A stretch of 64,000 nucleotides of DNA from Perlabentimonas gracilis (GTDB taxonomy: Bacteria > Bacteroidota > Bacteroidia > Bacteroidales > Tenuifilaceae): assembly GCF_011174675.1 (NCBI RefSeq), contig NZ_JAANIG010000018.1, positions 1 through 64,000 on the forward strand. The letters run 5' to 3'. The notes under the pieces were generated by a model. It made no database searches. It worked only from the letters and a program-made list of their open reading frames with translations, and was not told the DNA's origin. The translations under genes were made by a program, and so were the position numbers. The stretch's first letter is position 1; each line of letters begins with the position of its first letter. Of the stretch, positions 1-64,000 are shown in pieces.

Positions 1-219
1 AAGGGTTTTAGCAGAAACGCTCGAATTTCCTTGCGCTCGACAGAGCAAATATGTTGTTCAATTATTAGGGAATCAGATGTTTATGCCTTATTCAGCATGC
101 CCTACATAAGAGGAAAGGTTGATCTTCTCATTAATCTTATCCCACAACAAACGCTTCCCCTCCGATTAGTTTAAAAAAATCTTCATAATTTTGATAGAAA
201 TAAACCAACTCACCAGCCG
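1..219. other. Left-edge non-coding stretch
   Basis: No open frame, tRNA or clear hairpin is visible before the MscS start codon. The final 60 bases are AT-rich and could hold the promoter of the channel gene, but no convincing TAnnTTTG element was found. Confidence 0.5.
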
Positions 220-1281
220 ATGGAAAACTTATTTGAGATAGAGTATGTTGAGCGAATTGCCATATCGCTGGTTATAATACTGGCAGGCATTACTGCGCTT
301 TACTTTGCCGTTAGGCTAATTAAGGCAAACATCAAGCTGCTTAAGGACAAAAGCAAACGAAAAAAGATCTTAACCAAAGCGGTACTCCCCCTGTCGCTAT
401 TCACCTTGCTAATGGCGCTAAGGCTTACCCTACCCGTAATTGTAAAAGACCCTGAACTTTTTGGTTCGGCAAGCCACTTTTTAATGGTACTACTTGTTAG
501 CGCCGGTGCCTGGATAGCAATTAGCGCAGTAAATATCACTCGCACAATAATACTTAGCCATTACGATGTAAGCCAAAAGGATAACCTGCTGGCTCGTAAA
601 ATACACACACAACTAAAGATAATCGAACGAATTATTGTTTTTGTAATCATCTTCATTGCCCTGGCAAGCATTCTACTCACCTTCGACTCCATAAGGCGAA
701 TTGGAGTAAGCCTATTTGCCTCGGCGGGGGTGGCCGGACTTGTTATCGGTTTGGCGGCGCAAAAGGTAATAGGAAGTATGCTGGCCGGTTTTCAGCTGGC
801 CATAACCCAACCCATCCGCATTGACGATGTGGTGATTGTGGAGAACGAGTGGGGCTGGATTGAAGAGATTACCCTTACCTATGTAGTTATCAGACTATGG
901 GATCGTAGGCGCTTAGTGGTACCATCCACCTACTTTATCGAAAAACCATTCCAAAACTGGACCCGTAAGTCGGCCGATATTATTGGTAGTGTATTTGTTC
1001 ATACCGATTACACTATGCCTGTGGATGAGCTAAGAGCTGAGTTTCATAGGATAGTTGAAAAAACGGAACTCTGGGATGGTAATGTGGCCAACGTGCAGGT
1101 GACAAATGCTACAAGCCAATCGCTCGAGATAAGGTTCCTGGTAAGCGCCAACGATTCACCAACGCTTTGGGATTTACGGGTGCTTGTTAGGGAGCGTATG
1201 GTAGAATATCTTCAAAAAAATCATCCCGACAAGCTGCCAAAAACTAGGGTAAACATCCAATCGCCAGTGTCACAATGTTGA
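220..1281 (+). CDS. MscS-family mechanosensitive ion channel
   Basis: Small-conductance mechanosensitive channel homologue of the inner membrane. It would open under membrane tension and release solutes during hypo-osmotic shock. Hydrophobic helices lie near residues 12-34, 52-74, 86-106 and 134-155. They are followed at about 163-192 by a Gly/Ala-rich pore-lining helix (ASAGVAGLVIGLAAQKVIGS), the MscS hallmark. The beta domain follows, with the family-typical run PIRIDDVV...VPSTYFIEKPFQNW, then a C-terminal alpha/beta domain. At 353 residues it is somewhat longer than E. coli MscS (286), with an extra N-terminal helix pair. It stands alone; a secreted protein gene follows 58 bp downstream. 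The family call is secure. Ion selectivity and gating cannot be read. Confidence 0.93.
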   Translation: MENLFEIEYVERIAISLVIILAGITALYFAVRLIKANIKLLKDKSKRKKILTKAVLPLSLFTLLMALRLTLPVIVKDPELFGSASHFLMVLLVSAGAWIAISAVNITRTIILSHYDVSQKDNLLARKIHTQLKIIERIIVFVIIFIALASILLTFDSIRRIGVSLFASAGVAGLVIGLAAQKVIGSMLAGFQLAITQPIRIDDVVIVENEWGWIEEITLTYVVIRLWDRRRLVVPSTYFIEKPFQNWTRKSADIIGSVFVHTDYTMPVDELRAEFHRIVEKTELWDGNVANVQVTNATSQSLEIRFLVSANDSPTLWDLRVLVRERMVEYLQKNHPDKLPKTRVNIQSPVSQC

Positions 1282-1339
1282 TAATATCACAACTAAGTGT
1301 AACTTTGCAGCCAGCCATAAACCATTACACAACAAAGCA

Positions 1340-2173
1340 ATGTGTCGTAAATCGCTCCTGCTCATACTACTAACAACTATCGCCCTGGCAGTGTGTGGCC
1401 AGCCCATGCTGAGCCATTGGTTTTCGCCACAACCCGATATAAGCAACGGAAACCCTTACCGGAGCATCGAGGAAACCTCTGAGGTAATTATCCCTGGCTT
1501 AAACTCGTCGCCCACAAAGGTGGTTAAAAAGTTCAACGAGATGGGTAATATCATATCGAGCAACACCTACAACTCAGCCGGTGGGCTAACCAGCGAAATA
1601 ACCTGGGATTATATGTACGGAAACCTCCTTGTTCACAAGTATCAGCGATCGTTCGTAAATCTTAGGGGATGGAGCGAAGAGGAGGTAACTATTGAGTGGG
1701 ATGAGGAAACCGAACTTCCTACCCGAATTGAGGTAAATAAAAACAAAGAGCCTTGGCAATGGGCAACGCTTATAGCCGGAGCAGATAAGCGAATAGAATC
1801 GGCTCAGGTTTTCAACAGTAAGGGGCTTGTATATACCGAGCGGGTGATGTATATGGAGCCCTCCAACCTCATTAGAGTTAGGATTCACCGAGCCAACAAC
1901 TCCTTAGCAGGAACCGCCTCGTACCCCATAAATCCGCTAAAACCCTACTCGTTCGAATCGGTTGCCCGAACCTACTACCCCAATGGCGATATCATGACCG
2001 AAACCCTTACCCATGCGGTAAAAGGCGATCAAGCCTACTTTTACGAGTACGAGTACGATCATGAAGGCAATTGGATTGAGAAGCGTACATACCAAGTATC
2101 ACTTGGTAGAGGCGATAGGATTAGAAATAAAAAGCTTGAGAATAAGGTTACACGGAAAATTACATACCACTAG
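1340..2173 (+). CDS. Secreted protein of unknown function with RHS/YD-like strand repeats
   Basis: I do not recognise a named family. The first 20 residues form a signal peptide (basic start, leucine-rich core, cleavage probably after CGQ), so the protein is exported. The mature part is rich in short segments such as YNSAGGLTSEITWDY, FNSKGLVYTERV and YEYDHEGNWIEKRTY. These resemble the Tyr-Asp-x-x-Gly-Asn beta-strand units of RHS/YD proteins and of the Bacteroidota beta-repeat proteins that track toggling between text-like strands. It begins 58 bp after the MscS gene on the same strand and could share its transcript. Length is 277 residues. An extracellular or periplasmic beta-structured protein is the most that can be inferred. 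Confidence 0.7.
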   Translation: MCRKSLLLILLTTIALAVCGQPMLSHWFSPQPDISNGNPYRSIEETSEVIIPGLNSSPTKVVKKFNEMGNIISSNTYNSAGGLTSEITWDYMYGNLLVHKYQRSFVNLRGWSEEEVTIEWDEETELPTRIEVNKNKEPWQWATLIAGADKRIESAQVFNSKGLVYTERVMYMEPSNLIRVRIHRANNSLAGTASYPINPLKPYSFESVARTYYPNGDIMTETLTHAVKGDQAYFYEYEYDHEGNWIEKRTYQVSLGRGDRIRNKKLENKVTRKITYH

Positions 2174-2619
2174 AATTTGTTTGGCATAAACCAGGGGCAC
2201 CTCATCTGTACTCAATCAAAAAAAACCACAAAGTCGAGAGTTAAAATGTGTTGATTCTCTGTCTCAGCAAAAAATCATTACAAACCATCCCAAAAGTTGC
2301 TGAGAATATAAAATCAACCACCCATCATCAACCCCCACTACCGATAAAAACAACCCTTCTGGCACTAATCCCTAAGGATCAGTTTGTTTTGCTATATGGC
2401 TGTATTACTGTATGTTGCAGTGTTAATAACTTTGCGGAAATGTTTATTTCTTAAACTAGCAAAGCTTGGATTATGTGGTTTGGGTTTTATACCTTGCAGT
2501 CACTTTTTCTGTGCTGCGGAAAAATCCTACCATTCTTTTTCTCAGCATCATAAAATTTTTCATCGTTTCAACAATTTTAAAACCGACATACCAATATGAA
2601 CAAGGGAGATGTTCCAGTA
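2174..2619. other. Non-coding leader region upstream of the class II ribonucleotide reductase
   Basis: AT-rich stretch of about 440 bp with no convincing gene; the two short open frames inside it look like chance frames. TAACTTTG at 2427-2434 matches the Bacteroidota -7 element, but no TTG lies 19-21 bp before it. I looked for a cobalamin riboswitch, expected for some B12-dependent reductases, and saw no B12-box-like core. A purine-rich AAGGGAGA at 2602-2609 precedes the second ATG. Confidence 0.4.
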
Positions 2620-5160
2620 ATGAATGAGATTAAAGAGAAGCTGAAGACCTACACCTTCGACGAGGCCATGGCCGCCTCAACTGTTTACTTCAAGGGCGAT
2701 GAAATGGCAGCCAAGGTTTGGGTTAGCAAGTACGCGCTAAAAGACTCGTACGGCAATATTTTCGAAAAATCGCCCGACGATATGCACAGGCGCTTAGCCA
2801 AAGAAATTGCCCGCATCGAACAGAAGTACACCAACCCTATGAGCGAGGAGGATATATTTGATCTGCTTAAGGAGTTCAAGTATATTGTCCCTCAGGGAGG
2901 ACCCATGACGGGCATAGGCAACCCTTACCAAATAGCAAGCCTTTCCAACTGCTTTGTCATTGGCCCCAAAGGCGATGCCGACTCCTACGGTGGAATCATG
3001 AAGATTGATGAGGAACAGGTGCAGCTTATGAAGCGCCGGGGTGGCGTAGGCCATGACCTATCTCACATCCGCCCAAAGGGAAGCCCTGTGCTAAATAGTG
3101 CGCTAACATCAACCGGGGTTGTGCCCTTCATGGAGCGCTACTCCAACTCCACCCGCGAGGTGGCGCAGGATGGTCGTCGTGGTGCACTAATGCTTTCCAT
3201 ATCAAGTAAGCATCCCGATGCCGAGAAGTTTATCGATGCCAAGATGGAAGCCGGTAAAATTACAGGCGCCAACGTATCGGTAAAAATCGACGACGAGTTT
3301 ATGCAAGCAGCCATCGAGGGCAAACCCTACGTGCAGCAATACCCCATAAACTCCGATAACCCTAAGTATCGCAAGGAGGTTGACGCCCAGGCTATATGGA
3401 AAAAGATTATCCACAACGCTTGGAAATCGGCCGAGCCGGGTGTACTATTCTGGGATACCGTTATCCGCGAATCGGTACCCGACAGCTATGCCGACCTTGG
3501 ATTTCGTACAGTTTCCACCAACCCATGTGGAGAAATACCGCTTTGCCCATACGACAGCTGCCGACTACTGGCGCTGAACCTATATGGTTATGTAGAGAAA
3601 CCATTCACTGCCGAGGCAAAGTTCAACTTCGATCTGTTTTCAAAGCATGTGCACTCGGCTCAGCGAATAATGGACGACATAATAGACCTTGAATTGGAAA
3701 AAATTGATGCCATTCAGGATAAAATCGATCGCGACCCAGAGGACGAGGAGATAAAAGCAGTGGAGCGTAACCTCTGGAGTAAAATACGCCAAAAAGCAAT
3801 ACAGGGTCGCCGAACAGGTATTGGTATAACCGCCGAAGGCGATATGCTAGCCGCACTTGGGCTGCAATACGGCTCCGACAATGGTATCGACTTTGCCGTT
3901 GAGGTGCAAAAAACATTGGCCGTTGAGGCGTACCGATCATCCGTGCATCTGGCACGTGAGCGTGGCCCATTCCCCATTTTTGATGCTCAGCGCGAAAAGA
4001 ACAACCCCTTTATTAATAGGATAAAGGAGCAAGATGAAAACCTTTACAACGATATGGTAAAGTATGGCCGTCGTAACATTGCCCTGCTTACCATAGCCCC
4101 CACCGGCACCACAAGCCTTATGACCCAAACATCATCGGGTATTGAGCCGGTATTCATGCCGTTTTACAAGCGTCGTCGCAAGGTAAATCCCAACGACCAA
4201 AACGTAACCGTTTCGTTTACCGACGAGGTGGGCGATTCATGGGAGGAGTACAATGTATTTCATCATAAGTTCCTAACCTGGCTCGAAGTAAATGGTTACA
4301 ACCCCGAGGAGGTGAAAGTTTACTCCGAGGAAGAGGTGCAAAAGCTTATTGAGAAGTCGCCCTACCATAAAGCCTCATCGAATGATGTGGACTGGGTTAG
4401 CAAGGTGAAGATGCAAGGGATGATACAGAAGTGGGTTGACCACTCCATTAGCGTAACCGTAAACCTTCCGGCCGATGTGTCGGAGGAGATGGTGGCAAAG
4501 GTATACCAAACCGCTTGGGAAAGCGGCTGTAAAGGGTGTACCGTATACCGCGAAGGGTCACGCGACGGAGTTCTCATATCGACAAAAAAGAAAGAGGATA
4601 ACGCAACCGCCGAGGCCCCATCGAAAAGACCACAGGTGCTCGATTGCGAGGTGATTCGTTTTAAGAACAACCACGAGAACTGGATTGCTTTTGTGGGTCT
4701 GTACAACGGAACACCTTACGAAATATTCACCGGTCTATCGGAGGATGATGTGCTCCCCATCCCTAAAGCCGTAACCAATGGCCGCATCATAAAGATTAAG
4801 GACGAAAACGGTAGTCGCTACGACTTTCAATATGTCGATAAGTTTGGCTACACCAACACCATTGGCGGCTTGTCGCATATGTTTAATAAGGAATTCTGGA
4901 ACTATGCCAAGCTTATCTCGGGCGTGCTTCGTAACGGAATGCCCATACCCGATGTGGTGAACCTAATTAGTTCACTACGTCTCGATAACGAAACCATTAA
5001 CACGTGGAATGCCGGTGTTGAGCGTGCCCTGCGGAGATATATCCCCAATGGCACCAAGGCTAAAACAGGCAAGAAGTGTACTGAGTGTGGAGCTGAATCG
5101 TTAATTTACCAGGAGGGCTGCCTAATTTGTACCAGCTGCGGCAACTCCAAGTGCGGATAG
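2620..5160 (+). CDS. nrdJ: Adenosylcobalamin-dependent (class II) ribonucleotide reductase
   Basis: Reduces ribonucleotides to deoxyribonucleotides in the cytoplasm using an adenosylcobalamin-derived radical, so it needs no oxygen and no NrdB subunit. Visible signatures are the N-terminal substrate-site segment ASLSNCFVI (active-site Cys), GGVGHDLSHIRPKGS, the NPCGEIPL motif with the radical-relay Cys, the phosphate-loop TIAPTGTTSLM, and CTVYREGSR. The C-terminus carries a four-Cys zinc-ribbon-like tail (CTEC...CTSCGNSKCG) like that thought to re-reduce the active site. An in-frame ATG at 2596 would add eight residues. I prefer 2620 because AAGGGAGA lies 10 bp before it and the protein then starts directly with the conserved helix. 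Size (846 aa) fits the family. No other reductase class lies in the window. Confidence 0.92.
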   Translation: MNEIKEKLKTYTFDEAMAASTVYFKGDEMAAKVWVSKYALKDSYGNIFEKSPDDMHRRLAKEIARIEQKYTNPMSEEDIFDLLKEFKYIVPQGGPMTGIGNPYQIASLSNCFVIGPKGDADSYGGIMKIDEEQVQLMKRRGGVGHDLSHIRPKGSPVLNSALTSTGVVPFMERYSNSTREVAQDGRRGALMLSISSKHPDAEKFIDAKMEAGKITGANVSVKIDDEFMQAAIEGKPYVQQYPINSDNPKYRKEVDAQAIWKKIIHNAWKSAEPGVLFWDTVIRESVPDSYADLGFRTVSTNPCGEIPLCPYDSCRLLALNLYGYVEKPFTAEAKFNFDLFSKHVHSAQRIMDDIIDLELEKIDAIQDKIDRDPEDEEIKAVERNLWSKIRQKAIQGRRTGIGITAEGDMLAALGLQYGSDNGIDFAVEVQKTLAVEAYRSSVHLARERGPFPIFDAQREKNNPFINRIKEQDENLYNDMVKYGRRNIALLTIAPTGTTSLMTQTSSGIEPVFMPFYKRRRKVNPNDQNVTVSFTDEVGDSWEEYNVFHHKFLTWLEVNGYNPEEVKVYSEEEVQKLIEKSPYHKASSNDVDWVSKVKMQGMIQKWVDHSISVTVNLPADVSEEMVAKVYQTAWESGCKGCTVYREGSRDGVLISTKKKEDNATAEAPSKRPQVLDCEVIRFKNNHENWIAFVGLYNGTPYEIFTGLSEDDVLPIPKAVTNGRIIKIKDENGSRYDFQYVDKFGYTNTIGGLSHMFNKEFWNYAKLISGVLRNGMPIPDVVNLISSLRLDNETINTWNAGVERALRRYIPNGTKAKTGKKCTECGAESLIYQEGCLICTSCGNSKCG

Positions 5161-5187
5161 ATTTCTATCGTAACACCATATAGCTCC

Positions 5188-5219
5188 AGCCCCCAGCTCT
5201 TTGTTGGGGGCTTTCTTTT
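5188..5219 (+). terminator. Intrinsic terminator after nrdJ
   Basis: An 8-bp perfect stem (AGCCCCCA with TGGGGGCT) and 9-nt loop are followed by a T-rich run, 28 bp after the reductase stop codon. Confidence 0.85.
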
Positions 5220-5277
5220 AAATAACAATGGGCCGCTCAGCTTGCTGGCGACCCATTGGCTTATAATAGTTTATGGC

Positions 5278-6408
5278 TTAGAAATCAAAGTCGTCGAATA
5301 GGTCTGACTCAAGACCCAAAACCTCCTCAAGGGGTTTTTCGGTTCCGTCGTTAAACCTGAAATACGGAACCATATCATAAAGTGTGGCATCCCATTTCCA
5401 AACAACAGTACCTATCTTAGCTCCTTCGGGAAATGTGTAGAAGGTTACATTTAGATACTCATTTGCTGCGTCAACAATGGCTTGGTAGCTTGTGGTATTA
5501 TCGTAAATGGCAACGAAATCGGCAATGGCCAAATCGAGCTGTGCCTTTACCTCTCCCATCTGCACAAAGCCTTTGGCTGAAGTTAGAATCAACTCAATAT
5601 CATCATCCGTTTCAAAAGGATTGATTGTGGTGGAGCCATCAACCCTAAGCTCAACATTGGCCGACGTAATGGTAACGCCTTGTTTCTTGAGTTCAAAACC
5701 TGCGGTAATTGTTGAAAACTCCGATCCTGAGGTGATACTAATATTTGCTCCCATCTCGAAGGGAAGCATCGATATGCTAACACCAACGCTATTAAGCCCC
5801 GAGGCGGAAAGATCGGCTTCGTAATTAACATCAAGAACCAAACTGTTACCAATATGCAGAGTAACCTTTAGCGATGTGGTAAAAAATTCCTCACCCTGTT
5901 CCACCCCACTAAAGTTCGATATTGTAAGGGTTGCGTTATTGGTTGTTTGCTCCATATCGGAGGGGAATTCGTAAACCAACTTGTCGGCAGGCAAGTCGCT
6001 ATAAGTCCAGGTATAGTTTGCAAAATCCCAGCTATAGGTTCCATACTCCTCAGCAAAAGGATCAACATCCTCGCTGGCTGATATCATCTTTGTAATTACC
6101 CCTATAGCCTTTTGGGAAAGGGTTGCATCCTTAGTATATACCTCCTTGAAATCGGATGCCATTGGGATTGGTTGTCCCTTAATGCCGGGGTCAAAGTCTG
6201 ACAAGTACATAAAGTTAAATAGGGTGCTGGCAGCAGGTGTCGACATCATCTCTACCATAAGAGTTTCCATATCCTTGCCCATATCGGCCAGTACAGCTTC
6301 GGCCTCAACAGTCGAGAGAGGCTCTGGTTCATTATCGTCTTTACACGACGATACGGCTAGCATAAAAACAACTAGCATTAACGAAATTAACTTTAGATTA
6401 ATTTTCAT
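5278..6408 (-). CDS. Secreted lipoprotein of unknown function
   Basis: The protein starts with a classic lipoprotein signal: two Lys, a hydrophobic core and the lipobox AVSSC, so Cys at about residue 20 should be lipidated. It is followed by the acidic KDDNEPEP linker typical of Bacteroidota surface or outer-membrane lipoproteins. The remaining 350 residues show no catalytic motif. They are beta-rich with repeated amphipathic strands and resemble a lipid-binding or adhesive scaffold. An upstream in-frame ATG at 6477 would bury the signal peptide, so the start at 6408 is chosen. It converges on nrdJ from the opposite strand and is flanked upstream by the cassette-like region at 6.5 kb. Function unknown. 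Confidence 0.75.
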   Translation of the reverse strand: MKINLKLISLMLVVFMLAVSSCKDDNEPEPLSTVEAEAVLADMGKDMETLMVEMMSTPAASTLFNFMYLSDFDPGIKGQPIPMASDFKEVYTKDATLSQKAIGVITKMISASEDVDPFAEEYGTYSWDFANYTWTYSDLPADKLVYEFPSDMEQTTNNATLTISNFSGVEQGEEFFTTSLKVTLHIGNSLVLDVNYEADLSASGLNSVGVSISMLPFEMGANISITSGSEFSTITAGFELKKQGVTITSANVELRVDGSTTINPFETDDDIELILTSAKGFVQMGEVKAQLDLAIADFVAIYDNTTSYQAIVDAANEYLNVTFYTFPEGAKIGTVVWKWDATLYDMVPYFRFNDGTEKPLEEVLGLESDLFDDFDF

Positions 6409-6542
6409 AGCATTATATTTTTGGTTTGACACTTTATAATCAAAAATCATACCACCTGCCATAGTTATATTCTGCAATTAGTTCGAATTGCTATGGTTGT
6501 ACACAATGAAAGTGTTTAGCGCTCCAAGTAAAAAAAAGTTGA

Positions 6543-6588
6543 TTAACGGAGTTAATATTTATTGCAGATTTTACTTAACTTGCCGTTA
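6543..6588. repeat. Short attC-like inverted repeat at the left edge of the nuclease cassette
   Basis: TTAACGG-AGTTAA near 6543-6555 is the near reverse complement of TTAACTTGCCGTTA at 6574-6588, with two unpaired bases and an AT-rich loop between. The order (AAC box, inner box, loop, inner box, GTT box) imitates a compact integron attC site. At about 46 bp it is shorter than typical attC sites, so the assignment is tentative. Confidence 0.4.
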
Positions 6589-6596
6589 CGATGCAA
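6582..6596 (+). repeat. 15-bp direct repeat, left copy (cassette boundary)
   Basis: GCCGTTACGATGCAA occurs here and again at 7979-7993, exactly bracketing the PDDEXK nuclease gene. The GTTA core is where integron recombination would cut. Confidence 0.75.
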
Positions 6597-6769
6597 GTGA
6601 ATGACGAATAACCCAGCAAACAAGGTTGGTTCAAGCGAAAAATATGAAATCATTTATTTAGCTCACTACGACATAAAAAAATCGTTCTGATTATTATTTC
6701 TCTTTACGCCTATAGAAAAATTTATCTTTACTATAATTATGATTGAAACAACGACTTGACTAGAGCCCT

Positions 6770-7807
6770 ATGGCAAAGAAAACAATATCAAAGGCTGACA
6801 TCACAGAGCATAATTTTGGAGATGAACTAATTGCTGAAATTTCAAGTTTAATTGAAAATTCAAAAAACGAGATTGTTAAATATGCCAACAGTTCTATGAC
6901 TATGCTGTTTTGGCAAATTGGGAAAGTTGTTAATCAGAAAATACTTGAAAATAAAAGAGCTGAATACGGAAAACAGATTATCGTTACGCTGTCACGACAT
7001 TTGATGAATAAGTATGGTAGAAACTTTGAAGAAAAGAATTTGCGAAGAATGCTACAATTCGCATCTCAGTTCACTGAAAGAGAGATTGTCGTTACACTGT
7101 CACGACATTTGACTTGGTCGCATTTCCTTATTCTACTTCCACTGAAAAAGAATGATGCCAAACTATTTTATGCACAGAGAGCCATAAATGAGAATTGGGG
7201 CGTAAGAGAACTTAAAAAACAAATATCTGAAAAGGTTTTTGAGCGAACAGCATTAGCTAACACGCAATTAAACATAACACAACCAACTGCAAGTAGCGTA
7301 TTCAAAGACCCATACTTTCTTGACTTTTTAGGACTTAACGACGATTATCTTGAAAGAGACTTAGAAGCATCAATCCTAAAAGAATTAGAAAAATTCATAC
7401 TTGAACTAGGTAAAGGTTTTGCGTTCGTTGAGCGTCAAAAAAGAATGATTATTGACGGGGAAGACTTTTACCTTGACCTACTATTCTGTCATCGGAATTT
7501 GAAAAGACTTGTAGCGATTGAACTTAAAATTGGGAAATTTCAAGCCAAGTACAAGGGGCAAATGGAACTATATCTAAAATGGCTAAATCGTTATGAGCGT
7601 AAAGATGATGAATTGCCACCAGTTGGATTAATCCTTTGCGCTGAAAGCAGCCGAGAACAAGTTGAACTTTTAGAAATGCATAAGGACGGAATAATAGTTG
7701 CAGAATATTGGACAGAATTACCACCAAAGAAAGAATTAGAAAGATTATTACATAAGGCATTATCTGAAGCTAAAGAAAGAATTGAAGCAAAGAAATTAAA
7801 CGAATAG
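6770..7807 (+). CDS. PDDEXK nuclease domain protein, YhcG/DUF1016 family
   Basis: Family of predicted PD-(D/E)xK nucleases often found in mobile or defence contexts. The N-terminal DUF1016_N-like half (residues about 15-170) has the family pattern SMTMLFWQIGKVV, EKNLRRMLQFA and WSHF. It contains two nearly identical IVTLSRHL segments, which is normal for the family. The C-terminal nuclease half carries the catalytic pattern YLDLLF...AIELKIGKF (Asp, then Glu-x-Lys) followed by the conserved QMELYLKWL helix. Codon use is strongly AT-rich (AAA, TTA, ATA) compared with the neighbouring core genes, consistent with recent arrival. The gene is alone inside a 1.4-kb unit bounded by the 15-bp repeat. 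Family call is strong; the biological target is unknown. Confidence 0.9.
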   Translation: MAKKTISKADITEHNFGDELIAEISSLIENSKNEIVKYANSSMTMLFWQIGKVVNQKILENKRAEYGKQIIVTLSRHLMNKYGRNFEEKNLRRMLQFASQFTEREIVVTLSRHLTWSHFLILLPLKKNDAKLFYAQRAINENWGVRELKKQISEKVFERTALANTQLNITQPTASSVFKDPYFLDFLGLNDDYLERDLEASILKELEKFILELGKGFAFVERQKRMIIDGEDFYLDLLFCHRNLKRLVAIELKIGKFQAKYKGQMELYLKWLNRYERKDDELPPVGLILCAESSREQVELLEMHKDGIIVAEYWTELPPKKELERLLHKALSEAKERIEAKKLNE

Positions 7808-7858
7808 ACAGGAGCTAAATCTGAGACAAGAACCAACTTATCTAATTAATCACCAGTG

Positions 7859-7988
7859 CCTAACAAGGGTGTAACCAGTTTGGGAAGAATGGATTACGGA
7901 ATCGGGTTGGCACGCAGGGAACTTCTTAACGAGGGATAAATCCCAAGCCTCCACTCCCCCAAACTTGTCACACCCCCAGCCGTTACGA
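7859..7988. repeat. attC-like large inverted repeat downstream of the nuclease gene
   Basis: GCCTAAC at 7859 and GCCGTTAC at 7979 form the outer boxes. Inside them GGGTGTAACCAGTTTGGG (7867-7884) pairs with CCCAAACTTGTCACACCC (7958-7975) at 16 of 18 positions, leaving a loop of about 73 bp that contains GGGATAAATCCC. Imperfect arms, TAAC/GTTA ends and a long variable loop are the architecture of integron attC recombination sites (known range about 57-141 bp). The spacers between outer and inner boxes are unequal (2 and 6 bp). No integrase gene is in the window. Confidence 0.55.
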
Positions 7989-7993
7989 TGCAA
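7979..7993 (+). repeat. 15-bp direct repeat, right copy (cassette boundary)
   Basis: Identical to 6582-6596. The distance between copies is 1397 bp, which would be the cassette length if recombination occurred at this core. Confidence 0.75.
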
Positions 7994-8089
7994 TTGTCAG
8001 CTTGGTGTAATTTCGCATCTTACGTACCCAATAAACAATTCTAACGCTATATTGTTAGCCTAATAAAATTATCATTTAAACAAATAGAT

Positions 8090-8509
8090 ATGAGCTCAGT
8101 AAAATTAAACATCGACTGGCAAGGCGACATGGCCTTTGAAACTGACCTGGATGGTCATAAACTAGTGATAGATGCATCGCCCGAGGTGGGTGGTGGCAAC
8201 AAAGGCCCCAGGCCCAAACCCCTAATGCTAGTTGCTCTTGCCGGTTGCACAGGAATGGATGTGGTATCGATACTCAAAAAAATGCGGGTAGAACTAGATG
8301 GGCTTCGCATTTGGGTTGAGGCAGAGCAAACCGAGGAGCACCCCAAGCACTACTCCGAGATGAAGGTTATTTATGAGTTCAAGGGGAAAGATTTACCTAT
8401 GGATAAGCTAGAAAAAGCAGTTAACCTATCGGAGGAGAGATACTGTGGTGTTAGCGCAGTATACAGAAAGGCAATGCCTGTATCAACAGAAATTCGGGTT
8501 GTAGAGTAA
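8090..8509 (+). CDS. OsmC family protein (thiol peroxidase fold)
   Basis: OsmC/Ohr-fold proteins reduce organic hydroperoxides with two cysteines at the dimer interface. Here the candidate residues are the Cys in LAGCTGMDV (about residue 53) and the Cys in ERYCGVS (about residue 118), both in the usual family contexts. The 139-residue length and the pattern of N-terminal beta strands, long central helix and C-terminal strand fit an OsmC monomer. The spacing of motifs is closer to the YhfA-like OsmC group than to Ohr, for which the physiological substrate is less certain. The gene starts about 97 bp after the cassette edge and ends before a bidirectional terminator. A cytosolic role in thiol or peroxide stress is inferred. 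Confidence 0.9.
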   Translation: MSSVKLNIDWQGDMAFETDLDGHKLVIDASPEVGGGNKGPRPKPLMLVALAGCTGMDVVSILKKMRVELDGLRIWVEAEQTEEHPKHYSEMKVIYEFKGKDLPMDKLEKAVNLSEERYCGVSAVYRKAMPVSTEIRVVE

Positions 8510-8547
8510 AAAGATAAACCGTTAAGGATTAAGGTGTAACAAAAATT

Positions 8548-8573
8548 AAAGGCCTCGACTCATCGAGGCCTTT
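8548..8573. terminator. Bidirectional intrinsic terminator
   Basis: An 11-bp perfect stem (AAAGGCCTCGA/TCGAGGCCTTT) with a CTCA loop sits between the convergent OsmC and kinase genes and can serve both. Confidence 0.9.
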
Positions 8574-8592
8574 ACACGTTTACGCTGACTTA

Positions 8593-9261
8593 TTACCCTT
8601 TGGGTTCTTCAGCCTGTACATCGTAATTCTTGTCTACAATCAGATGAGCTAATGGCCTCAGTGATATCACACCCATATGCTCTCGCTCCAAGATTTTTGT
8701 ACGAAATTCATCCACCTCCTCCTTTCCTCGCATCAGCTGCATCATCTTTGTTTCCAAGTAGGTTAGCTCAATAAAAATTTTAAGGTCAATATTGTCGGCC
8801 TTAATGGCATACAAGCCATCGATAATAAGTAGGTTTATCTTTTGGAAATCGGTTATAAGCTCATCAGCCTGCTCGGGAATAATATCAATACAGGGGATAC
8901 GAGCAATCATATCCTCCTTAAACTCTTTAATATTCTTGTGCAGCAAGTCCCAGTCGTACTCATTGGGGCCAATTACATTGAGGCCTTTGCTTAGCCGCCA
9001 CTCCTTGCGCAGCAGTGGGGGTACCTTGTAGTAATTATCGGCATGTATTACCTTAACCCGAATATTCATTGCCTTTAGCAACAGCGCTAATGAGTGGGAA
9101 AGCTCCGATTTGCCAGCCCCCGACTCGCCCGATATGCCTACAATAAATTTGTAATCGGGATCCTGAGCCAGCTTCTCCTCCCTGAGAGGAATTAGGTGAT
9201 CTAAGATTTGCTGTGCAGCCGCCTTGTGCAGGTCATTTATAAGTAATACATCTCCAAGCAT
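8593..9261 (-). CDS. Uridine kinase / phosphoribulokinase-like P-loop kinase
   Basis: A small-molecule kinase of the uridine kinase-phosphoribulokinase superfamily. A Walker A loop is visible at about residues 43-53 (GISGESGAGKSE), followed by HADNYYKVPP, where the Asp-x-Tyr-Tyr segment matches the substrate and Mg site of uridine kinases. The Walker B-like strand LLIIDGLYAI follows at about 145. The C-terminus has the basic lid segment TKILEREHMGV. Length is 222 residues. It lies 155 bp downstream of the GH65/phosphoglucomutase fusion on the same strand, but a terminator-like hairpin lies between, so co-transcription would need read-through. Substrate could be a nucleoside, a pantothenate-like compound or a sugar; the sequence does not decide. 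Confidence 0.8.
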   Translation of the reverse strand: MLGDVLLINDLHKAAAQQILDHLIPLREEKLAQDPDYKFIVGISGESGAGKSELSHSLALLLKAMNIRVKVIHADNYYKVPPLLRKEWRLSKGLNVIGPNEYDWDLLHKNIKEFKEDMIARIPCIDIIPEQADELITDFQKINLLIIDGLYAIKADNIDLKIFIELTYLETKMMQLMRGKEEVDEFRTKILEREHMGVISLRPLAHLIVDKNYDVQAEEPKG

Positions 9262-9355
9262 ACGATAAAATATTTGTAATGCAAAGCTAAATCATTTACT
9301 AATGCGTTCATAGCTAGTATGCGATTTAAAAGAAAAAAAGATGTTAACGTGTGCG

Positions 9356-9393
9356 CAAAAAAAGAGCCTTAGGTTCCCACAAGAACCCAAGGC
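9356..9393 (-). terminator. Terminator of the GH65 fusion gene (minus strand)
   Basis: Stem GCCTTaGGTTC (9366-9376) with GAACCcAAGGC (9383-9393). On the minus strand it is followed by a run of T (the A tract at 9356-9363), as expected for leftward transcription. Confidence 0.8.
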
Positions 9394-9416
9394 CTATGGC
9401 TAAAGTGCGCAGCATA

Positions 9417-12400
9417 CTAACGGTTTAGGTTAACCACCACCTCCTCGTTGGCATTCAGGGTAAAGGCTTCGCCCCTTATAACAAGCTCTGCATAATCTTT
9501 ACCAGCCGTAACAGTAACTGCACTTCTGGTTATCTCAAAATTAAATTCAACCCCCTGGAACATACACCTAAAACGAATATCGGCCCAATGCTTCGGAAGG
9601 TTGGGGTTTATTGAGAGTTTTGTTCCGTGGAAGTTTAAGCCAGCGAATGCTGTAAGGGCCATGATAACGGTTCCGGTCATAACTCCCATGTGAATGCCCT
9701 CGGCTGTAGTTCCACCCTGGATATCTACGTAGTCGCTTTGGAGCGCCTCGCTGTAGAGTTCCCAGGTTAATTTCTTGCGCCCAATTAGCGAAGCCAAATA
9801 GGCATGCACAACCCTGCTAAGGGTTGATCCATGGGAACATCGTTGGATGTAGTAGTCGAAATTCTTCTCTAGAAAATCTTTTGGTAGCTTATACCCCAAA
9901 TCGTTCAGGGTCGATTTTACCTCATCGGGATCAATATTGTAGAACGTCATGAGGGTATCGGCTTGCTTTGCCACCTTGTACTCATCCGGCGATTTGCCCT
10001 CGGCTTTTAGGATGCGATCCATCCTGTATATGCTCTCATACTTTTCCTTGTATGCATTCCAATCGAGCTCCTTAAGGTTAAAGTAACCATCGAACTGCTC
10101 AATAATTCCATCTTCGGAAACTGATATGGCCATTTGCCTGGCCATTTTCCCCCATAGCTCCACTTCCGACTCAACAAGACCAATGGCTTTAAACACCTGA
10201 TCCTTACGCTCCACACCCATAACCTTCATCAGATCGAAAGCCCTATGGAACAACCATACCACCATAATATTGGTGTAGGCATTGTTCTTAAGCCCACCCT
10301 TATTGCTACCGGGCAGGGCTTCATGGAACTCGTCGGGGCCCATCACCGCATCAATATCGTATCGCTTAGTCTGCTCATTAAACCTGGCTTTACTTGCCCA
10401 GAAACGGCAAATGTCTAGATAAAGCTCGGCACCATGGCTATTTACAAAGTCAACATCGCCTGTTATATTGTAATAATTCCAAACATTGTAGGCCACTGCA
10501 ATGGAAATATGGCGCTGTAGCGAGCTGTAGTCGTCGCCCCACTCGCCCGACACGGGGTTTAGGTGAACCACTTGGGTTTCCTCACGCCCATCGCTTCCGC
10601 TTTGCCATGGAAACATTGCCCCTTGGTAGCCATGCTGCTTGGCGTACTCCCTAGCCTGGGGAAGCCTTCGATACCTGTACATTAACACCGATTTGGCCAC
10701 CTCGGGGTAGTGTAGGCTGTAAAATGGCAAGATGTAAAGTTCATCCCAAAAGATGTGCCCACGGTAGGCCTCGCCGTGCACACCACGAGCTGGTATACCA
10801 AAATCGATATTCGCATTATGTGGTGATGTGGTAACCATTGAGTGGTAGATATGCATCCGCAGAAGTTTCTGAGCCAGCCTATCGCCCGTAATTTGAACAT
10901 CTACCTTGTCCCAAATATTTTCCCAAGCCCTAATGCTGGCGGCATGCATCACCCCAAACGACTTGAGGTGTTTTACATCGTCAACAACAAAATCCAGCGG
11001 ATTAGGTGTGTCGGCTGAAATGGAATTGCAGATTGACACCAACTTCTCAATCCGCAGGCTCTCGCCCTCCTTAACCGATGCCTTAACATATGTATTTACC
11101 CACCCCTCGTCGTTCTTAATTCTGAAGTTGGTTGCAAGGGGCCTGTCCTGATAAAAAATTTCGATTTTTGATGCCACAGCCACATCTACTCCCGATTGGG
11201 TAGTGGTTGCCAGCGCAAACGAAATGTTGTCCTTGGCGCTTTGCTTAATGGGTTTTAGGTGCACCTGATCAAGCTGCTTGTATCGCTCCACGCCATCGTT
11301 TTTAATGGGGATACGAAGGGCAGACTTTACCCTAATGTAACCATCGTAGTTCAGTGGCGTTAGGCTGTAGTCGATGGCCGCATGGTGGCGGTTGGCCATA
11401 CTGGCAAATCGGCGCGACTCAATAAGCGTCTCCCTTCCGTCCTTGTCGCGAACCAGCATCGTTTTGGTAAGCACGCCGCTTCGGAAGTTAAGGTTACGCT
11501 CCAGCTCAAGCACCTCGTCGGTATTGGGATCGAACCACTCGCCCTCGGCTACTTTAAATGTTATATGAAGCCAGTTGGGCCCATTAACAAAATCCTCGTT
11601 CTCCACCATCCTGTCGCCCACGGGCGATTGTAGCCTGTTGTAAAGACCAGCCATGTAGGTGCCAGGGTAGTTGTACTTATTAATTTGGCTCTCCTCCAGG
11701 GCTCCCCTGGTGCCAAAATATCCATTACCCACTGTGAGCAAGGCTTCGCGCGAGCGTTCCTTTTCAATATCGTATCCCACGTGAGTTATTGACCATAACT
11801 CGTTGTTAAGACCCAAGTCGAACCACTTCTCAATACCTTTGAGGCCCTTCAGCTCCGCAAGATCCTCCACCACCACATCGGCTCCATTGGCTCTAAGCTC
11901 GTAGGCATTATCCTCGCGAGCTATTCCGATAACAAATCCAAAATTACCCTTTTGGCCTGCCTGAACACCCGACACAGCATCCTCAACCACAACCGCACGA
12001 TAGTAATCGACCTTTAAATTGTCGCAAGCTACGGTAAAGATATCGGGCTCTGGCTTACCGTGTAAGCCAAGTTCTGCAGAGACTTCCCCATCTACCCTTG
12101 TTTCAAATAGATGCAGGAGATTTGCCCTCTCGAGCACCTGCTTGCAGTTCTTGCTCGACGATGCCACCCCAATTTTGATGCCCGCTCTCTTGAGCTCGTG
12201 TATAAGCTCCACTGACGAATCGTACACCTCAACCCCATCGCGCTCAAGAATTTTGTTGAAAGCATCGTTTTTCTTGTTGCCCAAACCACAAACAGTCTCC
12301 ATATCGGGGCTATCATCGGGTGATCCAAAGGGTAGATCAATACCCCTCGATTTAAGAAATGATTCCACTCCTTTGTAACGAGGTTTCCCGTCAACGTAGG

Positions 12401-12572
12401 GTAGGTAATCGTTGGCGTGCGTAAACTCAACAAAAGGTTTTCCGTGCTTGTTGGACCAATTTCGCAGAAACTCATCGAACATATCCTTCCAAGCGGCTGC
12501 GTGTACAAGCGCAGTTTTGGTAATCACACCATCCAGGTCGAAGATTACGGCGTCGAAACTGTAGTTACTCAT
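9417..12572 (-). CDS. Fusion of beta-phosphoglucomutase-like HAD domain and GH65 disaccharide phosphorylase
   Basis: Residues about 1-245 are a HAD phosphatase/mutase with the nucleophile motif DLDGVITKT, the cap region, ASSSKNC (motif II) and VVVEDAVSGVQAG (motif IV), as in beta-phosphoglucomutase. Residues about 260-1051 are a glycoside hydrolase family 65 phosphorylase: the catalytic-acid motif GPDEFHE is followed by NNAYTN, and HGSTLSRVVHA matches the phosphate-binding loop. The GH65 part would cleave an alpha-linked glucose disaccharide (trehalose, kojibiose or maltose) with phosphate to beta-glucose-1-phosphate, and the HAD part would isomerise that to glucose-6-phosphate. Divergent placement next to the trehalose synthase gene makes trehalose the best guess. 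Such fusions are known in this family. Cytosolic; no signal peptide. Confidence 0.88.
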   Translation of the reverse strand: MSNYSFDAVIFDLDGVITKTALVHAAAWKDMFDEFLRNWSNKHGKPFVEFTHANDYLPYVDGKPRYKGVESFLKSRGIDLPFGSPDDSPDMETVCGLGNKKNDAFNKILERDGVEVYDSSVELIHELKRAGIKIGVASSSKNCKQVLERANLLHLFETRVDGEVSAELGLHGKPEPDIFTVACDNLKVDYYRAVVVEDAVSGVQAGQKGNFGFVIGIAREDNAYELRANGADVVVEDLAELKGLKGIEKWFDLGLNNELWSITHVGYDIEKERSREALLTVGNGYFGTRGALEESQINKYNYPGTYMAGLYNRLQSPVGDRMVENEDFVNGPNWLHITFKVAEGEWFDPNTDEVLELERNLNFRSGVLTKTMLVRDKDGRETLIESRRFASMANRHHAAIDYSLTPLNYDGYIRVKSALRIPIKNDGVERYKQLDQVHLKPIKQSAKDNISFALATTTQSGVDVAVASKIEIFYQDRPLATNFRIKNDEGWVNTYVKASVKEGESLRIEKLVSICNSISADTPNPLDFVVDDVKHLKSFGVMHAASIRAWENIWDKVDVQITGDRLAQKLLRMHIYHSMVTTSPHNANIDFGIPARGVHGEAYRGHIFWDELYILPFYSLHYPEVAKSVLMYRYRRLPQAREYAKQHGYQGAMFPWQSGSDGREETQVVHLNPVSGEWGDDYSSLQRHISIAVAYNVWNYYNITGDVDFVNSHGAELYLDICRFWASKARFNEQTKRYDIDAVMGPDEFHEALPGSNKGGLKNNAYTNIMVVWLFHRAFDLMKVMGVERKDQVFKAIGLVESEVELWGKMARQMAISVSEDGIIEQFDGYFNLKELDWNAYKEKYESIYRMDRILKAEGKSPDEYKVAKQADTLMTFYNIDPDEVKSTLNDLGYKLPKDFLEKNFDYYIQRCSHGSTLSRVVHAYLASLIGRKKLTWELYSEALQSDYVDIQGGTTAEGIHMGVMTGTVIMALTAFAGLNFHGTKLSINPNLPKHWADIRFRCMFQGVEFNFEITRSAVTVTAGKDYAELVIRGEAFTLNANEEVVVNLNR

Positions 12573-12747
12573 ATTGTATGGGTATTATTATCGATTAAAA
12601 AAAACTGAAAAACCGGGCACGTTAGGTTTTGATGCATAGCCTGATACCCTTTTGCACGCTGTAGTTTTTGAAAAAGTGCTTTTATTTTGCTAATATAGTA
12701 AAGTTTTTTGATGTGTTAGATGGATTGTTAAATTAAAAAAATTGAGG

Positions 12748-14958
12748 ATGATGAGTAGGTTAATTATTGTTTCGAATAAGCTCCCCCTTGAGGTTGTTAG
12801 GGAGAATGGCAAGGTTAAGCTTAACGAAAAAGCCTTTAGAATTCCCAACAAGCTAAACACCTACTACAGCATGAAGGATTGTTTGTGGGTGGGTTGGCCT
12901 GGCGAAGAGTCTCTTGAACTCTCCGAGGAGGAAAGGGATGCTGTTTATGGCGATTTTGAAAAGGAGCTTTGCTACCCAGTAGAGCTCACTGAAGACGACA
13001 TAAAGAATCACAATTACGGCTTTTGTAATGCAACGCTTTGGCCACTTTTCCACTACTTTACCCAACATAGCGAGTTTAATATTGAGTACTGGGAATACTA
13101 CCAAAAGGTGAACCAAAAGTTTGCCGACAAGATATTGAAGGTAGCCAACCCCAGCGATACCATATGGATTCAGGACTACCAGCTTCTTCTGCTTCCCAAG
13201 CTTCTTAGGGATGCACAGCCAGACCTTACCATAGGTTTTTTCCTTCATATCCCATTCCCTTCATACGAGATACTTCGGATTTTACCCTGGCGAAAGGAGA
13301 TAGTGGAGGGTATGCTGGGATCCGATTTGGTGGGCTTCCACACGTTCGACTACGAGCGCCACTTCATGAGTTCGGTGCGCAGGCTGCTGGGTTACGACAA
13401 TATCCTGAACACCGTTAAGCTAAATGAGCGAGTGGTTAAGTTCGATAACTTCCCCATGGGGATAGATTATGCCTATTTCCATAGCTACTCAAAATCGCTT
13501 GAGGAGGCAAAGGAGCTTCCTAAAGACAGCCTTAAAGCTACGTTTACAAAAGGCGTGCTAAGCAACGGCATCCGCTTAATTTTATCCATCGACAGGCTCG
13601 ACTATGCCAAGGGTATTCCCCAACGCCTAGAGGCCTTCGAGCAGTTTCTTAACCGCTATCCCCAATACGTTGGCAAGGTGTGCCTTGCCATGTTTGTAAT
13701 CCCATCGCGCGAAGTACTTGCCGAGTACCAAACGCTTAAAAAAACCGTAGACGAGATGGTGGGTAGAATTAATGGCCAGTTTGGCACTGCGGGCTGGATG
13801 CCCATATGGTACTTCTATAGAACCATAAGCACTGAAGAGAAAATTGAAATGTACTCCGTGTCGGATATAGCCCTAATATCGCCACTACGCGATGGCATGA
13901 ACCTAATTGCTAAAGAGTATATTGCCTCACGGGTTGATAAAACCGGAGTACTTATACTTAGCGAGATGACAGGGGTATCGAAGGAGATGAGCGAAGCGCT
14001 GCAGGTAAACCCCAGCAATATACATGAGGTGGCCGAAAGCATAAGGGAGGCTTTGGAGATGAGCGCATCGGAACAAAAGCAGAGAAACAAGGTGATGCAG
14101 AAAAGGCTTAAGCTTTACAATGAGGAGAAATGGGCAAACGATATCCTAAACTCCCTAAAGGGGGTTAAGCAGCTGCAGGAGAAAAATTTAACCAGAAAGA
14201 TATCGCCAAAAATTACCGAAACAATTAAAACCAAGTACAACCAGAGCAAGAAACGCATTATATTCCTCGATTACGACGGTACGCTTACGGGTTTCCATAA
14301 AGACCCACAAAAAGCAATACCCAACGAAGAGCTGTACTCCATTCTAAGGGCACTGGTTGCCGACGAAAAAAATAGGATCATCATAATCAGCGGACGCGAT
14401 AAGGAAACACTGGGCGAATGGTTTAGCAATTTTAACAATATAACGTTTATAGCCGAGCACGGCGTTTGGGTTAAACCGCCACAAGGCGATTGGGGAATGC
14501 TTGAGCCTATTGATAAGAACTGGATGGATATCATTAGGCCTCTGATTAGCTTTTATGTTGATAGAACACCCCGATCGCTGCTTGAGGAGAAGAACTACTC
14601 GTTGGTTTGGCACTACCGAAACGCTGACCCCGATTTGGGCGTAATTCGTGCTTGGGAGCTAAAGGATGAACTCCGCGACTTGGTATCGAACCTAAACCTT
14701 GAGATTATGGATGGCGATAAGGTGATAGAGATTAAAAACTCGGGGATTAACAAGGGCCGTGCAGCGGGGCAGCAACTTACACAGGACGATTTCGACTTTA
14801 TTATGGCGCTGGGTGACGACTGGACCGATGAGTTTACCTTTGGCGCCATGCCCGATGATGCGTTTACAATAAAAGTGGGAACTAAAAGCACAAAGGCCAA
14901 CTACTATATCGACTCGGTAGAAAGCGTAAGAAAACTACTGACGCTAATGGGCGAATAA
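12748..14958 (+). CDS. Bifunctional trehalose-6-phosphate synthase / phosphatase (OtsA-OtsB fusion)
   Basis: Makes trehalose from UDP-glucose and glucose-6-phosphate. The N-terminal 480 residues are a GT20 synthase, with RLIIVSNKLPLEV at the start, WIQDYQLLLLPKLLR, HIPFPSYEI, the acceptor and UDP site SIDRLDYAKGI, and the DGMNLIAKEY donor motif. The C-terminal 230 residues are a HAD phosphatase with FLDYDGTLTGF, IISGRDKETL and GDDWTDEFTF, which removes the phosphate. Fused forms are common in Bacteroidota and eukaryotes. A TTG at 12742 could extend the protein by two residues; ATG at 12748 is chosen, with ATG 12751 also possible. A 175-bp gap separates it from the divergently transcribed GH65 fusion, so the two may share regulation. 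Confidence 0.95.
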   Translation: MMSRLIIVSNKLPLEVVRENGKVKLNEKAFRIPNKLNTYYSMKDCLWVGWPGEESLELSEEERDAVYGDFEKELCYPVELTEDDIKNHNYGFCNATLWPLFHYFTQHSEFNIEYWEYYQKVNQKFADKILKVANPSDTIWIQDYQLLLLPKLLRDAQPDLTIGFFLHIPFPSYEILRILPWRKEIVEGMLGSDLVGFHTFDYERHFMSSVRRLLGYDNILNTVKLNERVVKFDNFPMGIDYAYFHSYSKSLEEAKELPKDSLKATFTKGVLSNGIRLILSIDRLDYAKGIPQRLEAFEQFLNRYPQYVGKVCLAMFVIPSREVLAEYQTLKKTVDEMVGRINGQFGTAGWMPIWYFYRTISTEEKIEMYSVSDIALISPLRDGMNLIAKEYIASRVDKTGVLILSEMTGVSKEMSEALQVNPSNIHEVAESIREALEMSASEQKQRNKVMQKRLKLYNEEKWANDILNSLKGVKQLQEKNLTRKISPKITETIKTKYNQSKKRIIFLDYDGTLTGFHKDPQKAIPNEELYSILRALVADEKNRIIIISGRDKETLGEWFSNFNNITFIAEHGVWVKPPQGDWGMLEPIDKNWMDIIRPLISFYVDRTPRSLLEEKNYSLVWHYRNADPDLGVIRAWELKDELRDLVSNLNLEIMDGDKVIEIKNSGINKGRAAGQQLTQDDFDFIMALGDDWTDEFTFGAMPDDAFTIKVGTKSTKANYYIDSVESVRKLLTLMGE

Positions 14959-14973
14959 CCCTTGGCAACAAAA

Positions 14974-15000
14974 AAAGGCTGACAATTTTTGTCAGCCTTT
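14974..15000 (+). terminator. Intrinsic terminator after the trehalose gene
   Basis: A 12-bp perfect stem (AAAGGCTGACAA/TTGTCAGCCTTT) with a TTT loop begins 15 bp after the stop codon. The A and T flanks suggest it works in both directions. Confidence 0.9.
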
Positions 15001-15037
15001 AATATATTAAATCACTAGTGTGCGACTAAATATTTTT

Positions 15038-15111
15038 TAAACCCAGATTAGTCATTAGGAGTTCAGCGAACTAATGGCTTAGCTGGGTTTAGCCCTCCCG
15101 ATGAATCGGGA
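15038..15111. repeat. Composite hairpins in the trehalose/metK intergenic region
   Basis: A 21-bp inverted repeat (15038-15058 with 15071-15091, 18 of 21 paired) is followed at once by a perfect TCCCGAT/ATCGGGA hairpin (15096-15111). A third hairpin, GTCATTAG...CTAATGAC, occurs near 15237-15265. The whole 15001-15496 stretch contains no gene, only such foldable repeats. Confidence 0.65.
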
Positions 15112-15321
15112 CAAGCTGATTTAGAAAAACTAAATTTGTAAGAATTTATGAATGCAAATTTTTTGTTTTTCTTCATTGATTTGTCAAATTAACACCCATA
15201 TAATCAATGCATAAACTGTACCTTTTTCAAATGGCGGTCATTAGAAAAAGAATCGCTAATGACAACCGGAGCGAAGCGTAGCTCAGCGTTAGCTAAATTT
15301 GGGTTAAATGATAATAATGTA

Positions 15322-15461
15322 ATAGATTTCTCGCTTCGCTCGAAATGACAGTACTTTCAAGAGGTCTAAGGGGTGAGGGGGTGAAGGCGGCGTAGCCGCC
15401 TTCACCCCCTCACCCCTTACAGCGTAATAGCCTGTCATTTCTAGCGAAGCGAGAAATCTAT
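15322..15461. repeat. 140-bp nested inverted repeat (MITE/REP-like)
   Basis: The outer arms are 15322-15351 and 15432-15461 (30 bp, 29 paired). Inside is a second inverted repeat with perfect 25-bp arms (15367-15391 and 15395-15419) and a GTA loop. The inner arm is GC-rich, including GGCGGC-GTA-GCCGCC at its tip. No coding capacity. It lies between two convergent genes. The layered structure suggests a REP- or MITE-like element, perhaps one inserted into another. Confidence 0.8.
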
Positions 15462-15496
15462 ATTTATTAATCGGTCAGTAGTGATATTAAATAATA

Positions 15497-16753
15497 CTAT
15501 AAGTTAAAGGCGGCCTTTACCTTATCAACAAAATCTAACTTTTCCCAGGCAAAAAACTCAACCTCTTTGGTGTAGGCTGGCGCACCATTGCCACCACCCA
15601 TTTGAACTTCTTTTAGATAAAAATCGCGACCGAAGTGCCCATAGGCTGCGGTTTCTTTAAAAATAGGATTTTTAAGCCCAAAACGCTCAACAATAGCGGC
15701 GGGTCTTAGGTCGAACAGCTCGTTAATCTTTTGGGCAATCTCATGGTCGGGCATACTAACCTTTGATGTGCCGTACGTGTTAACATACACGCTAACGGGC
15801 TGAGCAACACCAATGGCGTAGGCCAACTGTACCAGTACCTCATCGGCAACACCTGCAGCCACAAGGTTTTTGGCTATATGCCGACCAGCGTAGGCTGCAG
15901 AACGATCCACTTTAGATGAATCCTTACCCGAGAAGGCACCACCACCGTGTGCACCCTTGCCTCCGTAAGTATCAACAATAATTTTACGCCCAGTTAAGCC
16001 GGTATCGCCGTGTGGCCCACCAATTACAAATTTGCCGGTAGGGTTTACGTGCAAAATGAAATCGTCCTTAAACAAATCTTTTGTGCGCTGGGGCAATAGT
16101 GCAATTACCTGCGGAAGAAGAATTTTTTCTACATCCTGCTTAATCACCTGTTGCATCACCTCATCGGCATCAAACTCATCGTGCTGAGTAGATACCACAA
16201 TGGTATGCACCCGAGCGGGTTGGCCGTTATCGTTGTACTCTATGGTTACCTGGCTTTTTGAGTCGGGGCGTAGGTACTTCATCACCTTACCCTCCTTGCG
16301 GATTTTCGATAGCTCCATAAGGATCATGTGCGACAGCACAATGGCCAAAGGCATTAGCTCGTCGGTTTCGCGGCAAGCGTAGCCAAACATCATACCCTGG
16401 TCGCCAGCGCCCTGCTCAGTTTCCTGCTCGCGCTCAACACCCCGGTTAATATCGGCCGATTGCTCATGGATAGAGGAGATAACGCCGCAGCTGTCGCCAT
16501 CGAACATATACTCCGACTTGGTGTAGCCAATTTCGCGAACAACGCCACGAGCCACCTGCTGAACATCAATATATGCTTTCGATTTTACTTCGCCACTAAG
16601 CACAACTAGCCCAGTGGTCACAAGGGTTTCGCAAGCCACCTTCGAGTCGGGGTCTTGTTTTAGGAACTCATCAAGTAGTGCGTCAGAGATTTGGTCGGCC
16701 ACCTTATCGGGGTGCCCCTCCGATACGCTTTCGGATGTAAATAAATATCCCAT
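15497..16753 (-). CDS. metK: S-adenosylmethionine synthetase
   Basis: Makes S-adenosylmethionine from methionine and ATP. Motifs are all present and in order: [17 protein letters not shown] near the N-terminus (ATP and metal binding), the [12 protein letters not shown] signature at about residue 118, [23 protein letters not shown], and the glycine-rich [19 protein letters not shown] loop at about 275. The length (418) is slightly above the usual 380-400, because of an insertion around [18 protein letters not shown] and a longer C-terminus. The gene converges on the trehalose gene. The upstream region (16754-16932) is a long leader in which I saw no known SAM riboswitch. Confidence 0.97.
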
Positions 16754-16883
16754 GCTTTTTGTAATTTAAAAGATTATTAAAAAAAGTTGGGAAGGTTTGG
16801 TAGAATTGCAGGACAAAAACACTGTTTTAGCATTTTTTATTGTGGTTGCAATCAATCAAATCTTTCCACTAATATTTGAACTG

Positions 16884-16891
16884 TAAAGATA
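16884..16891 (-). promoter_or_regulatory. Possible -7 element of metK
   Basis: Minus strand TATCTTTA, one base off the Bacteroidota TAnnTTTG -7 consensus, about 130 bp upstream of metK. No good -33 partner is visible, so it is weak. Confidence 0.35.
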
Positions 16892-16932
16892 AACATTTTT
16901 TAAGAGAAATGGTTTAGCCCCCACCTTACCAT

Positions 16933-17448
16933 TTATACATCGTATAGTTCTATATACTCATAGCTGTTACCAATATGCTGCAGGTACTTTCTAAAATCGG
17001 CTTGCGAAATTACCAGCGATGCGGTGTTGAGGTTGGGGTGAAAGCTGATGTGGTGAGCCTCTTCCAAGTTCTTATCAATAAAAAGGTGCACGTGGTTGTC
17101 GGTATCGTGAATTAGTCCGAATGGTGAAACCGAGCCCGGCTCTAGACCCAAATACTTCATCATCCGTTTTGGCGAGGCAAACGATAGCTTTCCCTGCTTT
17201 AGCCTTTGCTCCAAATCGCGAATATTGAGGGTTTGACGGTAATCGAACACCACCATATAGTGCCTGTTGCCCTTGTGGTTTCGGAAAAATAGGTTTTTGC
17301 AATGTGCCGAGTCAATCCCAGCCCAATACCTTGAGGCTTCCTCCACAGTAGGAACTGGTGGATGCTCATGGTAATCGAATTTAATATCTAGTTTCTCAAG
17401 GGTTTGGTAAACCTCCTTATGGCCTCGAAGGTTGGTAACGTTACTCAT
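16933..17448 (-). CDS. YbaK/PrdX-type prolyl-tRNA editing-domain protein
   Basis: Free-standing trans-editing domain of the YbaK/ProXp group, which hydrolyses mischarged tRNA(Pro) (in the PrdX/ProXp-ala group, Ala-tRNA(Pro)). The sequence shows HPPVPTVEEA near the N-terminus, KNLFFRNHKG with the conserved Lys-Asn, the FASPKRMMKYLGLEPGSVSPFGL core, and FHPNLNTASLVIS, where the Asn-x-x-Thr region frames the substrate pocket. It is 171 residues from the ATG at 17448; an earlier in-frame start at 17526 would add 26 Cys-rich residues lacking family similarity and overlapping the terminator of the next gene. Cytosolic. It follows metK in the reverse direction with a 180-bp gap. Confidence 0.87.
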   Translation of the reverse strand: MSNVTNLRGHKEVYQTLEKLDIKFDYHEHPPVPTVEEASRYWAGIDSAHCKNLFFRNHKGNRHYMVVFDYRQTLNIRDLEQRLKQGKLSFASPKRMMKYLGLEPGSVSPFGLIHDTDNHVHLFIDKNLEEAHHISFHPNLNTASLVISQADFRKYLQHIGNSYEYIELYDV

Positions 17449-17496
17449 ATCCAAAAGTGATTTTGCAAGTAAATCTAAAAAATATATGGTGCAACC

Positions 17497-17541
17497 ACAA
17501 AAAAATCGATCACCCCTGCATTGCAAAAGAGTGATCGATTT
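17497..17541 (-). terminator. Terminator of the secreted-protein gene (minus strand)
   Basis: Stem AAATCGATCAC (17503-17513) and GTGATCGATTT (17531-17541), 11 bp perfect, ending in a T run when read on the minus strand. Confidence 0.85.
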
Positions 17542-17561
17542 GGCAATACATCTATAATAAG

Positions 17562-18197
17562 TTACTTACAGGCCTCAAACTCTTCAGCTATTCGCAACAG
17601 TAACTCAAGTTTCATTTCGGGAGGGGTAATCATCGACACTTTATAACCATCCTCCTTGTTGGCTATCTTTTTGCTCAACTCTTTGCAATCGCTCACCAGC
17701 TTACTCATCTTTTTGTGGAAAGGGGAGAATGCTAAATCATTTATTGCTCGAGGCGATTTCATATCGGGGAACTGTATATAAACGGTGCTATGGGTTTTGT
17801 ATACAAAACCACCACTACCATCACCGGTTCCAATAGAACCTTGGGTAATCACCTCGTAAAGAGATATCTTGCGTCCCTCTGGGTTTAACCTGCGGGCAAC
17901 TTGATCGCTCGATCCTATTGAAATCCCAGGCGTTTGAAGCTTCACAAAATGCATATCATCAATAAAGAACTCCTGAACATTCTTAATTCTTAGGCTCTCC
18001 GTTTTAGAATCGGCAGGTGTAAAGCGGATTCTGTTAACATTTATACATGAGTAAGAGGCTTCACCTTCAAGAACCTCTCCATCAGCCATAATGATACGGG
18101 CACTGCCCTTAAACACCACCTCTGGCTCCATGTTTTCCTGGGCACTAAGCCCTAAAAAGGCTAGCATTAAGCTAAAAAATAGAATTGATTTTTTCAT
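17562..18197 (-). CDS. Secreted protein of unknown function
   Basis: Exported by a clear signal peptide (MKKSILFFSLMLAFLGLSAQ). The mature 190 residues are mostly beta strand with no catalytic motif I can name; the segment RIIMADGEVLEGEASY resembles the strand-turn-strand units of periplasmic proteins that sense or bind cell-surface polymers. It lies between gamma-glutamyltransferase upstream and the editing protein downstream. A terminator stands before it (18293-18336) and another after it (17497-17541), so it is probably a single-gene transcript. Nothing in the sequence fixes the function. Confidence 0.7.
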   Translation of the reverse strand: MKKSILFFSLMLAFLGLSAQENMEPEVVFKGSARIIMADGEVLEGEASYSCINVNRIRFTPADSKTESLRIKNVQEFFIDDMHFVKLQTPGISIGSSDQVARRLNPEGRKISLYEVITQGSIGTGDGSGGFVYKTHSTVYIQFPDMKSPRAINDLAFSPFHKKMSKLVSDCKELSKKIANKEDGYKVSMITPPEMKLELLLRIAEEFEACK

Positions 18198-18292
18198 TGA
18201 AAAAAGGTTTTGGTTTGCAAGTAATTGTGTAATATTTTCCGCCTAAATATACTTTAACCGCAGATAAGAATAACTCTAAATTACTTGTTTAG

Positions 18293-18336
18293 AAAAAAAG
18301 GACTTTGCCGTTTCACAAAACGAGACAAAGTCCTTT
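18293..18336 (-). terminator. Terminator after gamma-glutamyltransferase (minus strand)
   Basis: Stem AAAGGACTTTG with CAAAGTCCTTT (11 bp) and a T run on the minus strand, 22 bp beyond the ggt stop codon. Confidence 0.88.
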
Positions 18337-18357
18337 AGAATAACTATTATTTCGATG

Positions 18358-20046
18358 CTACCAGCCAGCCGCCTGACCGTCCTTTCGCGATTCCGATGCG
18401 CCGTAGTACACACCATTCTTCTCATCCCACATGATAGCCTGGTAACCGCCAAACCCACCTAAATCCCACTGTATTTTATGCCCTTTGCCAATGAGCGCAC
18501 GAATGACTTCCCAATCGAATCCTGTTTCGAGCAGAACGGTTCCGCCATCTGTCATCTTTTCGCCAGTTGGCTCCGACGAGCCAATATGCTGTACCCTTGG
18601 CGCATCGCCAGCCTCCTGCAAGTTCATCCCAAAGTCAATCATATTTACCACTATTTGCACGTGGCCCTGGGGCTGCATGCCGCCACCCATCACACCAAAG
18701 CTGATGTATGGCTTGCCATTCTTGGTAATAAACCCAGGGATAATGGTATGGAATGGCCTTTTGCCGGGGGCGTATGTGTTTAAATAACCCTCCTCAAGGT
18801 TAAACCCTTCGCCCCTATCTTGTAGCACAAAGCCTAAGCCCCAGGGGGTCATTCCAGAGCCCATTCCTCGGTAGTTGCTTTGGATAAGTGACACCATATT
18901 ACCATCCTTATCGGCAACGGTGAGGTAAATGGTGCTGGGCGTGTCCATGCTGCCTGGCTCATAGCTGCGGGCAGCGCGGTTGGGGTTTAGCAGTTCCCGC
19001 CGTTCCGCAGCGTAGTCCTTTGAAATAAGTCGATCTAGCGGCACGTTCTCCACTTGCATATCGGCGTAGTGGTGTGCCCTGTCCTCGTAGGCCAATTTTT
19101 TTGCCTCAATAAAGTGATGCAGATACTCGGCGCTACCAAAGCCCATTGAAGCAATATCAAATCCCTCTAAAATATTTAGGATTTGTAGTGCGGCAATACC
19201 CTGCCCGTTTGGGGGCAGTTCCCACACATCGTAACCTCGGTAATTTGCCGAGACTGGGTTTACCCATTCCGATTTATGCGATGCAATATCATCGTAGGTT
19301 AAAAATCCACCTTGCTCTTGAATGTACTTGGCAATGGTTTTGGCTATATCGCCTTTGTAGAAAGCATCGCGACCGCCTTTGGCAATTTTCTGATAGGTGT
19401 TGGCCAAGTCGGGGTTTTTAAAAATTTTGCCCTTGGCGGGCATTTTGCCGTTGGGCATATATGTTTCCTTAAAGTTTGGATACTGCCCAAGAATACGGCC
19501 CGAACGCTCGAGGTAGTAGGCAATAAGTTCTGTTACGGGGAACCCTCCTCGGGCGTAGGCAATGGCGGGCTGTAGTATCTTATCCATGGGGAGCTTGCCA
19601 AACTTGCTATGAAGTTCAAACCATCCATCCACCGCACCGGGAACGGTAACTGGCAGAGGGCCATACGAGGGAATCTTCTTATAACCTTTTTCTTTTAGAT
19701 ATTCAAGCGACATATTTTTTGGCGAGCGTCCGCTGGCATTTAGCCCATGTAGTTTTTGCGATTTTGCGTCCCACAAAATGGCAAACAGATCGCCACCAAT
19801 GCCGCAACCGGTTGGTTCCATCAAACCCAATACAGCATTGGCTGCAATGGCGGCATCAACTGCCGACCCACCTGCTTTAAGAATATCGAGAGCAACCTGT
19901 GTGGCCAACGGATGGCTGGTGGCAGCCATTCCGTTTTGGGCAATTACCTCGGAACGAGTGGCGAAGTTGTGTCCGGTAATTCGATCTTGAGCAATTGATA
20001 CAATCGAAAGAATTACAGCGGTAAAAAGTGTGATTAGTCTTCTCAT
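18358..20046 (-). CDS. ggt: Gamma-glutamyltransferase
   Basis: Secreted gamma-glutamyltranspeptidase that cleaves glutathione and other gamma-glutamyl compounds, supplying cysteinylglycine and glutamate. An N-terminal signal peptide (to about residue 19) directs export. The large-subunit signature EPTGCGIGGDLF appears at about 75. The autoprocessing site that creates the catalytic Thr is in the MDTPSTIYLTVADKDGN segment at about 366, with the family's S-x-x-S-N-Y-x-G-MGSG region after it and the GGMQPQGHVQIV motif at about 455. At 562 residues it is full length and should mature into two chains. It follows the antiporter gene by 70 bp on the same strand and may be in one transcript with it. 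Confidence 0.94.
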   Translation of the reverse strand: MRRLITLFTAVILSIVSIAQDRITGHNFATRSEVIAQNGMAATSHPLATQVALDILKAGGSAVDAAIAANAVLGLMEPTGCGIGGDLFAILWDAKSQKLHGLNASGRSPKNMSLEYLKEKGYKKIPSYGPLPVTVPGAVDGWFELHSKFGKLPMDKILQPAIAYARGGFPVTELIAYYLERSGRILGQYPNFKETYMPNGKMPAKGKIFKNPDLANTYQKIAKGGRDAFYKGDIAKTIAKYIQEQGGFLTYDDIASHKSEWVNPVSANYRGYDVWELPPNGQGIAALQILNILEGFDIASMGFGSAEYLHHFIEAKKLAYEDRAHHYADMQVENVPLDRLISKDYAAERRELLNPNRAARSYEPGSMDTPSTIYLTVADKDGNMVSLIQSNYRGMGSGMTPWGLGFVLQDRGEGFNLEEGYLNTYAPGKRPFHTIIPGFITKNGKPYISFGVMGGGMQPQGHVQIVVNMIDFGMNLQEAGDAPRVQHIGSSEPTGEKMTDGGTVLLETGFDWEVIRALIGKGHKIQWDLGGFGGYQAIMWDEKNGVYYGASESRKDGQAAGW

Positions 20047-20116
20047 CGGATTATATGTTTAGATTCACCATTTTTGATCTGTTGCCAGGGTAAAGGTTTA
20101 GAAAGGCTTCTGCAGG

Positions 20117-21778
20117 TTAGCAAATTGACTTCAAAAAATCATTGTAAAAGTTGCTTGCCGCCATTTGGTATGGCATTAATACCTCAAAGTCGTTGCATAG
20201 CTCACAGGCATTCAGTTCCGCTTCAAGCTCCTCGTCGCGTGCGGTGAGATAAATCCTTCCGTTAAATCCCCCTTTGCGTAGTTTTCTGATTAAATGCAAT
20301 GAGTACTCCTTGTTCGGGACGGTGCTTATAATGCATTTAGCATCCTTATACGGAATATGCTCCAAGATATCGGGATCCTCAATATCTCCGTATACCATTT
20401 GCTTGCCTTTTTTTTGGTAATTTTTAACCACATCGGGGTCAAGATCAACACCAACGTAGTCGAGCTCTGGATGCAAATCGAGCATCTCAACCACCTTCCC
20501 TCCAAATCGTCCGACTCCAAATATAATCACCCCAACCTTCTGCTTTTGTTCCAAATCGATGCCTGACTCTCTGTAGGGGTTCTTTCGTTGAAAAATGCTA
20601 AGAGCGGGTGCAAGTAGATTGTATATTTGGTGTGAATACAGAATTAGGTATGTTGATAGCCCTATGGTAATTAACCCAACAAGGGTAATTAAGCCAACCA
20701 CCTCATCGGTAATATGCCCAATGGCTAAACCCATTCCCGCAAAAATTAGGGAGAACTCGCTAATTTGCGCAACGGTAAAACCGGCCAACAATGCGGTACG
20801 CTTTCTGTACCCCATTGCCCCCATAATAATTAGCACAATAATGGGGTTACCCACAAGCACAAACACCGAAAAGATGATGGCTGAAGGAACCTGCTCGCCA
20901 ATAAGCGAAAGGTTAAGGTTCGATCCCAAGCTAACAAAAAAGAAAAGCAACAGAAAGTCTCTAAGGCTCACAAGCCTGCTGCTAATGGCTTCCTTAAAAT
21001 CGGACGAGGCCAAACTAATTCCTGCAAGAAATGCGCCCACCTCGCCGCTAAATCCAATGTACTCGCTTAGCGAGGTCATAGCAATACACCAGGCAATGGC
21101 AAATAGAGACAGTAACTCCTGCGATTTGGCAATGAAATGGCTTAAGCGGGGTATAATAAGTTTCATCATCAGGAACGTAAGGAGCAGCAAGCCAACGCCC
21201 GATGCCACGGTTCTTACTATCTGATTAATGATTGTTCCCTCTTCACTATCGCCCATGGTGGCAAGCACTATCATCACTATGATTACAACAATATCTTGTA
21301 CAATAAGGAAACCAACGGCAATCTGGCCATGTAGCGAATCAATCTCCTTCTTGTCGGAAAGTAACTTTACAATGATAATGGTGCTTGAGAAGGTAAGGGC
21401 AAGCGCAATGTAAAAGTTGTGAAGACTAGAAAACCCAAGCGATATGCCAATAAAGTAACCAATCAATGAGGTAAATAGCACTTGGCCGAGGCCAGTCATA
21501 AGGGCAATACGTCCAACAGATTTAATGATTCGCAGGTCGAGCTTAAGCCCAACAATAAAGAGCAGTATGGCAATGCCAATATGGGCAAGCAGCTCGATGT
21601 TCTCCTTTGATTTTACAATATCGAGCAGCGAAGGGCCTACGATAATTCCCAGCGCTATAAAAACAACAATCAACGGCTGTTTCAGAAACTGCCCAACAGC
21701 ACCCAGTATGGCAGCAAAAAGAAGAATAAAGGTGAACTCATAAAAAGGATTCTCCGCTAGGGTCGAAAGCCATTCCAT
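20117..21778 (-). CDS. Kef-type monovalent cation:proton antiporter with TrkA-N domain
   Basis: CPA2-family antiporter of the inner membrane. About twelve hydrophobic helices fill residues 12-385, with the family-typical FKQPLIVVFIALGIIVGP-like first pair, a LALTFSSTIIIVKLLSD helix, FSGEVGAFLAGISLASS and the LLFFFVSLGSN helix. Residues about 410-525 form a cytoplasmic TrkA-N (RCK) domain with a Rossmann GVGRFGGKVVEML loop, which binds NAD(H) and gates transport. The C-terminal part beyond the RCK is short. K+ efflux in exchange for protons is the likely activity; Na+ remains possible. It is divergent from gltX. Confidence 0.9.
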   Translation of the reverse strand: MEWLSTLAENPFYEFTFILLFAAILGAVGQFLKQPLIVVFIALGIIVGPSLLDIVKSKENIELLAHIGIAILLFIVGLKLDLRIIKSVGRIALMTGLGQVLFTSLIGYFIGISLGFSSLHNFYIALALTFSSTIIIVKLLSDKKEIDSLHGQIAVGFLIVQDIVVIIVMIVLATMGDSEEGTIINQIVRTVASGVGLLLLTFLMMKLIIPRLSHFIAKSQELLSLFAIAWCIAMTSLSEYIGFSGEVGAFLAGISLASSDFKEAISSRLVSLRDFLLLFFFVSLGSNLNLSLIGEQVPSAIIFSVFVLVGNPIIVLIIMGAMGYRKRTALLAGFTVAQISEFSLIFAGMGLAIGHITDEVVGLITLVGLITIGLSTYLILYSHQIYNLLAPALSIFQRKNPYRESGIDLEQKQKVGVIIFGVGRFGGKVVEMLDLHPELDYVGVDLDPDVVKNYQKKGKQMVYGDIEDPDILEHIPYKDAKCIISTVPNKEYSLHLIRKLRKGGFNGRIYLTARDEELEAELNACELCNDFEVLMPYQMAASNFYNDFLKSIC

Positions 21779-21853
21779 ATATAAAAATTTAGATGCATAA
21801 GTTATGTGAAATTATGTAACTCCCCAAATTTATAACAAATGGCGTACATTTAG

Positions 21854-21861
21854 TATCTTTG
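21854..21861 (+). promoter_or_regulatory. -7 promoter element of gltX
   Basis: TATCTTTG matches the Bacteroidota -7 consensus TAnnTTTG and lies 23 bp before the gltX ATG. The -33 partner is weak (ATTT near 21828). Confidence 0.65.
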
Positions 21862-21884
21862 CAACAAAACTAAAGTACAAAATT

Positions 21885-23411
21885 ATGTCGCAACAAAACG
21901 TAAGGGTACGGTTTGCCCCAAGTCCCACTGGACCACTACATATTGGCGGTGTGCGCACCGCGCTTTTCAACTACTTTTATGCTCGCCAGCACGGCGGAAC
22001 CTTTATTCTGCGTATAGAAGATACCGACTCGCAGCGATTTGTGCAGGGTGCCGAGGAGTATATCAACGAATCGTTGAAGTGGTGCGGAATTCATATAGAT
22101 GAGGGCGTTGCCGAGGGTGGCGAATTTGGACCCTACCGCCAGAGCGAGCGTAAGGCAATTTACAAGCAGTATGCCGATCAGCTGGTTGAGTCGGGCAATG
22201 CATACTACGCCTTCGATACTGCCGAGGAACTGGATGCTATGCGCAAGGAGGCCGAGGCCAAGGGCGAAGCCTTTACCTACGGTTACAAAATCAGAAACAA
22301 TATGCAAACCTCGCTGGCTCTTTCTGCCGATGAGGTTCAGAAACGCATTGATGCAGGCGAGCAGTGGGTTATCCGATTTAAAATGCCCGAGAACGAGGAC
22401 GTGGTGATGAACGATATAATCCGTGGCGAGGTAACCGTAAATACATCTACCCTTGACGATAAGGTGCTGTTTAAAAGTGCCGATATGCTACCCACGTACC
22501 ATCTGGCCAACGTTACCGACGACTACCTGATGCAAATTTCGCACGTTATTCGTGGCGAGGAGTGGCTACCATCGTTGCCGCTTCACGTTTTGCTTTACCG
22601 TGCTTTGGGGTGGACCGATAAAATGCCGCAATTTGCTCACCTTCCGTTGCTGCTAAAGCCCAGTGGAAATGGTAAGCTAAGCAAGCGCGATGGCGATAAG
22701 ATGGGATTCCCCGTTTTTCCGCTTGAGTGGAAATCGGCACAGGGCGAAATTTCCCGTGGTTACCGCGAGGATGGATATCTGCCCGATGCCTTTGTAAACT
22801 TGCTGGCACTGCTGGGGTGGAACTCAGGGACCGATCAGGAAATCTTCTCTATGGATGAGCTTGTTGAAAAGTTCTCGCTTGAGCGAGTAAACAAGTCGGG
22901 TGCGCGATTCGACCCTGAGAAGGCCAAGTGGTTCAATCATCAATATCTTATAAAAAGAGATGATAAAGATTTGGCCCGGGAATTTGCCAAAATAGTTGAG
23001 GCAAATGGAGCAAGTGCCGATATTGATAAGGTGGAAAAGATTGTTGGGCTGGTGAAGGAGCGCGTAAGCTTTACCCACGAGCTTTGGGAGCAGGCATCGT
23101 TCTTTTTTGTGGCACCAAGTGAGTACGACGAAGCACCTGTGAAAAAATTCTGGAAAGAGGACACAGCTTCCATTATGCGTGAGCTGATAGAGGTGATACA
23201 GAGTGTTGAAACCTTTGAAACTGCCAATATAGAGCCAGCAATAAAAAACTTTATCAACGAGAAAGGATATGGAATGGGCAAGGTGATGAATGCGCTTAGG
23301 CTAAGCCTAGTGGGCGAGTCGAAAGGCCCTGGTGTTGCCGATATTTGCGAGCTGCTTGGGCGCGACGAAACGGTTAGCAGAATAAATAGTGCGGTAAAAG
23401 TTTTGGGGTAG
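21885..23411 (+). CDS. gltX: Glutamyl-tRNA synthetase
   Basis: Class I synthetase that charges tRNA(Glu). The HIGH motif is PTGPLHIGG at about residue 14, the KMSKS loop is [10 protein letters not shown] at about 265, and [13 protein letters not shown] plus RIEDTD are the usual active-site neighbours. The C-terminal third is the all-helical anticodon-binding domain, and length (508) is standard. No tail or fusion is present. The HEPN-MNT toxin-antitoxin pair follows within 82 bp on the same strand but appears to have its own promoter. Confidence 0.97.
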
Positions 23412-23463
23412 GCTGCTTAACTACACAGCTTACCTGATGTGCTAAAGTTAAAGCAATTGTTTG

Positions 23464-23471
23464 TATCTTTG
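23464..23471 (+). promoter_or_regulatory. Possible -7 element of the HEPN-MNT pair
   Basis: TATCTTTG lies 21 bp before the ATG of the HEPN gene, which would give a very short leader. No TTG stands 19-21 bp upstream. Confidence 0.5.
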
Positions 23472-23492
23472 GATTCTAAGTCCAACTTGCTA

Positions 23493-23879
23493 ATGGATGA
23501 AAAGGTAAAGTATTGGTTAGACTTGCCGGATTACGATTTGGAAACTGCTGTAGCAATGCTCAAAAGCCGCAGATTCCTTTACGTTGGCTTTATGTGTCAT
23601 CAAACAATTGAGAAAATTTTCAAGGCTTTTTATACTTCTAGCTTATCGGAAGTTGCTCCTTATTCTCACAGCTTGTCTTATTTGGCAAAAAAGGGAGGTT
23701 TTTACAACCTATTCTCCGAAGATCAAAAAGATTTTATTGATCAAATTGAACCTTTAAACATTGAAACTCCTTATCCTTCACATAAAGAAAGGCTTCTGAA
23801 AAGCTTGAATGAGCAAAAATGTATTGAACTAATTAACCAAACAAAAGCGTTACAGCAGTGGATAAAAGAAAGGCTATAG
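23493..23879 (+). CDS. HEPN domain protein (toxin-antitoxin partner)
   Basis: Small all-helical HEPN protein of 128 residues, forming the two-gene module with the nucleotidyltransferase that overlaps its end. It has the PF05168-like core (YDLETAVAMLKSRRFLYVGFMCHQTIEKIFKAFY), including the conserved HQTIEK helix. The R-x4-6-H RNase motif of toxic HEPN proteins is not seen; the closest Arg and His are nine residues apart. It may therefore be a non-nuclease HEPN. A GTG at 23439 would extend it by 18 residues. I prefer the ATG at 23493 because a -7 element at 23464 lies just before it and would otherwise be inside the gene. AT-rich codon use suggests it is acquired. Confidence 0.85.
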   Translation: MDEKVKYWLDLPDYDLETAVAMLKSRRFLYVGFMCHQTIEKIFKAFYTSSLSEVAPYSHSLSYLAKKGGFYNLFSEDQKDFIDQIEPLNIETPYPSHKERLLKSLNEQKCIELINQTKALQQWIKERL

Positions 23880-24160
23880 AAATTGCAAAAAAATACAGTG
23901 ATTTGCTAAAAGAGCACTTCCTTGTTGAAACTGTTTATCTTTTTGGTTCATATGCAAAAAACACGAACCACGAGGATAGTGATATAGATGTGGCCATTAT
24001 TGTTGATAAAATTGAAGGCGATTTTTTTTCCACACAACCTTTGCTTTGGAAATTAAGGAGACAGATAGACGACAGAATTGAACCCATTTTATTTTCAAAA
24101 GATAGCGATTCAAGTGGATTCCTATCTGAAATTAAAAGAACAGGAATTCAAATCTGCTAA
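23858..24160 (+). CDS. MNT-type nucleotidyltransferase (HEPN partner)
   Basis: A minimal nucleotidyltransferase of 100 residues. The catalytic motif is GSYAKNTNHEDSDIDVAII (Gly-Ser, then Asp-x-Asp) and a third acidic residue follows at about 73 in RIEPILF. In well-studied pairs the MNT protein transfers AMP to its HEPN partner and neutralises it. The gene uses GTG as start codon (no in-frame ATG is available) and overlaps the end of the HEPN gene by 22 bp, which indicates translational coupling. A bidirectional terminator follows it. Family call firm; whether the pair is active is unknown. Confidence 0.88.
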   Translation: MDKRKAIEIAKKYSDLLKEHFLVETVYLFGSYAKNTNHEDSDIDVAIIVDKIEGDFFSTQPLLWKLRRQIDDRIEPILFSKDSDSSGFLSEIKRTGIQIC

Positions 24161-24193
24161 ATAGTTTTAATTGCTAGAATATTGAAAAGACAC

Positions 24194-24227
24194 AAAAAAG
24201 GGCTACCGTAATTGGTAGCCCTTTTTT
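24194..24227. terminator. Bidirectional terminator between MNT and the S9 peptidase
   Basis: A 14-bp perfect stem (AAAAAAGGGCTACC/GGTAGCCCTTTTTT) with a six-base loop. It serves the convergent genes on both sides. Confidence 0.93.
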
Positions 24228-24246
24228 GTGCATTATGCAGATTTGT

Positions 24247-27072
24247 TTACTCTACCAATTCGTATCCCATTTCCCCTTTTTCGGTTTGGGGAATTCCGTA
24301 CTTCAGCCATTTGGGTGCAGGTGCATCCTTTAGGTAATGGTCAAAAAACTGCTGCATACGTATGGTCCAGTCAATTCGATTGGCGCGGCGTACCAAGTTG
24401 TGCGCCTCGTCGTTGTAGTTTATCATCCAAACGGGCTTTTCGAGCCTGCGCAGGGCAAGGAATAGCTCAATGCCTTGGTACCATGGCACTGCCTCATCGG
24501 CATCATCATGGCGAATAAGCAGCGGGGTGTTTACCCTTGGCGCATAGAACAGGGGCGAGTTCTCTATGTAGTGCATTGGCCGATCCCACAGCGTAGCTCC
24601 AATTCGGCTCTGGGTGCGCTCGTACTGGAACATACGCGCCAAGCCGCTCCCCCAGCGAATTCCACCGTAGGCGCTGGTCATATTGCTAACCGGCGCACCC
24701 GCCGAGGCGGCTTTAAACAGGTCGGTTTGGGTAACTAGGTAGGCAATTTGGTAGCCACCCCAGCTCTGACCCTGAACGCCAATCCTATTAATATCAACAA
24801 AACCTCTGTTAACCATTGCCATGGTGCCGCTAATAATGGCATCGTAGGCACTTCTTCCCGGAAGCCCCTCGAGGTATGCAATATCGGGCATAAATACGAT
24901 GTACCCATTGCTAACGTAGAATGTGGGGCAGATAACCGAGCGCCCGGGCGCTGGCTTGTGGTGTGTGTGCAGGTTATCGGCATGGCGCTCGTAAAAGTAA
25001 ACCATCATGGGGTACTCTTTGGTGGGGTCGAAATTTTCGGGAAGGTAAAGCAACCCTTCCACCTCATTGCGGTTAAAGTCGTACCACTTGGTAAGCTCCA
25101 CGGATCCCCATAAGTATTGACTTTGCTGCGGATTGGTGCTAGACAGCTTGGTGCTGTTGGTAAAGTTAGCGGTGCTAACCCAAAGATCGGGGTACTCATA
25201 ATACGACTGGCGTGTCCACAGCAGTGTGGATAGATCCTCGCTGTTGGCCCTTACCGAATATCGGTATGGCTCCTTCAGCATCACCCTTGGGGTGGTTGAC
25301 CGTCCAGGAACCACCATCGCAAAACCCGATTGCTTGGTCATCTCATCGAAAAGTGATACCATCATCGATTCGCCCGAAGGGATTCCTTCGTTTTCAGTGC
25401 TTAACCTTTGGTATCGATACCTTATTTTATTGGCCTCTCCGTGGCCATTGGTAAGGCAAATGGGGCTTCTTCGACCACCAACATCCACCTGCCAAATATC
25501 GTAACGGTCATATATCAATAGTGTTCTTCCATCAGTAAGCCAATCTGCCATTCCGTATGGTCGGGGCTCACTTGGCCTATCATCTGCCTCGTTGTAAAAA
25601 TTAGTGTTAATGCCGTTTGTAAGGGGAAACGATTTCATATTTCGCGTATTCATCCCATACCAAGTACTGTCCGATGGTTGGTAAAAAGCCAAATACTTAT
25701 CATTGGGCGATATGGTTGGAAAGCTAGAGTTATTCTTTGCAATTAGCCTTCGCTCACCCGAATCAATATCTACTAAATAGTAATCGCTTCCCGTGGGGTA
25801 ATCCCAGGTCATACTCCACATATAGGGCGTTCTATCTACGCCAATGGCGTATTTGGCATTGCCCCTGGGGTCGGTTCTAACCATCTCCATACGCCTATCG
25901 GCAAGCTGCGTGTAGGTTTCCTTTTTGATATCATACACCCCGAGAAATGACTTTCGCTGCTCCCTTCTTAGGTTTACCTTTTGCTGTGTCTGCAACAGGG
26001 TATCAGTCCAGCTCCAAAGGTCAAATATTACCTTTTCGTCGCTAGTAAGCGTATCCTTGGGCTGTTCCATCGGTTTGGGAAAGGTTGATAGAAACAGCCG
26101 GTTTCCACTGTCGCTAAAGCGAAGCTTACCATACTGGCTAACCACCCAGCCACTTGGTACTCCTGCCGATGAGGCGTCGAGTATTTTGGTAGCTTGCTCC
26201 TGCTCCTCTTTCCATAGGTACAAATCGAAAATCTTTACCTTTCCAGAATCGGCGCTAAAATGGAAGGTCAACATTTTACCATCCTTGCTAAAGGTAAGGT
26301 TCATCAATTCACCTTTCTCCTGAAAGATTTGTTTGCCCTGTCCTAAGTTGGCATCAAAAAGCGTTAAAACATTTTGCTCTAGGGAGTCGGCACTGGTATG
26401 CGATATGGCGACATAGTTCCCTTGCTCGGCAAAAACGTAATCCTCTACGTACAAAAACTCTTGGGTAGATTTATCATTTGTATTTAGAAGGGTTAGTAGG
26501 GTTTCCTTCTTTTTCGATTTCTTCTTCGGCTTGCGCGCAGGCTTGTCTTCAATCTTTGTGGAATCAGCTGCTTCTTCGGCTTTGGGCTCTTGTGCTTTAT
26601 ACTCGGTTAAAATACCAACCCATTGTCCATCCTTCTCTCCAAATCCAAAGTTCTTAACCTTGCTATAGCCAAACCACTCGTCGGAATGTGGGAAGTACAC
26701 TCCACCCGAGTCCTTTGGCATTTGGTCGGGCTTCTTTTTGGCCAGCTTGGCCTTGCGAACCTCAGCCTTGGTGGGTTTAATGGTAAAAGCGACAAAATTG
26801 CCATTGGGGGCGAGTTGGGCACGGGTTCCGCGCTCAAACATCTTCTCAAAATCTCTATTCCGATTAGTAATATGCAGCACTCCATCGCCATCCTGCGGAT
26901 TTATCTCAAAAGAAATTAAACCGTTACGTAGCGAGATGTTTGGTCTTTCCATATCTTTCCACGAGTCGTACACATCGTGGGTTAGGGGAATTTTTTGCCC
27001 ATGGGCAAATGTTGAAGCAAGCAGCAATGCTGCAGAAAACAAAGTGAAAATGGTTCTATTCATGCGAAACAA
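24247..27072 (-). CDS. Secreted S9 family prolyl oligopeptidase-type peptidase
   Basis: Serine peptidase of clan SC. A signal peptide of about 25 residues leads to the periplasm or outside. Residues about 40-640 form a long beta-propeller-like region made of WD-like segments, with a Lys-rich linker near 180. The C-terminal 260 residues are an alpha/beta hydrolase. The nucleophile elbow is GQSWGGYQ, the acid is in HDDADEAVPW and the His in NDEAHNL. Family members release dipeptides from peptide N-termini. At 941 residues it is longer than the 700-residue DPP4 type and resembles Bacteroidota peptidases of this size. It is divergent from the cysE leader region. Confidence 0.93.
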   Translation of the reverse strand: MFRMNRTIFTLFSAALLLASTFAHGQKIPLTHDVYDSWKDMERPNISLRNGLISFEINPQDGDGVLHITNRNRDFEKMFERGTRAQLAPNGNFVAFTIKPTKAEVRKAKLAKKKPDQMPKDSGGVYFPHSDEWFGYSKVKNFGFGEKDGQWVGILTEYKAQEPKAEEAADSTKIEDKPARKPKKKSKKKETLLTLLNTNDKSTQEFLYVEDYVFAEQGNYVAISHTSADSLEQNVLTLFDANLGQGKQIFQEKGELMNLTFSKDGKMLTFHFSADSGKVKIFDLYLWKEEQEQATKILDASSAGVPSGWVVSQYGKLRFSDSGNRLFLSTFPKPMEQPKDTLTSDEKVIFDLWSWTDTLLQTQQKVNLRREQRKSFLGVYDIKKETYTQLADRRMEMVRTDPRGNAKYAIGVDRTPYMWSMTWDYPTGSDYYLVDIDSGERRLIAKNNSSFPTISPNDKYLAFYQPSDSTWYGMNTRNMKSFPLTNGINTNFYNEADDRPSEPRPYGMADWLTDGRTLLIYDRYDIWQVDVGGRRSPICLTNGHGEANKIRYRYQRLSTENEGIPSGESMMVSLFDEMTKQSGFAMVVPGRSTTPRVMLKEPYRYSVRANSEDLSTLLWTRQSYYEYPDLWVSTANFTNSTKLSSTNPQQSQYLWGSVELTKWYDFNRNEVEGLLYLPENFDPTKEYPMMVYFYERHADNLHTHHKPAPGRSVICPTFYVSNGYIVFMPDIAYLEGLPGRSAYDAIISGTMAMVNRGFVDINRIGVQGQSWGGYQIAYLVTQTDLFKAASAGAPVSNMTSAYGGIRWGSGLARMFQYERTQSRIGATLWDRPMHYIENSPLFYAPRVNTPLLIRHDDADEAVPWYQGIELFLALRRLEKPVWMINYNDEAHNLVRRANRIDWTIRMQQFFDHYLKDAPAPKWLKYGIPQTEKGEMGYELVE

Positions 27073-27178
27073 ATTTTGGATTTCGATTGTTACTTATTAT
27101 GACAGCATACCATTTGATAAGTTTAATACCCTTAGAGAGGCATTATTCCCAAATAATCTATTTGTATTACAAATTATT

Positions 27179-27186
27179 TATATTTG
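27179..27186 (+). promoter_or_regulatory. -7 promoter element of the cys leader
   Basis: TATATTTG matches TAnnTTTG exactly and lies 20 bp before the leader-peptide ATG. TTTG occurs at 27161, a spacing of 14 bp, shorter than the usual 19-21. Confidence 0.6.
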
Positions 27187-27205
27187 TACCCTAATAAACA
27201 GGCAG

Positions 27206-27298
27206 ATGATTCATTTACAAAATTATATTAATACCGTTTGTTGTTGTTGGTTTGCAAACCAAACGCGAAGGGTATGCCCATACACAATGCATCTGTAA
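27206..27298 (+). CDS. Putative cysteine-sensing leader peptide (30 codons) upstream of cysE
   Basis: A small open frame of 30 codons from ATG 27206 to TAA 27296. Codons 12-14 are three consecutive TGT cysteine codons (27239-27247), followed by Trp, and a fourth Cys is codon 24. The 16-bp palindrome TTGGTTTGCAAACCAA (27247-27262) begins at the end of the Cys run. An intrinsic terminator follows at 27326-27354, before cysE. The upstream gene is transcribed the other way, so the terminator has nothing to end except this leader. The arrangement is that of amino-acid attenuation: lack of charged tRNA(Cys) would stall the ribosome on the Cys run. No RBS consensus is evident, as is usual for this phylum. 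The peptide itself need not have a function. Confidence 0.72.
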   Translation: MIHLQNYINTVCCCWFANQTRRVCPYTMHL

Positions 27299-27325
27299 TA
27301 GATTAATTTGACAGGTAAAATAGTG

Positions 27326-27354
27326 AGCCCTTCCATTCTGGAGGGGCTTTTTTT
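27326..27354 (+). terminator. Attenuator terminator before cysE
   Basis: A 10-bp stem (AGCCCTTCCA with TGGAGGGGCT, one G-T pair), loop TTC, then seven T. It lies 27 bp after the leader stop and 16 bp before the cysE ATG. GAAGGG at 27267-27272 inside the leader could pair with CCCTTC of the stem (27328-27333), giving an antiterminator. Confidence 0.82.
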
Positions 27355-27370
27355 ATAATATCATCACGCC

Positions 27371-28141
27371 ATGAAGCACGAGAAATTTAAAACATTGCCA
27401 TCGAAGTTAAGCACCATTAGTTTTACAAATAATTTGGTTCACAATCTTTTCCAATTTATTGATGGCGGAAGGCCCAAAAGTATTAGCAGAAGGAAACTCG
27501 AAAAGCAGCTAAAGGCTTTGCTAAAAAAAACGCCCACGGTTGAGCGCTACGCCCAACAAGAATTAGCCAAAAAATTTATGCTTTCGTTGGATAGCATAAA
27601 AGAACAGCTTCTTACCGATGCTACCTTTATTGAGGGAAACGATCCTGCAACCACATGCGTTGAGGAGGTGGTAATGACCTACCCCGGATTTTTAGCCATT
27701 GCGGTTTACCGGTTAGCCAATAGGCTGAAAACATTGGGTGTACCTCTTATTCCAAGGATAATGACCGAGTACGCTCACTCCCAAACGGGAATTGATATTC
27801 ATCCCGGGGCAAGTATCGACAGCCCATTTTTTATCGACCATGGAACCGGTATAGTGATTGGCGAGTCGGCAGTAATTGGAAAAAGAGTAAAACTTTACCA
27901 AGGAGTAACCATTGGTGCACTTAGCGTAAGCAAGGAGTTGGCCAGAGTTAAGCGCCATCCCACAATTGAGGATGATGTGGTAATATACGCTGGTGCTACC
28001 ATACTTGGTGGCAAAACTACCATTGGTATGCGATCCGTAGTAGGTGGTAATGTTTGGCTTACCGAGAGTGTACCCCCTTTTTCCATTGTACAACACGACA
28101 ATAAGGTGAGGATAACAACCCGGGATTACTCGTTGAGTTGA
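27371..28141 (+). CDS. cysE: Serine O-acetyltransferase
   Basis: First step of cysteine synthesis: acetylates serine with acetyl-CoA to O-acetylserine. The C-terminal part is a left-handed beta helix of hexapeptide repeats with the CysE signature GIDIHPGASIDSPFFIDHGTG (residues about 138-158; His and Asp in the active site), then GVTIGALS, DVVIYAGATILGGKTTIG and SVVGGNVWL. The N-terminal 100 residues are helical, as in long CysE forms, but without the usual strong N-terminal similarity. The tail is short (DYSLS), so the C-terminal peptide that usually docks in CysK is not the canonical Ile-ended one. cysK follows on the same strand 202 bp downstream, separated only by repeats. Regulated, in my reading, by the polycysteine leader. 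Confidence 0.93.
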   Translation: MKHEKFKTLPSKLSTISFTNNLVHNLFQFIDGGRPKSISRRKLEKQLKALLKKTPTVERYAQQELAKKFMLSLDSIKEQLLTDATFIEGNDPATTCVEEVVMTYPGFLAIAVYRLANRLKTLGVPLIPRIMTEYAHSQTGIDIHPGASIDSPFFIDHGTGIVIGESAVIGKRVKLYQGVTIGALSVSKELARVKRHPTIEDDVVIYAGATILGGKTTIGMRSVVGGNVWLTESVPPFSIVQHDNKVRITTRDYSLS

Positions 28142-28343
28142 AAGATAGGAAGTCGGAAATTAGAAGACAGAAGTCGAAAGTCAGAAAGTCGAAAAGTCAA
28201 AAGTCAATAAACACAATCATTCAACCAATCAATCATCCCTGCCTGCCGCAAACGTCAGTCAGGCAGGCAATCAATCAACCTGCCCTCCGACATCAGTCAG
28301 GCAGCCTGCCTGCAGGCAAGCAGGGTCAACCAATCACTTAATC
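28142..28343. repeat. Repeat-filled spacer between cysE and cysK
   Basis: The first 70 bp are a degenerate run of AAGTC/GAAAGTC units. The rest holds GCCTGCC/GGCAGGC hairpins (28241-28247 with 28262-28268, and a second set at 28279-28325). The CCTGCCTG type is also found at 37171-37257 and 58466-58497. No gene is present. Confidence 0.7.
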
Positions 28344-29255
28344 ATGAAAATAACAACATCAACACAGCTAATTGGTAACACACCGCACTTGCGGTTAGGT
28401 AAACTTTTCCCAAATCACGAGGTGTGGATAAAATTGGAACGTGCCAACCCAGGTGGCAGCATAAAGGATAGAATTGCGCATGCCATGATTTCCGATGCCG
28501 AAGGCAAGGGACTGCTAAAACCGGGGGGTACAATTGTTGAGCCTACCTCGGGCAACACGGGCATTGGCCTTGCGCTGGTTGGAGCGGTAAAGGGCTATCG
28601 GGTTGTTTTGGTAATGCCAGAGTCGATGTCGGCTGAACGGCGAATGCTGCTGAAAGCATACGGAGCAGAGCTTGTTCTCACATCAAAAGAAAAGGGCATG
28701 AAGGGAGCAATAGCTAAGGCAAAGGAAATTGTAGCCAATACACCGTGTGCATTTATGCCTATGCAGTTCGAGAATTTGGCAAACCCAGAGGTGCATATGC
28801 GCACTACCGCAGTGGAGGTTATTAACGATTTTCCCGAGGGCATCGATTATTTAATCACCGGTATTGGAACTGGTGGGCATATTACGGGTGTGGGCAAAAC
28901 GCTTAAGGAGGCATTTCCACAGGTTAAGGTGATAGGCGTTGAGCCATCTGCCTCAGCTGTAATAAGTGGTAATGCATCAGCACCGCACCCATTGCAGGGC
29001 ATTGGCGCTGGGTTTATCCCACCAATACTTGCTTTGGATATCCTAGATGAGATGGTGCAGGTACAGGGCGATGAGGCATATTCAATGGCTCGGCAATTGG
29101 CAAGAACAGAAGGGGTTTTGGCTGGCATTTCAACAGGTGCATCGCTGGCTGCCATTGCAAAAGTGCTAGCTGCTATTCCGTTTGGTAAAACCATTCTCAC
29201 TTTTGCCTACGATACGGGTGAACGATACCTAAGCGTTGAGGGGCTCTGGGAATAG
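28344..29255 (+). CDS. cysK: Cysteine synthase A
   Basis: PLP-dependent O-acetylserine sulfhydrylase, second and last step of cysteine synthesis. The PLP lysine is in GGSIKDRIA (about residue 37-42), the phosphate loop is [11 protein letters not shown], and [14 protein letters not shown] is the second phosphate-binding loop. [11 protein letters not shown] near 270 and the C-terminal YDTGERYLS complete the family pattern. At 303 residues it matches CysK rather than CysM or a cystathionine synthase. It ends before a 16-bp perfect hairpin. Probably co-expressed with cysE. Confidence 0.95.
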
Positions 29256-29263
29256 TTTTAAAT

Positions 29264-29308
29264 ACTCACGGGGTGATTACTTGCTATGTAGATAATCACC
29301 CCGTGAGT
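29264..29308. terminator. Hairpin between cysK and the DUF1847 gene
   Basis: Perfect 16-bp stem (29264-29279 with 29293-29308, GC-rich CACGGGG/CCCCGTG core). No long T run follows on the plus strand, but the location between convergent genes supports termination. Confidence 0.7.
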
Positions 29309-29311
29309 GGT

Positions 29312-29860
29312 TCAAGTTAGCTTTTTCTGGTAGCAGCTCGAGTAAAGCGTGGCGACGGTATTGTGCCTGGTAACCCTATCCTTTACTATAAATGTTGTAA
29401 CGGGTGCTTGGGAATACTTGGTAAAAAGTATATCATGGCCAATGCATAGCCCAACAATTATGTTCAAATCGGTTTTTAAATCGTTAAGCACCATGGCTTG
29501 TCCTATTGGGTTACAAATGGCTTCATACCTATCGCACATAATTTGAGGTAGGTCTAAATCTTTTTTGTTGACACCTGAAAATTTGCAGCAGATGGTATGC
29601 ACGGTAAATTTTTTATCAGGCACATCCTTTAGCAGCTTGGCCTCGTTGTTTAGTCCAACGCAGTGGGCGATGCCAATTTGCTTATAACCCATTTGCTCGG
29701 CAAAGCCCATAATTTCCTCAAGCCGTGTCCATTCCGTGTAGTGCTCGCCCTCAATACGGGTCGATACCTCAAGAATTTTTCTGTTATCTGGATTTTTATA
29801 CTCTTCCAATGTACGTGGTGCGAACCCCTTTAGGTTTTGGCCGCTTAAAAAACTTTTCAA
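29312..29860 (-). CDS. DUF1847 (cysteine-rich, probable metal-binding) protein
   Basis: Member of the DUF1847 family of Cys-rich proteins. Visible marks are AHCVGLNNEA, VHTICCKFSGV, MCDRYEAICNPIGQA, VGLCIGHDILFTKYS and the closing RHNTVATLYSSCYQKKL. The regularly placed Cys and His suggest one or two metal sites. In this family the function is not known; links to redox metabolism or metal trafficking have been suggested only by context. It is convergent with cysK and has its own gap of 212 bp upstream. Length 182 residues is normal if the N-terminal 45 residues, which are less conserved, are real. Confidence 0.8.
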   Translation of the reverse strand: MKSFLSGQNLKGFAPRTLEEYKNPDNRKILEVSTRIEGEHYTEWTRLEEIMGFAEQMGYKQIGIAHCVGLNNEAKLLKDVPDKKFTVHTICCKFSGVNKKDLDLPQIMCDRYEAICNPIGQAMVLNDLKTDLNIIVGLCIGHDILFTKYSQAPVTTFIVKDRVTRHNTVATLYSSCYQKKLT

Positions 29861-30072
29861 AGTTTAGAGGGAGTATCAATCTTCAAGTTAACCCTATCCG
29901 TCAAAAGTTTTATATACCGCATTGTATGTGGTTGTTTATCTAATTTAGGTTACTCGCCAATTACTTAAGCCTTTAATTAACAGTATGTCTAGCCGCACAA
30001 ATCTCCTTATGAAGCACAAATTTGATTTTTTATCCCCATCGACACCAATGTTCTGGGAGGGAAAAAAGGCGG
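29861..30072. other. Gap between the DUF1847 and restriction genes
   Basis: AT-rich, no gene seen. A plus-strand frame beginning at 29985 runs into the restriction gene as an antisense reading and has no recognisable similarity. The promoter of the DUF1847 gene should be here, but no clear -7 element was found. Confidence 0.5.
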
Positions 30073-33000
30073 CTATTGGGTTGATTCACTTAAAAATTTC
30101 GTTAATATTTTCCTCACTAAAAATTTACAATCGGTTGCTTTATCTCTTGAAAGTAGCATTGTGTGTGCAGATTTATTTCTGTACTTTCTCAATAACTCTG
30201 TCAAGTCTGCTATAAAATCATCTGCATATAATTCCGGTGAATAATTCTCATTTATGAACTCGTAAAAGTCTTTAGTAATCTCGCTTCTATCGAGCAAAAA
30301 ATCATCATTAAGATTCGAGAGAATATGACACATATTACCTAAGGTATAGGTGGTGCGATTATTAACTACCATATTGGCAAATAGTGAGGTCCTTTTACTC
30401 TGTAAATCGTATTCGTAAGTAATATTTGTATGTGGATTCTCTGCACGAATAAAATTAGTAAATGGTATAAATAATTTTAAAAGCATTTCGCTTTCTACTG
30501 CCCTTGACATTTGAAGAATGTAGGGGCTAAAGTCTTCCGAAGATTGGAAAACAAGAGTATCGTTTAAGTATTCGGCAGAAATTAAAAAGCTGAAACTTTG
30601 CTTTTCAAGTTTTTTGGCATCTTTCAACATGCTCCGAATACGGGCATCAAAAGTTTTGGTATCGGTTGGAGTTACCCCGTCAAGGAATGTATAAATCTTT
30701 TCTTGCAATTCTTCATTGTCGACAAAATCTTCACCCGATTCTTTGGATACTTCTTTTATGGTTCTAATTATATTTTCAATATTAGAAGTAAGCAATTCTT
30801 TCATCACCACTTTTACCATTTTTTCCAATGAGCCAGCAGACTTTATTTTATCTTTTGGTAAGCTATAGAATGTAGCAAGTTGCTCCCCCTGAGTTTTAAT
30901 TTCTTCCGGTTTAGCATCTTCCTTTTGGGGTAAGAAGGCGACGGTAGGGAATTCTTTGTATGAATTTAAAACATCATGAACCTCTGAAGAATTAAAAACA
31001 ACTGCCCAATGCCATTTGCCAAAACGTTTTGTTTCATTTACAGCTTTTACCCAAAGGTTTAAGAATTCCCGTTTAACGCGGTTCTCATCACTATCCTGTC
31101 CTTTTACTTCAAGAATTAGCTTATCTCCATTTGTCAATTCAATTATATAATCAGGGATGTAATTCTTTAGAACTCCACGATAATTGTATTTTACAAAGAA
31201 TCCTAAATGGTCGTTTTTTACAAAAGCACGCACCATTTCATGCTTGTTGATGATGCTTGCATTGTTGGCTTCCCATGTACTGTCAAAAACGGTGTAGTTC
31301 ACGTGCGATTTTTCGTGCCATTCATTGGGTTTAGAGCTATACCATGTTGGCATATCGGAGGTTGACCGAATAGGTCGCTCGGCATCAAAAACAGGTGAAA
31401 GCACTTCGGCGTTCTGGTCTTTGATAGCCATACCAAAATGCTGAATGATTCTTGAAACATTAAGGGTTAGCAGAATATTTCTTCGTACTTTGTCACGATT
31501 GAAAAGGTTACTTTTGATTATTATGCGGTTGGATTCTAAAAATTCCTCGGTAAGTTTTAACAGTTGTGCTAAAAAGTCGTATTGATTTCCTTTCCAATTG
31601 TATTTTTGAGTACCGAAAATACTAGTAGCCACTTTAAAAATGACAGATTGTAAGCGATACCTTTCGGTGAATTCTTTAATATCAATCTCACTCATTTTTG
31701 AAGGGATGATAGCTTCTTTTAGTTGATAGCCAAACTCCACTTCTGTAATGGTATCTTCTGGGTTTATCTCAATGGGTTTTACTTCGTTGTAATCAATTTG
31801 CAGCGATGATTTGTAAATGGTATCAATCCGTAATATATTCGGAAACGACAATTTAAAATTACTCTTTTCCTTAGTTGGTTCAATCTGCATTTTTGGTTTT
31901 GGAGGACGAGGTGTAGATGCTCCACCTTCATGAGGGATAAAGGAGAAAGGAACACCAAATATGTTTACATATTCCGGCTCCAACATTAGATTCTCGTCAA
32001 ATTCATAGCTTACACGGCGTAAACCACGGCCAACAACCTGTTCGCAGAGTAACTGACTAGAAAATGCCCGTAATCCCATTATCTGGGTAACATTTTTAGC
32101 ATCCCAACCTTCGGTTAACATGCCTACACTAATTACATTTTCTATTTTTTCTCCGGGTTTTCCGGGTTTTCCAACTGTATCGACTTTTTCGCGGAGTTGT
32201 TGAGCCTGTTCCAGCTTTGAACCGGAAAGGGTATCATCTTCATTTTCTATTTTACCTATAATCTGGCTGTCGATTTGCAAGGTTCTTTCTGTGTTGCATA
32301 TCTCTTTTACGTTGCAGCTACCAGAATCGAAATAGTGTTTAATACGGTCAGCAGTTACGGTTGTATTGGCAATGGTAATCATTACCGGGGGAATATTGAT
32401 GTTTTTTACCTTTTCCCATTCCTTTTTTGTTTTTAGCCAATCGCTGGCCAATAAGTCATATGCATTAGTAACTAATTCTGGCAAAACGGTTTCTTTTGGA
32501 ACCTGTTTTTGATTCAGGTCAACCTTTACATCCTCATCCATATAGATGTGATACAAACGGGATTTATAGTCGGAAGTATATTTCCCATCATCACGAAAAA
32601 CAACACGTGGTGTTTTTACCAAACCCGATTCGATAGCATCATTTAACCCAAAATCACTGATTATCCATTCGTACAATCCACCTTCGGTAGTTTTTTTACC
32701 CGTTGGGGCATAAGGCGTAGCAGAAAAATCATGGCAACGTAAGATATTTACCTGTTTGCTTAGTTTATCTAATCCCCCAATCCAAACCGTATTGTCAATA
32801 TCTTCTTTTTTAACCTGCTTAACCTTACTTTCACCTGCTGTACGCCATGCATGGTGGGCTTCGTCGTTAATTACAAGAATATTGCGTACATTGGCCATAT
32901 TGCCTAATACAGCTTTTGCATATGCCGAATCGCTAATCTCCATTTGCTTGCGTTTGTCCACGCTACGAAGCTGACCTTTTTCTACTTTAGCGTCCAATTT

Positions 33001-33702
33001 ATCCTGCGAATCCCAGGCCAGCATGTGCCAGTTTATAATTTTAACCTGTCCAAGCCTGAGCTTGTCCATTAAGGTTGTTGGCACAATATTAAACTCATTG
33101 TAATAGTTGTTCTCATCGGCAGGTTGTAAAACCGCAAGTCTGCTCTTTACTGTCAGGCCAGGAGCAACCACCAAAATATTTTTCGAAAACCGGGAATCTT
33201 GCTTATAAGATACCTTGTTAAGAATATTGTATGCAATAAGCATGGCCATTACGGTTGTTTTTCCTGAACCAGTTGCCATTTTATTACACCAGCGGATAAA
33301 TTCCCCACCATCGGATGGAATTGTAATACCAGTTTTATAGTGTTCGGGGGCTTCAATTAGGAACATAATTACCTGAATGGCCTCCAATTGGCAAAAGAAG
33401 AAAGGGTTTGTTCGGAGGTTTTTGTCTTCCCAATGCTCCAGCAGCTCGCGGCTAACACCGGTAAGGCCGGGACGGTTATCCGCCTGCCATTCTTTAATTC
33501 TTTTCCGAATATGGTTTACTAAAGGAATCTCAATAAATTCGCCTACAACTACACCTTTTTTTGAACTAGGACTTGCTATAGTATATCCTGCGGGGCGACG
33601 GCCTTCTTGCTGAAAAAACTCCTGTGTTTGGGCATCTCTGTCCCAATAAGCGTGAGGCTCATTATAGGGCGAACAGAGGATTAGTTTGTCAATTTGTTTC
33701 AT
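30073..33702 (-). CDS. Type III-like restriction enzyme (Res) with SF2 helicase and PDDEXK domains
   Basis: Restriction subunit that would translocate or switch on DNA and cleave unmethylated sites together with the Mod protein. The helicase part has Walker A WCNKMATGSGKTTVMA (about residue 138-153), DEAH box INDEAHHAW (about 278), motif III-like DFSATPY, and motif VI QVVGRGLRR (about 555). The C-terminal half has a PD-(D/E)xK candidate, PDYIIELTNGDKLILEVKGQ, at about 850. At 1209 residues it is larger than classical EcoP15I Res (about 970) and matches the longer Bacteroidota type. It is the last gene of a three-gene operon (Mod, DinD, Res) with 5-7-bp gaps. Target sequence unknown. Confidence 0.88.
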   Translation of the reverse strand: MKQIDKLILCSPYNEPHAYWDRDAQTQEFFQQEGRRPAGYTIASPSSKKGVVVGEFIEIPLVNHIRKRIKEWQADNRPGLTGVSRELLEHWEDKNLRTNPFFFCQLEAIQVIMFLIEAPEHYKTGITIPSDGGEFIRWCNKMATGSGKTTVMAMLIAYNILNKVSYKQDSRFSKNILVVAPGLTVKSRLAVLQPADENNYYNEFNIVPTTLMDKLRLGQVKIINWHMLAWDSQDKLDAKVEKGQLRSVDKRKQMEISDSAYAKAVLGNMANVRNILVINDEAHHAWRTAGESKVKQVKKEDIDNTVWIGGLDKLSKQVNILRCHDFSATPYAPTGKKTTEGGLYEWIISDFGLNDAIESGLVKTPRVVFRDDGKYTSDYKSRLYHIYMDEDVKVDLNQKQVPKETVLPELVTNAYDLLASDWLKTKKEWEKVKNINIPPVMITIANTTVTADRIKHYFDSGSCNVKEICNTERTLQIDSQIIGKIENEDDTLSGSKLEQAQQLREKVDTVGKPGKPGEKIENVISVGMLTEGWDAKNVTQIMGLRAFSSQLLCEQVVGRGLRRVSYEFDENLMLEPEYVNIFGVPFSFIPHEGGASTPRPPKPKMQIEPTKEKSNFKLSFPNILRIDTIYKSSLQIDYNEVKPIEINPEDTITEVEFGYQLKEAIIPSKMSEIDIKEFTERYRLQSVIFKVATSIFGTQKYNWKGNQYDFLAQLLKLTEEFLESNRIIIKSNLFNRDKVRRNILLTLNVSRIIQHFGMAIKDQNAEVLSPVFDAERPIRSTSDMPTWYSSKPNEWHEKSHVNYTVFDSTWEANNASIINKHEMVRAFVKNDHLGFFVKYNYRGVLKNYIPDYIIELTNGDKLILEVKGQDSDENRVKREFLNLWVKAVNETKRFGKWHWAVVFNSSEVHDVLNSYKEFPTVAFLPQKEDAKPEEIKTQGEQLATFYSLPKDKIKSAGSLEKMVKVVMKELLTSNIENIIRTIKEVSKESGEDFVDNEELQEKIYTFLDGVTPTDTKTFDARIRSMLKDAKKLEKQSFSFLISAEYLNDTLVFQSSEDFSPYILQMSRAVESEMLLKLFIPFTNFIRAENPHTNITYEYDLQSKRTSLFANMVVNNRTTYTLGNMCHILSNLNDDFLLDRSEITKDFYEFINENYSPELYADDFIADLTELLRKYRNKSAHTMLLSRDKATDCKFLVRKILTKFLSESTQ

Positions 33703-33707
33703 GCGCC

Positions 33708-34559
33708 TTACTTTTTCTTCTTCTGTTCTTTTTGGGCTTCTTTCAATACTTTCTTTTCATCACTGGCCAGCCTTCGTTCTATTTTCTTTATATCTTCTGC
33801 CGGTGGAAGTTCTTCAGGCTTTACACCCCGTTCGAGTAGCATTTTTCGTACAGCCATGTTGTTATCAATATGCTCTTTTGATATTTGCCGGTCGCCCTTT
33901 AAATCTTTTTCAACCACATTATGGCTGGTTAATTCGGTAGCAAAGTCTTTGGCTTTGATGGTAAGGGTAGGCAGAAAATCGGCCAATGGCCTGCCGGTGG
34001 GCACCATTAGCCGGTTTTTCATAAACAAGGTTGTCTTTCCGCCAAATAAAGCCTGGTCGCCTTTGGAACGAATAATGGCAAAACTCTTCTCGTTTACGCC
34101 CCGTTCATAAATAATCCCCGATAATTTTTTTTCAGTTTTCGATAGCTTGTTACGGGCAGAAACCCTAGCTACATCCAGTAAGCGTTGCTCAATTAATTCC
34201 TGTTTGCGGGTTTGTACGGCAAAATAGGTTTGGGCAAAAGCTACTTCGGGTTTTGAGGGGTCGCCATTTTGAGCTATCAGATAGCATGCATATCTTGTGA
34301 GCGCAATGTCTTTTATCTCTCTTTCCGCACCCTTAGCGAGTTTTATCATTTTGTTGACATCAACAAAATGATTGGAAATTGTTTCTCCGGCATTATCACA
34401 AGATTGGGCTGCTTTTTCAATCACTTTCTGAAAATTTCGCCATTCGGTGTAATTGAATATTTCTTGCAGATCCCTTGCGCTCCAACACTCCAAACCCTCG
34501 TGAACATAACAGGCATCTTCAAATTTTTGAAACAGTTCTTGAATAAATTCCTTTTTCAT
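33708..34559 (-). CDS. dinD: DinD-like DNA-damage-inducible protein inside the R-M operon
   Basis: Homologue of DinD (BRO-N-like fold), which in E. coli is induced by DNA damage and binds RecA. The N-terminal 110 residues show the family pattern ECWSARDLQEIFNYTEWRNF, VDVNKMIKLAKGA and LTRYACYLIAQNGDPSKPEVAFAQTYFA. The central part has GVNEKSFAIIRSKGDQALFGG, and the C-terminus ends in a charged Lys-rich coiled segment (EKKVLKEAQKEQKKKK). It is 283 residues, near full length. It starts 7 bp after the Mod stop and ends 5 bp before the Res start, so it is clearly co-translated in one operon. A role in guarding the host genome or regulating the nuclease is inferred only from this position. Confidence 0.88.
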   Translation of the reverse strand: MKKEFIQELFQKFEDACYVHEGLECWSARDLQEIFNYTEWRNFQKVIEKAAQSCDNAGETISNHFVDVNKMIKLAKGAEREIKDIALTRYACYLIAQNGDPSKPEVAFAQTYFAVQTRKQELIEQRLLDVARVSARNKLSKTEKKLSGIIYERGVNEKSFAIIRSKGDQALFGGKTTLFMKNRLMVPTGRPLADFLPTLTIKAKDFATELTSHNVVEKDLKGDRQISKEHIDNNMAVRKMLLERGVKPEELPPAEDIKKIERRLASDEKKVLKEAQKEQKKKK

Positions 34560-34566
34560 GATTGGA

Positions 34567-37089
34567 TTATCGAGTGATAATTTTTAAACTCTCAATGCCC
34601 CTGTCATCGATTATTTTTATGGCTATTTGTTTGCCCGGTGCAAAGGGCAATGACTCTGTTCCCCGGAATGCTTCAATTTTTTCTTCATCAATTTCGGCTT
34701 TCAAGTTTTTGGCCAGTTTTGCCCAACCATCGGTAGCCCCGGCCATAGGGAAAAATACCTGTTTTGGGAAAAGGCTGCGGCCATCGTAATCGGTATCGAG
34801 TAACCACATGGCAATGTTTTTCTTGCCACCACTTTCAATGCTTCCGTTTTTGGGATTGAAATAGTCGAAGCCCATTACTTCAATTCTCACCATTCCTTTA
34901 TCTTCGCCATCGGTAATTTCATGCAAACGGACATCGGGCTGGCCAATAAGCCAAAAACTTTGGTTGGTATTACGGTTCTTTTTTAGGTCTTCGGTTTGCA
35001 AGTCCATGTTCATTTGGGCTTTGAGCAGCTTGAAACCAATACTTGCTTCCGGTATTTCATCAATATCTTTGGCGGCTTCTTCATCGAACTGGAATGCACA
35101 AAACAGTAAAATATCGGGCTTCATATAGCGTGCTTCATCAATGGCCAGCTCAACAGTGCGTTGCTCCAACGGGGCATGTTCGGGGCCAAAAACCACTAAA
35201 ACCTGTTCGGGTTTGCCTCCACCTTCGGCTGCGCTCAGGGCAGGCTTAGTTTCACCCTGAGCCTGAATATATTTTGTGCCCGATATGGCTTCCATGCGGC
35301 TAAACTCAATCATGGCACCCCCTTTGGCGCGCACACCTGTGCGTGCTAATTCATCGCGCCATTGGTCTTGCCGTAAGGTTTCTCCTGTACGGGTAACCGA
35401 TTTGTCGGCTTCCATTTCGCTCTCCAATGCTCCTTCCAAATCTTTTACGAAGGGTGCTGGGATGCTTTCTACGGTGAAAGGGCCGGTTATACGGGTTTTC
35501 TTCGAGTCTATTTTAGGTTGGTCGTAAAGAACCTCTTCACCGGGTGGTTCGTTGTTAGCTATACTTTTTAACGTAATATGAGGAACAGTTTTGTAATTAA
35601 AACCACCTGATATTCCTTCGTCCAACCTTGCAAGTTGATAATAATCAAAATTAGATGTCATTAATCTTTGCTTTGCTAATGTTAAGGCTATTCTTGAGGT
35701 ATCACAGGTTATCCATCGTCTGCCCCATTGTTCAGCAGCAAATGCAGATGTACCACTACCACAAGTAATATCAAACACAATATCTCCTGGATTTGTCGTC
35801 ATTAAGATACAGTTTTGAATAACCTTATATGAAGTTTCAACGACATAGTTCTTTTGAGTACCTAACATCATTGACTCCCATCTATCTGTGATAGGAATTA
35901 CTGGAAAGTCATCAACAAACCTTCTATATCGAAGCACAGAGCCCATAATCTCTATTCTATTCGCCTCTGCGAGTTTTTTCATGCCTTCTAAGGTGGTTTT
36001 CCAATGTGTATCAGAGCGTGGTTTATAAATCTTTCCTTCGAATTCAAAAGCCTGTTCTTTTGATGATGCCCCATCAGAATACAAGGCTGCTAATTGGTAT
36101 CTCTTACCTGATTCATCTATAATACCTGTTTCTACTTCTTTCTTTGATAATCTCCGTGTTGTCCCATCTTCTTTTAGAAGCATGTCATATCTATCAAGAG
36201 ATGTATCTCCAATTTCGCGAAAACGATAAAGTTGATTATATTTTACCTTTCCCTTATCCTTTGAATACCATAATAAATAATCTACAGTTGAAGCTAAAAC
36301 CTTTGTTTCCTGTCCACTTGTTTTTTGAAAACTTATTATTCTAACGAAGTTTTGAACTCCAAATACCTCATCCAAAATCTCTTTTACATGATGCATATTT
36401 TCATCAGAGATTTGAACAAACACACTTCCGCTTTCATGCAACAGCTCTCTTGCGAGAAGTAATCTATCCCTCAAGTAAGTTAAATATGAATGAATTCCTA
36501 ATTCCCAAGTATCACGAAATGCTTTAATCATTTCAGGTTCATGTGTCAAATCATCATCACTACCATCCTTAACATCCTTTTTATCGATAAATGGTTGAAA
36601 ATTACTACCATATTTAATACCATAAGGAGGGTCAAAATAGAGCATCTGCACCTTGCCGGCCATTCCTTCCTTTTCAAGAAGGGAATTCATTACCAAAAGG
36701 CTGTCGCCGGCAATAAGGCGGTTTGTCCAGCCTTCCTTGTGTTTGTAAAATTCTATGGCTTCGCGCAAGGGTTTGTCGTGTTGCTCAAACAAGGACATTT
36801 GCTGGTGTTTTGCACCTTCCTTCTTTACCGTATCTATTATTGATTTTGGATCGATACGCTCATGAACATGCAGCGAAACGGTAGGAACTTCAAACGAGGT
36901 ATGTTCGGCTTTGCCTGCCCATTGCAGCTGTGGGTCGAGGTGTGGGTCGTACTCGTATTTTTTCTTTTTTTGTCCGGTTTCTTTGTCGGTGTTTTTATTT
37001 ACCAGCCCAACAGGTGGGTTGTTTAACCTTTCTTTGTCGGAGTGCTTGTATTGCTCTATGCTTATCGCCTGTTTTGCTTTTTTTGCCAT
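34567..37089 (-). CDS. Type III-like DNA methyltransferase (Mod), with an in-frame REP-derived insert
   Basis: N6-adenine/N4-cytosine-type methyltransferase of the beta class. Motif IV is FDPPYGIKYG at about residue 152, with the AdoMet motif I late at about 440 (FDITCGSGTSAFAAEQWG), which is the beta order. The C-terminal half (500-840) is target recognition and contact with Res. It starts with a Lys-rich 50-residue tail before the first conserved block, and 840 residues is longer than typical Mod (about 650). Around residue 618 a short segment PALSAAEGGG interrupts a conserved stretch and its DNA matches a REP-like repeat (35222-35245). First gene of the operon; the start is 16 bp from a MITE-like element. 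Confidence 0.88.
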   Translation of the reverse strand: MAKKAKQAISIEQYKHSDKERLNNPPVGLVNKNTDKETGQKKKKYEYDPHLDPQLQWAGKAEHTSFEVPTVSLHVHERIDPKSIIDTVKKEGAKHQQMSLFEQHDKPLREAIEFYKHKEGWTNRLIAGDSLLVMNSLLEKEGMAGKVQMLYFDPPYGIKYGSNFQPFIDKKDVKDGSDDDLTHEPEMIKAFRDTWELGIHSYLTYLRDRLLLARELLHESGSVFVQISDENMHHVKEILDEVFGVQNFVRIISFQKTSGQETKVLASTVDYLLWYSKDKGKVKYNQLYRFREIGDTSLDRYDMLLKEDGTTRRLSKKEVETGIIDESGKRYQLAALYSDGASSKEQAFEFEGKIYKPRSDTHWKTTLEGMKKLAEANRIEIMGSVLRYRRFVDDFPVIPITDRWESMMLGTQKNYVVETSYKVIQNCILMTTNPGDIVFDITCGSGTSAFAAEQWGRRWITCDTSRIALTLAKQRLMTSNFDYYQLARLDEGISGGFNYKTVPHITLKSIANNEPPGEEVLYDQPKIDSKKTRITGPFTVESIPAPFVKDLEGALESEMEADKSVTRTGETLRQDQWRDELARTGVRAKGGAMIEFSRMEAISGTKYIQAQGETKPALSAAEGGGKPEQVLVVFGPEHAPLEQRTVELAIDEARYMKPDILLFCAFQFDEEAAKDIDEIPEASIGFKLLKAQMNMDLQTEDLKKNRNTNQSFWLIGQPDVRLHEITDGEDKGMVRIEVMGFDYFNPKNGSIESGGKKNIAMWLLDTDYDGRSLFPKQVFFPMAGATDGWAKLAKNLKAEIDEEKIEAFRGTESLPFAPGKQIAIKIIDDRGIESLKIITR
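35222..35245. repeat. REP-like sequence inside the Mod reading frame
   Basis: 24 bp with the core CCTTCGGCTGCGCTCAGGGC, a palindrome-like repeat of a type I know as interspersed in many bacterial genomes. On the coding strand it yields PALSAAEG, a peptide often seen where such repeats fall in genes. GC-rich against its neighbours and in frame. Confidence 0.6.
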
Positions 37090-37104
37090 ATTTTTTTATA
37101 ATAA

Positions 37105-37291
37105 ATGAGTTCAGTATAAAAAGCCCCCAAGCTGCTGATTTTTATCTTTTTTACCCCTAACCCTAAAGCCTGCCTGAATGCTGCGCAAGCGGCAGGCAGG
37201 GTAAAGCCTAAAAATAAGCAACTTGCAAAAGCCCCCCCCTGCCTGCAGCAGGCAGGTTTAGGGGTAAAAGGGCTTTTTAGACTGGGCTCAT
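37105..37291. repeat. 187-bp MITE-like element with 22-bp terminal inverted repeats
   Basis: The terminal arms are 37105-37126 and 37270-37291 (19 of 22 paired). Inside, further inverted segments (TTTACCCCTAA and its complement, CCTGCCTG/CAGGCAGG hairpins at 37171-37198 and 37239-37257) make the whole element one long cruciform. No coding capacity. It sits directly upstream of the Mod gene, so it may contain or displace the operon promoter. The rest of the gap to 37565 shows nothing else. Confidence 0.7.
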
Positions 37292-37565
37292 AAATTCAAG
37301 TCTAAAATCAATAAAAATACACATTAGTATTTAAAATTGTAGCTGTTGACCAGCAAAAAACAATTTTTTTCAATCTTTGGCTTACAGGGCAAGGTTGCCG
37401 GGGTTTGTCAATCTGTTGTTTTGTAGGTTAAAACCACTAATGTCTTTGAACGGCAAACAGAAATGAAATAAGTTTGCTCGCATTGCACCAACCTATCTAC
37501 GGAGCACCTACAAATCCGTTTATATTGCTTATTCTGTTTGTTAATGTTATTGCACTTCCCGCCAG

Positions 37566-38180
37566 CTAAAAATTATACTTAAGGTAGAATTGCAGCGCGT
37601 TGTTGAACTGCCCTCTGTTTAGCCTATAGGAAATGTTCCCCTTGTGCGGTCGTACGGGAAAAGTGGAGTACGAGTAAGAGGTACAGAAGCTGAAGTTTTT
37701 ATTAATAATATACACTACCCCAGCTGATGCAGCCACCTCAACCTTGCGGAATTGGGCAATATCCTCCTCGGGGTAGGTACCATCCATATTGCTCTCAGTG
37801 GCTTTCCATAAGTAGCCTACGGATATACCCGCAAAAGGAACTATATTTTCGCGAAAGTGATACTCAATAAGGTATGGCATATGGATGTAGTTTAGCCGCA
37901 TGCTGTAAAAGCCTATAACACCACCAATATCATCTTTAAACTGTTGATAACTGCCTTTTTGCAAAAATTTCAGCTCTGTGCGAATGGCCCACTCTGTCGA
38001 TATAGTCCTACCAACCCAAACACCTGCCGCTAGGCCAGCGCGTTTGTATCCTCCATGCCCATCGCCATCGACCTGCGTTGCGGATATCCCCGCCAGCAAA
38101 CCACCATTAAAGTTCTGAGACAAAGCGGCTGAGGTAACGGTAAATAGCGCAAAAGCTAAGATAATTCTTCGAGAATTCAT
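37566..38180 (-). CDS. PorT-like outer-membrane beta-barrel protein
   Basis: Small outer-membrane barrel of the PorT/OmpA-like family common in Bacteroidota. A signal peptide (about 22 residues, ending SAALSQ) precedes strands built on GGLLAGISATQVDGDG, RAGLAAGVWVGR, LRTELKFLQKGSYQ, NYIHMPYLIEYHF and PFAGISVGYLW. The protein ends in aromatic residue F (FYLKYNF), the usual beta-signal for Bam insertion. 204 residues should give eight strands. The start overlaps the sirtuin stop codon by the ATGA pattern (38177-38180), so the two are translationally coupled. Function (secretion accessory or adhesion) is not known. Confidence 0.85.
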   Translation of the reverse strand: MNSRRIILAFALFTVTSAALSQNFNGGLLAGISATQVDGDGHGGYKRAGLAAGVWVGRTISTEWAIRTELKFLQKGSYQQFKDDIGGVIGFYSMRLNYIHMPYLIEYHFRENIVPFAGISVGYLWKATESNMDGTYPEEDIAQFRKVEVAASAGVVYIINKNFSFCTSYSYSTFPVRPHKGNISYRLNRGQFNNALQFYLKYNF

Positions 38181-38866
38181 TCCATTTGGTTTAGCATTTC
38201 CAGCATTTTCTTAACCCCCGTAGAGGCTGGCTCCTTAATGAAAGTGACATCGCGGCGCGAGTAAACGGCCACATCGTGCGGATCGATTAGAAAAATTGGA
38301 ATACCCATGGGAGCGTAGTCGAGCAGTCCTGCCGCAGGATATACGTTTAGCGAAGTGCCCACCACTGCAAAAATGTCGGCTTGCGCAGCAACCTCAGCGG
38401 CCTGGGCAATCATGGGTACAGGCTCGCCAAACCAAACAATATGTGGCCGAAGCTGATGCCCCTGTTCACACACATCGCCTATTTTTAGCTCCCTGTTACC
38501 GATATCGTATATAATGTTTGGATCACCCGTGGATTGTGCCTTGGTAAGCTCCCCATGAAGATGGATAATTTGGGTGCTACCCGCCCGTTCATGCAGGTTA
38601 TCTACATTTTGTGTAATGATATGTACTTCAAAATCTTTCTCGGCTTGAGCCAGAGCAATATGCCCAGGGTTTGGCTCAACGGTATATAGCTGTTTGCGAC
38701 GGTCGTTGTAGAATCGCTGCACAAGCGCTGGGTTTTTGTTCCAGCCCTCGATACTTGCCACCTCCATCACATCGTACTCCTCCCACAGGCCTCCCATATC
38801 ACGGAAGGTTCTAATGCCGCTCTCGGCCGATATACCTGCACCAGTAAGCACTACCAATTTCTTCAT
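38177..38866 (-). CDS. cobB: Sirtuin-type NAD-dependent protein deacylase
   Basis: Removes acyl groups from lysine with NAD. Motifs are GAGISAESGIRTFRDMGGLW (NAD binding), the deacylase ITQNVDNLHERAG motif, HLHGE (active-site His) and GTSLNVYPAAGL. YNDRRKQL after the second helix carries the Tyr and Arg that in the CobB/SIRT5 class accept succinyl and malonyl groups. The four zinc-binding Cys that normally follow HLHGE are absent: only one Cys remains, in GDVCEQGHQLRPH. The start is ATG 38866; upstream in-frame ATGs at 38872 and 38920 would add up to 18 residues that do not match the family. Its stop overlaps the barrel gene. Confidence 0.9.
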   Translation of the reverse strand: MKKLVVLTGAGISAESGIRTFRDMGGLWEEYDVMEVASIEGWNKNPALVQRFYNDRRKQLYTVEPNPGHIALAQAEKDFEVHIITQNVDNLHERAGSTQIIHLHGELTKAQSTGDPNIIYDIGNRELKIGDVCEQGHQLRPHIVWFGEPVPMIAQAAEVAAQADIFAVVGTSLNVYPAAGLLDYAPMGIPIFLIDPHDVAVYSRRDVTFIKEPASTGVKKMLEMLNQME

Positions 38867-38913
38867 ACACATCAATTTTGTGTAAAGATATTGATAATTT
38901 GAAAAAACAGAAA

Positions 38914-38941
38914 CGGGCATCCAACACCAAATGGATGCCCG
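38914..38941. terminator. Hairpin between the threonine dehydrogenase and sirtuin genes
   Basis: Perfect 10-bp stem CGGGCATCCA/TGGATGCCCG with an eight-base loop. On the minus strand a T-rich segment follows, so it probably ends the dehydrogenase transcript. Confidence 0.72.
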
Positions 38942-38967
38942 CTTAAATATCTTTTGATATTTTTACT

Positions 38968-39930
38968 CTAGATCAACCCCTTCGCGTGCTTCTCACCAAT
39001 AACCTTTAGCATATCGTCGGTCATGGTCTCCAGGTTCCATTTCGGATTCCATCCCCACTCCTCGCGGGCACAGCTGTCGTCCATGTAGTTTGGCCAGCTG
39101 GCCGAGATGGCCTTCTTCACAGGATCTACATCGTAATCCATAATAAATTCGGGGATTCGCTTCTGAATAGCAGCCATAATTTGCGAGGGCTCAAAGCTCA
39201 TAGCTGACACGTTGAAACTGTTTCTGTGCACCAACTTGCAGGGGTCGGCCTCCATTAAATCAACACAAGCGTTAAGCGCATCGGGCATATACATCATATC
39301 AAGGAAAGTTCCTTGAGGCAAGGGGCACGTAAACTTCTTCTCCTTAATGGCACCATAATATATCTCCACTGCGTAATCGGTAGTTCCACCGCCTGGTAGG
39401 GTTACGTTTGAAATAATCCCTGGAAATCGCACGCTTCGCGTATCGAGCCCAAAGCGCTGGAAGTAGTAATCGCTTAGCATTTCGCCAGAAACTTTGCACA
39501 CACCATAAATAGTGGTTGGGCGCATTACAGTATCCTGTGGGGTGTTATCCATCGGGGTAGATGGGCCAAATGCGCCAATGGAGCTGGGTGTAAACACTGC
39601 GCACTTGTTCTCAAGGGCTATATCCAATGAGTTGAGCAGCGCACCCATATTAATTTTCCATGCAAGCTGTGGATTCTTCTCGCCAGTAGCCGACAGCAAT
39701 GCCACCATATTGTATATGGCATCTACCTTGTACTTTTTAACTACCTCAGCAAATTTCTTCCCATCCAGAGCGTCAAACTCTTCTAAGGGGCCTGCCTCAC
39801 CAAGTTGCTTGCAGGCACAGCAGTTAATATCAGAGGCAATCACATTGGAATCGCCATAAATATTTCTCAAATGAGGTGTCAACTCGGAACCAATCTGTCC
39901 GCCAGCGCCAACTACTAAAATTCTTTTCAT
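38968..39930 (-). CDS. SDR-type L-threonine 3-dehydrogenase
   Basis: Oxidises threonine to 2-amino-3-ketobutyrate with NAD. It belongs to the UDP-galactose-epimerase-like short-chain dehydrogenase group found in Bacteroidota, not the zinc alcohol-dehydrogenase type. The Rossmann loop GAGGQIGSEL is at the N-terminus, NMVALLSATGEKNP at about 74, the catalytic Tyr-x-x-x-Lys is TIYGVCKVSGE at about 143, and GGGTTDYAVEIYYGA near 188 matches the substrate loop. The C-terminal helices are intact and length (320) is right. Members need a companion 2-amino-3-ketobutyrate CoA ligase, which is not in this window. Confidence 0.88.
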   Translation of the reverse strand: MKRILVVGAGGQIGSELTPHLRNIYGDSNVIASDINCCACKQLGEAGPLEEFDALDGKKFAEVVKKYKVDAIYNMVALLSATGEKNPQLAWKINMGALLNSLDIALENKCAVFTPSSIGAFGPSTPMDNTPQDTVMRPTTIYGVCKVSGEMLSDYYFQRFGLDTRSVRFPGIISNVTLPGGGTTDYAVEIYYGAIKEKKFTCPLPQGTFLDMMYMPDALNACVDLMEADPCKLVHRNSFNVSAMSFEPSQIMAAIQKRIPEFIMDYDVDPVKKAISASWPNYMDDSCAREEWGWNPKWNLETMTDDMLKVIGEKHAKGLI

Positions 39931-39997
39931 AGGGAAACCCTTTTTAACTGTTCCAATTTATAATTAAATCTCTTGCGTTTACAGAAAATTTATTAGA

Positions 39998-40005
39998 CAA
40001 AAGTA
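39998..40005 (-). promoter_or_regulatory. Possible -7 element of the threonine dehydrogenase gene
   Basis: Minus-strand TACTTTTG matches TAnnTTTG, about 68 bp upstream of the ATG. The nearest TTG is 26 bp beyond, longer than the consensus spacing. Confidence 0.45.
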
Positions 40006-40139
40006 TATTTTTCCGATTAACTGTAACACATCAATTGTCATTACTACAATTATTTTTTTTGCTCGACCCATAATAGACCTTAATTTGCAGATAATTAAAC
40101 CAATAGATATGTGTTGAAAAACATTTTAGACCATTTAAT

Positions 40140-40218
40140 GATTTTAGTCGAAAAATCTATTGGCACAATAAAATTTTGTCTATACCTTTGGACCAAAACA
40201 AACGAATAGTCGAAAAAT
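40140..40218. promoter_or_regulatory. Putative TetR operator pair flanking the efflux promoter
   Basis: A perfect inverted repeat, GATTTT-AGTCGA-AAAATC (40140-40157), lies just upstream of the -33 element. The 12-bp core TAGTCGAAAAAT is repeated in direct orientation at 40207-40218, immediately before the regulator's start codon. The first copy is a full palindrome and the second a half-like copy. The two bracket the promoter. Confidence 0.6.
40160..40190 (+). promoter_or_regulatory. Promoter of the TetR/RND operon
   Basis: TTG at 40160-40162 and TACCTTTG at 40183-40190 are separated by 20 bp, a textbook Bacteroidota vegetative promoter. The leader to the start codon is about 20 bp. Confidence 0.8.
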
Positions 40219-40827
40219 ATGGATAACGATAATAAAACTATGGCTCACAGCAATATGCAAAATGCCATTGTGAGCATTGCCTCGGAGGTTTTTGCAAAGT
40301 TTGGGTTTAAGAAGACAACAGTTGATGATATAGCGCAAGCGCTTCGCAAGGGGAAGAGTTCAATATACTACTACTTTAAAAGTAAGGAGGATATTTTTAA
40401 GGCTGTGGTAGAGAAGGAGGCGGATGCTCTTCGCGAAAAGATCAACGTGATTTTAAATAGTGACCTAACAACCATTGATAAGGTTAGGGCATACGTAAAT
40501 ACCCGAATGCAAGCTATACAGGTTATGGCAAATTATTACACTCTGGTAAGCGAAAGGGATGTTAATAATTTGGATTTGATTGAAAAACTCCGCTCCAAGT
40601 ACGATACCGAGGAGGTATCAATCATTAAAGCCTTGCTAACCGAAGGGGTTGAGCAGAAGGTTTTCCAAGTTAAGGATATTGAACTCTCATCGGTTGTGTT
40701 GCTAACGGCAATGAAGGGTCTTGAAGTTCCTCTCTTCCTGGAGCATTGGCGTACCGAAAGCTTGGACACCATACTTAACGATATGCTCAACATGCTTTTC
40801 TATGGAATTGTAATTCGAAACAGCTAA
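40219..40827 (+). CDS. TetR-family transcriptional regulator of the RND operon
   Basis: DNA-binding repressor. The N-terminal helix-turn-helix is AKFGFKKTTVDDIAQALRKG (residues about 24-43) followed by SIYYYFKSKEDIF, the usual recognition-helix-to-linker junction of TetR proteins. The C-terminal 140 residues are helical and form the ligand and dimer domain; there is no visible specificity motif. It starts the operon: the outer-membrane channel gene begins 4 bp after its stop codon. The promoter and candidate operators directly before it imply autoregulation, with an inducing compound unknown. Confidence 0.93.
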   Translation: MDNDNKTMAHSNMQNAIVSIASEVFAKFGFKKTTVDDIAQALRKGKSSIYYYFKSKEDIFKAVVEKEADALREKINVILNSDLTTIDKVRAYVNTRMQAIQVMANYYTLVSERDVNNLDLIEKLRSKYDTEEVSIIKALLTEGVEQKVFQVKDIELSSVVLLTAMKGLEVPLFLEHWRTESLDTILNDMLNMLFYGIVIRNS

Positions 40828-40831
40828 TACG

Positions 40832-42304
40832 ATGAAAAAAGGCTTTCTATTTACCCTTTGTCTTACGGTTGTCATACCCCTTGTGGCTCAGCAAACTCTC
40901 TCCCTCAACGATTGCAAAAGGCTTGCTTTGGAGCATAACTACACGATTCGTATTGCAAAAGAGGATATTGGCTCAAGTGAGGCTATGGCTAGTTCGGCTC
41001 GAACCAAATACTTTCCAAACATCAGCGCAACGGGGCTCTACAATCGAACCAATAGAAATATCCAGCTGCTCGAGAACGATATGCTCATTCCGGTAGTACC
41101 ATTTAGTGCAATCAATCCCGAAACGGGCGAGTTCGACCCCAATCGCGATCCTGCCAACACATTTGTGTTTAACCCCATAAGTGGTGGGTTGATTTACGAC
41201 AAAGATGGCAACCCCGTTTTCACCAACTACGCCTGGCTGCCTAAGGATCAACTACAATTTGGTGGTAAGAATCTGTTTATGGCGGGCATTAGCATAACCC
41301 AACCCATTTACACTGGGGGTAAAATACGAGAGATGCACCGTATCAGCCAGCTAAACAACCAAATTGCTAAGTTTTCGCTAACCAAGGAGCAGAACGAGCT
41401 GCTTTACGGGGTGGAGGCAAACTACTGGCGTATGGTATCGCTGCAGGAAAAGGTGAAAACAGTTGAGAGCTATATCGCCCTGCTTAACAAGCTTAAAACC
41501 GATGTGCAAAACCTATACACCGAGGGTATAGTCATAAAAACCGATGTGCTAAGGGTTGATGTAAAGGCCAACGAGGCGCAGCTAAATCTGCTTAAAGCGC
41601 AGAATGGACTAGAACTGTCGCGCATGGCGCTATGCCAAATGGTTGGGCTTCCGTTCGAGTCAAACATCATGCTTAGCGATAGCCTGGACAAAACCCCCAG
41701 CAGTATTGATGCGGAACTTCTAGCTGATAGTACCAATACTACCCGGCCCGAGCTGGCCATGCTTAGCCAAGCGGTAAGCATAGCGCAATCGGGGGTAAAC
41801 ATTATGAAATCGAGATACCTCCCAAATGTCGGACTTACCGCTGGATACACCTTTCTAAACCCTAATCCTTATAGCGGTTTTTCCAACAGTTTTGGTGGCG
41901 ATTGGAACGTAGGTGTGGCTATAAACATCCCCATTTTCCACTGGAACGATAGAGCACACACCCTTAGGGCTGCGCAACACGAACATAAAAAGGCTGAGCT
42001 ACAGCTGGCCGAAGCTCGCGAAATGATAGACCTACAGGTTCGGCAGGCTATCTTTGCCGCTAACGAAAGCTACAAAAGGGTTTCGATGGCCGAAGAAAAT
42101 CTATTGCTTGCAACCGAAAACCTTAGAATAACCAGCAATGCCTTTGCCGAGGGAATGGTTAAAACCACCGATGTGCTAGAGGCTCAAGCCTTGTGGTTAG
42201 AGGCAAACAGCAACCTTATTGATGCTCGAATGGAGAGCCAACTGAGTACCGTTAACCTCCGAAAGGTAACGGGGCAAATTAACATTGACGAGGAAATCTG
42301 GTAA
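40832..42304 (+). CDS. TolC-family outer-membrane efflux channel
   Basis: Exit duct of a tripartite efflux pump. A signal peptide (about 19 residues, ending VAQQ) leads into two repeats of the TolC type: the first helical hairpin includes LNDCKRLALEHNYTIRIAKEDI and the second ANEAQLNLLKAQNGLELSRMALCQMVG, with the barrel-forming strands between. The later repeat has GDWNVGVAINIPIFHWN and QLAEAREMIDLQVRQA. A Bacteroidota-specific insertion rich in Pro, Asn and Asp near residues 85-135 enlarges the barrel region. Length 490. It is encoded before the adaptor and pump in the same direction, with a 55-bp gap to the adaptor. Confidence 0.93.
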   Translation: MKKGFLFTLCLTVVIPLVAQQTLSLNDCKRLALEHNYTIRIAKEDIGSSEAMASSARTKYFPNISATGLYNRTNRNIQLLENDMLIPVVPFSAINPETGEFDPNRDPANTFVFNPISGGLIYDKDGNPVFTNYAWLPKDQLQFGGKNLFMAGISITQPIYTGGKIREMHRISQLNNQIAKFSLTKEQNELLYGVEANYWRMVSLQEKVKTVESYIALLNKLKTDVQNLYTEGIVIKTDVLRVDVKANEAQLNLLKAQNGLELSRMALCQMVGLPFESNIMLSDSLDKTPSSIDAELLADSTNTTRPELAMLSQAVSIAQSGVNIMKSRYLPNVGLTAGYTFLNPNPYSGFSNSFGGDWNVGVAINIPIFHWNDRAHTLRAAQHEHKKAELQLAEAREMIDLQVRQAIFAANESYKRVSMAEENLLLATENLRITSNAFAEGMVKTTDVLEAQALWLEANSNLIDARMESQLSTVNLRKVTGQINIDEEIW

Positions 42305-42359
42305 AATTTCGAAATGCATACTTATCTGCCAACAAAGAAATCACTATAATAAACAGGAT

Positions 42360-43394
42360 ATGAAGGTTAAACCATTAATACTATTAACCGCAATTGCCCT
42401 AATCAGCTGTAAAGGCACAAAAAACGAGGGCGAGGAAATTCTTGCGGAATTCCCCGTGGTAAAAGTTGCCAAGGCAACCGAGATGCCCTACTCACCCACT
42501 CTTAGCTTCACAGGCACTGTATTTGCCAATCGCGAATCGAATTTGGGTGCGGCAATGCCCGGAAAAGTGGAGAAGATACACTTTGCTGAGGGGGCCAAGG
42601 TTAGGCAGGGCGATTTAATTGTGGAACTGGCCGACGAGATGCTCACCCAGGCCGAGGTGGAGAATCAGGCGCTGCGAAAGGATTACGAGAGGGTAAAGCG
42701 ACTTCGTGCGCAGGAGAGTATCAGCCAAATGGAGTACGACCACATAAAGGCCAAGCTCGAAGCATCGGATGCTAAAACCGAAATGATTCGTAAAAACACA
42801 AGGGTTTACGCCCCCTTCTCGGGAACCATTGTTGAGCGGATGATGGAGGAGGGTGAGATATACTTTATAAACCCTGGCCTCGACCCTGGCTACTCCATGC
42901 GCTCGGGCATTGTACGGCTTATGCAGCTCGACCCGGTTAGGGTAAAATTCGATGTGAACGAAAAGGACTTATCCACAATAAAACCTGGTTTAGCCGCAGA
43001 AATTACCATCGACGCACAGCCCAATAAGCGTTTCAATGCCAAAATTAACAGCGTTAAACCAATGCTCTCAACCTTAACCCGAACTGCCTCGGCAGAAATT
43101 GTACTGAGCAATGCGGTTGGCGAGCTAAAGCCTGGTATGTTTGCACGGATTAACATATCGCTTCCTGAGCAACAATCGGTATTTGTGCCATTAAGCAGCA
43201 TTGGCCAGCTACCCGGAACTGGCGAAGAGTGTATTTACGTTATCGAAAACGATGTTGCCCAAAGGATAGTAATTAGCCGTCTGCACACAATGGGCGATAT
43301 GGTAGCCGTTACAGGCGCTAAGCCCAACCAGCTAATTGTTGTAGAGGGAAAGGCAAAAATTAAGGACGGGCAAAAGGTTGAGGTAAGGAATTAA
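42360..43394 (+). CDS. RND efflux periplasmic adaptor lipoprotein
   Basis: Membrane-fusion protein linking the pump to the outer-membrane channel. The start at 42360 gives a lipoprotein signal with lipobox ALISC, so the protein should be anchored in the inner membrane by its Cys at about residue 17. GKVEKIHFAEGAKVRQGDLIVELAD is the lipoyl-like domain half, the alpha-hairpin follows (LRKDYERVKRLRAQESISQMEYDHIKAKLEA), then the second lipoyl half TRVYAPFSGTIVER and the beta-barrel domain. An earlier in-frame ATG at 42285 would bury the signal. The 93-bp gap before the pump gene contains a 17-bp palindrome. Confidence 0.92.
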   Translation: MKVKPLILLTAIALISCKGTKNEGEEILAEFPVVKVAKATEMPYSPTLSFTGTVFANRESNLGAAMPGKVEKIHFAEGAKVRQGDLIVELADEMLTQAEVENQALRKDYERVKRLRAQESISQMEYDHIKAKLEASDAKTEMIRKNTRVYAPFSGTIVERMMEEGEIYFINPGLDPGYSMRSGIVRLMQLDPVRVKFDVNEKDLSTIKPGLAAEITIDAQPNKRFNAKINSVKPMLSTLTRTASAEIVLSNAVGELKPGMFARINISLPEQQSVFVPLSSIGQLPGTGEECIYVIENDVAQRIVISRLHTMGDMVAVTGAKPNQLIVVEGKAKIKDGQKVEVRN

Positions 43395-43440
43395 TCTGTG
43401 TTACAAGCAGCATCTCGCCAAAGTATATTGTAAATCAATA

Positions 43441-43457
43441 TCGTATAATTTATACGA
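43441..43457. promoter_or_regulatory. 17-bp palindrome between adaptor and pump genes
   Basis: TCGTATAA-T-TTATACGA is perfect with a single central base, located about 30 bp before the pump start codon. It could be a regulator site or a small mRNA hairpin; no matching copy was noticed near the TetR gene. Confidence 0.45.
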
Positions 43458-43487
43458 GTTCAGTAGAAAACAAGAAATTCAACGAAT

Positions 43488-46400
43488 ATGAATCTCCCCA
43501 GAATATCTGTTCGCCGACCCGTAGCCATTGCCATGGTGTTCCTCGCCACGCTCCTATTTGGGTTGGTATCGCTCACCCGGCTACCACTCGATGTTATGCC
43601 CGAGATGGAGTTCCCATCGCTCACCGTTATCACCCTTTACCCCGGTGCATCGGCCATTGAGGTGGAGCAGCAGGTAACCCGTCCGCTTGAGGCTGCACTG
43701 GGAGGCACCGAGAACCTTAAGGAGATAAGTTCTCAGTCGAAGGAGAACGTTTCTTTTATCTCGCTACAGTTCGAATGGGGCTCCGATATCAGCGAGTCGG
43801 CCAGCAATGCCCGCGACCTCATTGAGCTGGTGAAAACCCGTTTACCCAGCAACGCATACAACCCCGTTATTTACAAGATAAACTCGTCGCTACTTCCGGT
43901 TCTGGTATATGGCGTGTCGGCCAACGACAGCTACAATGGGCTCGATAAGATTATTCAGGATCAGATTGCAGCACCACTGCGCAAGCTTCCCGGCGTGGGA
44001 ACGGTAATGGTTCTGGCCACTCCCAAAAGGGAGATAAAGGTTGATGTCGACCCTCACAAGCTTGCCGCCTACAATATCACCATAAGCCATATTGAAACTA
44101 TCCTTAGCGCCGAGAATATCACTATTCCCGGGGGGAATATTCGAGTGGGCGATAATGATTTTGCCATTCGCATACCCGGCGATATTGAGCATGTTGATGA
44201 GCTGGGCGAGCTGGCGCTCATCAACTTCAACAATAGAATTATCCGCCTTAGTGATGTGGCCACCATTACCGATGGGTTCAAGGAGCTCGACGAGCACTCG
44301 CGCACCATAAATGGCTCGGGGGTGGGTATTATGATTCAGCGCCAGTCAGGCGCCAACACCCTTGAGGTGGTACAAGCCGTAAGGCAAAAGATATCGGAAA
44401 TTCATCCCACTTTACCTGCCGATATTGAAATTGCCGAGATTATGAACTCCGACGAGCTGATTGTGGAGAGTATTAAAAACCTTACCCAATCGTTCTGGTA
44501 TGCCCTAATCTTTGTGGTGCTGGTGGTTTTTGCTTTTCTGCGTGAGTGGAGGCTAAGCCTAATCGTATTCCTAACCATCCCCTTTTCGCTTATTACATCG
44601 TTTATTCTGATGTACGCCATTGGCTGGACTATCAACATCTTTAGCCTAATGTCGCTTATTATTGCAATGGGTATGGTGGTAGATAATTCCATTGTGGTAC
44701 TCGAGAATATCACCCAGCATATCGAGAGGGGGTCGCGGCCAAGCCAGGCGGCCATTTTTGGAACCAGCGAAATGGGTTCGGCCATTACCGCATCAACCCT
44801 TACAACGCTTATGGTGTTTATCCCCATGATATTTATGGGAGGATTGGTTGGGGTGATGTTTAAGCAGCTGGCCATCATCACGTCGGTAACCATGGTGGCA
44901 TCGCTTATAACTGCCCTAACGCTAACGCCCATGGCCTCGTCGCAATTGCTGAAGGCCAAAAAAAGGGGAGAGGAGCGAAAGCGCTACCTACTGTACCAAT
45001 TAAGTGAGAAGCTATTTGTATATCTAGAGATTATATACCAAAAAACCCTTGGCTGGGCGGTTTACCATAAAACCTTCACCCTAACCATTGTAGGCCTTGC
45101 GCTAGGCGCTAGCCTTTGGGTTGGCAAGGGGTTAGGCACCGACTACATTCCCGAGTTCGATGCTGGGGATATTATTGCTACCATTGAGATTGATATTTCG
45201 GCAACGGCTTCCAAAACCGACAGCATTTCGCAGGTGGTGATGGATATTTTTGAGCGCGAGGTTCCAGAGATGATGCCCGGCAGCTTGGCTTCCATTTCGG
45301 GGCAATCGGAAAATGGAATGCTTACCTCAGTTGGGTTTCGCGAGGGGAAGAACATTGCCACTGTGCTTTGTCATCTTTCGCTACCCAATAAGCGGGCACG
45401 CTCGGCCAAGCAAATAGCACACGAGCTTCGCCCACATATTGCCCAAATACCCGAGGTGGAAAACTTCAACATTGTGGGCGGAAGCATTATCTCACAAGCG
45501 GTTACGGGCAACCTAAAGCCCATCGAGTTTCATATCTCAGGGTCAAACTACGAGCACCTAAATGCGATTGCAACGAACCTAACCCAAAACTTGTCCGGCT
45601 CGCCAAACTTTATCGATGTGGTAAACACCATTGACAAGGGCAAAATGGAGGTTCAGGTTCGGGTCGATAGGCAAAAGGCATCAGCCCTAGGGCTAAATAC
45701 CGGAATGATAGGCTTACAGGTTCGCCAGAGTATCTATGGAGCCGAGGCGGGTGGGTTTAAAGAGGAGGGTAACGAGTTTCGGATTGTGGTTCGCTACCAC
45801 CCCGACTACCGAAGCGATATTGAGTCGATTAGAAACATTAGCCTTACCAACCTGTTGGGGCAACAGATTCCTCTCTCGTCGGTTGCCGATATTGAGCTGG
45901 GGATGGGGTCGCTACAAATCGATAGGCTTGCGCAGGAGCGTATTGTTAGGGTTATGGCCGAGCTCAACGGCATATCTTTAGGAGAAGGCCAGGGCGAAGC
46001 CCTGCAAATGCTGAAAGACTTGGATATACCTGCTGGAACCGAGGTGAAGTTGGCAGGCCAAACCACCGAACAGGGGGCTTCGTTCGCCGATTTGTACCTA
46101 ATCTTCTTCCTGGGCATTGCGCTGGTGTACATGGTCATGGCTGGTCAGTTCGAGTCGTTTCGCGACCCATTCATCATTATGTTTGCCGTTCCACTAACCT
46201 TTATTGGAATAATATGGGCTTTTAAGCTAACCGGTGTAACCCTAAGTGTAACCACCTTTGTGGGTGTGATTATGCTTATAGGAATAGTTGTGAACAACGG
46301 CATTGTGCTGGTAGATTACACAAACCTGCTTCGTAAACGAGGCCTAAAGGTATACGAAGCGGTGCAGGAGGCTGGTCGTAGCCGCCTTCGTCCAGTGCTC

Positions 46401-46586
46401 ATGACCAGCCTAACCACTATGCTGGGGATGTTGCCCCTCGCAATGAGCGAAGGAATGGGGCGCGAGGCATATCAGCCATTGGGAATTACAATGATTGGTG
46501 GGTTATTGGCCTCTACTTTTATTACCCTGCTAGTGGTACCTACTGTTTATGCAGTTTTCCATGCTAAGAGCGTTAGTAACCAATAA
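43488..46586 (+). CDS. RND efflux pump permease (AcrB-like)
   Basis: Inner-membrane proton-driven transporter with the resistance-nodulation-division plan: N-terminal helix ([19 protein letters not shown]), large periplasmic loops, helices 2-6 with the proton-relay region [14 protein letters not shown] (Asp in helix 4), then the second half mirroring the first, with [24 protein letters not shown] and [21 protein letters not shown]. Length 1032 is standard. The first periplasmic loop begins [21 protein letters not shown]. The pump belongs to the HAE1-like group, but the drug or lipid carried is not evident. It is followed 11 bp later by a small accessory gene. Confidence 0.95.
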
Positions 46587-46597
46587 ATCTGTTTGTA

Positions 46598-46903
46598 ATG
46601 AAGCTAATATACTGCACTTGCAACGTAAGCGTTCTCGACGCTTTAGTAAAGAGAATAGATGAACTCGGGATTGGAAGTTACCAAATCATAGAGCAGGTTC
46701 TGGCCAAAAATTCTAAAGGCGATAGTCGGCTAAATACCGCTGTTTGGCCAGGGTACAACTCATCCATTGTTATGCAAATACCCAACCACAGCAAAGCAAC
46801 GGCCGTAATGGAAGCCATACGAGAATTTAACAAATCGGCGTTTAATGACAACGAGTTGGTAACTGCCGCCCTATTACCTATGGAGGATTTCTGCTGCGAC
46901 TAG
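46598..46903 (+). CDS. PG0541-family transporter-associated protein
   Basis: Small protein (101 residues) that in Bacteroidota is found directly after RND pump genes; I recall the family from P. gingivalis PG0541. Sequence features are MKLIYCTCNVSVLDALVKRIDELGIGSY, an internal WPGYNSSIVMQIP strand and a C-terminal PMEDFCCD. It has a ferredoxin-like alternation of strand and helix resembling the PII/CutA type, so a regulatory or ligand-sensing role is possible. It starts 11 bp after the pump stop. Not an enzyme by motif. Confidence 0.82.
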   Translation: MKLIYCTCNVSVLDALVKRIDELGIGSYQIIEQVLAKNSKGDSRLNTAVWPGYNSSIVMQIPNHSKATAVMEAIREFNKSAFNDNELVTAALLPMEDFCCD

Positions 46904-46968
46904 TAGAGAAATCGTTCAAATAAGCCAAAGGATTTGTATCGTTTTGCTAAACAAAGCCATTCGCTAGG

Positions 46969-46998
46969 TTGTTATATCCTAAATTATCTATATCTTTG
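46969..46998 (+). promoter_or_regulatory. Promoter of the NYN-CSD gene
   Basis: TTG (46969-46971) and TATCTTTG (46991-46998) separated by 19 bp fit the Bacteroidota consensus. The start codon is 85 bp downstream. Confidence 0.75.
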
Positions 46999-47082
46999 TA
47001 TTTGTTTCTACTTGAAGAGGAAAAAGTGTTCTTTCTACATCATGAAAACCATTAGTTTATAACAAAAATTACTTAAAAATTT

Positions 47083-48003
47083 ATGAACAGCTCAAAAGAA
47101 TTAAAACGAATAGGAGTATTTTACGATGGAAACTACTTTCTACATGTAAGCAACTACTACAACTACTTTCACCCAAGGCGCAAACGCCTTAACATTGCCG
47201 GACTACACAACTTTATCCGTAACCTCGTGGCCAAGGAGGAGGAGGTTCCTGCCCGTTTCTGCCAGGTTATCGAGGCGCACTACTTCCGTGGCCGCATCAG
47301 CGCGCAGGAGGCTAGCCAGCGAGGAAATCAACTTTACAACGATAGGGTTTTTGACGATATTTTGATGTCGGAAGGTGTGGTAACACACTACCTGCCCATT
47401 CGCAACCGTAGTGGCAAAAAGGAGGAGAAAGGGATTGATGTGTGGTTGGCTCTTGAGGCCTTTGAGCAGGCTTTCTACAAACGCTTTAGCGTGGTGGTTC
47501 TCATCACCTCCGACGGCGATTATGTACCCCTTATTCGTAAGCTCAACTCACTTGGCACCAAGGTTATGGTGCTTAGCTGGGACTTCGAGTACACCGACGA
47601 TATGGGCCGCGATGTGGTTACACGCACCTCGCAGGATCTTATTCAGGAAGTGACTTACCCCATAGCAATGCACGAACTTATCAACAGCGGCCTAAAGGCA
47701 AGTAACCCATTAGTTACAAATCTATTCGACCTGCCAGAATACTCACAACCCAAGCGAGTAACCTCGATAGAGGAGGATGGTGAGGTTCATGAGGGCAAAG
47801 CAATGAATATGAATAATGGCTATGGGTTTATCCAGTTCCCGCCCAACAACTTATTCTTCCACTATCAGGATGTTGTGGAGGGCGATTTTAACGAGATTAG
47901 CAATGGCGACCTGGTTGAGTTCACCATCGAGACCAACGAGCGCGGGCAAGAAGTGGCCAAAAACGTTCGTAAAATTGAGTCGGCCGATCCAAACCTGTAT
48001 TAA
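47083..48003 (+). CDS. NYN-domain nuclease fused to a cold-shock-like RNA-binding domain
   Basis: The N-terminal 190 residues are a NYN (PIN-like, LabA/DUF88) domain with RIGVFYDGNYF, GIDVWLALEAFEQAF, VVLITSDGDYVPLIRKL and GTKVMVLSWDFEY. Asp residues in YDGNYF, GIDVW and SDGDYVP are in the positions of the NYN active site. The C-terminal 70 residues (HEGKAMNMNNGYGFIQFPPNN...DLVEFTIETNERG) form a cold-shock OB fold with GYGFI and FFHYQD as RNP1- and RNP2-like motifs. An RNA-binding domain beside a nuclease fold suggests RNA turnover or processing. rmlB follows by 68 bp. Length 306. Confidence 0.85.
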   Translation: MNSSKELKRIGVFYDGNYFLHVSNYYNYFHPRRKRLNIAGLHNFIRNLVAKEEEVPARFCQVIEAHYFRGRISAQEASQRGNQLYNDRVFDDILMSEGVVTHYLPIRNRSGKKEEKGIDVWLALEAFEQAFYKRFSVVVLITSDGDYVPLIRKLNSLGTKVMVLSWDFEYTDDMGRDVVTRTSQDLIQEVTYPIAMHELINSGLKASNPLVTNLFDLPEYSQPKRVTSIEEDGEVHEGKAMNMNNGYGFIQFPPNNLFFHYQDVVEGDFNEISNGDLVEFTIETNERGQEVAKNVRKIESADPNLY

Positions 48004-48071
48004 ACATAGTGCTAACGGGGTAAATGTTTGCCAAGCAAATATTTGTCCTGTCAGTAAAACAATATAATCCA

Positions 48072-49124
48072 ATGCAAAATATACTAATTACAGGCGGTGC
48101 GGGCTTTATAGGCTCGCACGTGGTACGCCGTTTTGTGAATAGCTACCCAAACTACAACATCATCAATATGGATTGCCTTACATATGCTGGTAATCTTGAG
48201 AACTTGAAAGATGTTGAGGGCAAACCCAACTACCGCTTTGTTAAGGTGGATATTAGGGATGAAGAGGGCGTAGCTAAGGTTTTTGCCGATTATAGTATCG
48301 ATGGCGTTATCCACCTTGCGGCCGAGTCGCACGTAGATAGATCCATCACAAATCCTATGGATTTTATTAAAACCAATATTGAGGGCACCGTGGTGCTCCT
48401 AAACGCAGCCCGCAAGCAGTGGGGTAGTAATTTCGAGGGCAAACTTTTCTACCACATATCCACCGATGAGGTTTACGGCAGCTTAGGTGATGAAGGATTA
48501 TTTACAGAAACCACTCCCTACGATCCCCGTAGCCCCTACTCTGCATCGAAGGCCAGCTCCGACTTCTTGGTTCGGGCATACAACCACACCTACAAGCTAC
48601 CCATCGTAATATCGAACTGCTCCAACAACTATGGCCCAAATCAGTTCCCCGAGAAACTAATACCTCTGGTAATTAGCAATATTCAGCAGTTGAAACCCCT
48701 GCCCATATACGGCAAGGGGCTTAATGTGCGCGACTGGCTTTACGTGGAGGATCATGCCCAAGCCATTGATACCATTTTCCATAATGGGGTAATAGGCGAA
48801 ACCTACAATATTGGCGGCGAAAATGAGTGGAAAAACATCGATTTGGTTAAGCTGCTTTGCAAGATAATGGATAGCAAGTTGGGACGTGAAGCTGGCACAT
48901 CGGAAAAACTTATCACTTTTGTAACCGATAGGGCTGGCCATGACCTAAGGTACGCCATCGACTCATCGAAAATTGCCAGAGAGTTGGGGTGGAAGCCCAC
49001 AGTAACCTTTGAGCAGGGGCTCGAGAAAACGGTAGATTGGTATTTAGATAACAAATCATGGGTTAACGATATTCTCTCCGGCGAGTATGCCAACTACTAC
49101 CAACAGCAGTACGGTGGGCGATAG
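48072..49124 (+). CDS. rfbB: dTDP-glucose 4,6-dehydratase
   Basis: Second step of dTDP-rhamnose synthesis: converts dTDP-glucose to the 4-keto-6-deoxy sugar with NAD. It is an extended SDR enzyme with TGGAGFIGSHV at the N-terminus, LAAESHVDRSI, STDEVYGSL (catalytic Asp-Glu), the YSASKASSDFLV Tyr-x-x-x-Lys, NCSNNYGPNQFPEKLIP and YNIGGENEWKN. The start is ATG 48072; an earlier frame start at 48024 adds 16 residues with no match. 350 residues is normal. The rest of the rml pathway is not in the window. It converges on hicB. Confidence 0.94.
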   Translation: MQNILITGGAGFIGSHVVRRFVNSYPNYNIINMDCLTYAGNLENLKDVEGKPNYRFVKVDIRDEEGVAKVFADYSIDGVIHLAAESHVDRSITNPMDFIKTNIEGTVVLLNAARKQWGSNFEGKLFYHISTDEVYGSLGDEGLFTETTPYDPRSPYSASKASSDFLVRAYNHTYKLPIVISNCSNNYGPNQFPEKLIPLVISNIQQLKPLPIYGKGLNVRDWLYVEDHAQAIDTIFHNGVIGETYNIGGENEWKNIDLVKLLCKIMDSKLGREAGTSEKLITFVTDRAGHDLRYAIDSSKIARELGWKPTVTFEQGLEKTVDWYLDNKSWVNDILSGEYANYYQQQYGGR

Positions 49125-49279
49125 CGGGTGGAATATAGCAAGTGAAAGAAAGCAAGCAAATTTTTATTCCCAACGATTTCATTCAGGTTGAGCAGAGTGA
49201 TTCAAACCTCCCAACTTAAACCCATCAAATCTAATATTAACAAGCCGTCGCCCTACAATGTAACCTGGGCTTATAGTCT

Positions 49280-49684
49280 TTAATGTTTGTAAATCAAATT
49301 AATTTCGGATAGTTCTTGTCCTATCTGACGAATTCCATGCAGAATTTTCTCTGTTTGTGTTGCAGATGGCTTTTTATGCCCTTGTACATATTGTGACAAA
49401 AGCGTTGGATTCATTCCTATTTTATCTGCTAAAAATTTTGAGTTTAGCACTTTGTAGTATTGGAAAAACTGTTTAAAATCAATTTCAAATTTCAAGTTTT
49501 CTTGAGTGATTACAATATTCTCTTCTTCAAAATTTAAATTTGTGGCTTCTAACGCATTATTCATTAGCTCAGTAATACTCCTGCCTGTAGTATAAATAGG
49601 ATATTCTTCAGCGAATGCAGAAAAACCAGTATCTGTTTTCTCCACAATAATTTTTATTTTTTTTCTTGAGGTTTTCATAGCCAT
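49280..49684 (-). CDS. hicB: HicB-type antitoxin with HTH domain
   Basis: Antitoxin of the HicAB pair. The N-terminal half is the partial RNase H fold (KKIKIIVEKTDTGFSAFAEEYPIYTTGRSITELMNNALEATNLNF). The C-terminal half is a lambda-Cro-like helix-turn-helix, SKFLADKIGMNPTLLSQYVQGHKKPSATQTEKIL. It should bind both HicA and the operator palindrome upstream of hicA. The first start gives MAMKTS; ATG at 49678 (MKTS) is equally possible. It is 8 bp after the hicA stop. Confidence 0.9.
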   Translation of the reverse strand: MAMKTSRKKIKIIVEKTDTGFSAFAEEYPIYTTGRSITELMNNALEATNLNFEEENIVITQENLKFEIDFKQFFQYYKVLNSKFLADKIGMNPTLLSQYVQGHKKPSATQTEKILHGIRQIGQELSEINLIYKH

Positions 49685-49692
49685 CTTTTTTA

Positions 49693-49887
49693 TTAATCCA
49701 ACAAATCTATTCCTGCGTCCTTTAAAATTCTCTTTTCTAACCCTTTACCCATTTCTTGGCTGCCGTGGTTCGGAAAAATTATTACACCCTTCTTTACGTC
49801 ATGTCTTAGCTTTACGTGAGAACCTTTTTGCGATATTGGATACCAACCATCTTTAGTTAATATTCGGTATAGCTCAGAGCATTTCAT
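49693..49887 (-). CDS. hicA: HicA mRNA interferase toxin
   Basis: 64-residue double-stranded-RNA-binding-fold toxin that cleaves translated mRNA. The catalytic His is in QKGSHVKLRH, with GWYPISQ before it and FPNHGSQEMGKGLEKRILKDAGI after, all in family positions. hicA is upstream and hicB downstream, the usual HicAB order. The promoter/operator lies 29 bp before the start. No sign of truncation. Confidence 0.92.
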   Translation of the reverse strand: MKCSELYRILTKDGWYPISQKGSHVKLRHDVKKGVIIFPNHGSQEMGKGLEKRILKDAGIDLLD

Positions 49888-49913
49888 CAGATTACTTTAA
49901 TCATTAATCATAA

Positions 49914-49946
49914 CGCAAAGGTAAATATTTATTTACCTTTGCGCAA
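49914..49946 (-). promoter_or_regulatory. HicAB promoter inside a 30-bp palindrome (probable HicB operator)
   Basis: A perfect 14-bp-arm palindrome, CGCAAAGGTAAATA-TT-TATTTACCTTTGCG (49914-49943), covers the spacer and -7 element. On the minus strand TTG (CAA at 49944-49946) is followed after 20 bp by TACCTTTG (49916-49923). The operator therefore overlaps the -7 element exactly, which is a clear autoregulation layout. Confidence 0.85.
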
Positions 49947-49999
49947 GGGTTTTCGCACTATCTAATGACAATTTTCGTTTAGCCTGTTGTCTATGTAAC

Positions 50000-52900
50000 T
50001 TAAAACAGCGCCCTTGCCTGCATCGAGCCGCTGTGAACCACGGTTCCATCGCTGAGGTAGCGACCATTGTAACCCAACTCCAGTTCAAAAAGCTGCGAGA
50101 GTCGGCGCCTTACCGATATCTCCCAAACAATGTTTTTGCCGTTTTGCAACCCCTTCATCATCTCGTAGGCCACGGCGGTTTGCTGGATCCCCTCGAATGT
50201 GTGCGCCACGTAGGTTCCCTTGCCCATAATGCTGCCCTTGCCTGCAAAGGCAAAATCGGTTTGTAAAGATATCGACTGTGAACTTAACTCCTCGCTGCCA
50301 ATAGTATTCTCGGACCGATTCCATTTGTAAACCAACTCGGCAGTATGCAGCTTGCTGCTGATAAACCTTACGCTTTGCTGTGCGCTCTGTCCTGCTATGG
50401 CGTAGTTCCGCGTTACAAAGTACTGCGATTGTGCCTCGGTTGCGTAATCCTCAGCTTCGGTACGGGTTGAAATGTGGTTTCCAATTCCCAGCCACATTAC
50501 CACCCTATGCGAATGCATCTGCTTAAGCTCAAAACCGTTGGCTAGGATTGACTTATTTACCCCTTGCAGATATATATACTCCACCCCAAAGACTCGGCTG
50601 GCTCGGTTATACGCCAGCGAGTTCCGGATATTGCTACGCATACTCACAATTAGCGAATCGGTTGCGTGCTGAACTACTGGGTTGGCCGATTGCCAAAAAT
50701 CATCGACCTGATTCTTTTGCTGCGCCCTATAGGATGTTTGGTTACTAAGCTTGGCTACTTGATTTAAGAAACCCTTTTTATCTTTTAGAATAGCGGCAGG
50801 ACTGATGTTACTTCTTAAACTTAACGCATTGTTACGCACGCTTATCATTTTGGCTCCGGGGATATTAATGCGGATAAAGCGAGCCTCGTCGGGGTAGTTG
50901 GCAATCTCAAACTCGGCCAGCTCCATAATGCCGTTGCCATTGTAATCGACCCAAGTATAAACCCCTTGACCTGCTGGAACCTCAACAAAGTAGTACTCCA
51001 TATCGGGCTCTAGACCCGAACCCAGCTCGTAGCTACCTGCAAAAGTCCACAAACCCTTGGCAAAGCGGTTGGAGTATTCCAAACGAGCAAGGGCAGTGCG
51101 CTCCTCCTTTTCCACCTCCGTAAACTGTTTAGAATTTGGAGAAAAAACCCTGTACCCAAGCGACGATGATACCTGACCTACTCTACTGTGGTTAGCATTT
51201 GCGCTTAGCGCAACCTCCTGCGATGAACCAAAAATAGCGTATGCGTTCTCGAATGGCTTGTAATCGTTTCGGTAGATATACCAAGCCATAGCTTGGGCGG
51301 AAAGGGTATCGGGTGTTGACACCGATGCTTTTAGCTGATACCACCCAAAGCTTTGCGCCAACATACTATCGACACTCTGCGAGGTTAACGTATTACTCTC
51401 CAGCTCACCCTCCACCCCAAAAACTAGGAAGCCTTTGGTATTCCTTAGGCCTACCTTGGCCTTATAAAAATCGGACGCGATAGCTGTATCGGCAGCATTT
51501 ACCAATGAGGCCTCCCATTTTGCAGTCAATAGCTTTCCTCTGCTCCACCCCGAAAGACCCATTCTATTACCAGCGTACCAATCGCCCAGCGAAAGCCATT
51601 GGCCCGTTAGCCTGCTGAAGAGCTTTTGCGGCTTGCTCACATCGGCCCAAGCACCCAGCATACGTTCGCCACCTCCATCCAAAGGAACTGATATGCTCCA
51701 GTTACGCTCAAACTCAACGGGTCGAAACCTGTCAATGTTCCTAAATCCTTGCGATGTGGTGTTAAAATCGGTACCAACTCCAAGCTGTAAGTCGTTGGCA
51801 ATGGGTTTAAATCGATGCGCAAGAGCCAGCTGTAGGCCATGCCCAATATTATCATCGGAGTTGAGGCTCGAAAAGGTATTAAGGTCGGTGTTGCTTAGCG
51901 CATAGCTGGCGCTAATGAGCGAACTATCGCTCCAAGTGCGGGTTAGCCCAGCCTGAACCATCTGCTTTTTCTGTGGCGTTACCAACCTTCGGATGGGCTC
52001 GTAGCTGCCCTGTGGCACGCCGTTCTGGGGTGCCACCCAGCGATATATCCGCCCATTGGCCGTTCCAAAATCGGGGGCGTAGTTACCCTTGCCCTGCCCA
52101 ACGTACGAAAAGTAAACTCGATAATTAGCAAATGTTGGATTTGTAGAATATCTGAAAACAGAATATGTGGTTCCATTCACCGTTGTGTCGAGCTGTTGGT
52201 ACAGCAACTTTTCGGGGTCAAAATCAACCCTATCGGCTTGCGAAAGGAACGCTTGGCTTAAGTCGTCGCCAATTGAGGCTAGATACCGCTTTTGGTCGTT
52301 GGTTAGCTCCTGATCGAATGGCTGGTTTCGGCTGTCGTGCTCCGAGAAAACCGAAAAATCCCATTGCCACTTATCGCCCTTGCTATGCACGCTACTAAAG
52401 GTTGTAAAACGCGAGTAGCTCCGCTCGGAATATTCAAACTCAACCACAATACGGCTATTTCGGTTTATGGGCATGCGGTGGGTAAAGGTTACCTCAGCCG
52501 CATTGTAATCGATGGTGTAGTGCTGGTCGTCGCCACGGTTTAGCAATGTGCCATCAACGTACACCCGCTCGGAGCCAGAGAGAACGATAATGTATGGCTC
52601 TCCGCTTGCACCCTGTAAACGGTATGGCCCTTGGTTGCCCTCGCTGCCCTGCAGCTGGTTGCGGGCAAACTTCCCCTTGGGAACCGATAGCGCAGCCGTA
52701 ACCGAAAGGGTATCCTTTGGGCTGCTAAACTGTCCGTTGTAGGCCAGACCCTGCACGTTGCGGGTAAACGACAGGAGTTGCCCCTGCCCACCAGCCCGCA
52801 GGTCGATATCGCCAGCCTGAATGGAAAAATCTTTACCATAAACCCTTAAGTAAATCCTATCGAACTCCTCCAAACGCCGAGTGGTACCCTCGGGCTGCAG

Positions 52901-53458
52901 CGGTATGGATTGATCCGATATGGCTCCCTCAATATTTAAATCCTTACCCAAATCGCCCTGAAAGGTAAGGTTCATACTGGAGTTTACCGATAGGTTTTGC
53001 CCATTGCCAAAGCGAATGCCCCGCATGATGGAGCCATTGGTTTGTATCTGGTCGCCAAAAATGGGCTCTTGCACACCGCCAACCACGTAGCGTGGCGAAG
53101 CGCGCCCCATAAGGCTATCGGGCGAGAGGTGCTGCTGGTAGTTGCGCTTTTGGTAGGTTTGCTCAAAAAGAATTGGAAAAACCCTGTACTCAACATCAAT
53201 ATCATTATGCATTTTGCGCAGCTGGTCAGTAGGGTAAAACTGGGAACTTCCAAAGCTATAGGTGTACAAATTCTTATCGATGATATTGCCCTGCAAATCG
53301 GTTACCACAAAGCTGCTGGGGATTATGCTAAGCGAATCAAGGGTAATTGTATCAGCAGCAAGAGCAATTGTTTTGCGGCGAAGATTGCTTAAATCTTGCC
53401 CCTGCGCACCCTGAAAGAAGAGAGAGATAGCTATAAATATGAAGAGTCGCTTTGCCAC
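50000..53458 (-). CDS. Large secreted beta-rich envelope protein of unknown function
   Basis: 1152 residues starting with a signal peptide (MAKRLFIFIAISLFFQGAQGQ). The rest is a long series of beta strands: repeated patterns such as DFSIQAGDIDLRAGGQGQLLSFTRNVQGLAY and QWDFSVFSEHDSRNQPF, and FRYSTNPTFANYRVYFSYVGQGKGNYAPDFGTANGR. The protein ends in MQARALF, consistent with a terminal beta-barrel strand. I do not recognise the family; it resembles conserved Bacteroidota proteins that assemble at the outer membrane, but no SprA- or TamB-specific motif was found. It is at the far side of HicAB and has no clear operon partner. Confidence 0.7.
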   Translation of the reverse strand: MAKRLFIFIAISLFFQGAQGQDLSNLRRKTIALAADTITLDSLSIIPSSFVVTDLQGNIIDKNLYTYSFGSSQFYPTDQLRKMHNDIDVEYRVFPILFEQTYQKRNYQQHLSPDSLMGRASPRYVVGGVQEPIFGDQIQTNGSIMRGIRFGNGQNLSVNSSMNLTFQGDLGKDLNIEGAISDQSIPLQPEGTTRRLEEFDRIYLRVYGKDFSIQAGDIDLRAGGQGQLLSFTRNVQGLAYNGQFSSPKDTLSVTAALSVPKGKFARNQLQGSEGNQGPYRLQGASGEPYIIVLSGSERVYVDGTLLNRGDDQHYTIDYNAAEVTFTHRMPINRNSRIVVEFEYSERSYSRFTTFSSVHSKGDKWQWDFSVFSEHDSRNQPFDQELTNDQKRYLASIGDDLSQAFLSQADRVDFDPEKLLYQQLDTTVNGTTYSVFRYSTNPTFANYRVYFSYVGQGKGNYAPDFGTANGRIYRWVAPQNGVPQGSYEPIRRLVTPQKKQMVQAGLTRTWSDSSLISASYALSNTDLNTFSSLNSDDNIGHGLQLALAHRFKPIANDLQLGVGTDFNTTSQGFRNIDRFRPVEFERNWSISVPLDGGGERMLGAWADVSKPQKLFSRLTGQWLSLGDWYAGNRMGLSGWSRGKLLTAKWEASLVNAADTAIASDFYKAKVGLRNTKGFLVFGVEGELESNTLTSQSVDSMLAQSFGWYQLKASVSTPDTLSAQAMAWYIYRNDYKPFENAYAIFGSSQEVALSANANHSRVGQVSSSLGYRVFSPNSKQFTEVEKEERTALARLEYSNRFAKGLWTFAGSYELGSGLEPDMEYYFVEVPAGQGVYTWVDYNGNGIMELAEFEIANYPDEARFIRINIPGAKMISVRNNALSLRSNISPAAILKDKKGFLNQVAKLSNQTSYRAQQKNQVDDFWQSANPVVQHATDSLIVSMRSNIRNSLAYNRASRVFGVEYIYLQGVNKSILANGFELKQMHSHRVVMWLGIGNHISTRTEAEDYATEAQSQYFVTRNYAIAGQSAQQSVRFISSKLHTAELVYKWNRSENTIGSEELSSQSISLQTDFAFAGKGSIMGKGTYVAHTFEGIQQTAVAYEMMKGLQNGKNIVWEISVRRRLSQLFELELGYNGRYLSDGTVVHSGSMQARALF

Positions 53459-53518
53459 GTACCAAAGGATTTATATGCTAAGTAACGAATAAATGGGGGA
53501 ATTAGCGTAGACAACCAA

Positions 53519-54727
53519 CTAATCCATCAGCAAAAAATCCTCAATATTTTTCCACATAATTCCCTTTCGGTTTGTATCAAAACCCTTATCGAGCGAAAGT
53601 ACAAGCTTAGGAAAGTGGTCGTTTATCTGCTCAAGTGAGCGGTACTCCCTGTCAATGGTTTTATCGCTCTTAAGCCATGAGCAGACCTGAAGGTATAACC
53701 TCTCATCGCCACGTTGAGCAACAAAATCAACCTCGAACTCTCCTGCTTTCCCTATATTAACCATATACCCCCTATGCAGCAGCTCGAGTAAAACAATGTT
53801 TTCAAGTTGACCCGATATATCCTGAGGGGAGTAGCCCAGAAGGGCAAACCTAAATCCATGGTCTGTCATATAGTACTTTTCAAATGTTTCGAGCAGACGC
53901 TTTCCCTTTATATCGAACCGTTTAACCTTGCGTATTACCTCGCCATTAATGAAATGTTGGATATAGCTTTGCACAGTCTCCACCGATGCCTTTCGTTGCT
54001 GCGACTTCAGAAATTGGCTAATGGAATTTGCGGTAGTTATGTTGCCAGCATTGTCTACTATATACTCGGCTATCTTCTCGAGCAATGCTGCATCGCGGAT
54101 ACTATTTCTAACAATTACATCCTTTAGCAGCACCGTACTATACAGCGATTGAAGATACTGACGCACTATGCTATCTTCCCACTCGATGTGGTGCAAACCG
54201 GGGAAGCCGCCATATCGCTGGTACAGGGTAAAAGAGTTCTTGAGCTCTTGCTGCCTACCGCGGTGTAGCAGCAGCGCTCTGAACTCCTTGTAACTCATCG
54301 GAAGGATTCTAAACTCCACGTATCGTCCCGAAAGCAAGGTGGCCAACTCCGATGACATTAACGATGCATTGGAACCCGTAATGTATATATCTATTTTATT
54401 ACTTGCCAGTAGCGAGTTTATGGCACGCTCCCACTGGTCAATCTCTTGTACTTCATCAACAAATAGGTAGCATTTCTTTGATTTAAAGTCTAAGTTATTT
54501 TGAACAAACTCGTGTAAGTTGATGTAGTTTTTTATCGCGTCAAACTCAAATAGCTCCTTATTGATGTACAAAATTTGATTATCAGCAACTTCGGAGCTCT
54601 TAATTTTTTCGATAATCTGTGCAAGTAGAGTGCTTTTACCACTCCGCCTAATGCCAGTAATTACCTTAATCATGGGTGCTCCAATAAAAGGAGTAATTTG
54701 CTTCAGGTAGTTTTCTCGCCTAATCAT
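53519..54727 (-). CDS. AAA ATPase of the DUF4143 family
   Basis: A 402-residue ATPase with Walker A GIRRSGKSTLL (about residue 25-34), Walker B CYLFVDEVQEID (about 85) and arginine-rich sensor ITGSNASLMSSELATLLSGRYVEFRILPMSYKEF (about 117-150). The rest is the DUF4143 domain ending at DFVAQRGDERLYLQVCSW, a candidate PDDEXK-like strand. This family is frequent in Bacteroidota, sometimes in mobile regions; function is unknown. It is alone and divergent from dnaG. Confidence 0.88.
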   Translation of the reverse strand: MIRRENYLKQITPFIGAPMIKVITGIRRSGKSTLLAQIIEKIKSSEVADNQILYINKELFEFDAIKNYINLHEFVQNNLDFKSKKCYLFVDEVQEIDQWERAINSLLASNKIDIYITGSNASLMSSELATLLSGRYVEFRILPMSYKEFRALLLHRGRQQELKNSFTLYQRYGGFPGLHHIEWEDSIVRQYLQSLYSTVLLKDVIVRNSIRDAALLEKIAEYIVDNAGNITTANSISQFLKSQQRKASVETVQSYIQHFINGEVIRKVKRFDIKGKRLLETFEKYYMTDHGFRFALLGYSPQDISGQLENIVLLELLHRGYMVNIGKAGEFEVDFVAQRGDERLYLQVCSWLKSDKTIDREYRSLEQINDHFPKLVLSLDKGFDTNRKGIMWKNIEDFLLMD

Positions 54728-54929
54728 TTTTTATTTCAAAAGTACGACACATTTCGATTATAACCCAATCTGCATATGTAAAATTTCTACTGTTTCTACT
54801 ACACTCGAATTAAAGGCTGCCAACAAGTTCCTGTTTCGATTATATTCGAATTAGAATTAAACGAATTTGTTGCATATCTTTTGTACCTTTACAATTCGAA
54901 ACAACCAACCATAGCAAGTGTAATTCCCA

Positions 54930-56900
54930 ATGATTGACCAGCTTACAGTAGATAGGATTATGGCCGCCGCCGATGTGGTGGAGGTGATAAAGGATTTTGT
55001 ATCGCTTAAGAAGCGGGGTGTCAATTACCTTGGGCATTGTCCGTTCCACAACGAGAAAACCCCCTCGTTCTCTGTAAGCCCGGCTAAGGGAATATACAAA
55101 TGCTTTGGCTGTGGTAAGGGTGGGAATGCTGTGAACTTTATTATGGATCACGAGCAGATGACCTACGTGGAAGCGCTCAAGTTCCTAGCAAAAAAGTACA
55201 ATATTGAGGTTGAGGAGAAGGAGCTAACCCCCGAGGAGATTAAGCAACGCACCGAGCGCGATAGCCTGATGGTGGTTACAGCCTGGGCGCAGCGCCACTT
55301 TACCGATAACCTGCAAAAGCATAGCGAGGGCAAAAGCATTGGGCTAAGCTACTTCCGCGAGCGCGGATTTAGAGACGATATAATAGAAAAGTTTCAGCTG
55401 GGCTACAGCCTCGAGCAGCGCGATGCGCTTACACAAGCAGCGCAAAAAAGCGGCTACAAGCAGGAGTATCTCACCAAAACGGGGTTAAGCATTGCCCGAA
55501 ACGATGGCACGGCCTTCGACCGTTTTTTTGGCAGGGTAATATTTCCCATTCACTCCATGAGCGGACGGGTAATTGCCTTTGGTGGCCGCATCATGAAGAG
55601 CGATGCCAAGGCTGCCAAATACCTCAATAGCCCCGAAAGCGATATTTACCATAAAAGCCATGTGCTTTACGGAATTTTTTTTGCTAAGAAGGCCATTACC
55701 CAAAGCGATAAGTGCTTTCTGGTGGAGGGTTATACCGATGTTATCTCGTTACACCAGGCGGGCATCGAGAACGTGGTGGCCAGCTCCGGAACGGCACTTA
55801 CTCCCGATCAGATTAGGCTTATCAAGAGGTTCACACCCAATATTACTGTGCTGTACGATGGCGACCCGGCAGGGATAAAAGCCTCGCTAAGGGGTATCGA
55901 CCTAATTCTGGAGGAGGGGCTAAACGTAAAAGTGGTGCTACTCCCCGAGGGTGAAGATCCCGACAGCTACGCCAAAAGCCATAGCGCAACACAGGTGCTT
56001 GATTACATTGAGCAGAACGAAGCAGATTTTATCAATTTTAAGGCAAAGCTACTCCTCAACGAAGCCAAGAACGACCCGGTGGAGCGCGCCAACCTTATCC
56101 GCGATATCGTTAAGTCCATTTCGGTAATACCCGAGAATATTACCCGCTCCGTGTACATAAGGGAGTGTGGTAAGATTCTGGATATCGACGAGTCAATTCT
56201 ATACTCCGAGGTGGGCAAGATAAGGAGGGGTAAGATGGAGAAAATATTGGGTAAAGCCCAATACTCAAATACGGATACACCCCCCGTGAAAGCGAAAGAA
56301 ACGCCTGCCCTACCCAGCTTTGTTGAAAATGTTTTTTGCGAAGAACAGGAGAAGGAAATCCTCTACTACTTGCTAAAATTTGGGCAAAACGTATTTTTCG
56401 AAATTCCACCACCCGAGGATGTCGAGGAAGACTTGCCCCCTCAACAAGTAACTGTGGGTCAACACATCATCTCTGAGATTCTGAACGACGACCTTGAGTT
56501 TAAAAATCTTGTTTACAAAAAGGTATTTGATGAGTATCAGAAGCTAATGGAGGATGGAAGAGAGATAGACTATCGAACATTTACTAACCACCCCGATGCT
56601 GAAATTAGCCAGCTGGCCGTAAACCTGCTCACCACTCAGCATAAGCTAAGCAAGATATGGAGTAAGCATCAAGCAATGCCAGTTGAGGAGGAGAATGCAC
56701 TACACGAGTCGGTTCCCAAGGCCATCATGGTATACAAAAGCAAGGTAATGCAAATGGTTTTAGGTAAGCTTCACGAGGAGTTACGGAGCCTAAACCCCAA
56801 GGATCAGATTGAAGAGGTAAACCAGCTTTTGGTTAGGCTAAAAACCATAAATGAACTTAAAAACCATATTTCTAAAGAGCTGGATCGTATAGTTTTGTAG
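54930..56900 (+). CDS. dnaG: DNA primase
   Basis: Makes RNA primers for replication. The N-terminal CHC2 zinc finger is HCPFHNEKTPSF...KCFGCGKGGN, the fork-head/RNA polymerase core includes LSYFRERGF and GRVIFPIHSMSGRVIAFGGR, and the Toprim domain has FLVEGYTDVISLHQAGIENVVASSGTAL and VLYDGDPAGIKASLRG (the acidic residues for metal). The C-terminal third, with a Pro/Glu-rich linker near 450-500, is the DnaB-interacting region. Length 656 is typical of Bacteroidota. No rpoD or rpsU partner follows; the next gene is a lipoprotein. Confidence 0.95.
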   Translation: MIDQLTVDRIMAAADVVEVIKDFVSLKKRGVNYLGHCPFHNEKTPSFSVSPAKGIYKCFGCGKGGNAVNFIMDHEQMTYVEALKFLAKKYNIEVEEKELTPEEIKQRTERDSLMVVTAWAQRHFTDNLQKHSEGKSIGLSYFRERGFRDDIIEKFQLGYSLEQRDALTQAAQKSGYKQEYLTKTGLSIARNDGTAFDRFFGRVIFPIHSMSGRVIAFGGRIMKSDAKAAKYLNSPESDIYHKSHVLYGIFFAKKAITQSDKCFLVEGYTDVISLHQAGIENVVASSGTALTPDQIRLIKRFTPNITVLYDGDPAGIKASLRGIDLILEEGLNVKVVLLPEGEDPDSYAKSHSATQVLDYIEQNEADFINFKAKLLLNEAKNDPVERANLIRDIVKSISVIPENITRSVYIRECGKILDIDESILYSEVGKIRRGKMEKILGKAQYSNTDTPPVKAKETPALPSFVENVFCEEQEKEILYYLLKFGQNVFFEIPPPEDVEEDLPPQQVTVGQHIISEILNDDLEFKNLVYKKVFDEYQKLMEDGREIDYRTFTNHPDAEISQLAVNLLTTQHKLSKIWSKHQAMPVEEENALHESVPKAIMVYKSKVMQMVLGKLHEELRSLNPKDQIEEVNQLLVRLKTINELKNHISKELDRIVL

Positions 56901-57073
56901 GTCTGCAACATTTTGGAGTAGATGTGAACCACGTTATTAAAGCCTCGTTTAAAAAAATAGAACGTTTGTGTTTAAAAAATATAATAGACTTTACTGGGCA
57001 TACAACTAAGATTTTTCATAAATTAGCACGGATTTAATTAACCTGAAATTTGTAACTAAAAAACCATAGAAGC

Positions 57074-57907
57074 ATGAAAACAATGTATAGCAAAGCGCTC
57101 TTAACAAAAACTTTGGCTTCCCTACTTGGGGCCGCCGTAGTGGTTGTAATGGTTAGCTGCGGTGGAGGTGCCAAGCAGGCCGAGACCGATAAGACAGTTG
57201 AATCGAAGGAGGAGGCTTTTAAAAGTGTAACCAATTACCCAATCCCCACTGCTTTCGAAGTGGTTAAACTCCTTAATAAAGCAGGGGCTAGCTATATCCT
57301 AAGCCTCAACAATCCAGTAGAGAACGTTGATAAGTACTTCACAGAGAAAAGCAAGGCGCTTAACCTTGGTGTGTATGGTGCCAACCTAAGCTACGCCAGC
57401 ACCTACCAGATGAAGCAGGAAACGATGAGCTACCTCAACGTATCAAAGAAACTAATTGAGGATCTGCAGATAACATCAGCCTTCAATAAGGATTTTGCTG
57501 ATAGGGTTGAGGGTAATTTAGATAACAAGGATGAGCTTATCCAGATTATCACCGACTCATTCTACGACACGTATGAATTCCTAGTTAATGAGGGTAAAGA
57601 CAATATCTCACTACTTGTAATGACCGGCAGCTGGTTAGAGGGGCTATACATTACCACCCAAATAGCTATGGTTAGCAAGAACAATGAGGATATCCTAAAA
57701 ATTATTGCCAACCAAAAAGATCCAATTAATAAGCTATTTGAGCTTATGGAACCCGTTACCGATGATGCTGCAGTTGCTGAGGTTATGGAAATGCTCAAGC
57801 CACTAAAAGCATTATTTGATGGTGTTGAGGGAGAAACCATCACTCCTGAGCAATTCGAAAAAATTGAGCAAGAAATTAATAAGGTGCGAACTGCCATAGT
57901 AAGCTAA
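57074..57907 (+). CDS. Lipoprotein of unknown function
   Basis: A signal of about 31 residues ends with the lipobox MVSCGGG, so the mature protein is lipid-anchored. The following 240 residues are almost entirely helical and acidic (VESKEEAFKSVTNYPIPTAFEVVKLLNKAGASYI, NPVENVDKYFTEKSKALNLGVYGANLSYA). The conserved ALNLGVYGANLSYASTY segment is familiar from Bacteroidota lipoproteins annotated only as hypothetical. It is 173 bp after dnaG and ends before a terminator. Function not known. Confidence 0.8.
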   Translation: MKTMYSKALLTKTLASLLGAAVVVVMVSCGGGAKQAETDKTVESKEEAFKSVTNYPIPTAFEVVKLLNKAGASYILSLNNPVENVDKYFTEKSKALNLGVYGANLSYASTYQMKQETMSYLNVSKKLIEDLQITSAFNKDFADRVEGNLDNKDELIQIITDSFYDTYEFLVNEGKDNISLLVMTGSWLEGLYITTQIAMVSKNNEDILKIIANQKDPINKLFELMEPVTDDAAVAEVMEMLKPLKALFDGVEGETITPEQFEKIEQEINKVRTAIVS

Positions 57908-57925
57908 GTGCACCAACAAATAGAG

Positions 57926-57953
57926 AAAGCCTGCTTTTTGCAGGCTTTTTTTT
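57926..57953 (+). terminator. Terminator after the lipoprotein gene
   Basis: Stem AAAGCCTGC/GCAGGCTTT (9 bp), loop TTTTT, then T8, 18 bp after the stop codon. Confidence 0.92.
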
Positions 57954-57954
57954 G

Positions 57955-57997
57955 TGGGTAGCAATCGCCGTTTTGTTAAAAGAACAGGTACTTTGTG
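57955..57997 (+). repeat. 43-bp direct repeat, left copy
   Basis: Matches 58691-58733 at 39 of 43 positions. It begins right after the terminator and includes TGGGTAGCAATC and TACTTTGTG. The copies bracket a 693-bp segment containing the GC-rich element. Confidence 0.75.
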
Positions 57998-58117
57998 TTT
58001 TATGCACCACTACGATGCTTTGGGAAATGGCCCCTGATAGTTACTGTGTTGTTTTGTCTTAAATGTAATTTTGGGTGACTCGTTGCAATTTAAGTGATGC
58101 TTGATCCCTGAAAGCGC

Positions 58118-58572
58118 CCTACTTTCTTTTGCTACCACCAAAAGAAAGTAGCAAAGAAAACTCACCGCTGCCAGAGCGGTCTCTTGAACTCTACGAGATC
58201 CCCCTCTGAATGCGGAATGAAACCAAAGACGAGGCCTTGCGATGTGCGCGGGCATTGTAAAACGGCGGGAGGCGAGGGCGTGAATGCTGAACCCTTAGCC
58301 CTATGTGCGATGGCGCTTGCGCTCGATATGGAACACGCTTGCAGGAGGTATATGCCGAATTGAAAAACATCTCTTAATCCTAATGCCCATAGGTTATCCA
58401 TACCACTGTTCCATATCGCCTACATCGCCATAGGGCTTGGGGTTCAGCAGGGCGGGCAGCAGCATCCCTGCCTGCCGAAACGGCAGTGCAGGCAGGGTTT
58501 TACATTCCCGCCTGACCGCTTCAGTCGGGCAGGGATTCTTTGCTTACTTTCTCATCAAGGAGAAAGTAAAGG
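58118..58572. repeat. GC-rich foldable non-coding element with hairpin ends
   Basis: Each end is itself a hairpin: TACTTTCTTTTG/CAAAAGAAAGTA (58120-58150) and TTACTTTCTC/GAGAAAGTAA (58544-58569), and the two ends are rough inverted copies of each other. Inside, a long inverted pair TGCTGAACCC...GATATGGAAC (58286-58334) and its complement (58409-58450), and a CCTGCCTG-type REP hairpin at 58466-58497. Short frames within have no coding signature. Looks like a non-autonomous (MITE-like) insertion. Confidence 0.65.
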
Positions 58573-58690
58573 GGGTGTTTTGCTTTTACCTATTGCTTAG
58601 TAATAAAGCTTTGACTATATTGATTAGCTAGATGCGCTATATTGGGCGTGTAATATAGATTCTGATTTGGGTAACCCAATGCACAAAATA

Positions 58691-58733
58691 TGGGTAGCAA
58701 TCACCGTTTTGCTAAAATAACAGATACTTTGTG
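58691..58733 (+). repeat. 43-bp direct repeat, right copy
   Basis: Partner of 57955-57997. Remaining sequence between this and the ABC gene start (58814) shows nothing else. Confidence 0.75.
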
Positions 58734-58813
58734 CATAATATTTGCATGCAGCATACCGTATTTTTGTAAGTCTTTATAACTTGTAACCCGAAACCAACCC
58801 TTTTATATCGGTA

Positions 58814-61800
58814 ATGAGTGAATCTATCCTAAATGCGTTAATCCAACTCTACGCTCTAATTGCAAATGCCACAGGCACTTCAACACAGGGACGAAAACTT
58901 GTGGAGGCAATGCTTAAGGAGCAGCTAAACGCTAGGCTAGTTGCCGACTACCTTGTACTATACGATAGTTTTCTAGACTTTTTCTCGCGCGACACCCCAA
59001 GTAACCTGGTAGATACTGAGGAGGGAAAGTCGTTGCTAACGGCATACGTTGAAAAGGTATGCACACAGCTGAGAAAGGGACTAAATCTTTCCGAGCGCAT
59101 AGTGGTAATTATCAAACTTCTCGAGTATGTTAACGATGACTCAAAAGTTACTCCGCTTGAGGATCACATAATAAATAGCCTAGGGCATTGCTTTAGCATT
59201 AATGAAGCGGAGTTGCAGAACCTCAAATACTTTGTTTTTCATACCGATTGCCAAGAGATAGAGCCCGACAAGCTGCTCACCATCGAAAGCCATCGGCAGG
59301 TTGGTGAGGATTTGCTCGAAGGTATTTGGGTAGAGGAGAACAGACCCGAATGGCAATATGAGGACAGGAAAATTCATAATGCCGCCATTGAGGGTAAGCT
59401 CAGCTTTCTTCACATAAAATCTATTAACAATTTCATTCTTCGGTACTTTGGCACATCCGAACTATACATAGACGGTAAACGAATTGAGTCGGGTCGTCCT
59501 TTACTAATGGAAACGGGCTCAATTGTTAGGGGAGCAAACATTGACCCTATATACTATACCGAGCTAACACAGCGATTTAGCAACGCACATAAGCGGAGCC
59601 GAATTGTTTTTACTGGCGAAGACATCGAATTCCGATTCAAAAACAGTGACAACGGTATACAAACCTTCAACTTCTCCGAGGAGTCGGGTCAGCTGGTAGG
59701 CATTATGGGTGGCAGCGGAGTGGGAAAGTCCACCCTGCTCAACCTGCTAACGGGTAAGCTTACCCCCAATAGCGGCCGGGTGCTCATTAATGGTTATGAT
59801 ATCCACCGCAACAAGTACGCAGTTGAGGGTATTATTGGCTACGTTCCCCAAGACGATTTGCTGTTTGAGAACCTTACCGTTTACCAGAACCTTTACTACA
59901 ATGCCAAGCTATGCTTTAGCAACTTTACCGAGTTTAAGGTAAGGCAATCGGTTAAGCGCATACTCGACGACCTAGACCTTTGGGAGATTAAAGATCTTAA
60001 GGTGGGGTCGCCCCTTAACAAAATGATTAGCGGTGGGCAGCGTAAGCGGCTAAATATTGGCTTGGAGCTGCTGCGCGAACCCAGCATTCTGTTTGTTGAT
60101 GAACCCACCAGCGGACTATCGTCGAGCGACTCGCTCATGGTGATGCGCCTGCTTAAACAACAAGCCAATAAAGGGCGGCTGGTTATAGTTAATATCCATC
60201 AGCCCTCATCAAAAGTATTCCGATTGCTCGATAAGCTGTGGGTGCTCGACAAGGGTGGGTACCCCATATACCAAGGAAACCCACAGGATGCCATAGTGTA
60301 CTTCAAGACCATGAGTACTCAGGTTAATGCCACCGAAAGCGGATGCCCGCAGTGCGGTACGCTTAACCCCGACCAGATACTGGAGATAGTTGAGGCCAAG
60401 GTGGTTGATTCGGCTGGGAATGTTACGTACGAGCGTTTGAAGGATCCACAAGCATGGTACTGCCTATACCAAAGCAATATCGAAAATGGATTCGAACCTA
60501 AGCAGCACAAGGGGCTGCTTCCTAAGAACTTCTTTAATATCCCCAACATCGAGGTTCAGTTCAAAATATTTAGCATTCGAAATCTGCTATCAAAGATCTC
60601 CAATAAGCAGTACGTTATCATCAACCTTATTGAGGCGCCAATACTGGCATTCATTCTATCGTACTTCACCAAGTACATACCAGGTGATGCTTACGTGTTT
60701 GCCGACAACAAGAACTTTCCTGCCTACCTGTTCATGAGCATTGTGGTGGCCATGTTCCTTGGGCTAACCGTTAGTGCCGAGGAGATAATTAGCGATAAAA
60801 AGATACTAGAACGTGAATCGTTCCTGAACCTTAGCCGATTCAGCTACCACACCTCCAAGGTGCTCTACCTTTTTGCACTGTCGGCAGTGCAAATGGGAAT
60901 GTTTGTGCTGGTGGGTAACACGATCCTCGAAATTCAGGGGATGATGCTGAACTACTGGCTAATCCTTTTCTCCACGGCCTGCTTTGCCAACATGATGGGG
61001 CTAAACATTAGCGCAGGGCTCAACTCCGTAGTAGCTATATACATTACCATTCCCTTTATTTTAGTGCCCCAAATTCTACTCAGCGGTACCATTGTGCAGT
61101 TCGACAACCTACACCCCACCATAACCAAGCGCATATACGTGCCGGTAGTTGGCGATCTCATGGTGTCACGATGGAGCTACGAGGCTCTCGCCGTTGAGCA
61201 GTTTAAAAAGAATCCCTTTGAAGCACACCTCTTCGAACATGAGCAGCGTGCTAGCGATGCCACGTTTGTTTCAACATTTCTAGTTCCGCGCCTACAAACC
61301 TTGGTAGAGGAGTGTATACGATTGAACGAGCAAGAACAGCAACTTGACCACCGGTATGAAAGGAATCTTGGGCTTGTGCGCAATGAGCTGCTCTCCCTAG
61401 CCCGAACGGGCAATGTTCCACCCTTTGAGTTTCTGCAGATGCTAAACCCCGTTTCGTTTACCCAAGATATTGCCGATGAGCTGGCTGGATACCTATTCTT
61501 TGTGCGGATGAGCCACAACAATATTGCTGGTGAGGCAAAGCAGAGGCGCGATAGCGTGTACAACGCCCTAGCCGATAGCCTTGGTAGCGATGGGCTTTTC
61601 GACCTTAGGCGCAAGAACTACAACAAGGCCCTTGCCGATTGGGTGCTAAACACCCATGAGGTGAATAAATACCTAGAAACCGATGGTAGGGTGATAAGAA
61701 AGTACGAGCCAATTTTTATGAGACCCGAGCACAGCTGGGGTCGAGCACATTTTTATGCTCCAGTAAAAAAGTTTAATAACCAATACGTTGACACCATTTG

Positions 61801-61948
61801 GTTTAACTTGGCAGTTATTTGGATGGCCTCGTTGCTTCTGTTTGTCACCCTACAGGTAAATCTGCTGGGCTGGGTAATCTCACATATCGAAAAGATAAAA
61901 ATTCGCAAGCAAAGCAAAATACAGGAAAAGATTCTGGCCAAGAGGTGA
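58814..61948 (+). CDS. ABCG-like half transporter with N-terminal TerB-like and FHA-like regions
   Basis: Single 1044-residue polypeptide. Residues about 30-140 look like a TerB-like helical domain (LNLSERIVVIIKLLEYVNDD and LEDHIINSLGHCFSINE). Residues about 195-245 have an FHA-like small beta sandwich (SELYIDGKRIESGRPLLMETGSIVRG). The ABC ATPase follows: Walker A GGSGVGKSTLL at about 300, signature ISGGQRKRLNI, Walker B ILFVDEPTSGLSS at about 433 and the IVNIHQPSS His loop. Then a Cys-x-x-Cys pair (CPQCG) near 515, and an ABC-2 permease with several helices from about 610 to the C-terminus, with a large hydrophilic insertion before the last helix. Order ATPase-then-permease is ABCG-like. Cargo unknown. 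Confidence 0.85.
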   Translation: MSESILNALIQLYALIANATGTSTQGRKLVEAMLKEQLNARLVADYLVLYDSFLDFFSRDTPSNLVDTEEGKSLLTAYVEKVCTQLRKGLNLSERIVVIIKLLEYVNDDSKVTPLEDHIINSLGHCFSINEAELQNLKYFVFHTDCQEIEPDKLLTIESHRQVGEDLLEGIWVEENRPEWQYEDRKIHNAAIEGKLSFLHIKSINNFILRYFGTSELYIDGKRIESGRPLLMETGSIVRGANIDPIYYTELTQRFSNAHKRSRIVFTGEDIEFRFKNSDNGIQTFNFSEESGQLVGIMGGSGVGKSTLLNLLTGKLTPNSGRVLINGYDIHRNKYAVEGIIGYVPQDDLLFENLTVYQNLYYNAKLCFSNFTEFKVRQSVKRILDDLDLWEIKDLKVGSPLNKMISGGQRKRLNIGLELLREPSILFVDEPTSGLSSSDSLMVMRLLKQQANKGRLVIVNIHQPSSKVFRLLDKLWVLDKGGYPIYQGNPQDAIVYFKTMSTQVNATESGCPQCGTLNPDQILEIVEAKVVDSAGNVTYERLKDPQAWYCLYQSNIENGFEPKQHKGLLPKNFFNIPNIEVQFKIFSIRNLLSKISNKQYVIINLIEAPILAFILSYFTKYIPGDAYVFADNKNFPAYLFMSIVVAMFLGLTVSAEEIISDKKILERESFLNLSRFSYHTSKVLYLFALSAVQMGMFVLVGNTILEIQGMMLNYWLILFSTACFANMMGLNISAGLNSVVAIYITIPFILVPQILLSGTIVQFDNLHPTITKRIYVPVVGDLMVSRWSYEALAVEQFKKNPFEAHLFEHEQRASDATFVSTFLVPRLQTLVEECIRLNEQEQQLDHRYERNLGLVRNELLSLARTGNVPPFEFLQMLNPVSFTQDIADELAGYLFFVRMSHNNIAGEAKQRRDSVYNALADSLGSDGLFDLRRKNYNKALADWVLNTHEVNKYLETDGRVIRKYEPIFMRPEHSWGRAHFYAPVKKFNNQYVDTIWFNLAVIWMASLLLFVTLQVNLLGWVISHIEKIKIRKQSKIQEKILAKR

Positions 61949-62085
61949 GGAAGGCTTAATTAACAATATAAATGAACACTTCTTTGGCTCAACCTAACAA
62001 ATATTATCCACATCAGATCTACGTGTTTGCCTTAAGTCGGATTGATAAACTGGTGTTAAATAATAGTAATACCTTCTAATAGAGT

Positions 62086-62122
62086 AAAAAAAATACCGCC
62101 CACACATTGGGGCGGTATTTTA
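62086..62122. terminator. Bidirectional terminator before the TonB receptor end
   Basis: Stem AAATACCGCCC/GGGCGGTATTT (11 bp) with an eight-base loop and A/T flanks, between two convergent genes. Confidence 0.9.
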
Positions 62123-62140
62123 GATACGCTTTGATAAGTG

Positions 62141-64000
62141 TTAAAACACTAACCTTAGACCAAGCAAAGCGCCCCAAGTACTGCCTGTGTTGATACTCTT
62201 GCTTAGTGTGGTTTTGTCCTGAAAATCCTCAATAGAATTTGCATTTAATCTAAACGTTGGTGCTGTTGTTGAAGTAGGAAGTGCAACGCGTGTTAGTGGG
62301 CGCACATTATCATAACTAGCTAGAGGATTGTATACATAAGTACCCCAACTGTCGTTAATAATGTTGCCAATGTTTAGAATGTCAAGGGATACCTGAAGGG
62401 TATATCTACGATCGGTTCCAAAATTAGTGAATACATCTTGCAAAACCTTGATATCGAAACGATGTATCCAAGGACGAATGTGTCCAAATCGTTCGGCGTA
62501 CATCCCCTTTCGGCTGCTTAGATACTCGTTACTATTAATGTAACTCCAGAAAGCATCGGCCTGTTGTTCAGCGGTCATCTCATTAAAATCTACAAAAGTA
62601 ATCTCGTTTTTAGTAGCGGGGATATACATTAAATCGGATGAGATACCATCGTTGTTTAAGTCATTTGAGTATGTGTACGACCATCGCCCCTGTTGGAAAC
62701 CACGATACGATAAGGTGAAAGTAGTAGCCAGCGTTCTAAAGTACTCGACTCTGTATGAAGCATAGCCCACAAGTTGATGAGGGGTGGAGAAATTAGAATA
62801 GCTAAGGCCAGGATCGTTAAGAGAACTTACCGAGGTGTTACTCGAGAATGCTGAGTATGCAGCAGAGCCCGGGTTAGAGGTAATGTCTTTGGCCATTGTA
62901 TAAGTGTACGCAAACATACCAGAGATGCCGTGGCTAAAGTTTTTAGTAAGTTGAGCTGTAAGCGAGTACTGATACCCCTCATTGGTATTGGTTAACACCA
63001 TAGCATTTCCAACAGAATCTTCGTATTTTCTATCGTCTGATGTTTCCCAGTAAGGTCTCTGGTCGGAGCCTATCATATTGCCAGTAGCGGGTCTTTCGTT
63101 AATGTTTACCTGCTTTATCGCGTTAATATCCTTGCCAAATAAGGCTTCACCAGTGAACACCATATCGTATGGCAACTTATAGTCAAAAGCTAAGCCTGTG
63201 CGCCATATCTGTGGCATTTTAAAGTTTTTTGATACCATAGCTAGACCAGCATTGTTTGGCAGTGTGCTTGGGCTTTGTGGGAACAAATCGGGCCGACTTA
63301 AGATAAACTGTTTGAAGTCTGGGTTAAACTCAAGTCCTTCCAAATTGGAGTTACCTGGACCCCAACCAATTTCAGGCGCCTGAATAACACCTGAGTTGGT
63401 GGGCTGGTTTGTAAACCATACAAAAGGAAGCATTCCGGTAAAAATACCCGATCCGCCCCTTACCTGAAGCGATCTATCGCCCATTACATCCCAATTGAAT
63501 CCGAAGCGTGGTGAGAATAGCAACTGAGTTTTGGGCCAGGTACCAACATCAATTTTCTGACCCGATGGGTCCTCTGGGCTCCACCCAAAGCTGAGTGCTG
63601 AGATGGAAGGGTTACCTTTCACGTCATCAAGAAACAGGGGCAATTCGAAGCGAGCACCATAGGTTATCTTCAACCTTGGGTTAACCGTCCACTCATCTTG
63701 TGCGTATATAGCTGCAAGACCAAATGTGAGTTCAGCTCCAGGTGCGTCATTCCCATCATACCCATAGGTTATGCCAAACCCCATCGGGTCAGCTCCATTA
63801 ATAAAATCATCAACTGAAGCATATCTATAGTACGATGTACCCTCACGAATGTATGAGTTGCGGAAGAAAAGATGATCAAACGAACCGCCTATGGTTACTG
63901 TATGCCTATTGAGGTTTATTGTTGTGTTATTTACGATACTTAAGGTTTTATTGGTAACATCGTTGTTGTAACTGAACAGCTCATAGCCAAAAGACATATA
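62141..64000 (-). CDS. TonB-dependent receptor, Oar-like, C-terminal part (runs off the window)
   Basis: The frame is open to the window edge (the codon before the first Met at 63997 is a Tyr codon), so the N-terminal plug and carboxypeptidase-like domain are outside. What is present is about 620 residues of the outer-membrane barrel: repeated amphipathic strands, loops such as GVIQAPEIGWGPGNSNLEG, YQYSLTAQLTKNFSHGISGMFAYTYT and RRYTLQVSLDILNIGNIIN, and the terminal strand GALLGLRLVF with final Phe. The repeats match the Oar/carboxypeptidase-regulatory-like TonB receptor class of Bacteroidota. Substrate unknown; no SusD neighbour is in view. Confidence 0.85.
   Translation of the reverse strand, partial: YMSFGYELFSYNNDVTNKTLSIVNNTTINLNRHTVTIGGSFDHLFFRNSYIREGTSYYRYASVDDFINGADPMGFGITYGYDGNDAPGAELTFGLAAIYAQDEWTVNPRLKITYGARFELPLFLDDVKGNPSISALSFGWSPEDPSGQKIDVGTWPKTQLLFSPRFGFNWDVMGDRSLQVRGGSGIFTGMLPFVWFTNQPTNSGVIQAPEIGWGPGNSNLEGLEFNPDFKQFILSRPDLFPQSPSTLPNNAGLAMVSKNFKMPQIWRTGLAFDYKLPYDMVFTGEALFGKDINAIKQVNINERPATGNMIGSDQRPYWETSDDRKYEDSVGNAMVLTNTNEGYQYSLTAQLTKNFSHGISGMFAYTYTMAKDITSNPGSAAYSAFSSNTSVSSLNDPGLSYSNFSTPHQLVGYASYRVEYFRTLATTFTLSYRGFQQGRWSYTYSNDLNNDGISSDLMYIPATKNEITFVDFNEMTAEQQADAFWSYINSNEYLSSRKGMYAERFGHIRPWIHRFDIKVLQDVFTNFGTDRRYTLQVSLDILNIGNIINDSWGTYVYNPLASYDNVRPLTRVALPTSTTAPTFRLNANSIEDFQDKTTLSKSINTGSTWGALLGLRLVF

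Follow-up and report, generated by a model that had tools for sequence, protein, structure and literature searches.

The window analysed here is a stretch of 64,000 nucleotides from Perlabentimonas gracilis (order Bacteroidales; positions 1 to 64,000 of contig NZ_JAANIG010000018.1), and it carries two neighbouring genes of cysteine biosynthesis on the forward strand. The first of them (27371–28141) encodes an EpsC/CysE-like serine O-acetyltransferase that matches two NCBIfam profiles below their cut-offs (EPS_EpsC, 146.7 bits, cut-off 150; cysE, 144.9 bits, cut-off 210.65), and it is named cysE here because of these scores, just under the EpsC cut-off and well under the cysE one, together with its position beside cysK. 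The second, cysK (28344–29255), encodes cysteine synthase A (TIGR01139, 399.4 bits, cut-off 350.95) and is probably contained in one transcript with cysE, a neighbourhood that is retained in relatives. The gap between both genes (28142–28343, 200 nt) is packed with short repeats (aagtcgaaagtcagaaagtc; cctgcctgcaggcaagcaggg), most of the corresponding gaps in relatives being short. Directly 3' of cysK, a long inverted repeat (29266–29306; CTCACGGGGTGATTA...TAATCACCCCGTGAG) probably marks the end of the cysE–cysK transcript and of the convergent gene at 29312–29860. Further on, the reverse strand encodes a BPTD_3080-family restriction endonuclease (30073–33702) and a protein that weakly matches an adenine methyltransferase (34567–37089), so this part of the window near cysK (30073–37089) is likely a restriction–modification system.

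The gene upstream of cysE, encoding an S9 peptidase (24247–27072), runs in the opposite direction, as the earlier note on this DNA had stated. Thus, only a transcript begun in the gap can reach the intrinsic terminator located in front of cysE, and the assignment of this terminator to the upstream gene was dropped for the same reason. The gap holds, all on the forward strand, a complete set of leader elements. At 27179–27186 the sequence TATATTTG is a perfect fit to TAnnTTTG, the consensus of the Bacteroidota −7 promoter box, and as read from the sequence transcription would start a few bases 3' of it. A 30-codon open reading frame follows (27206–27298; MIHLQNYINTVCCCWFANQTRRVCPYTMHL), with three consecutive TGT codons (27239–27247; Cys at positions 12–14, 16 codons 5' of the stop) as the candidate stall site and a fourth Cys codon, TGC, at 27275. 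The 16-bp palindrome noticed earlier at the Cys run (TTGGTTTGCAAACCAA, 27247–27262) forms the top of a larger hairpin (27231–27275) revealed by folding, termed 1:2, which contains both the Cys codons and GAAGGG and pairs the former with the strand of region 2. Region 2 itself (GAAGGGT, 27267–27273) is the 5' half of the putative antiterminator, and region 3 (GCCCTTC, 27327–27333) is common to the antiterminator and the terminator. The terminator, 3:4 (27325–27354), ends in seven T's (27348–27354), has a stem of −17.5 kcal/mol and is separated by 16 nt from the ATG of cysE at 27371. The coordinates that the earlier note had given for the reading frame and its Cys codons were confirmed, as were the terminator with its T-run and its distance to cysE, and the pairing it had seen between GAAGGG (27267–27272) and CCCTTC amounts to a 2:3 duplex of 7 bp including one G–U (27267–27273 with 27327–27333, −12.0 kcal/mol). 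The folded leader region is more stable than its shuffles (z −3.4), and a short open reading frame with CCC appears in only 0.1% of dinucleotide-preserving shuffles of the upstream region of the window's cysE. The locus presents a short reading frame, complete from start to stop codon, whose tandem codons specify the pathway's end product; it also has a terminator before the first gene, and genes 3' of the leader that make cysteine, the amino acid that would be sensed.

A random short reading frame with three Cys codons ahead of an ordinary terminator is conceivable at a single locus, since strings like TGTTGTTGT are frequent, with 717 TGYTGYTGY sites in the window's genome. The earlier note had itself held that the arrangement would be chance if the Cys codons and the terminator were both missing from homologous regions. 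Upstream regions of cysE were gathered from the family, order, class and phylum of the window, and the two elements proved to be conserved jointly, within the window's family as well as in many others. Leader and terminator precede cysE in 14 of the 16 sampled members of the window's family (window included), examples from cysE genes of the window's type being SCCCWIIYQQEG, TTCCCCWLPNQTEG, CICCCQENAWPQG and ATCCCMWYRFVPQG; no leader was found at two loci of the family with a more diverged cysE (L014, L015). The device is also present at cysE in eight further families of this order (f29, f76, f105, f55, f87, f9, f20 and f90) and sporadically in the rest of the class (f115, f117, f180 and Capnocytophaga). 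Moreover, it occurs before cysK in f34 (MTLNLNISCCCCCNVSHKNGSNDCVKM), f12 (MKISAYISINCCWCCENTSKCKQFVNM) and f50 (MKINKLNNTCCCSRIKVCCR), with a different terminator sequence in each. It was absent from most of the approximately 50 other cysK upstream regions sampled, and from most upstream regions of the long-type cysE genes of the order. Within the window's genus, no match to the window's cysE at E 0.001 or better was obtained in four other genomes (G003–G006), which are 94–98% complete, and cysE with its attenuator may have been lost in them or gained in the window's species.

In total, 34 leaders have runs of 2–5 Cys residues at the corresponding place, with synonymous TGT/TGC changes and in-frame interruptions (CCICC, CCACC, CCWCC, CCTCCC), while the fourth Cys codon of the window's leader is not kept in relatives. 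When a terminator was required within 140 nt and a reading frame with at least two consecutive Cys codons was scored, the Melioribacter-like group being left out, such a frame was found in 31/38 cysE upstream regions with a terminator versus 15/156 without one (Fisher p = 4e-18), and in 7% of shuffled sequences. Most cysE upstream regions devoid of a Cys run are also devoid of an intrinsic terminator. In the set of upstream regions, consecutive codons for amino acids other than Cys are either rare or mostly frame shadows of TGTTGT, such as Leu from TTGTTG. A search of 294 genomes with a pattern of polyCys, GGG and CCCTTCC returned 10 matches, four of them at cysE, against two with the reversed control, and the six matches outside cysE look like chance. 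With a looser pattern, cysE alone rose above chance in 35 genomes, and the second match in the window's genome falls within a coding sequence. As a separate observation, one cysE upstream region (L236, G499, f146) holds a reading frame (MIATLSSFQTEAQSKSFTLFNGNCCCCLCCCCSFQA) with the nine residues CCCCLCCCC, located 137–248 nt upstream of cysE, with no terminator nearby.

The pairing between regions 2 and 3 was compared in the 34 leaders, region 2 being defined as the stretch 3' of the Cys codons and region 3 as the 5' arm of the terminator plus the start of its loop. In 25 representatives, each leader's own partners pair with a mean energy of −13.2 kcal/mol, versus −9.7 ± 0.46 kcal/mol for permuted partners; the observed energy was not attained in any of 20,000 permutations (p = 5e-5), and an identical p was obtained without the loop in 20 representatives. 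The co-variation of the alternative pairing with the terminator is visible in individual pairs, namely CCCUUCC with GGAAGGG (L003), CCCUUUC with GAAAGGG (L151, L128), CUCUGC with GCAGAG (L225), CACUGCC with GGCAGUG (Capnocytophaga, L079) and CCCUUCCGGUAC with GUACCGNARGGG (L011, L016). Since regions 2 and 3 change together, the 2:3 pairing is the conserved core of the device, an antiterminator that is mutually exclusive with the terminator and kept in relatives. The reservation that this antiterminator is too short does not hold, because in relatives the pairing extends to 9–12 bp by entering the terminator loop. In the E. coli trp leader the antiterminator is likewise weaker than the terminator, the same hierarchy as in the window (−12 vs −17.5). 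Conservation across families, the association of Cys-run frames with terminators and the co-varying antiterminator all stand against a fortuitous origin, and a chance reading, to which we would give practically no credence, is refuted by the association test and by the comparison of own with swapped partners.

The spacing of these elements is also fixed. In all 34 leaders the first Cys codon is followed by region 2 at a distance of 16–40 nt, and 20–33 nt separate the leader stop from the terminator, values that fit the footprint of a ribosome stalled on the Cys codons. The corresponding states were folded in silico, the stalled state being represented by masking the RNA through the 15th nucleotide after the first Cys base and omitting region 4. 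In this state P(2:3) is 0.98 in the window and 0.93 on average, region 2 having been preselected as the best duplex. Once the ribosome has reached the stop codon, terminator 3:4 alone remains and forms. With no ribosome P(1:2) is 0.81 in the window, and in roughly half of the relatives 1:2 does not dominate. Because region 2 was chosen by its best duplex, these probabilities illustrate the switch and do not test it; that role falls to the permutation of pairing partners described above.

The anatomy, conservation, co-varying alternative pairing and fixed spacing, all shown by sequence comparison, support the ribosome-mediated attenuation proposed in the earlier note. On this ground, the cysE–cysK leader is in all likelihood a transcription attenuator of the trp/his type sensing charged tRNA-Cys, which very probably turns on the cysteine-making genes in cysteine shortage. 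The promoter, the translation of the leader, the stalling and the response to cysteine are the predicted components of this mechanism. Transcription would begin just 5' of the leader, and the 30-codon frame would be translated at once. With ample cysteine, the ribosome would pass the Cys codons and cover region 2, allowing the 3:4 terminator to form and leaving cysE–cysK untranscribed. With scarce cysteine, it would stall on TGT-TGT-TGT, opening hairpin 1:2 and leaving region 2 (GAAGGGT) free just past its footprint; region 2 would then pair with the first arm of the terminator (GCCCTTC) before the second arm exists, and the polymerase would continue into cysE–cysK.

A structured, terminator-bearing leader ahead of an amino-acid gene might also be a metabolite-binding riboswitch, or a T-box reading tRNA-Cys directly, in which the reading frame is incidental. 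However, no Rfam family reached its gathering score in the window's leader and 18 related loci, except for SAM-II elsewhere, and at a relaxed threshold the matches were weak only (e.g., Phe_leader, 23.4 bits against a gathering score of 55). Furthermore, the conservation expected of an aptamer is absent, and conservation falls instead on the Cys codons and on both arms, making such a direct sensor very improbable. The SAM-II element in the window lies on the reverse strand (16817–16875, 72.7 bits) immediately upstream of metK (15497–16753, reverse strand), which would place sulfur metabolism in the window under two RNA-level controls; a second SAM-II was found close to cysE in L225.

The attenuator requires that its leader be translated. 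Of the 34 leaders, 23 have the TAnnTTTG box 4–27 nt 5' of the start of the leader frame, and in ten of them (L006–L008, L010–L013, L135, L151 and L364) it ends just 4–5 nt before the leader ATG, a gap that suggests leaderless or nearly leaderless translation. No codon-position bias was detected, close pairs of leaders differing about equally at the three positions, and peptide conservation is limited to Cys. As the leaders carry no coding signature, the case for their translation comes from the reading frame, the synonymous TGT/TGC changes and the in-frame interruptions. The poor conservation of the peptide is as expected for a cis-acting leader, and an arrest peptide was dropped as a candidate because nothing apart from Cys is conserved.

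The leader could also sense slow translation in general, or Cys together with Met or Trp, instead of Cys-tRNA alone. A stall of any kind near the Cys codons would do, Trp often comes next after the Cys run, also in the window, and flavobacterial leaders combine Met with Cys codons (MMLFVCNMCCMMWK; MMNYTNNNMMMCC). Nevertheless, runs of 2–5 Cys are the feature common to the leaders and abundant Met is restricted to the flavobacterial ones, while the TGG codon is explicable by its base pairing with CCAA, so broader sensing is unlikely. The cysE leaders of L214 and L225 (f117) and L079 (Capnocytophaga) mix Met with Cys (MMLFVCNMCCMMWKNPQSITIA; MMNYTNNNMMMCCTSQKAVSASLCH), a composition that would suit the sensing of both sulfur amino acids. 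Their terminators differ, and the antiterminator still matches its own terminator in each.

A different design appears in the Melioribacter-like family f128 and in Melioribacter metagenome-assembled genomes, where several cysE genes (L169, L171, L177, L179, L186 and L189 in f128; L036, L037 and L056 in Melioribacter) are preceded by a reading frame ending in a Cys run (CACCCC*, CICCCN*, CTCCCC*). In these upstream frames the Cys run, often CCCC, abuts the stop codon, no terminator is present, and a weak hairpin lies over an AGGG-type ribosome site, the hairpins being individually not significant (z about −1). By analogy with mycobacteria, they may act as translational cysteine attenuators. It is possible, though on balance doubtful, that Bacteroidota hold at least two ribosome-based cysteine sensors for one biosynthetic step. 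The one in Bacteroidia would attenuate transcription by means of a co-evolving terminator, acting at cysE or cysK, with some starts of the leaderless type and some leaders reading Met plus Cys; the Melioribacter-like one would be a translational attenuator with the Cys run at the stop of the upstream frame and a hairpin masking the ribosome site of cysE. If both exist, cysteine control would be phylum-wide and convergent with that of mycobacteria.

In the open-licence literature, neither a cysteine attenuator nor any mechanism controlling cysteine synthesis was found described for Bacteroidota, and Rfam has no family for such an element. As far as checked, the attenuator is new for Bacteroidota and for cysE/cysK. 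Small open reading frames in long 5' UTRs are documented in Bacteroides thetaiotaomicron (PMC7366714), and within the same phylum clues for leader-peptide attenuation have been reported before unnamed amino-acid operons of Flavobacterium psychrophilum (PMC9723704), a report whose main text contains no cysteine case and uses the word cysteine once, for a protease. Mycobacterial and actinobacterial polycysteine leaders resemble the window in having a short Cys-run frame before cysteine genes. Actinobacterial cys leaders have no conserved terminator (PMC1262725), and a further source describes the mycobacterial leaders as translational (PMC13236596) and cites a cysteine-responsive polycysteine leader in M. 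smegmatis (Canestrari 2020, via PMC13236596). In mycobacterial leaders the Cys run is located in the vicinity of the stop codon. The Melioribacter-like frames, with the run beside the stop and no terminator, are closer to them than the window is, whose run lies away from the stop and whose leader ends in a terminator.

The proteobacterial trp/his attenuators (Rfam Trp_leader, His_leader and Phe_leader, among others) share with the window the tandem product codons in a leader frame, the 1:2, 2:3 and 3:4 pairings, and the intrinsic terminator before biosynthetic genes. The window differs from them in using Cys instead of Trp, His or Phe, in belonging to another phylum and in having no Rfam match above threshold. 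It offers a complete switch that can be tested, with a clear prediction for an arm swap, and could seed the RNA family missing from Rfam. A counterpart for cysteine is uORFC-8-2, predicted to be an attenuator that uses Cys codons and an intrinsic terminator ahead of cysS in Rhodobacterales (PMC8632094). As in the window, its Cys codons lie within the first stem; however, it precedes a cysteinyl-tRNA synthetase gene in Alphaproteobacteria and has two tandem Cys codons at positions 14–15 (PMC8632094). The window, located upstream of cysE in Bacteroidota with Cys at positions 12–14, falls outside this definition, and the Bacteroidota device in general is found at cysE or cysK, with 2–5 Cys codons and an explicit, conserved antiterminator. 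Cys-codon attenuation with an intrinsic terminator would thereby reach another phylum and the biosynthetic genes themselves.
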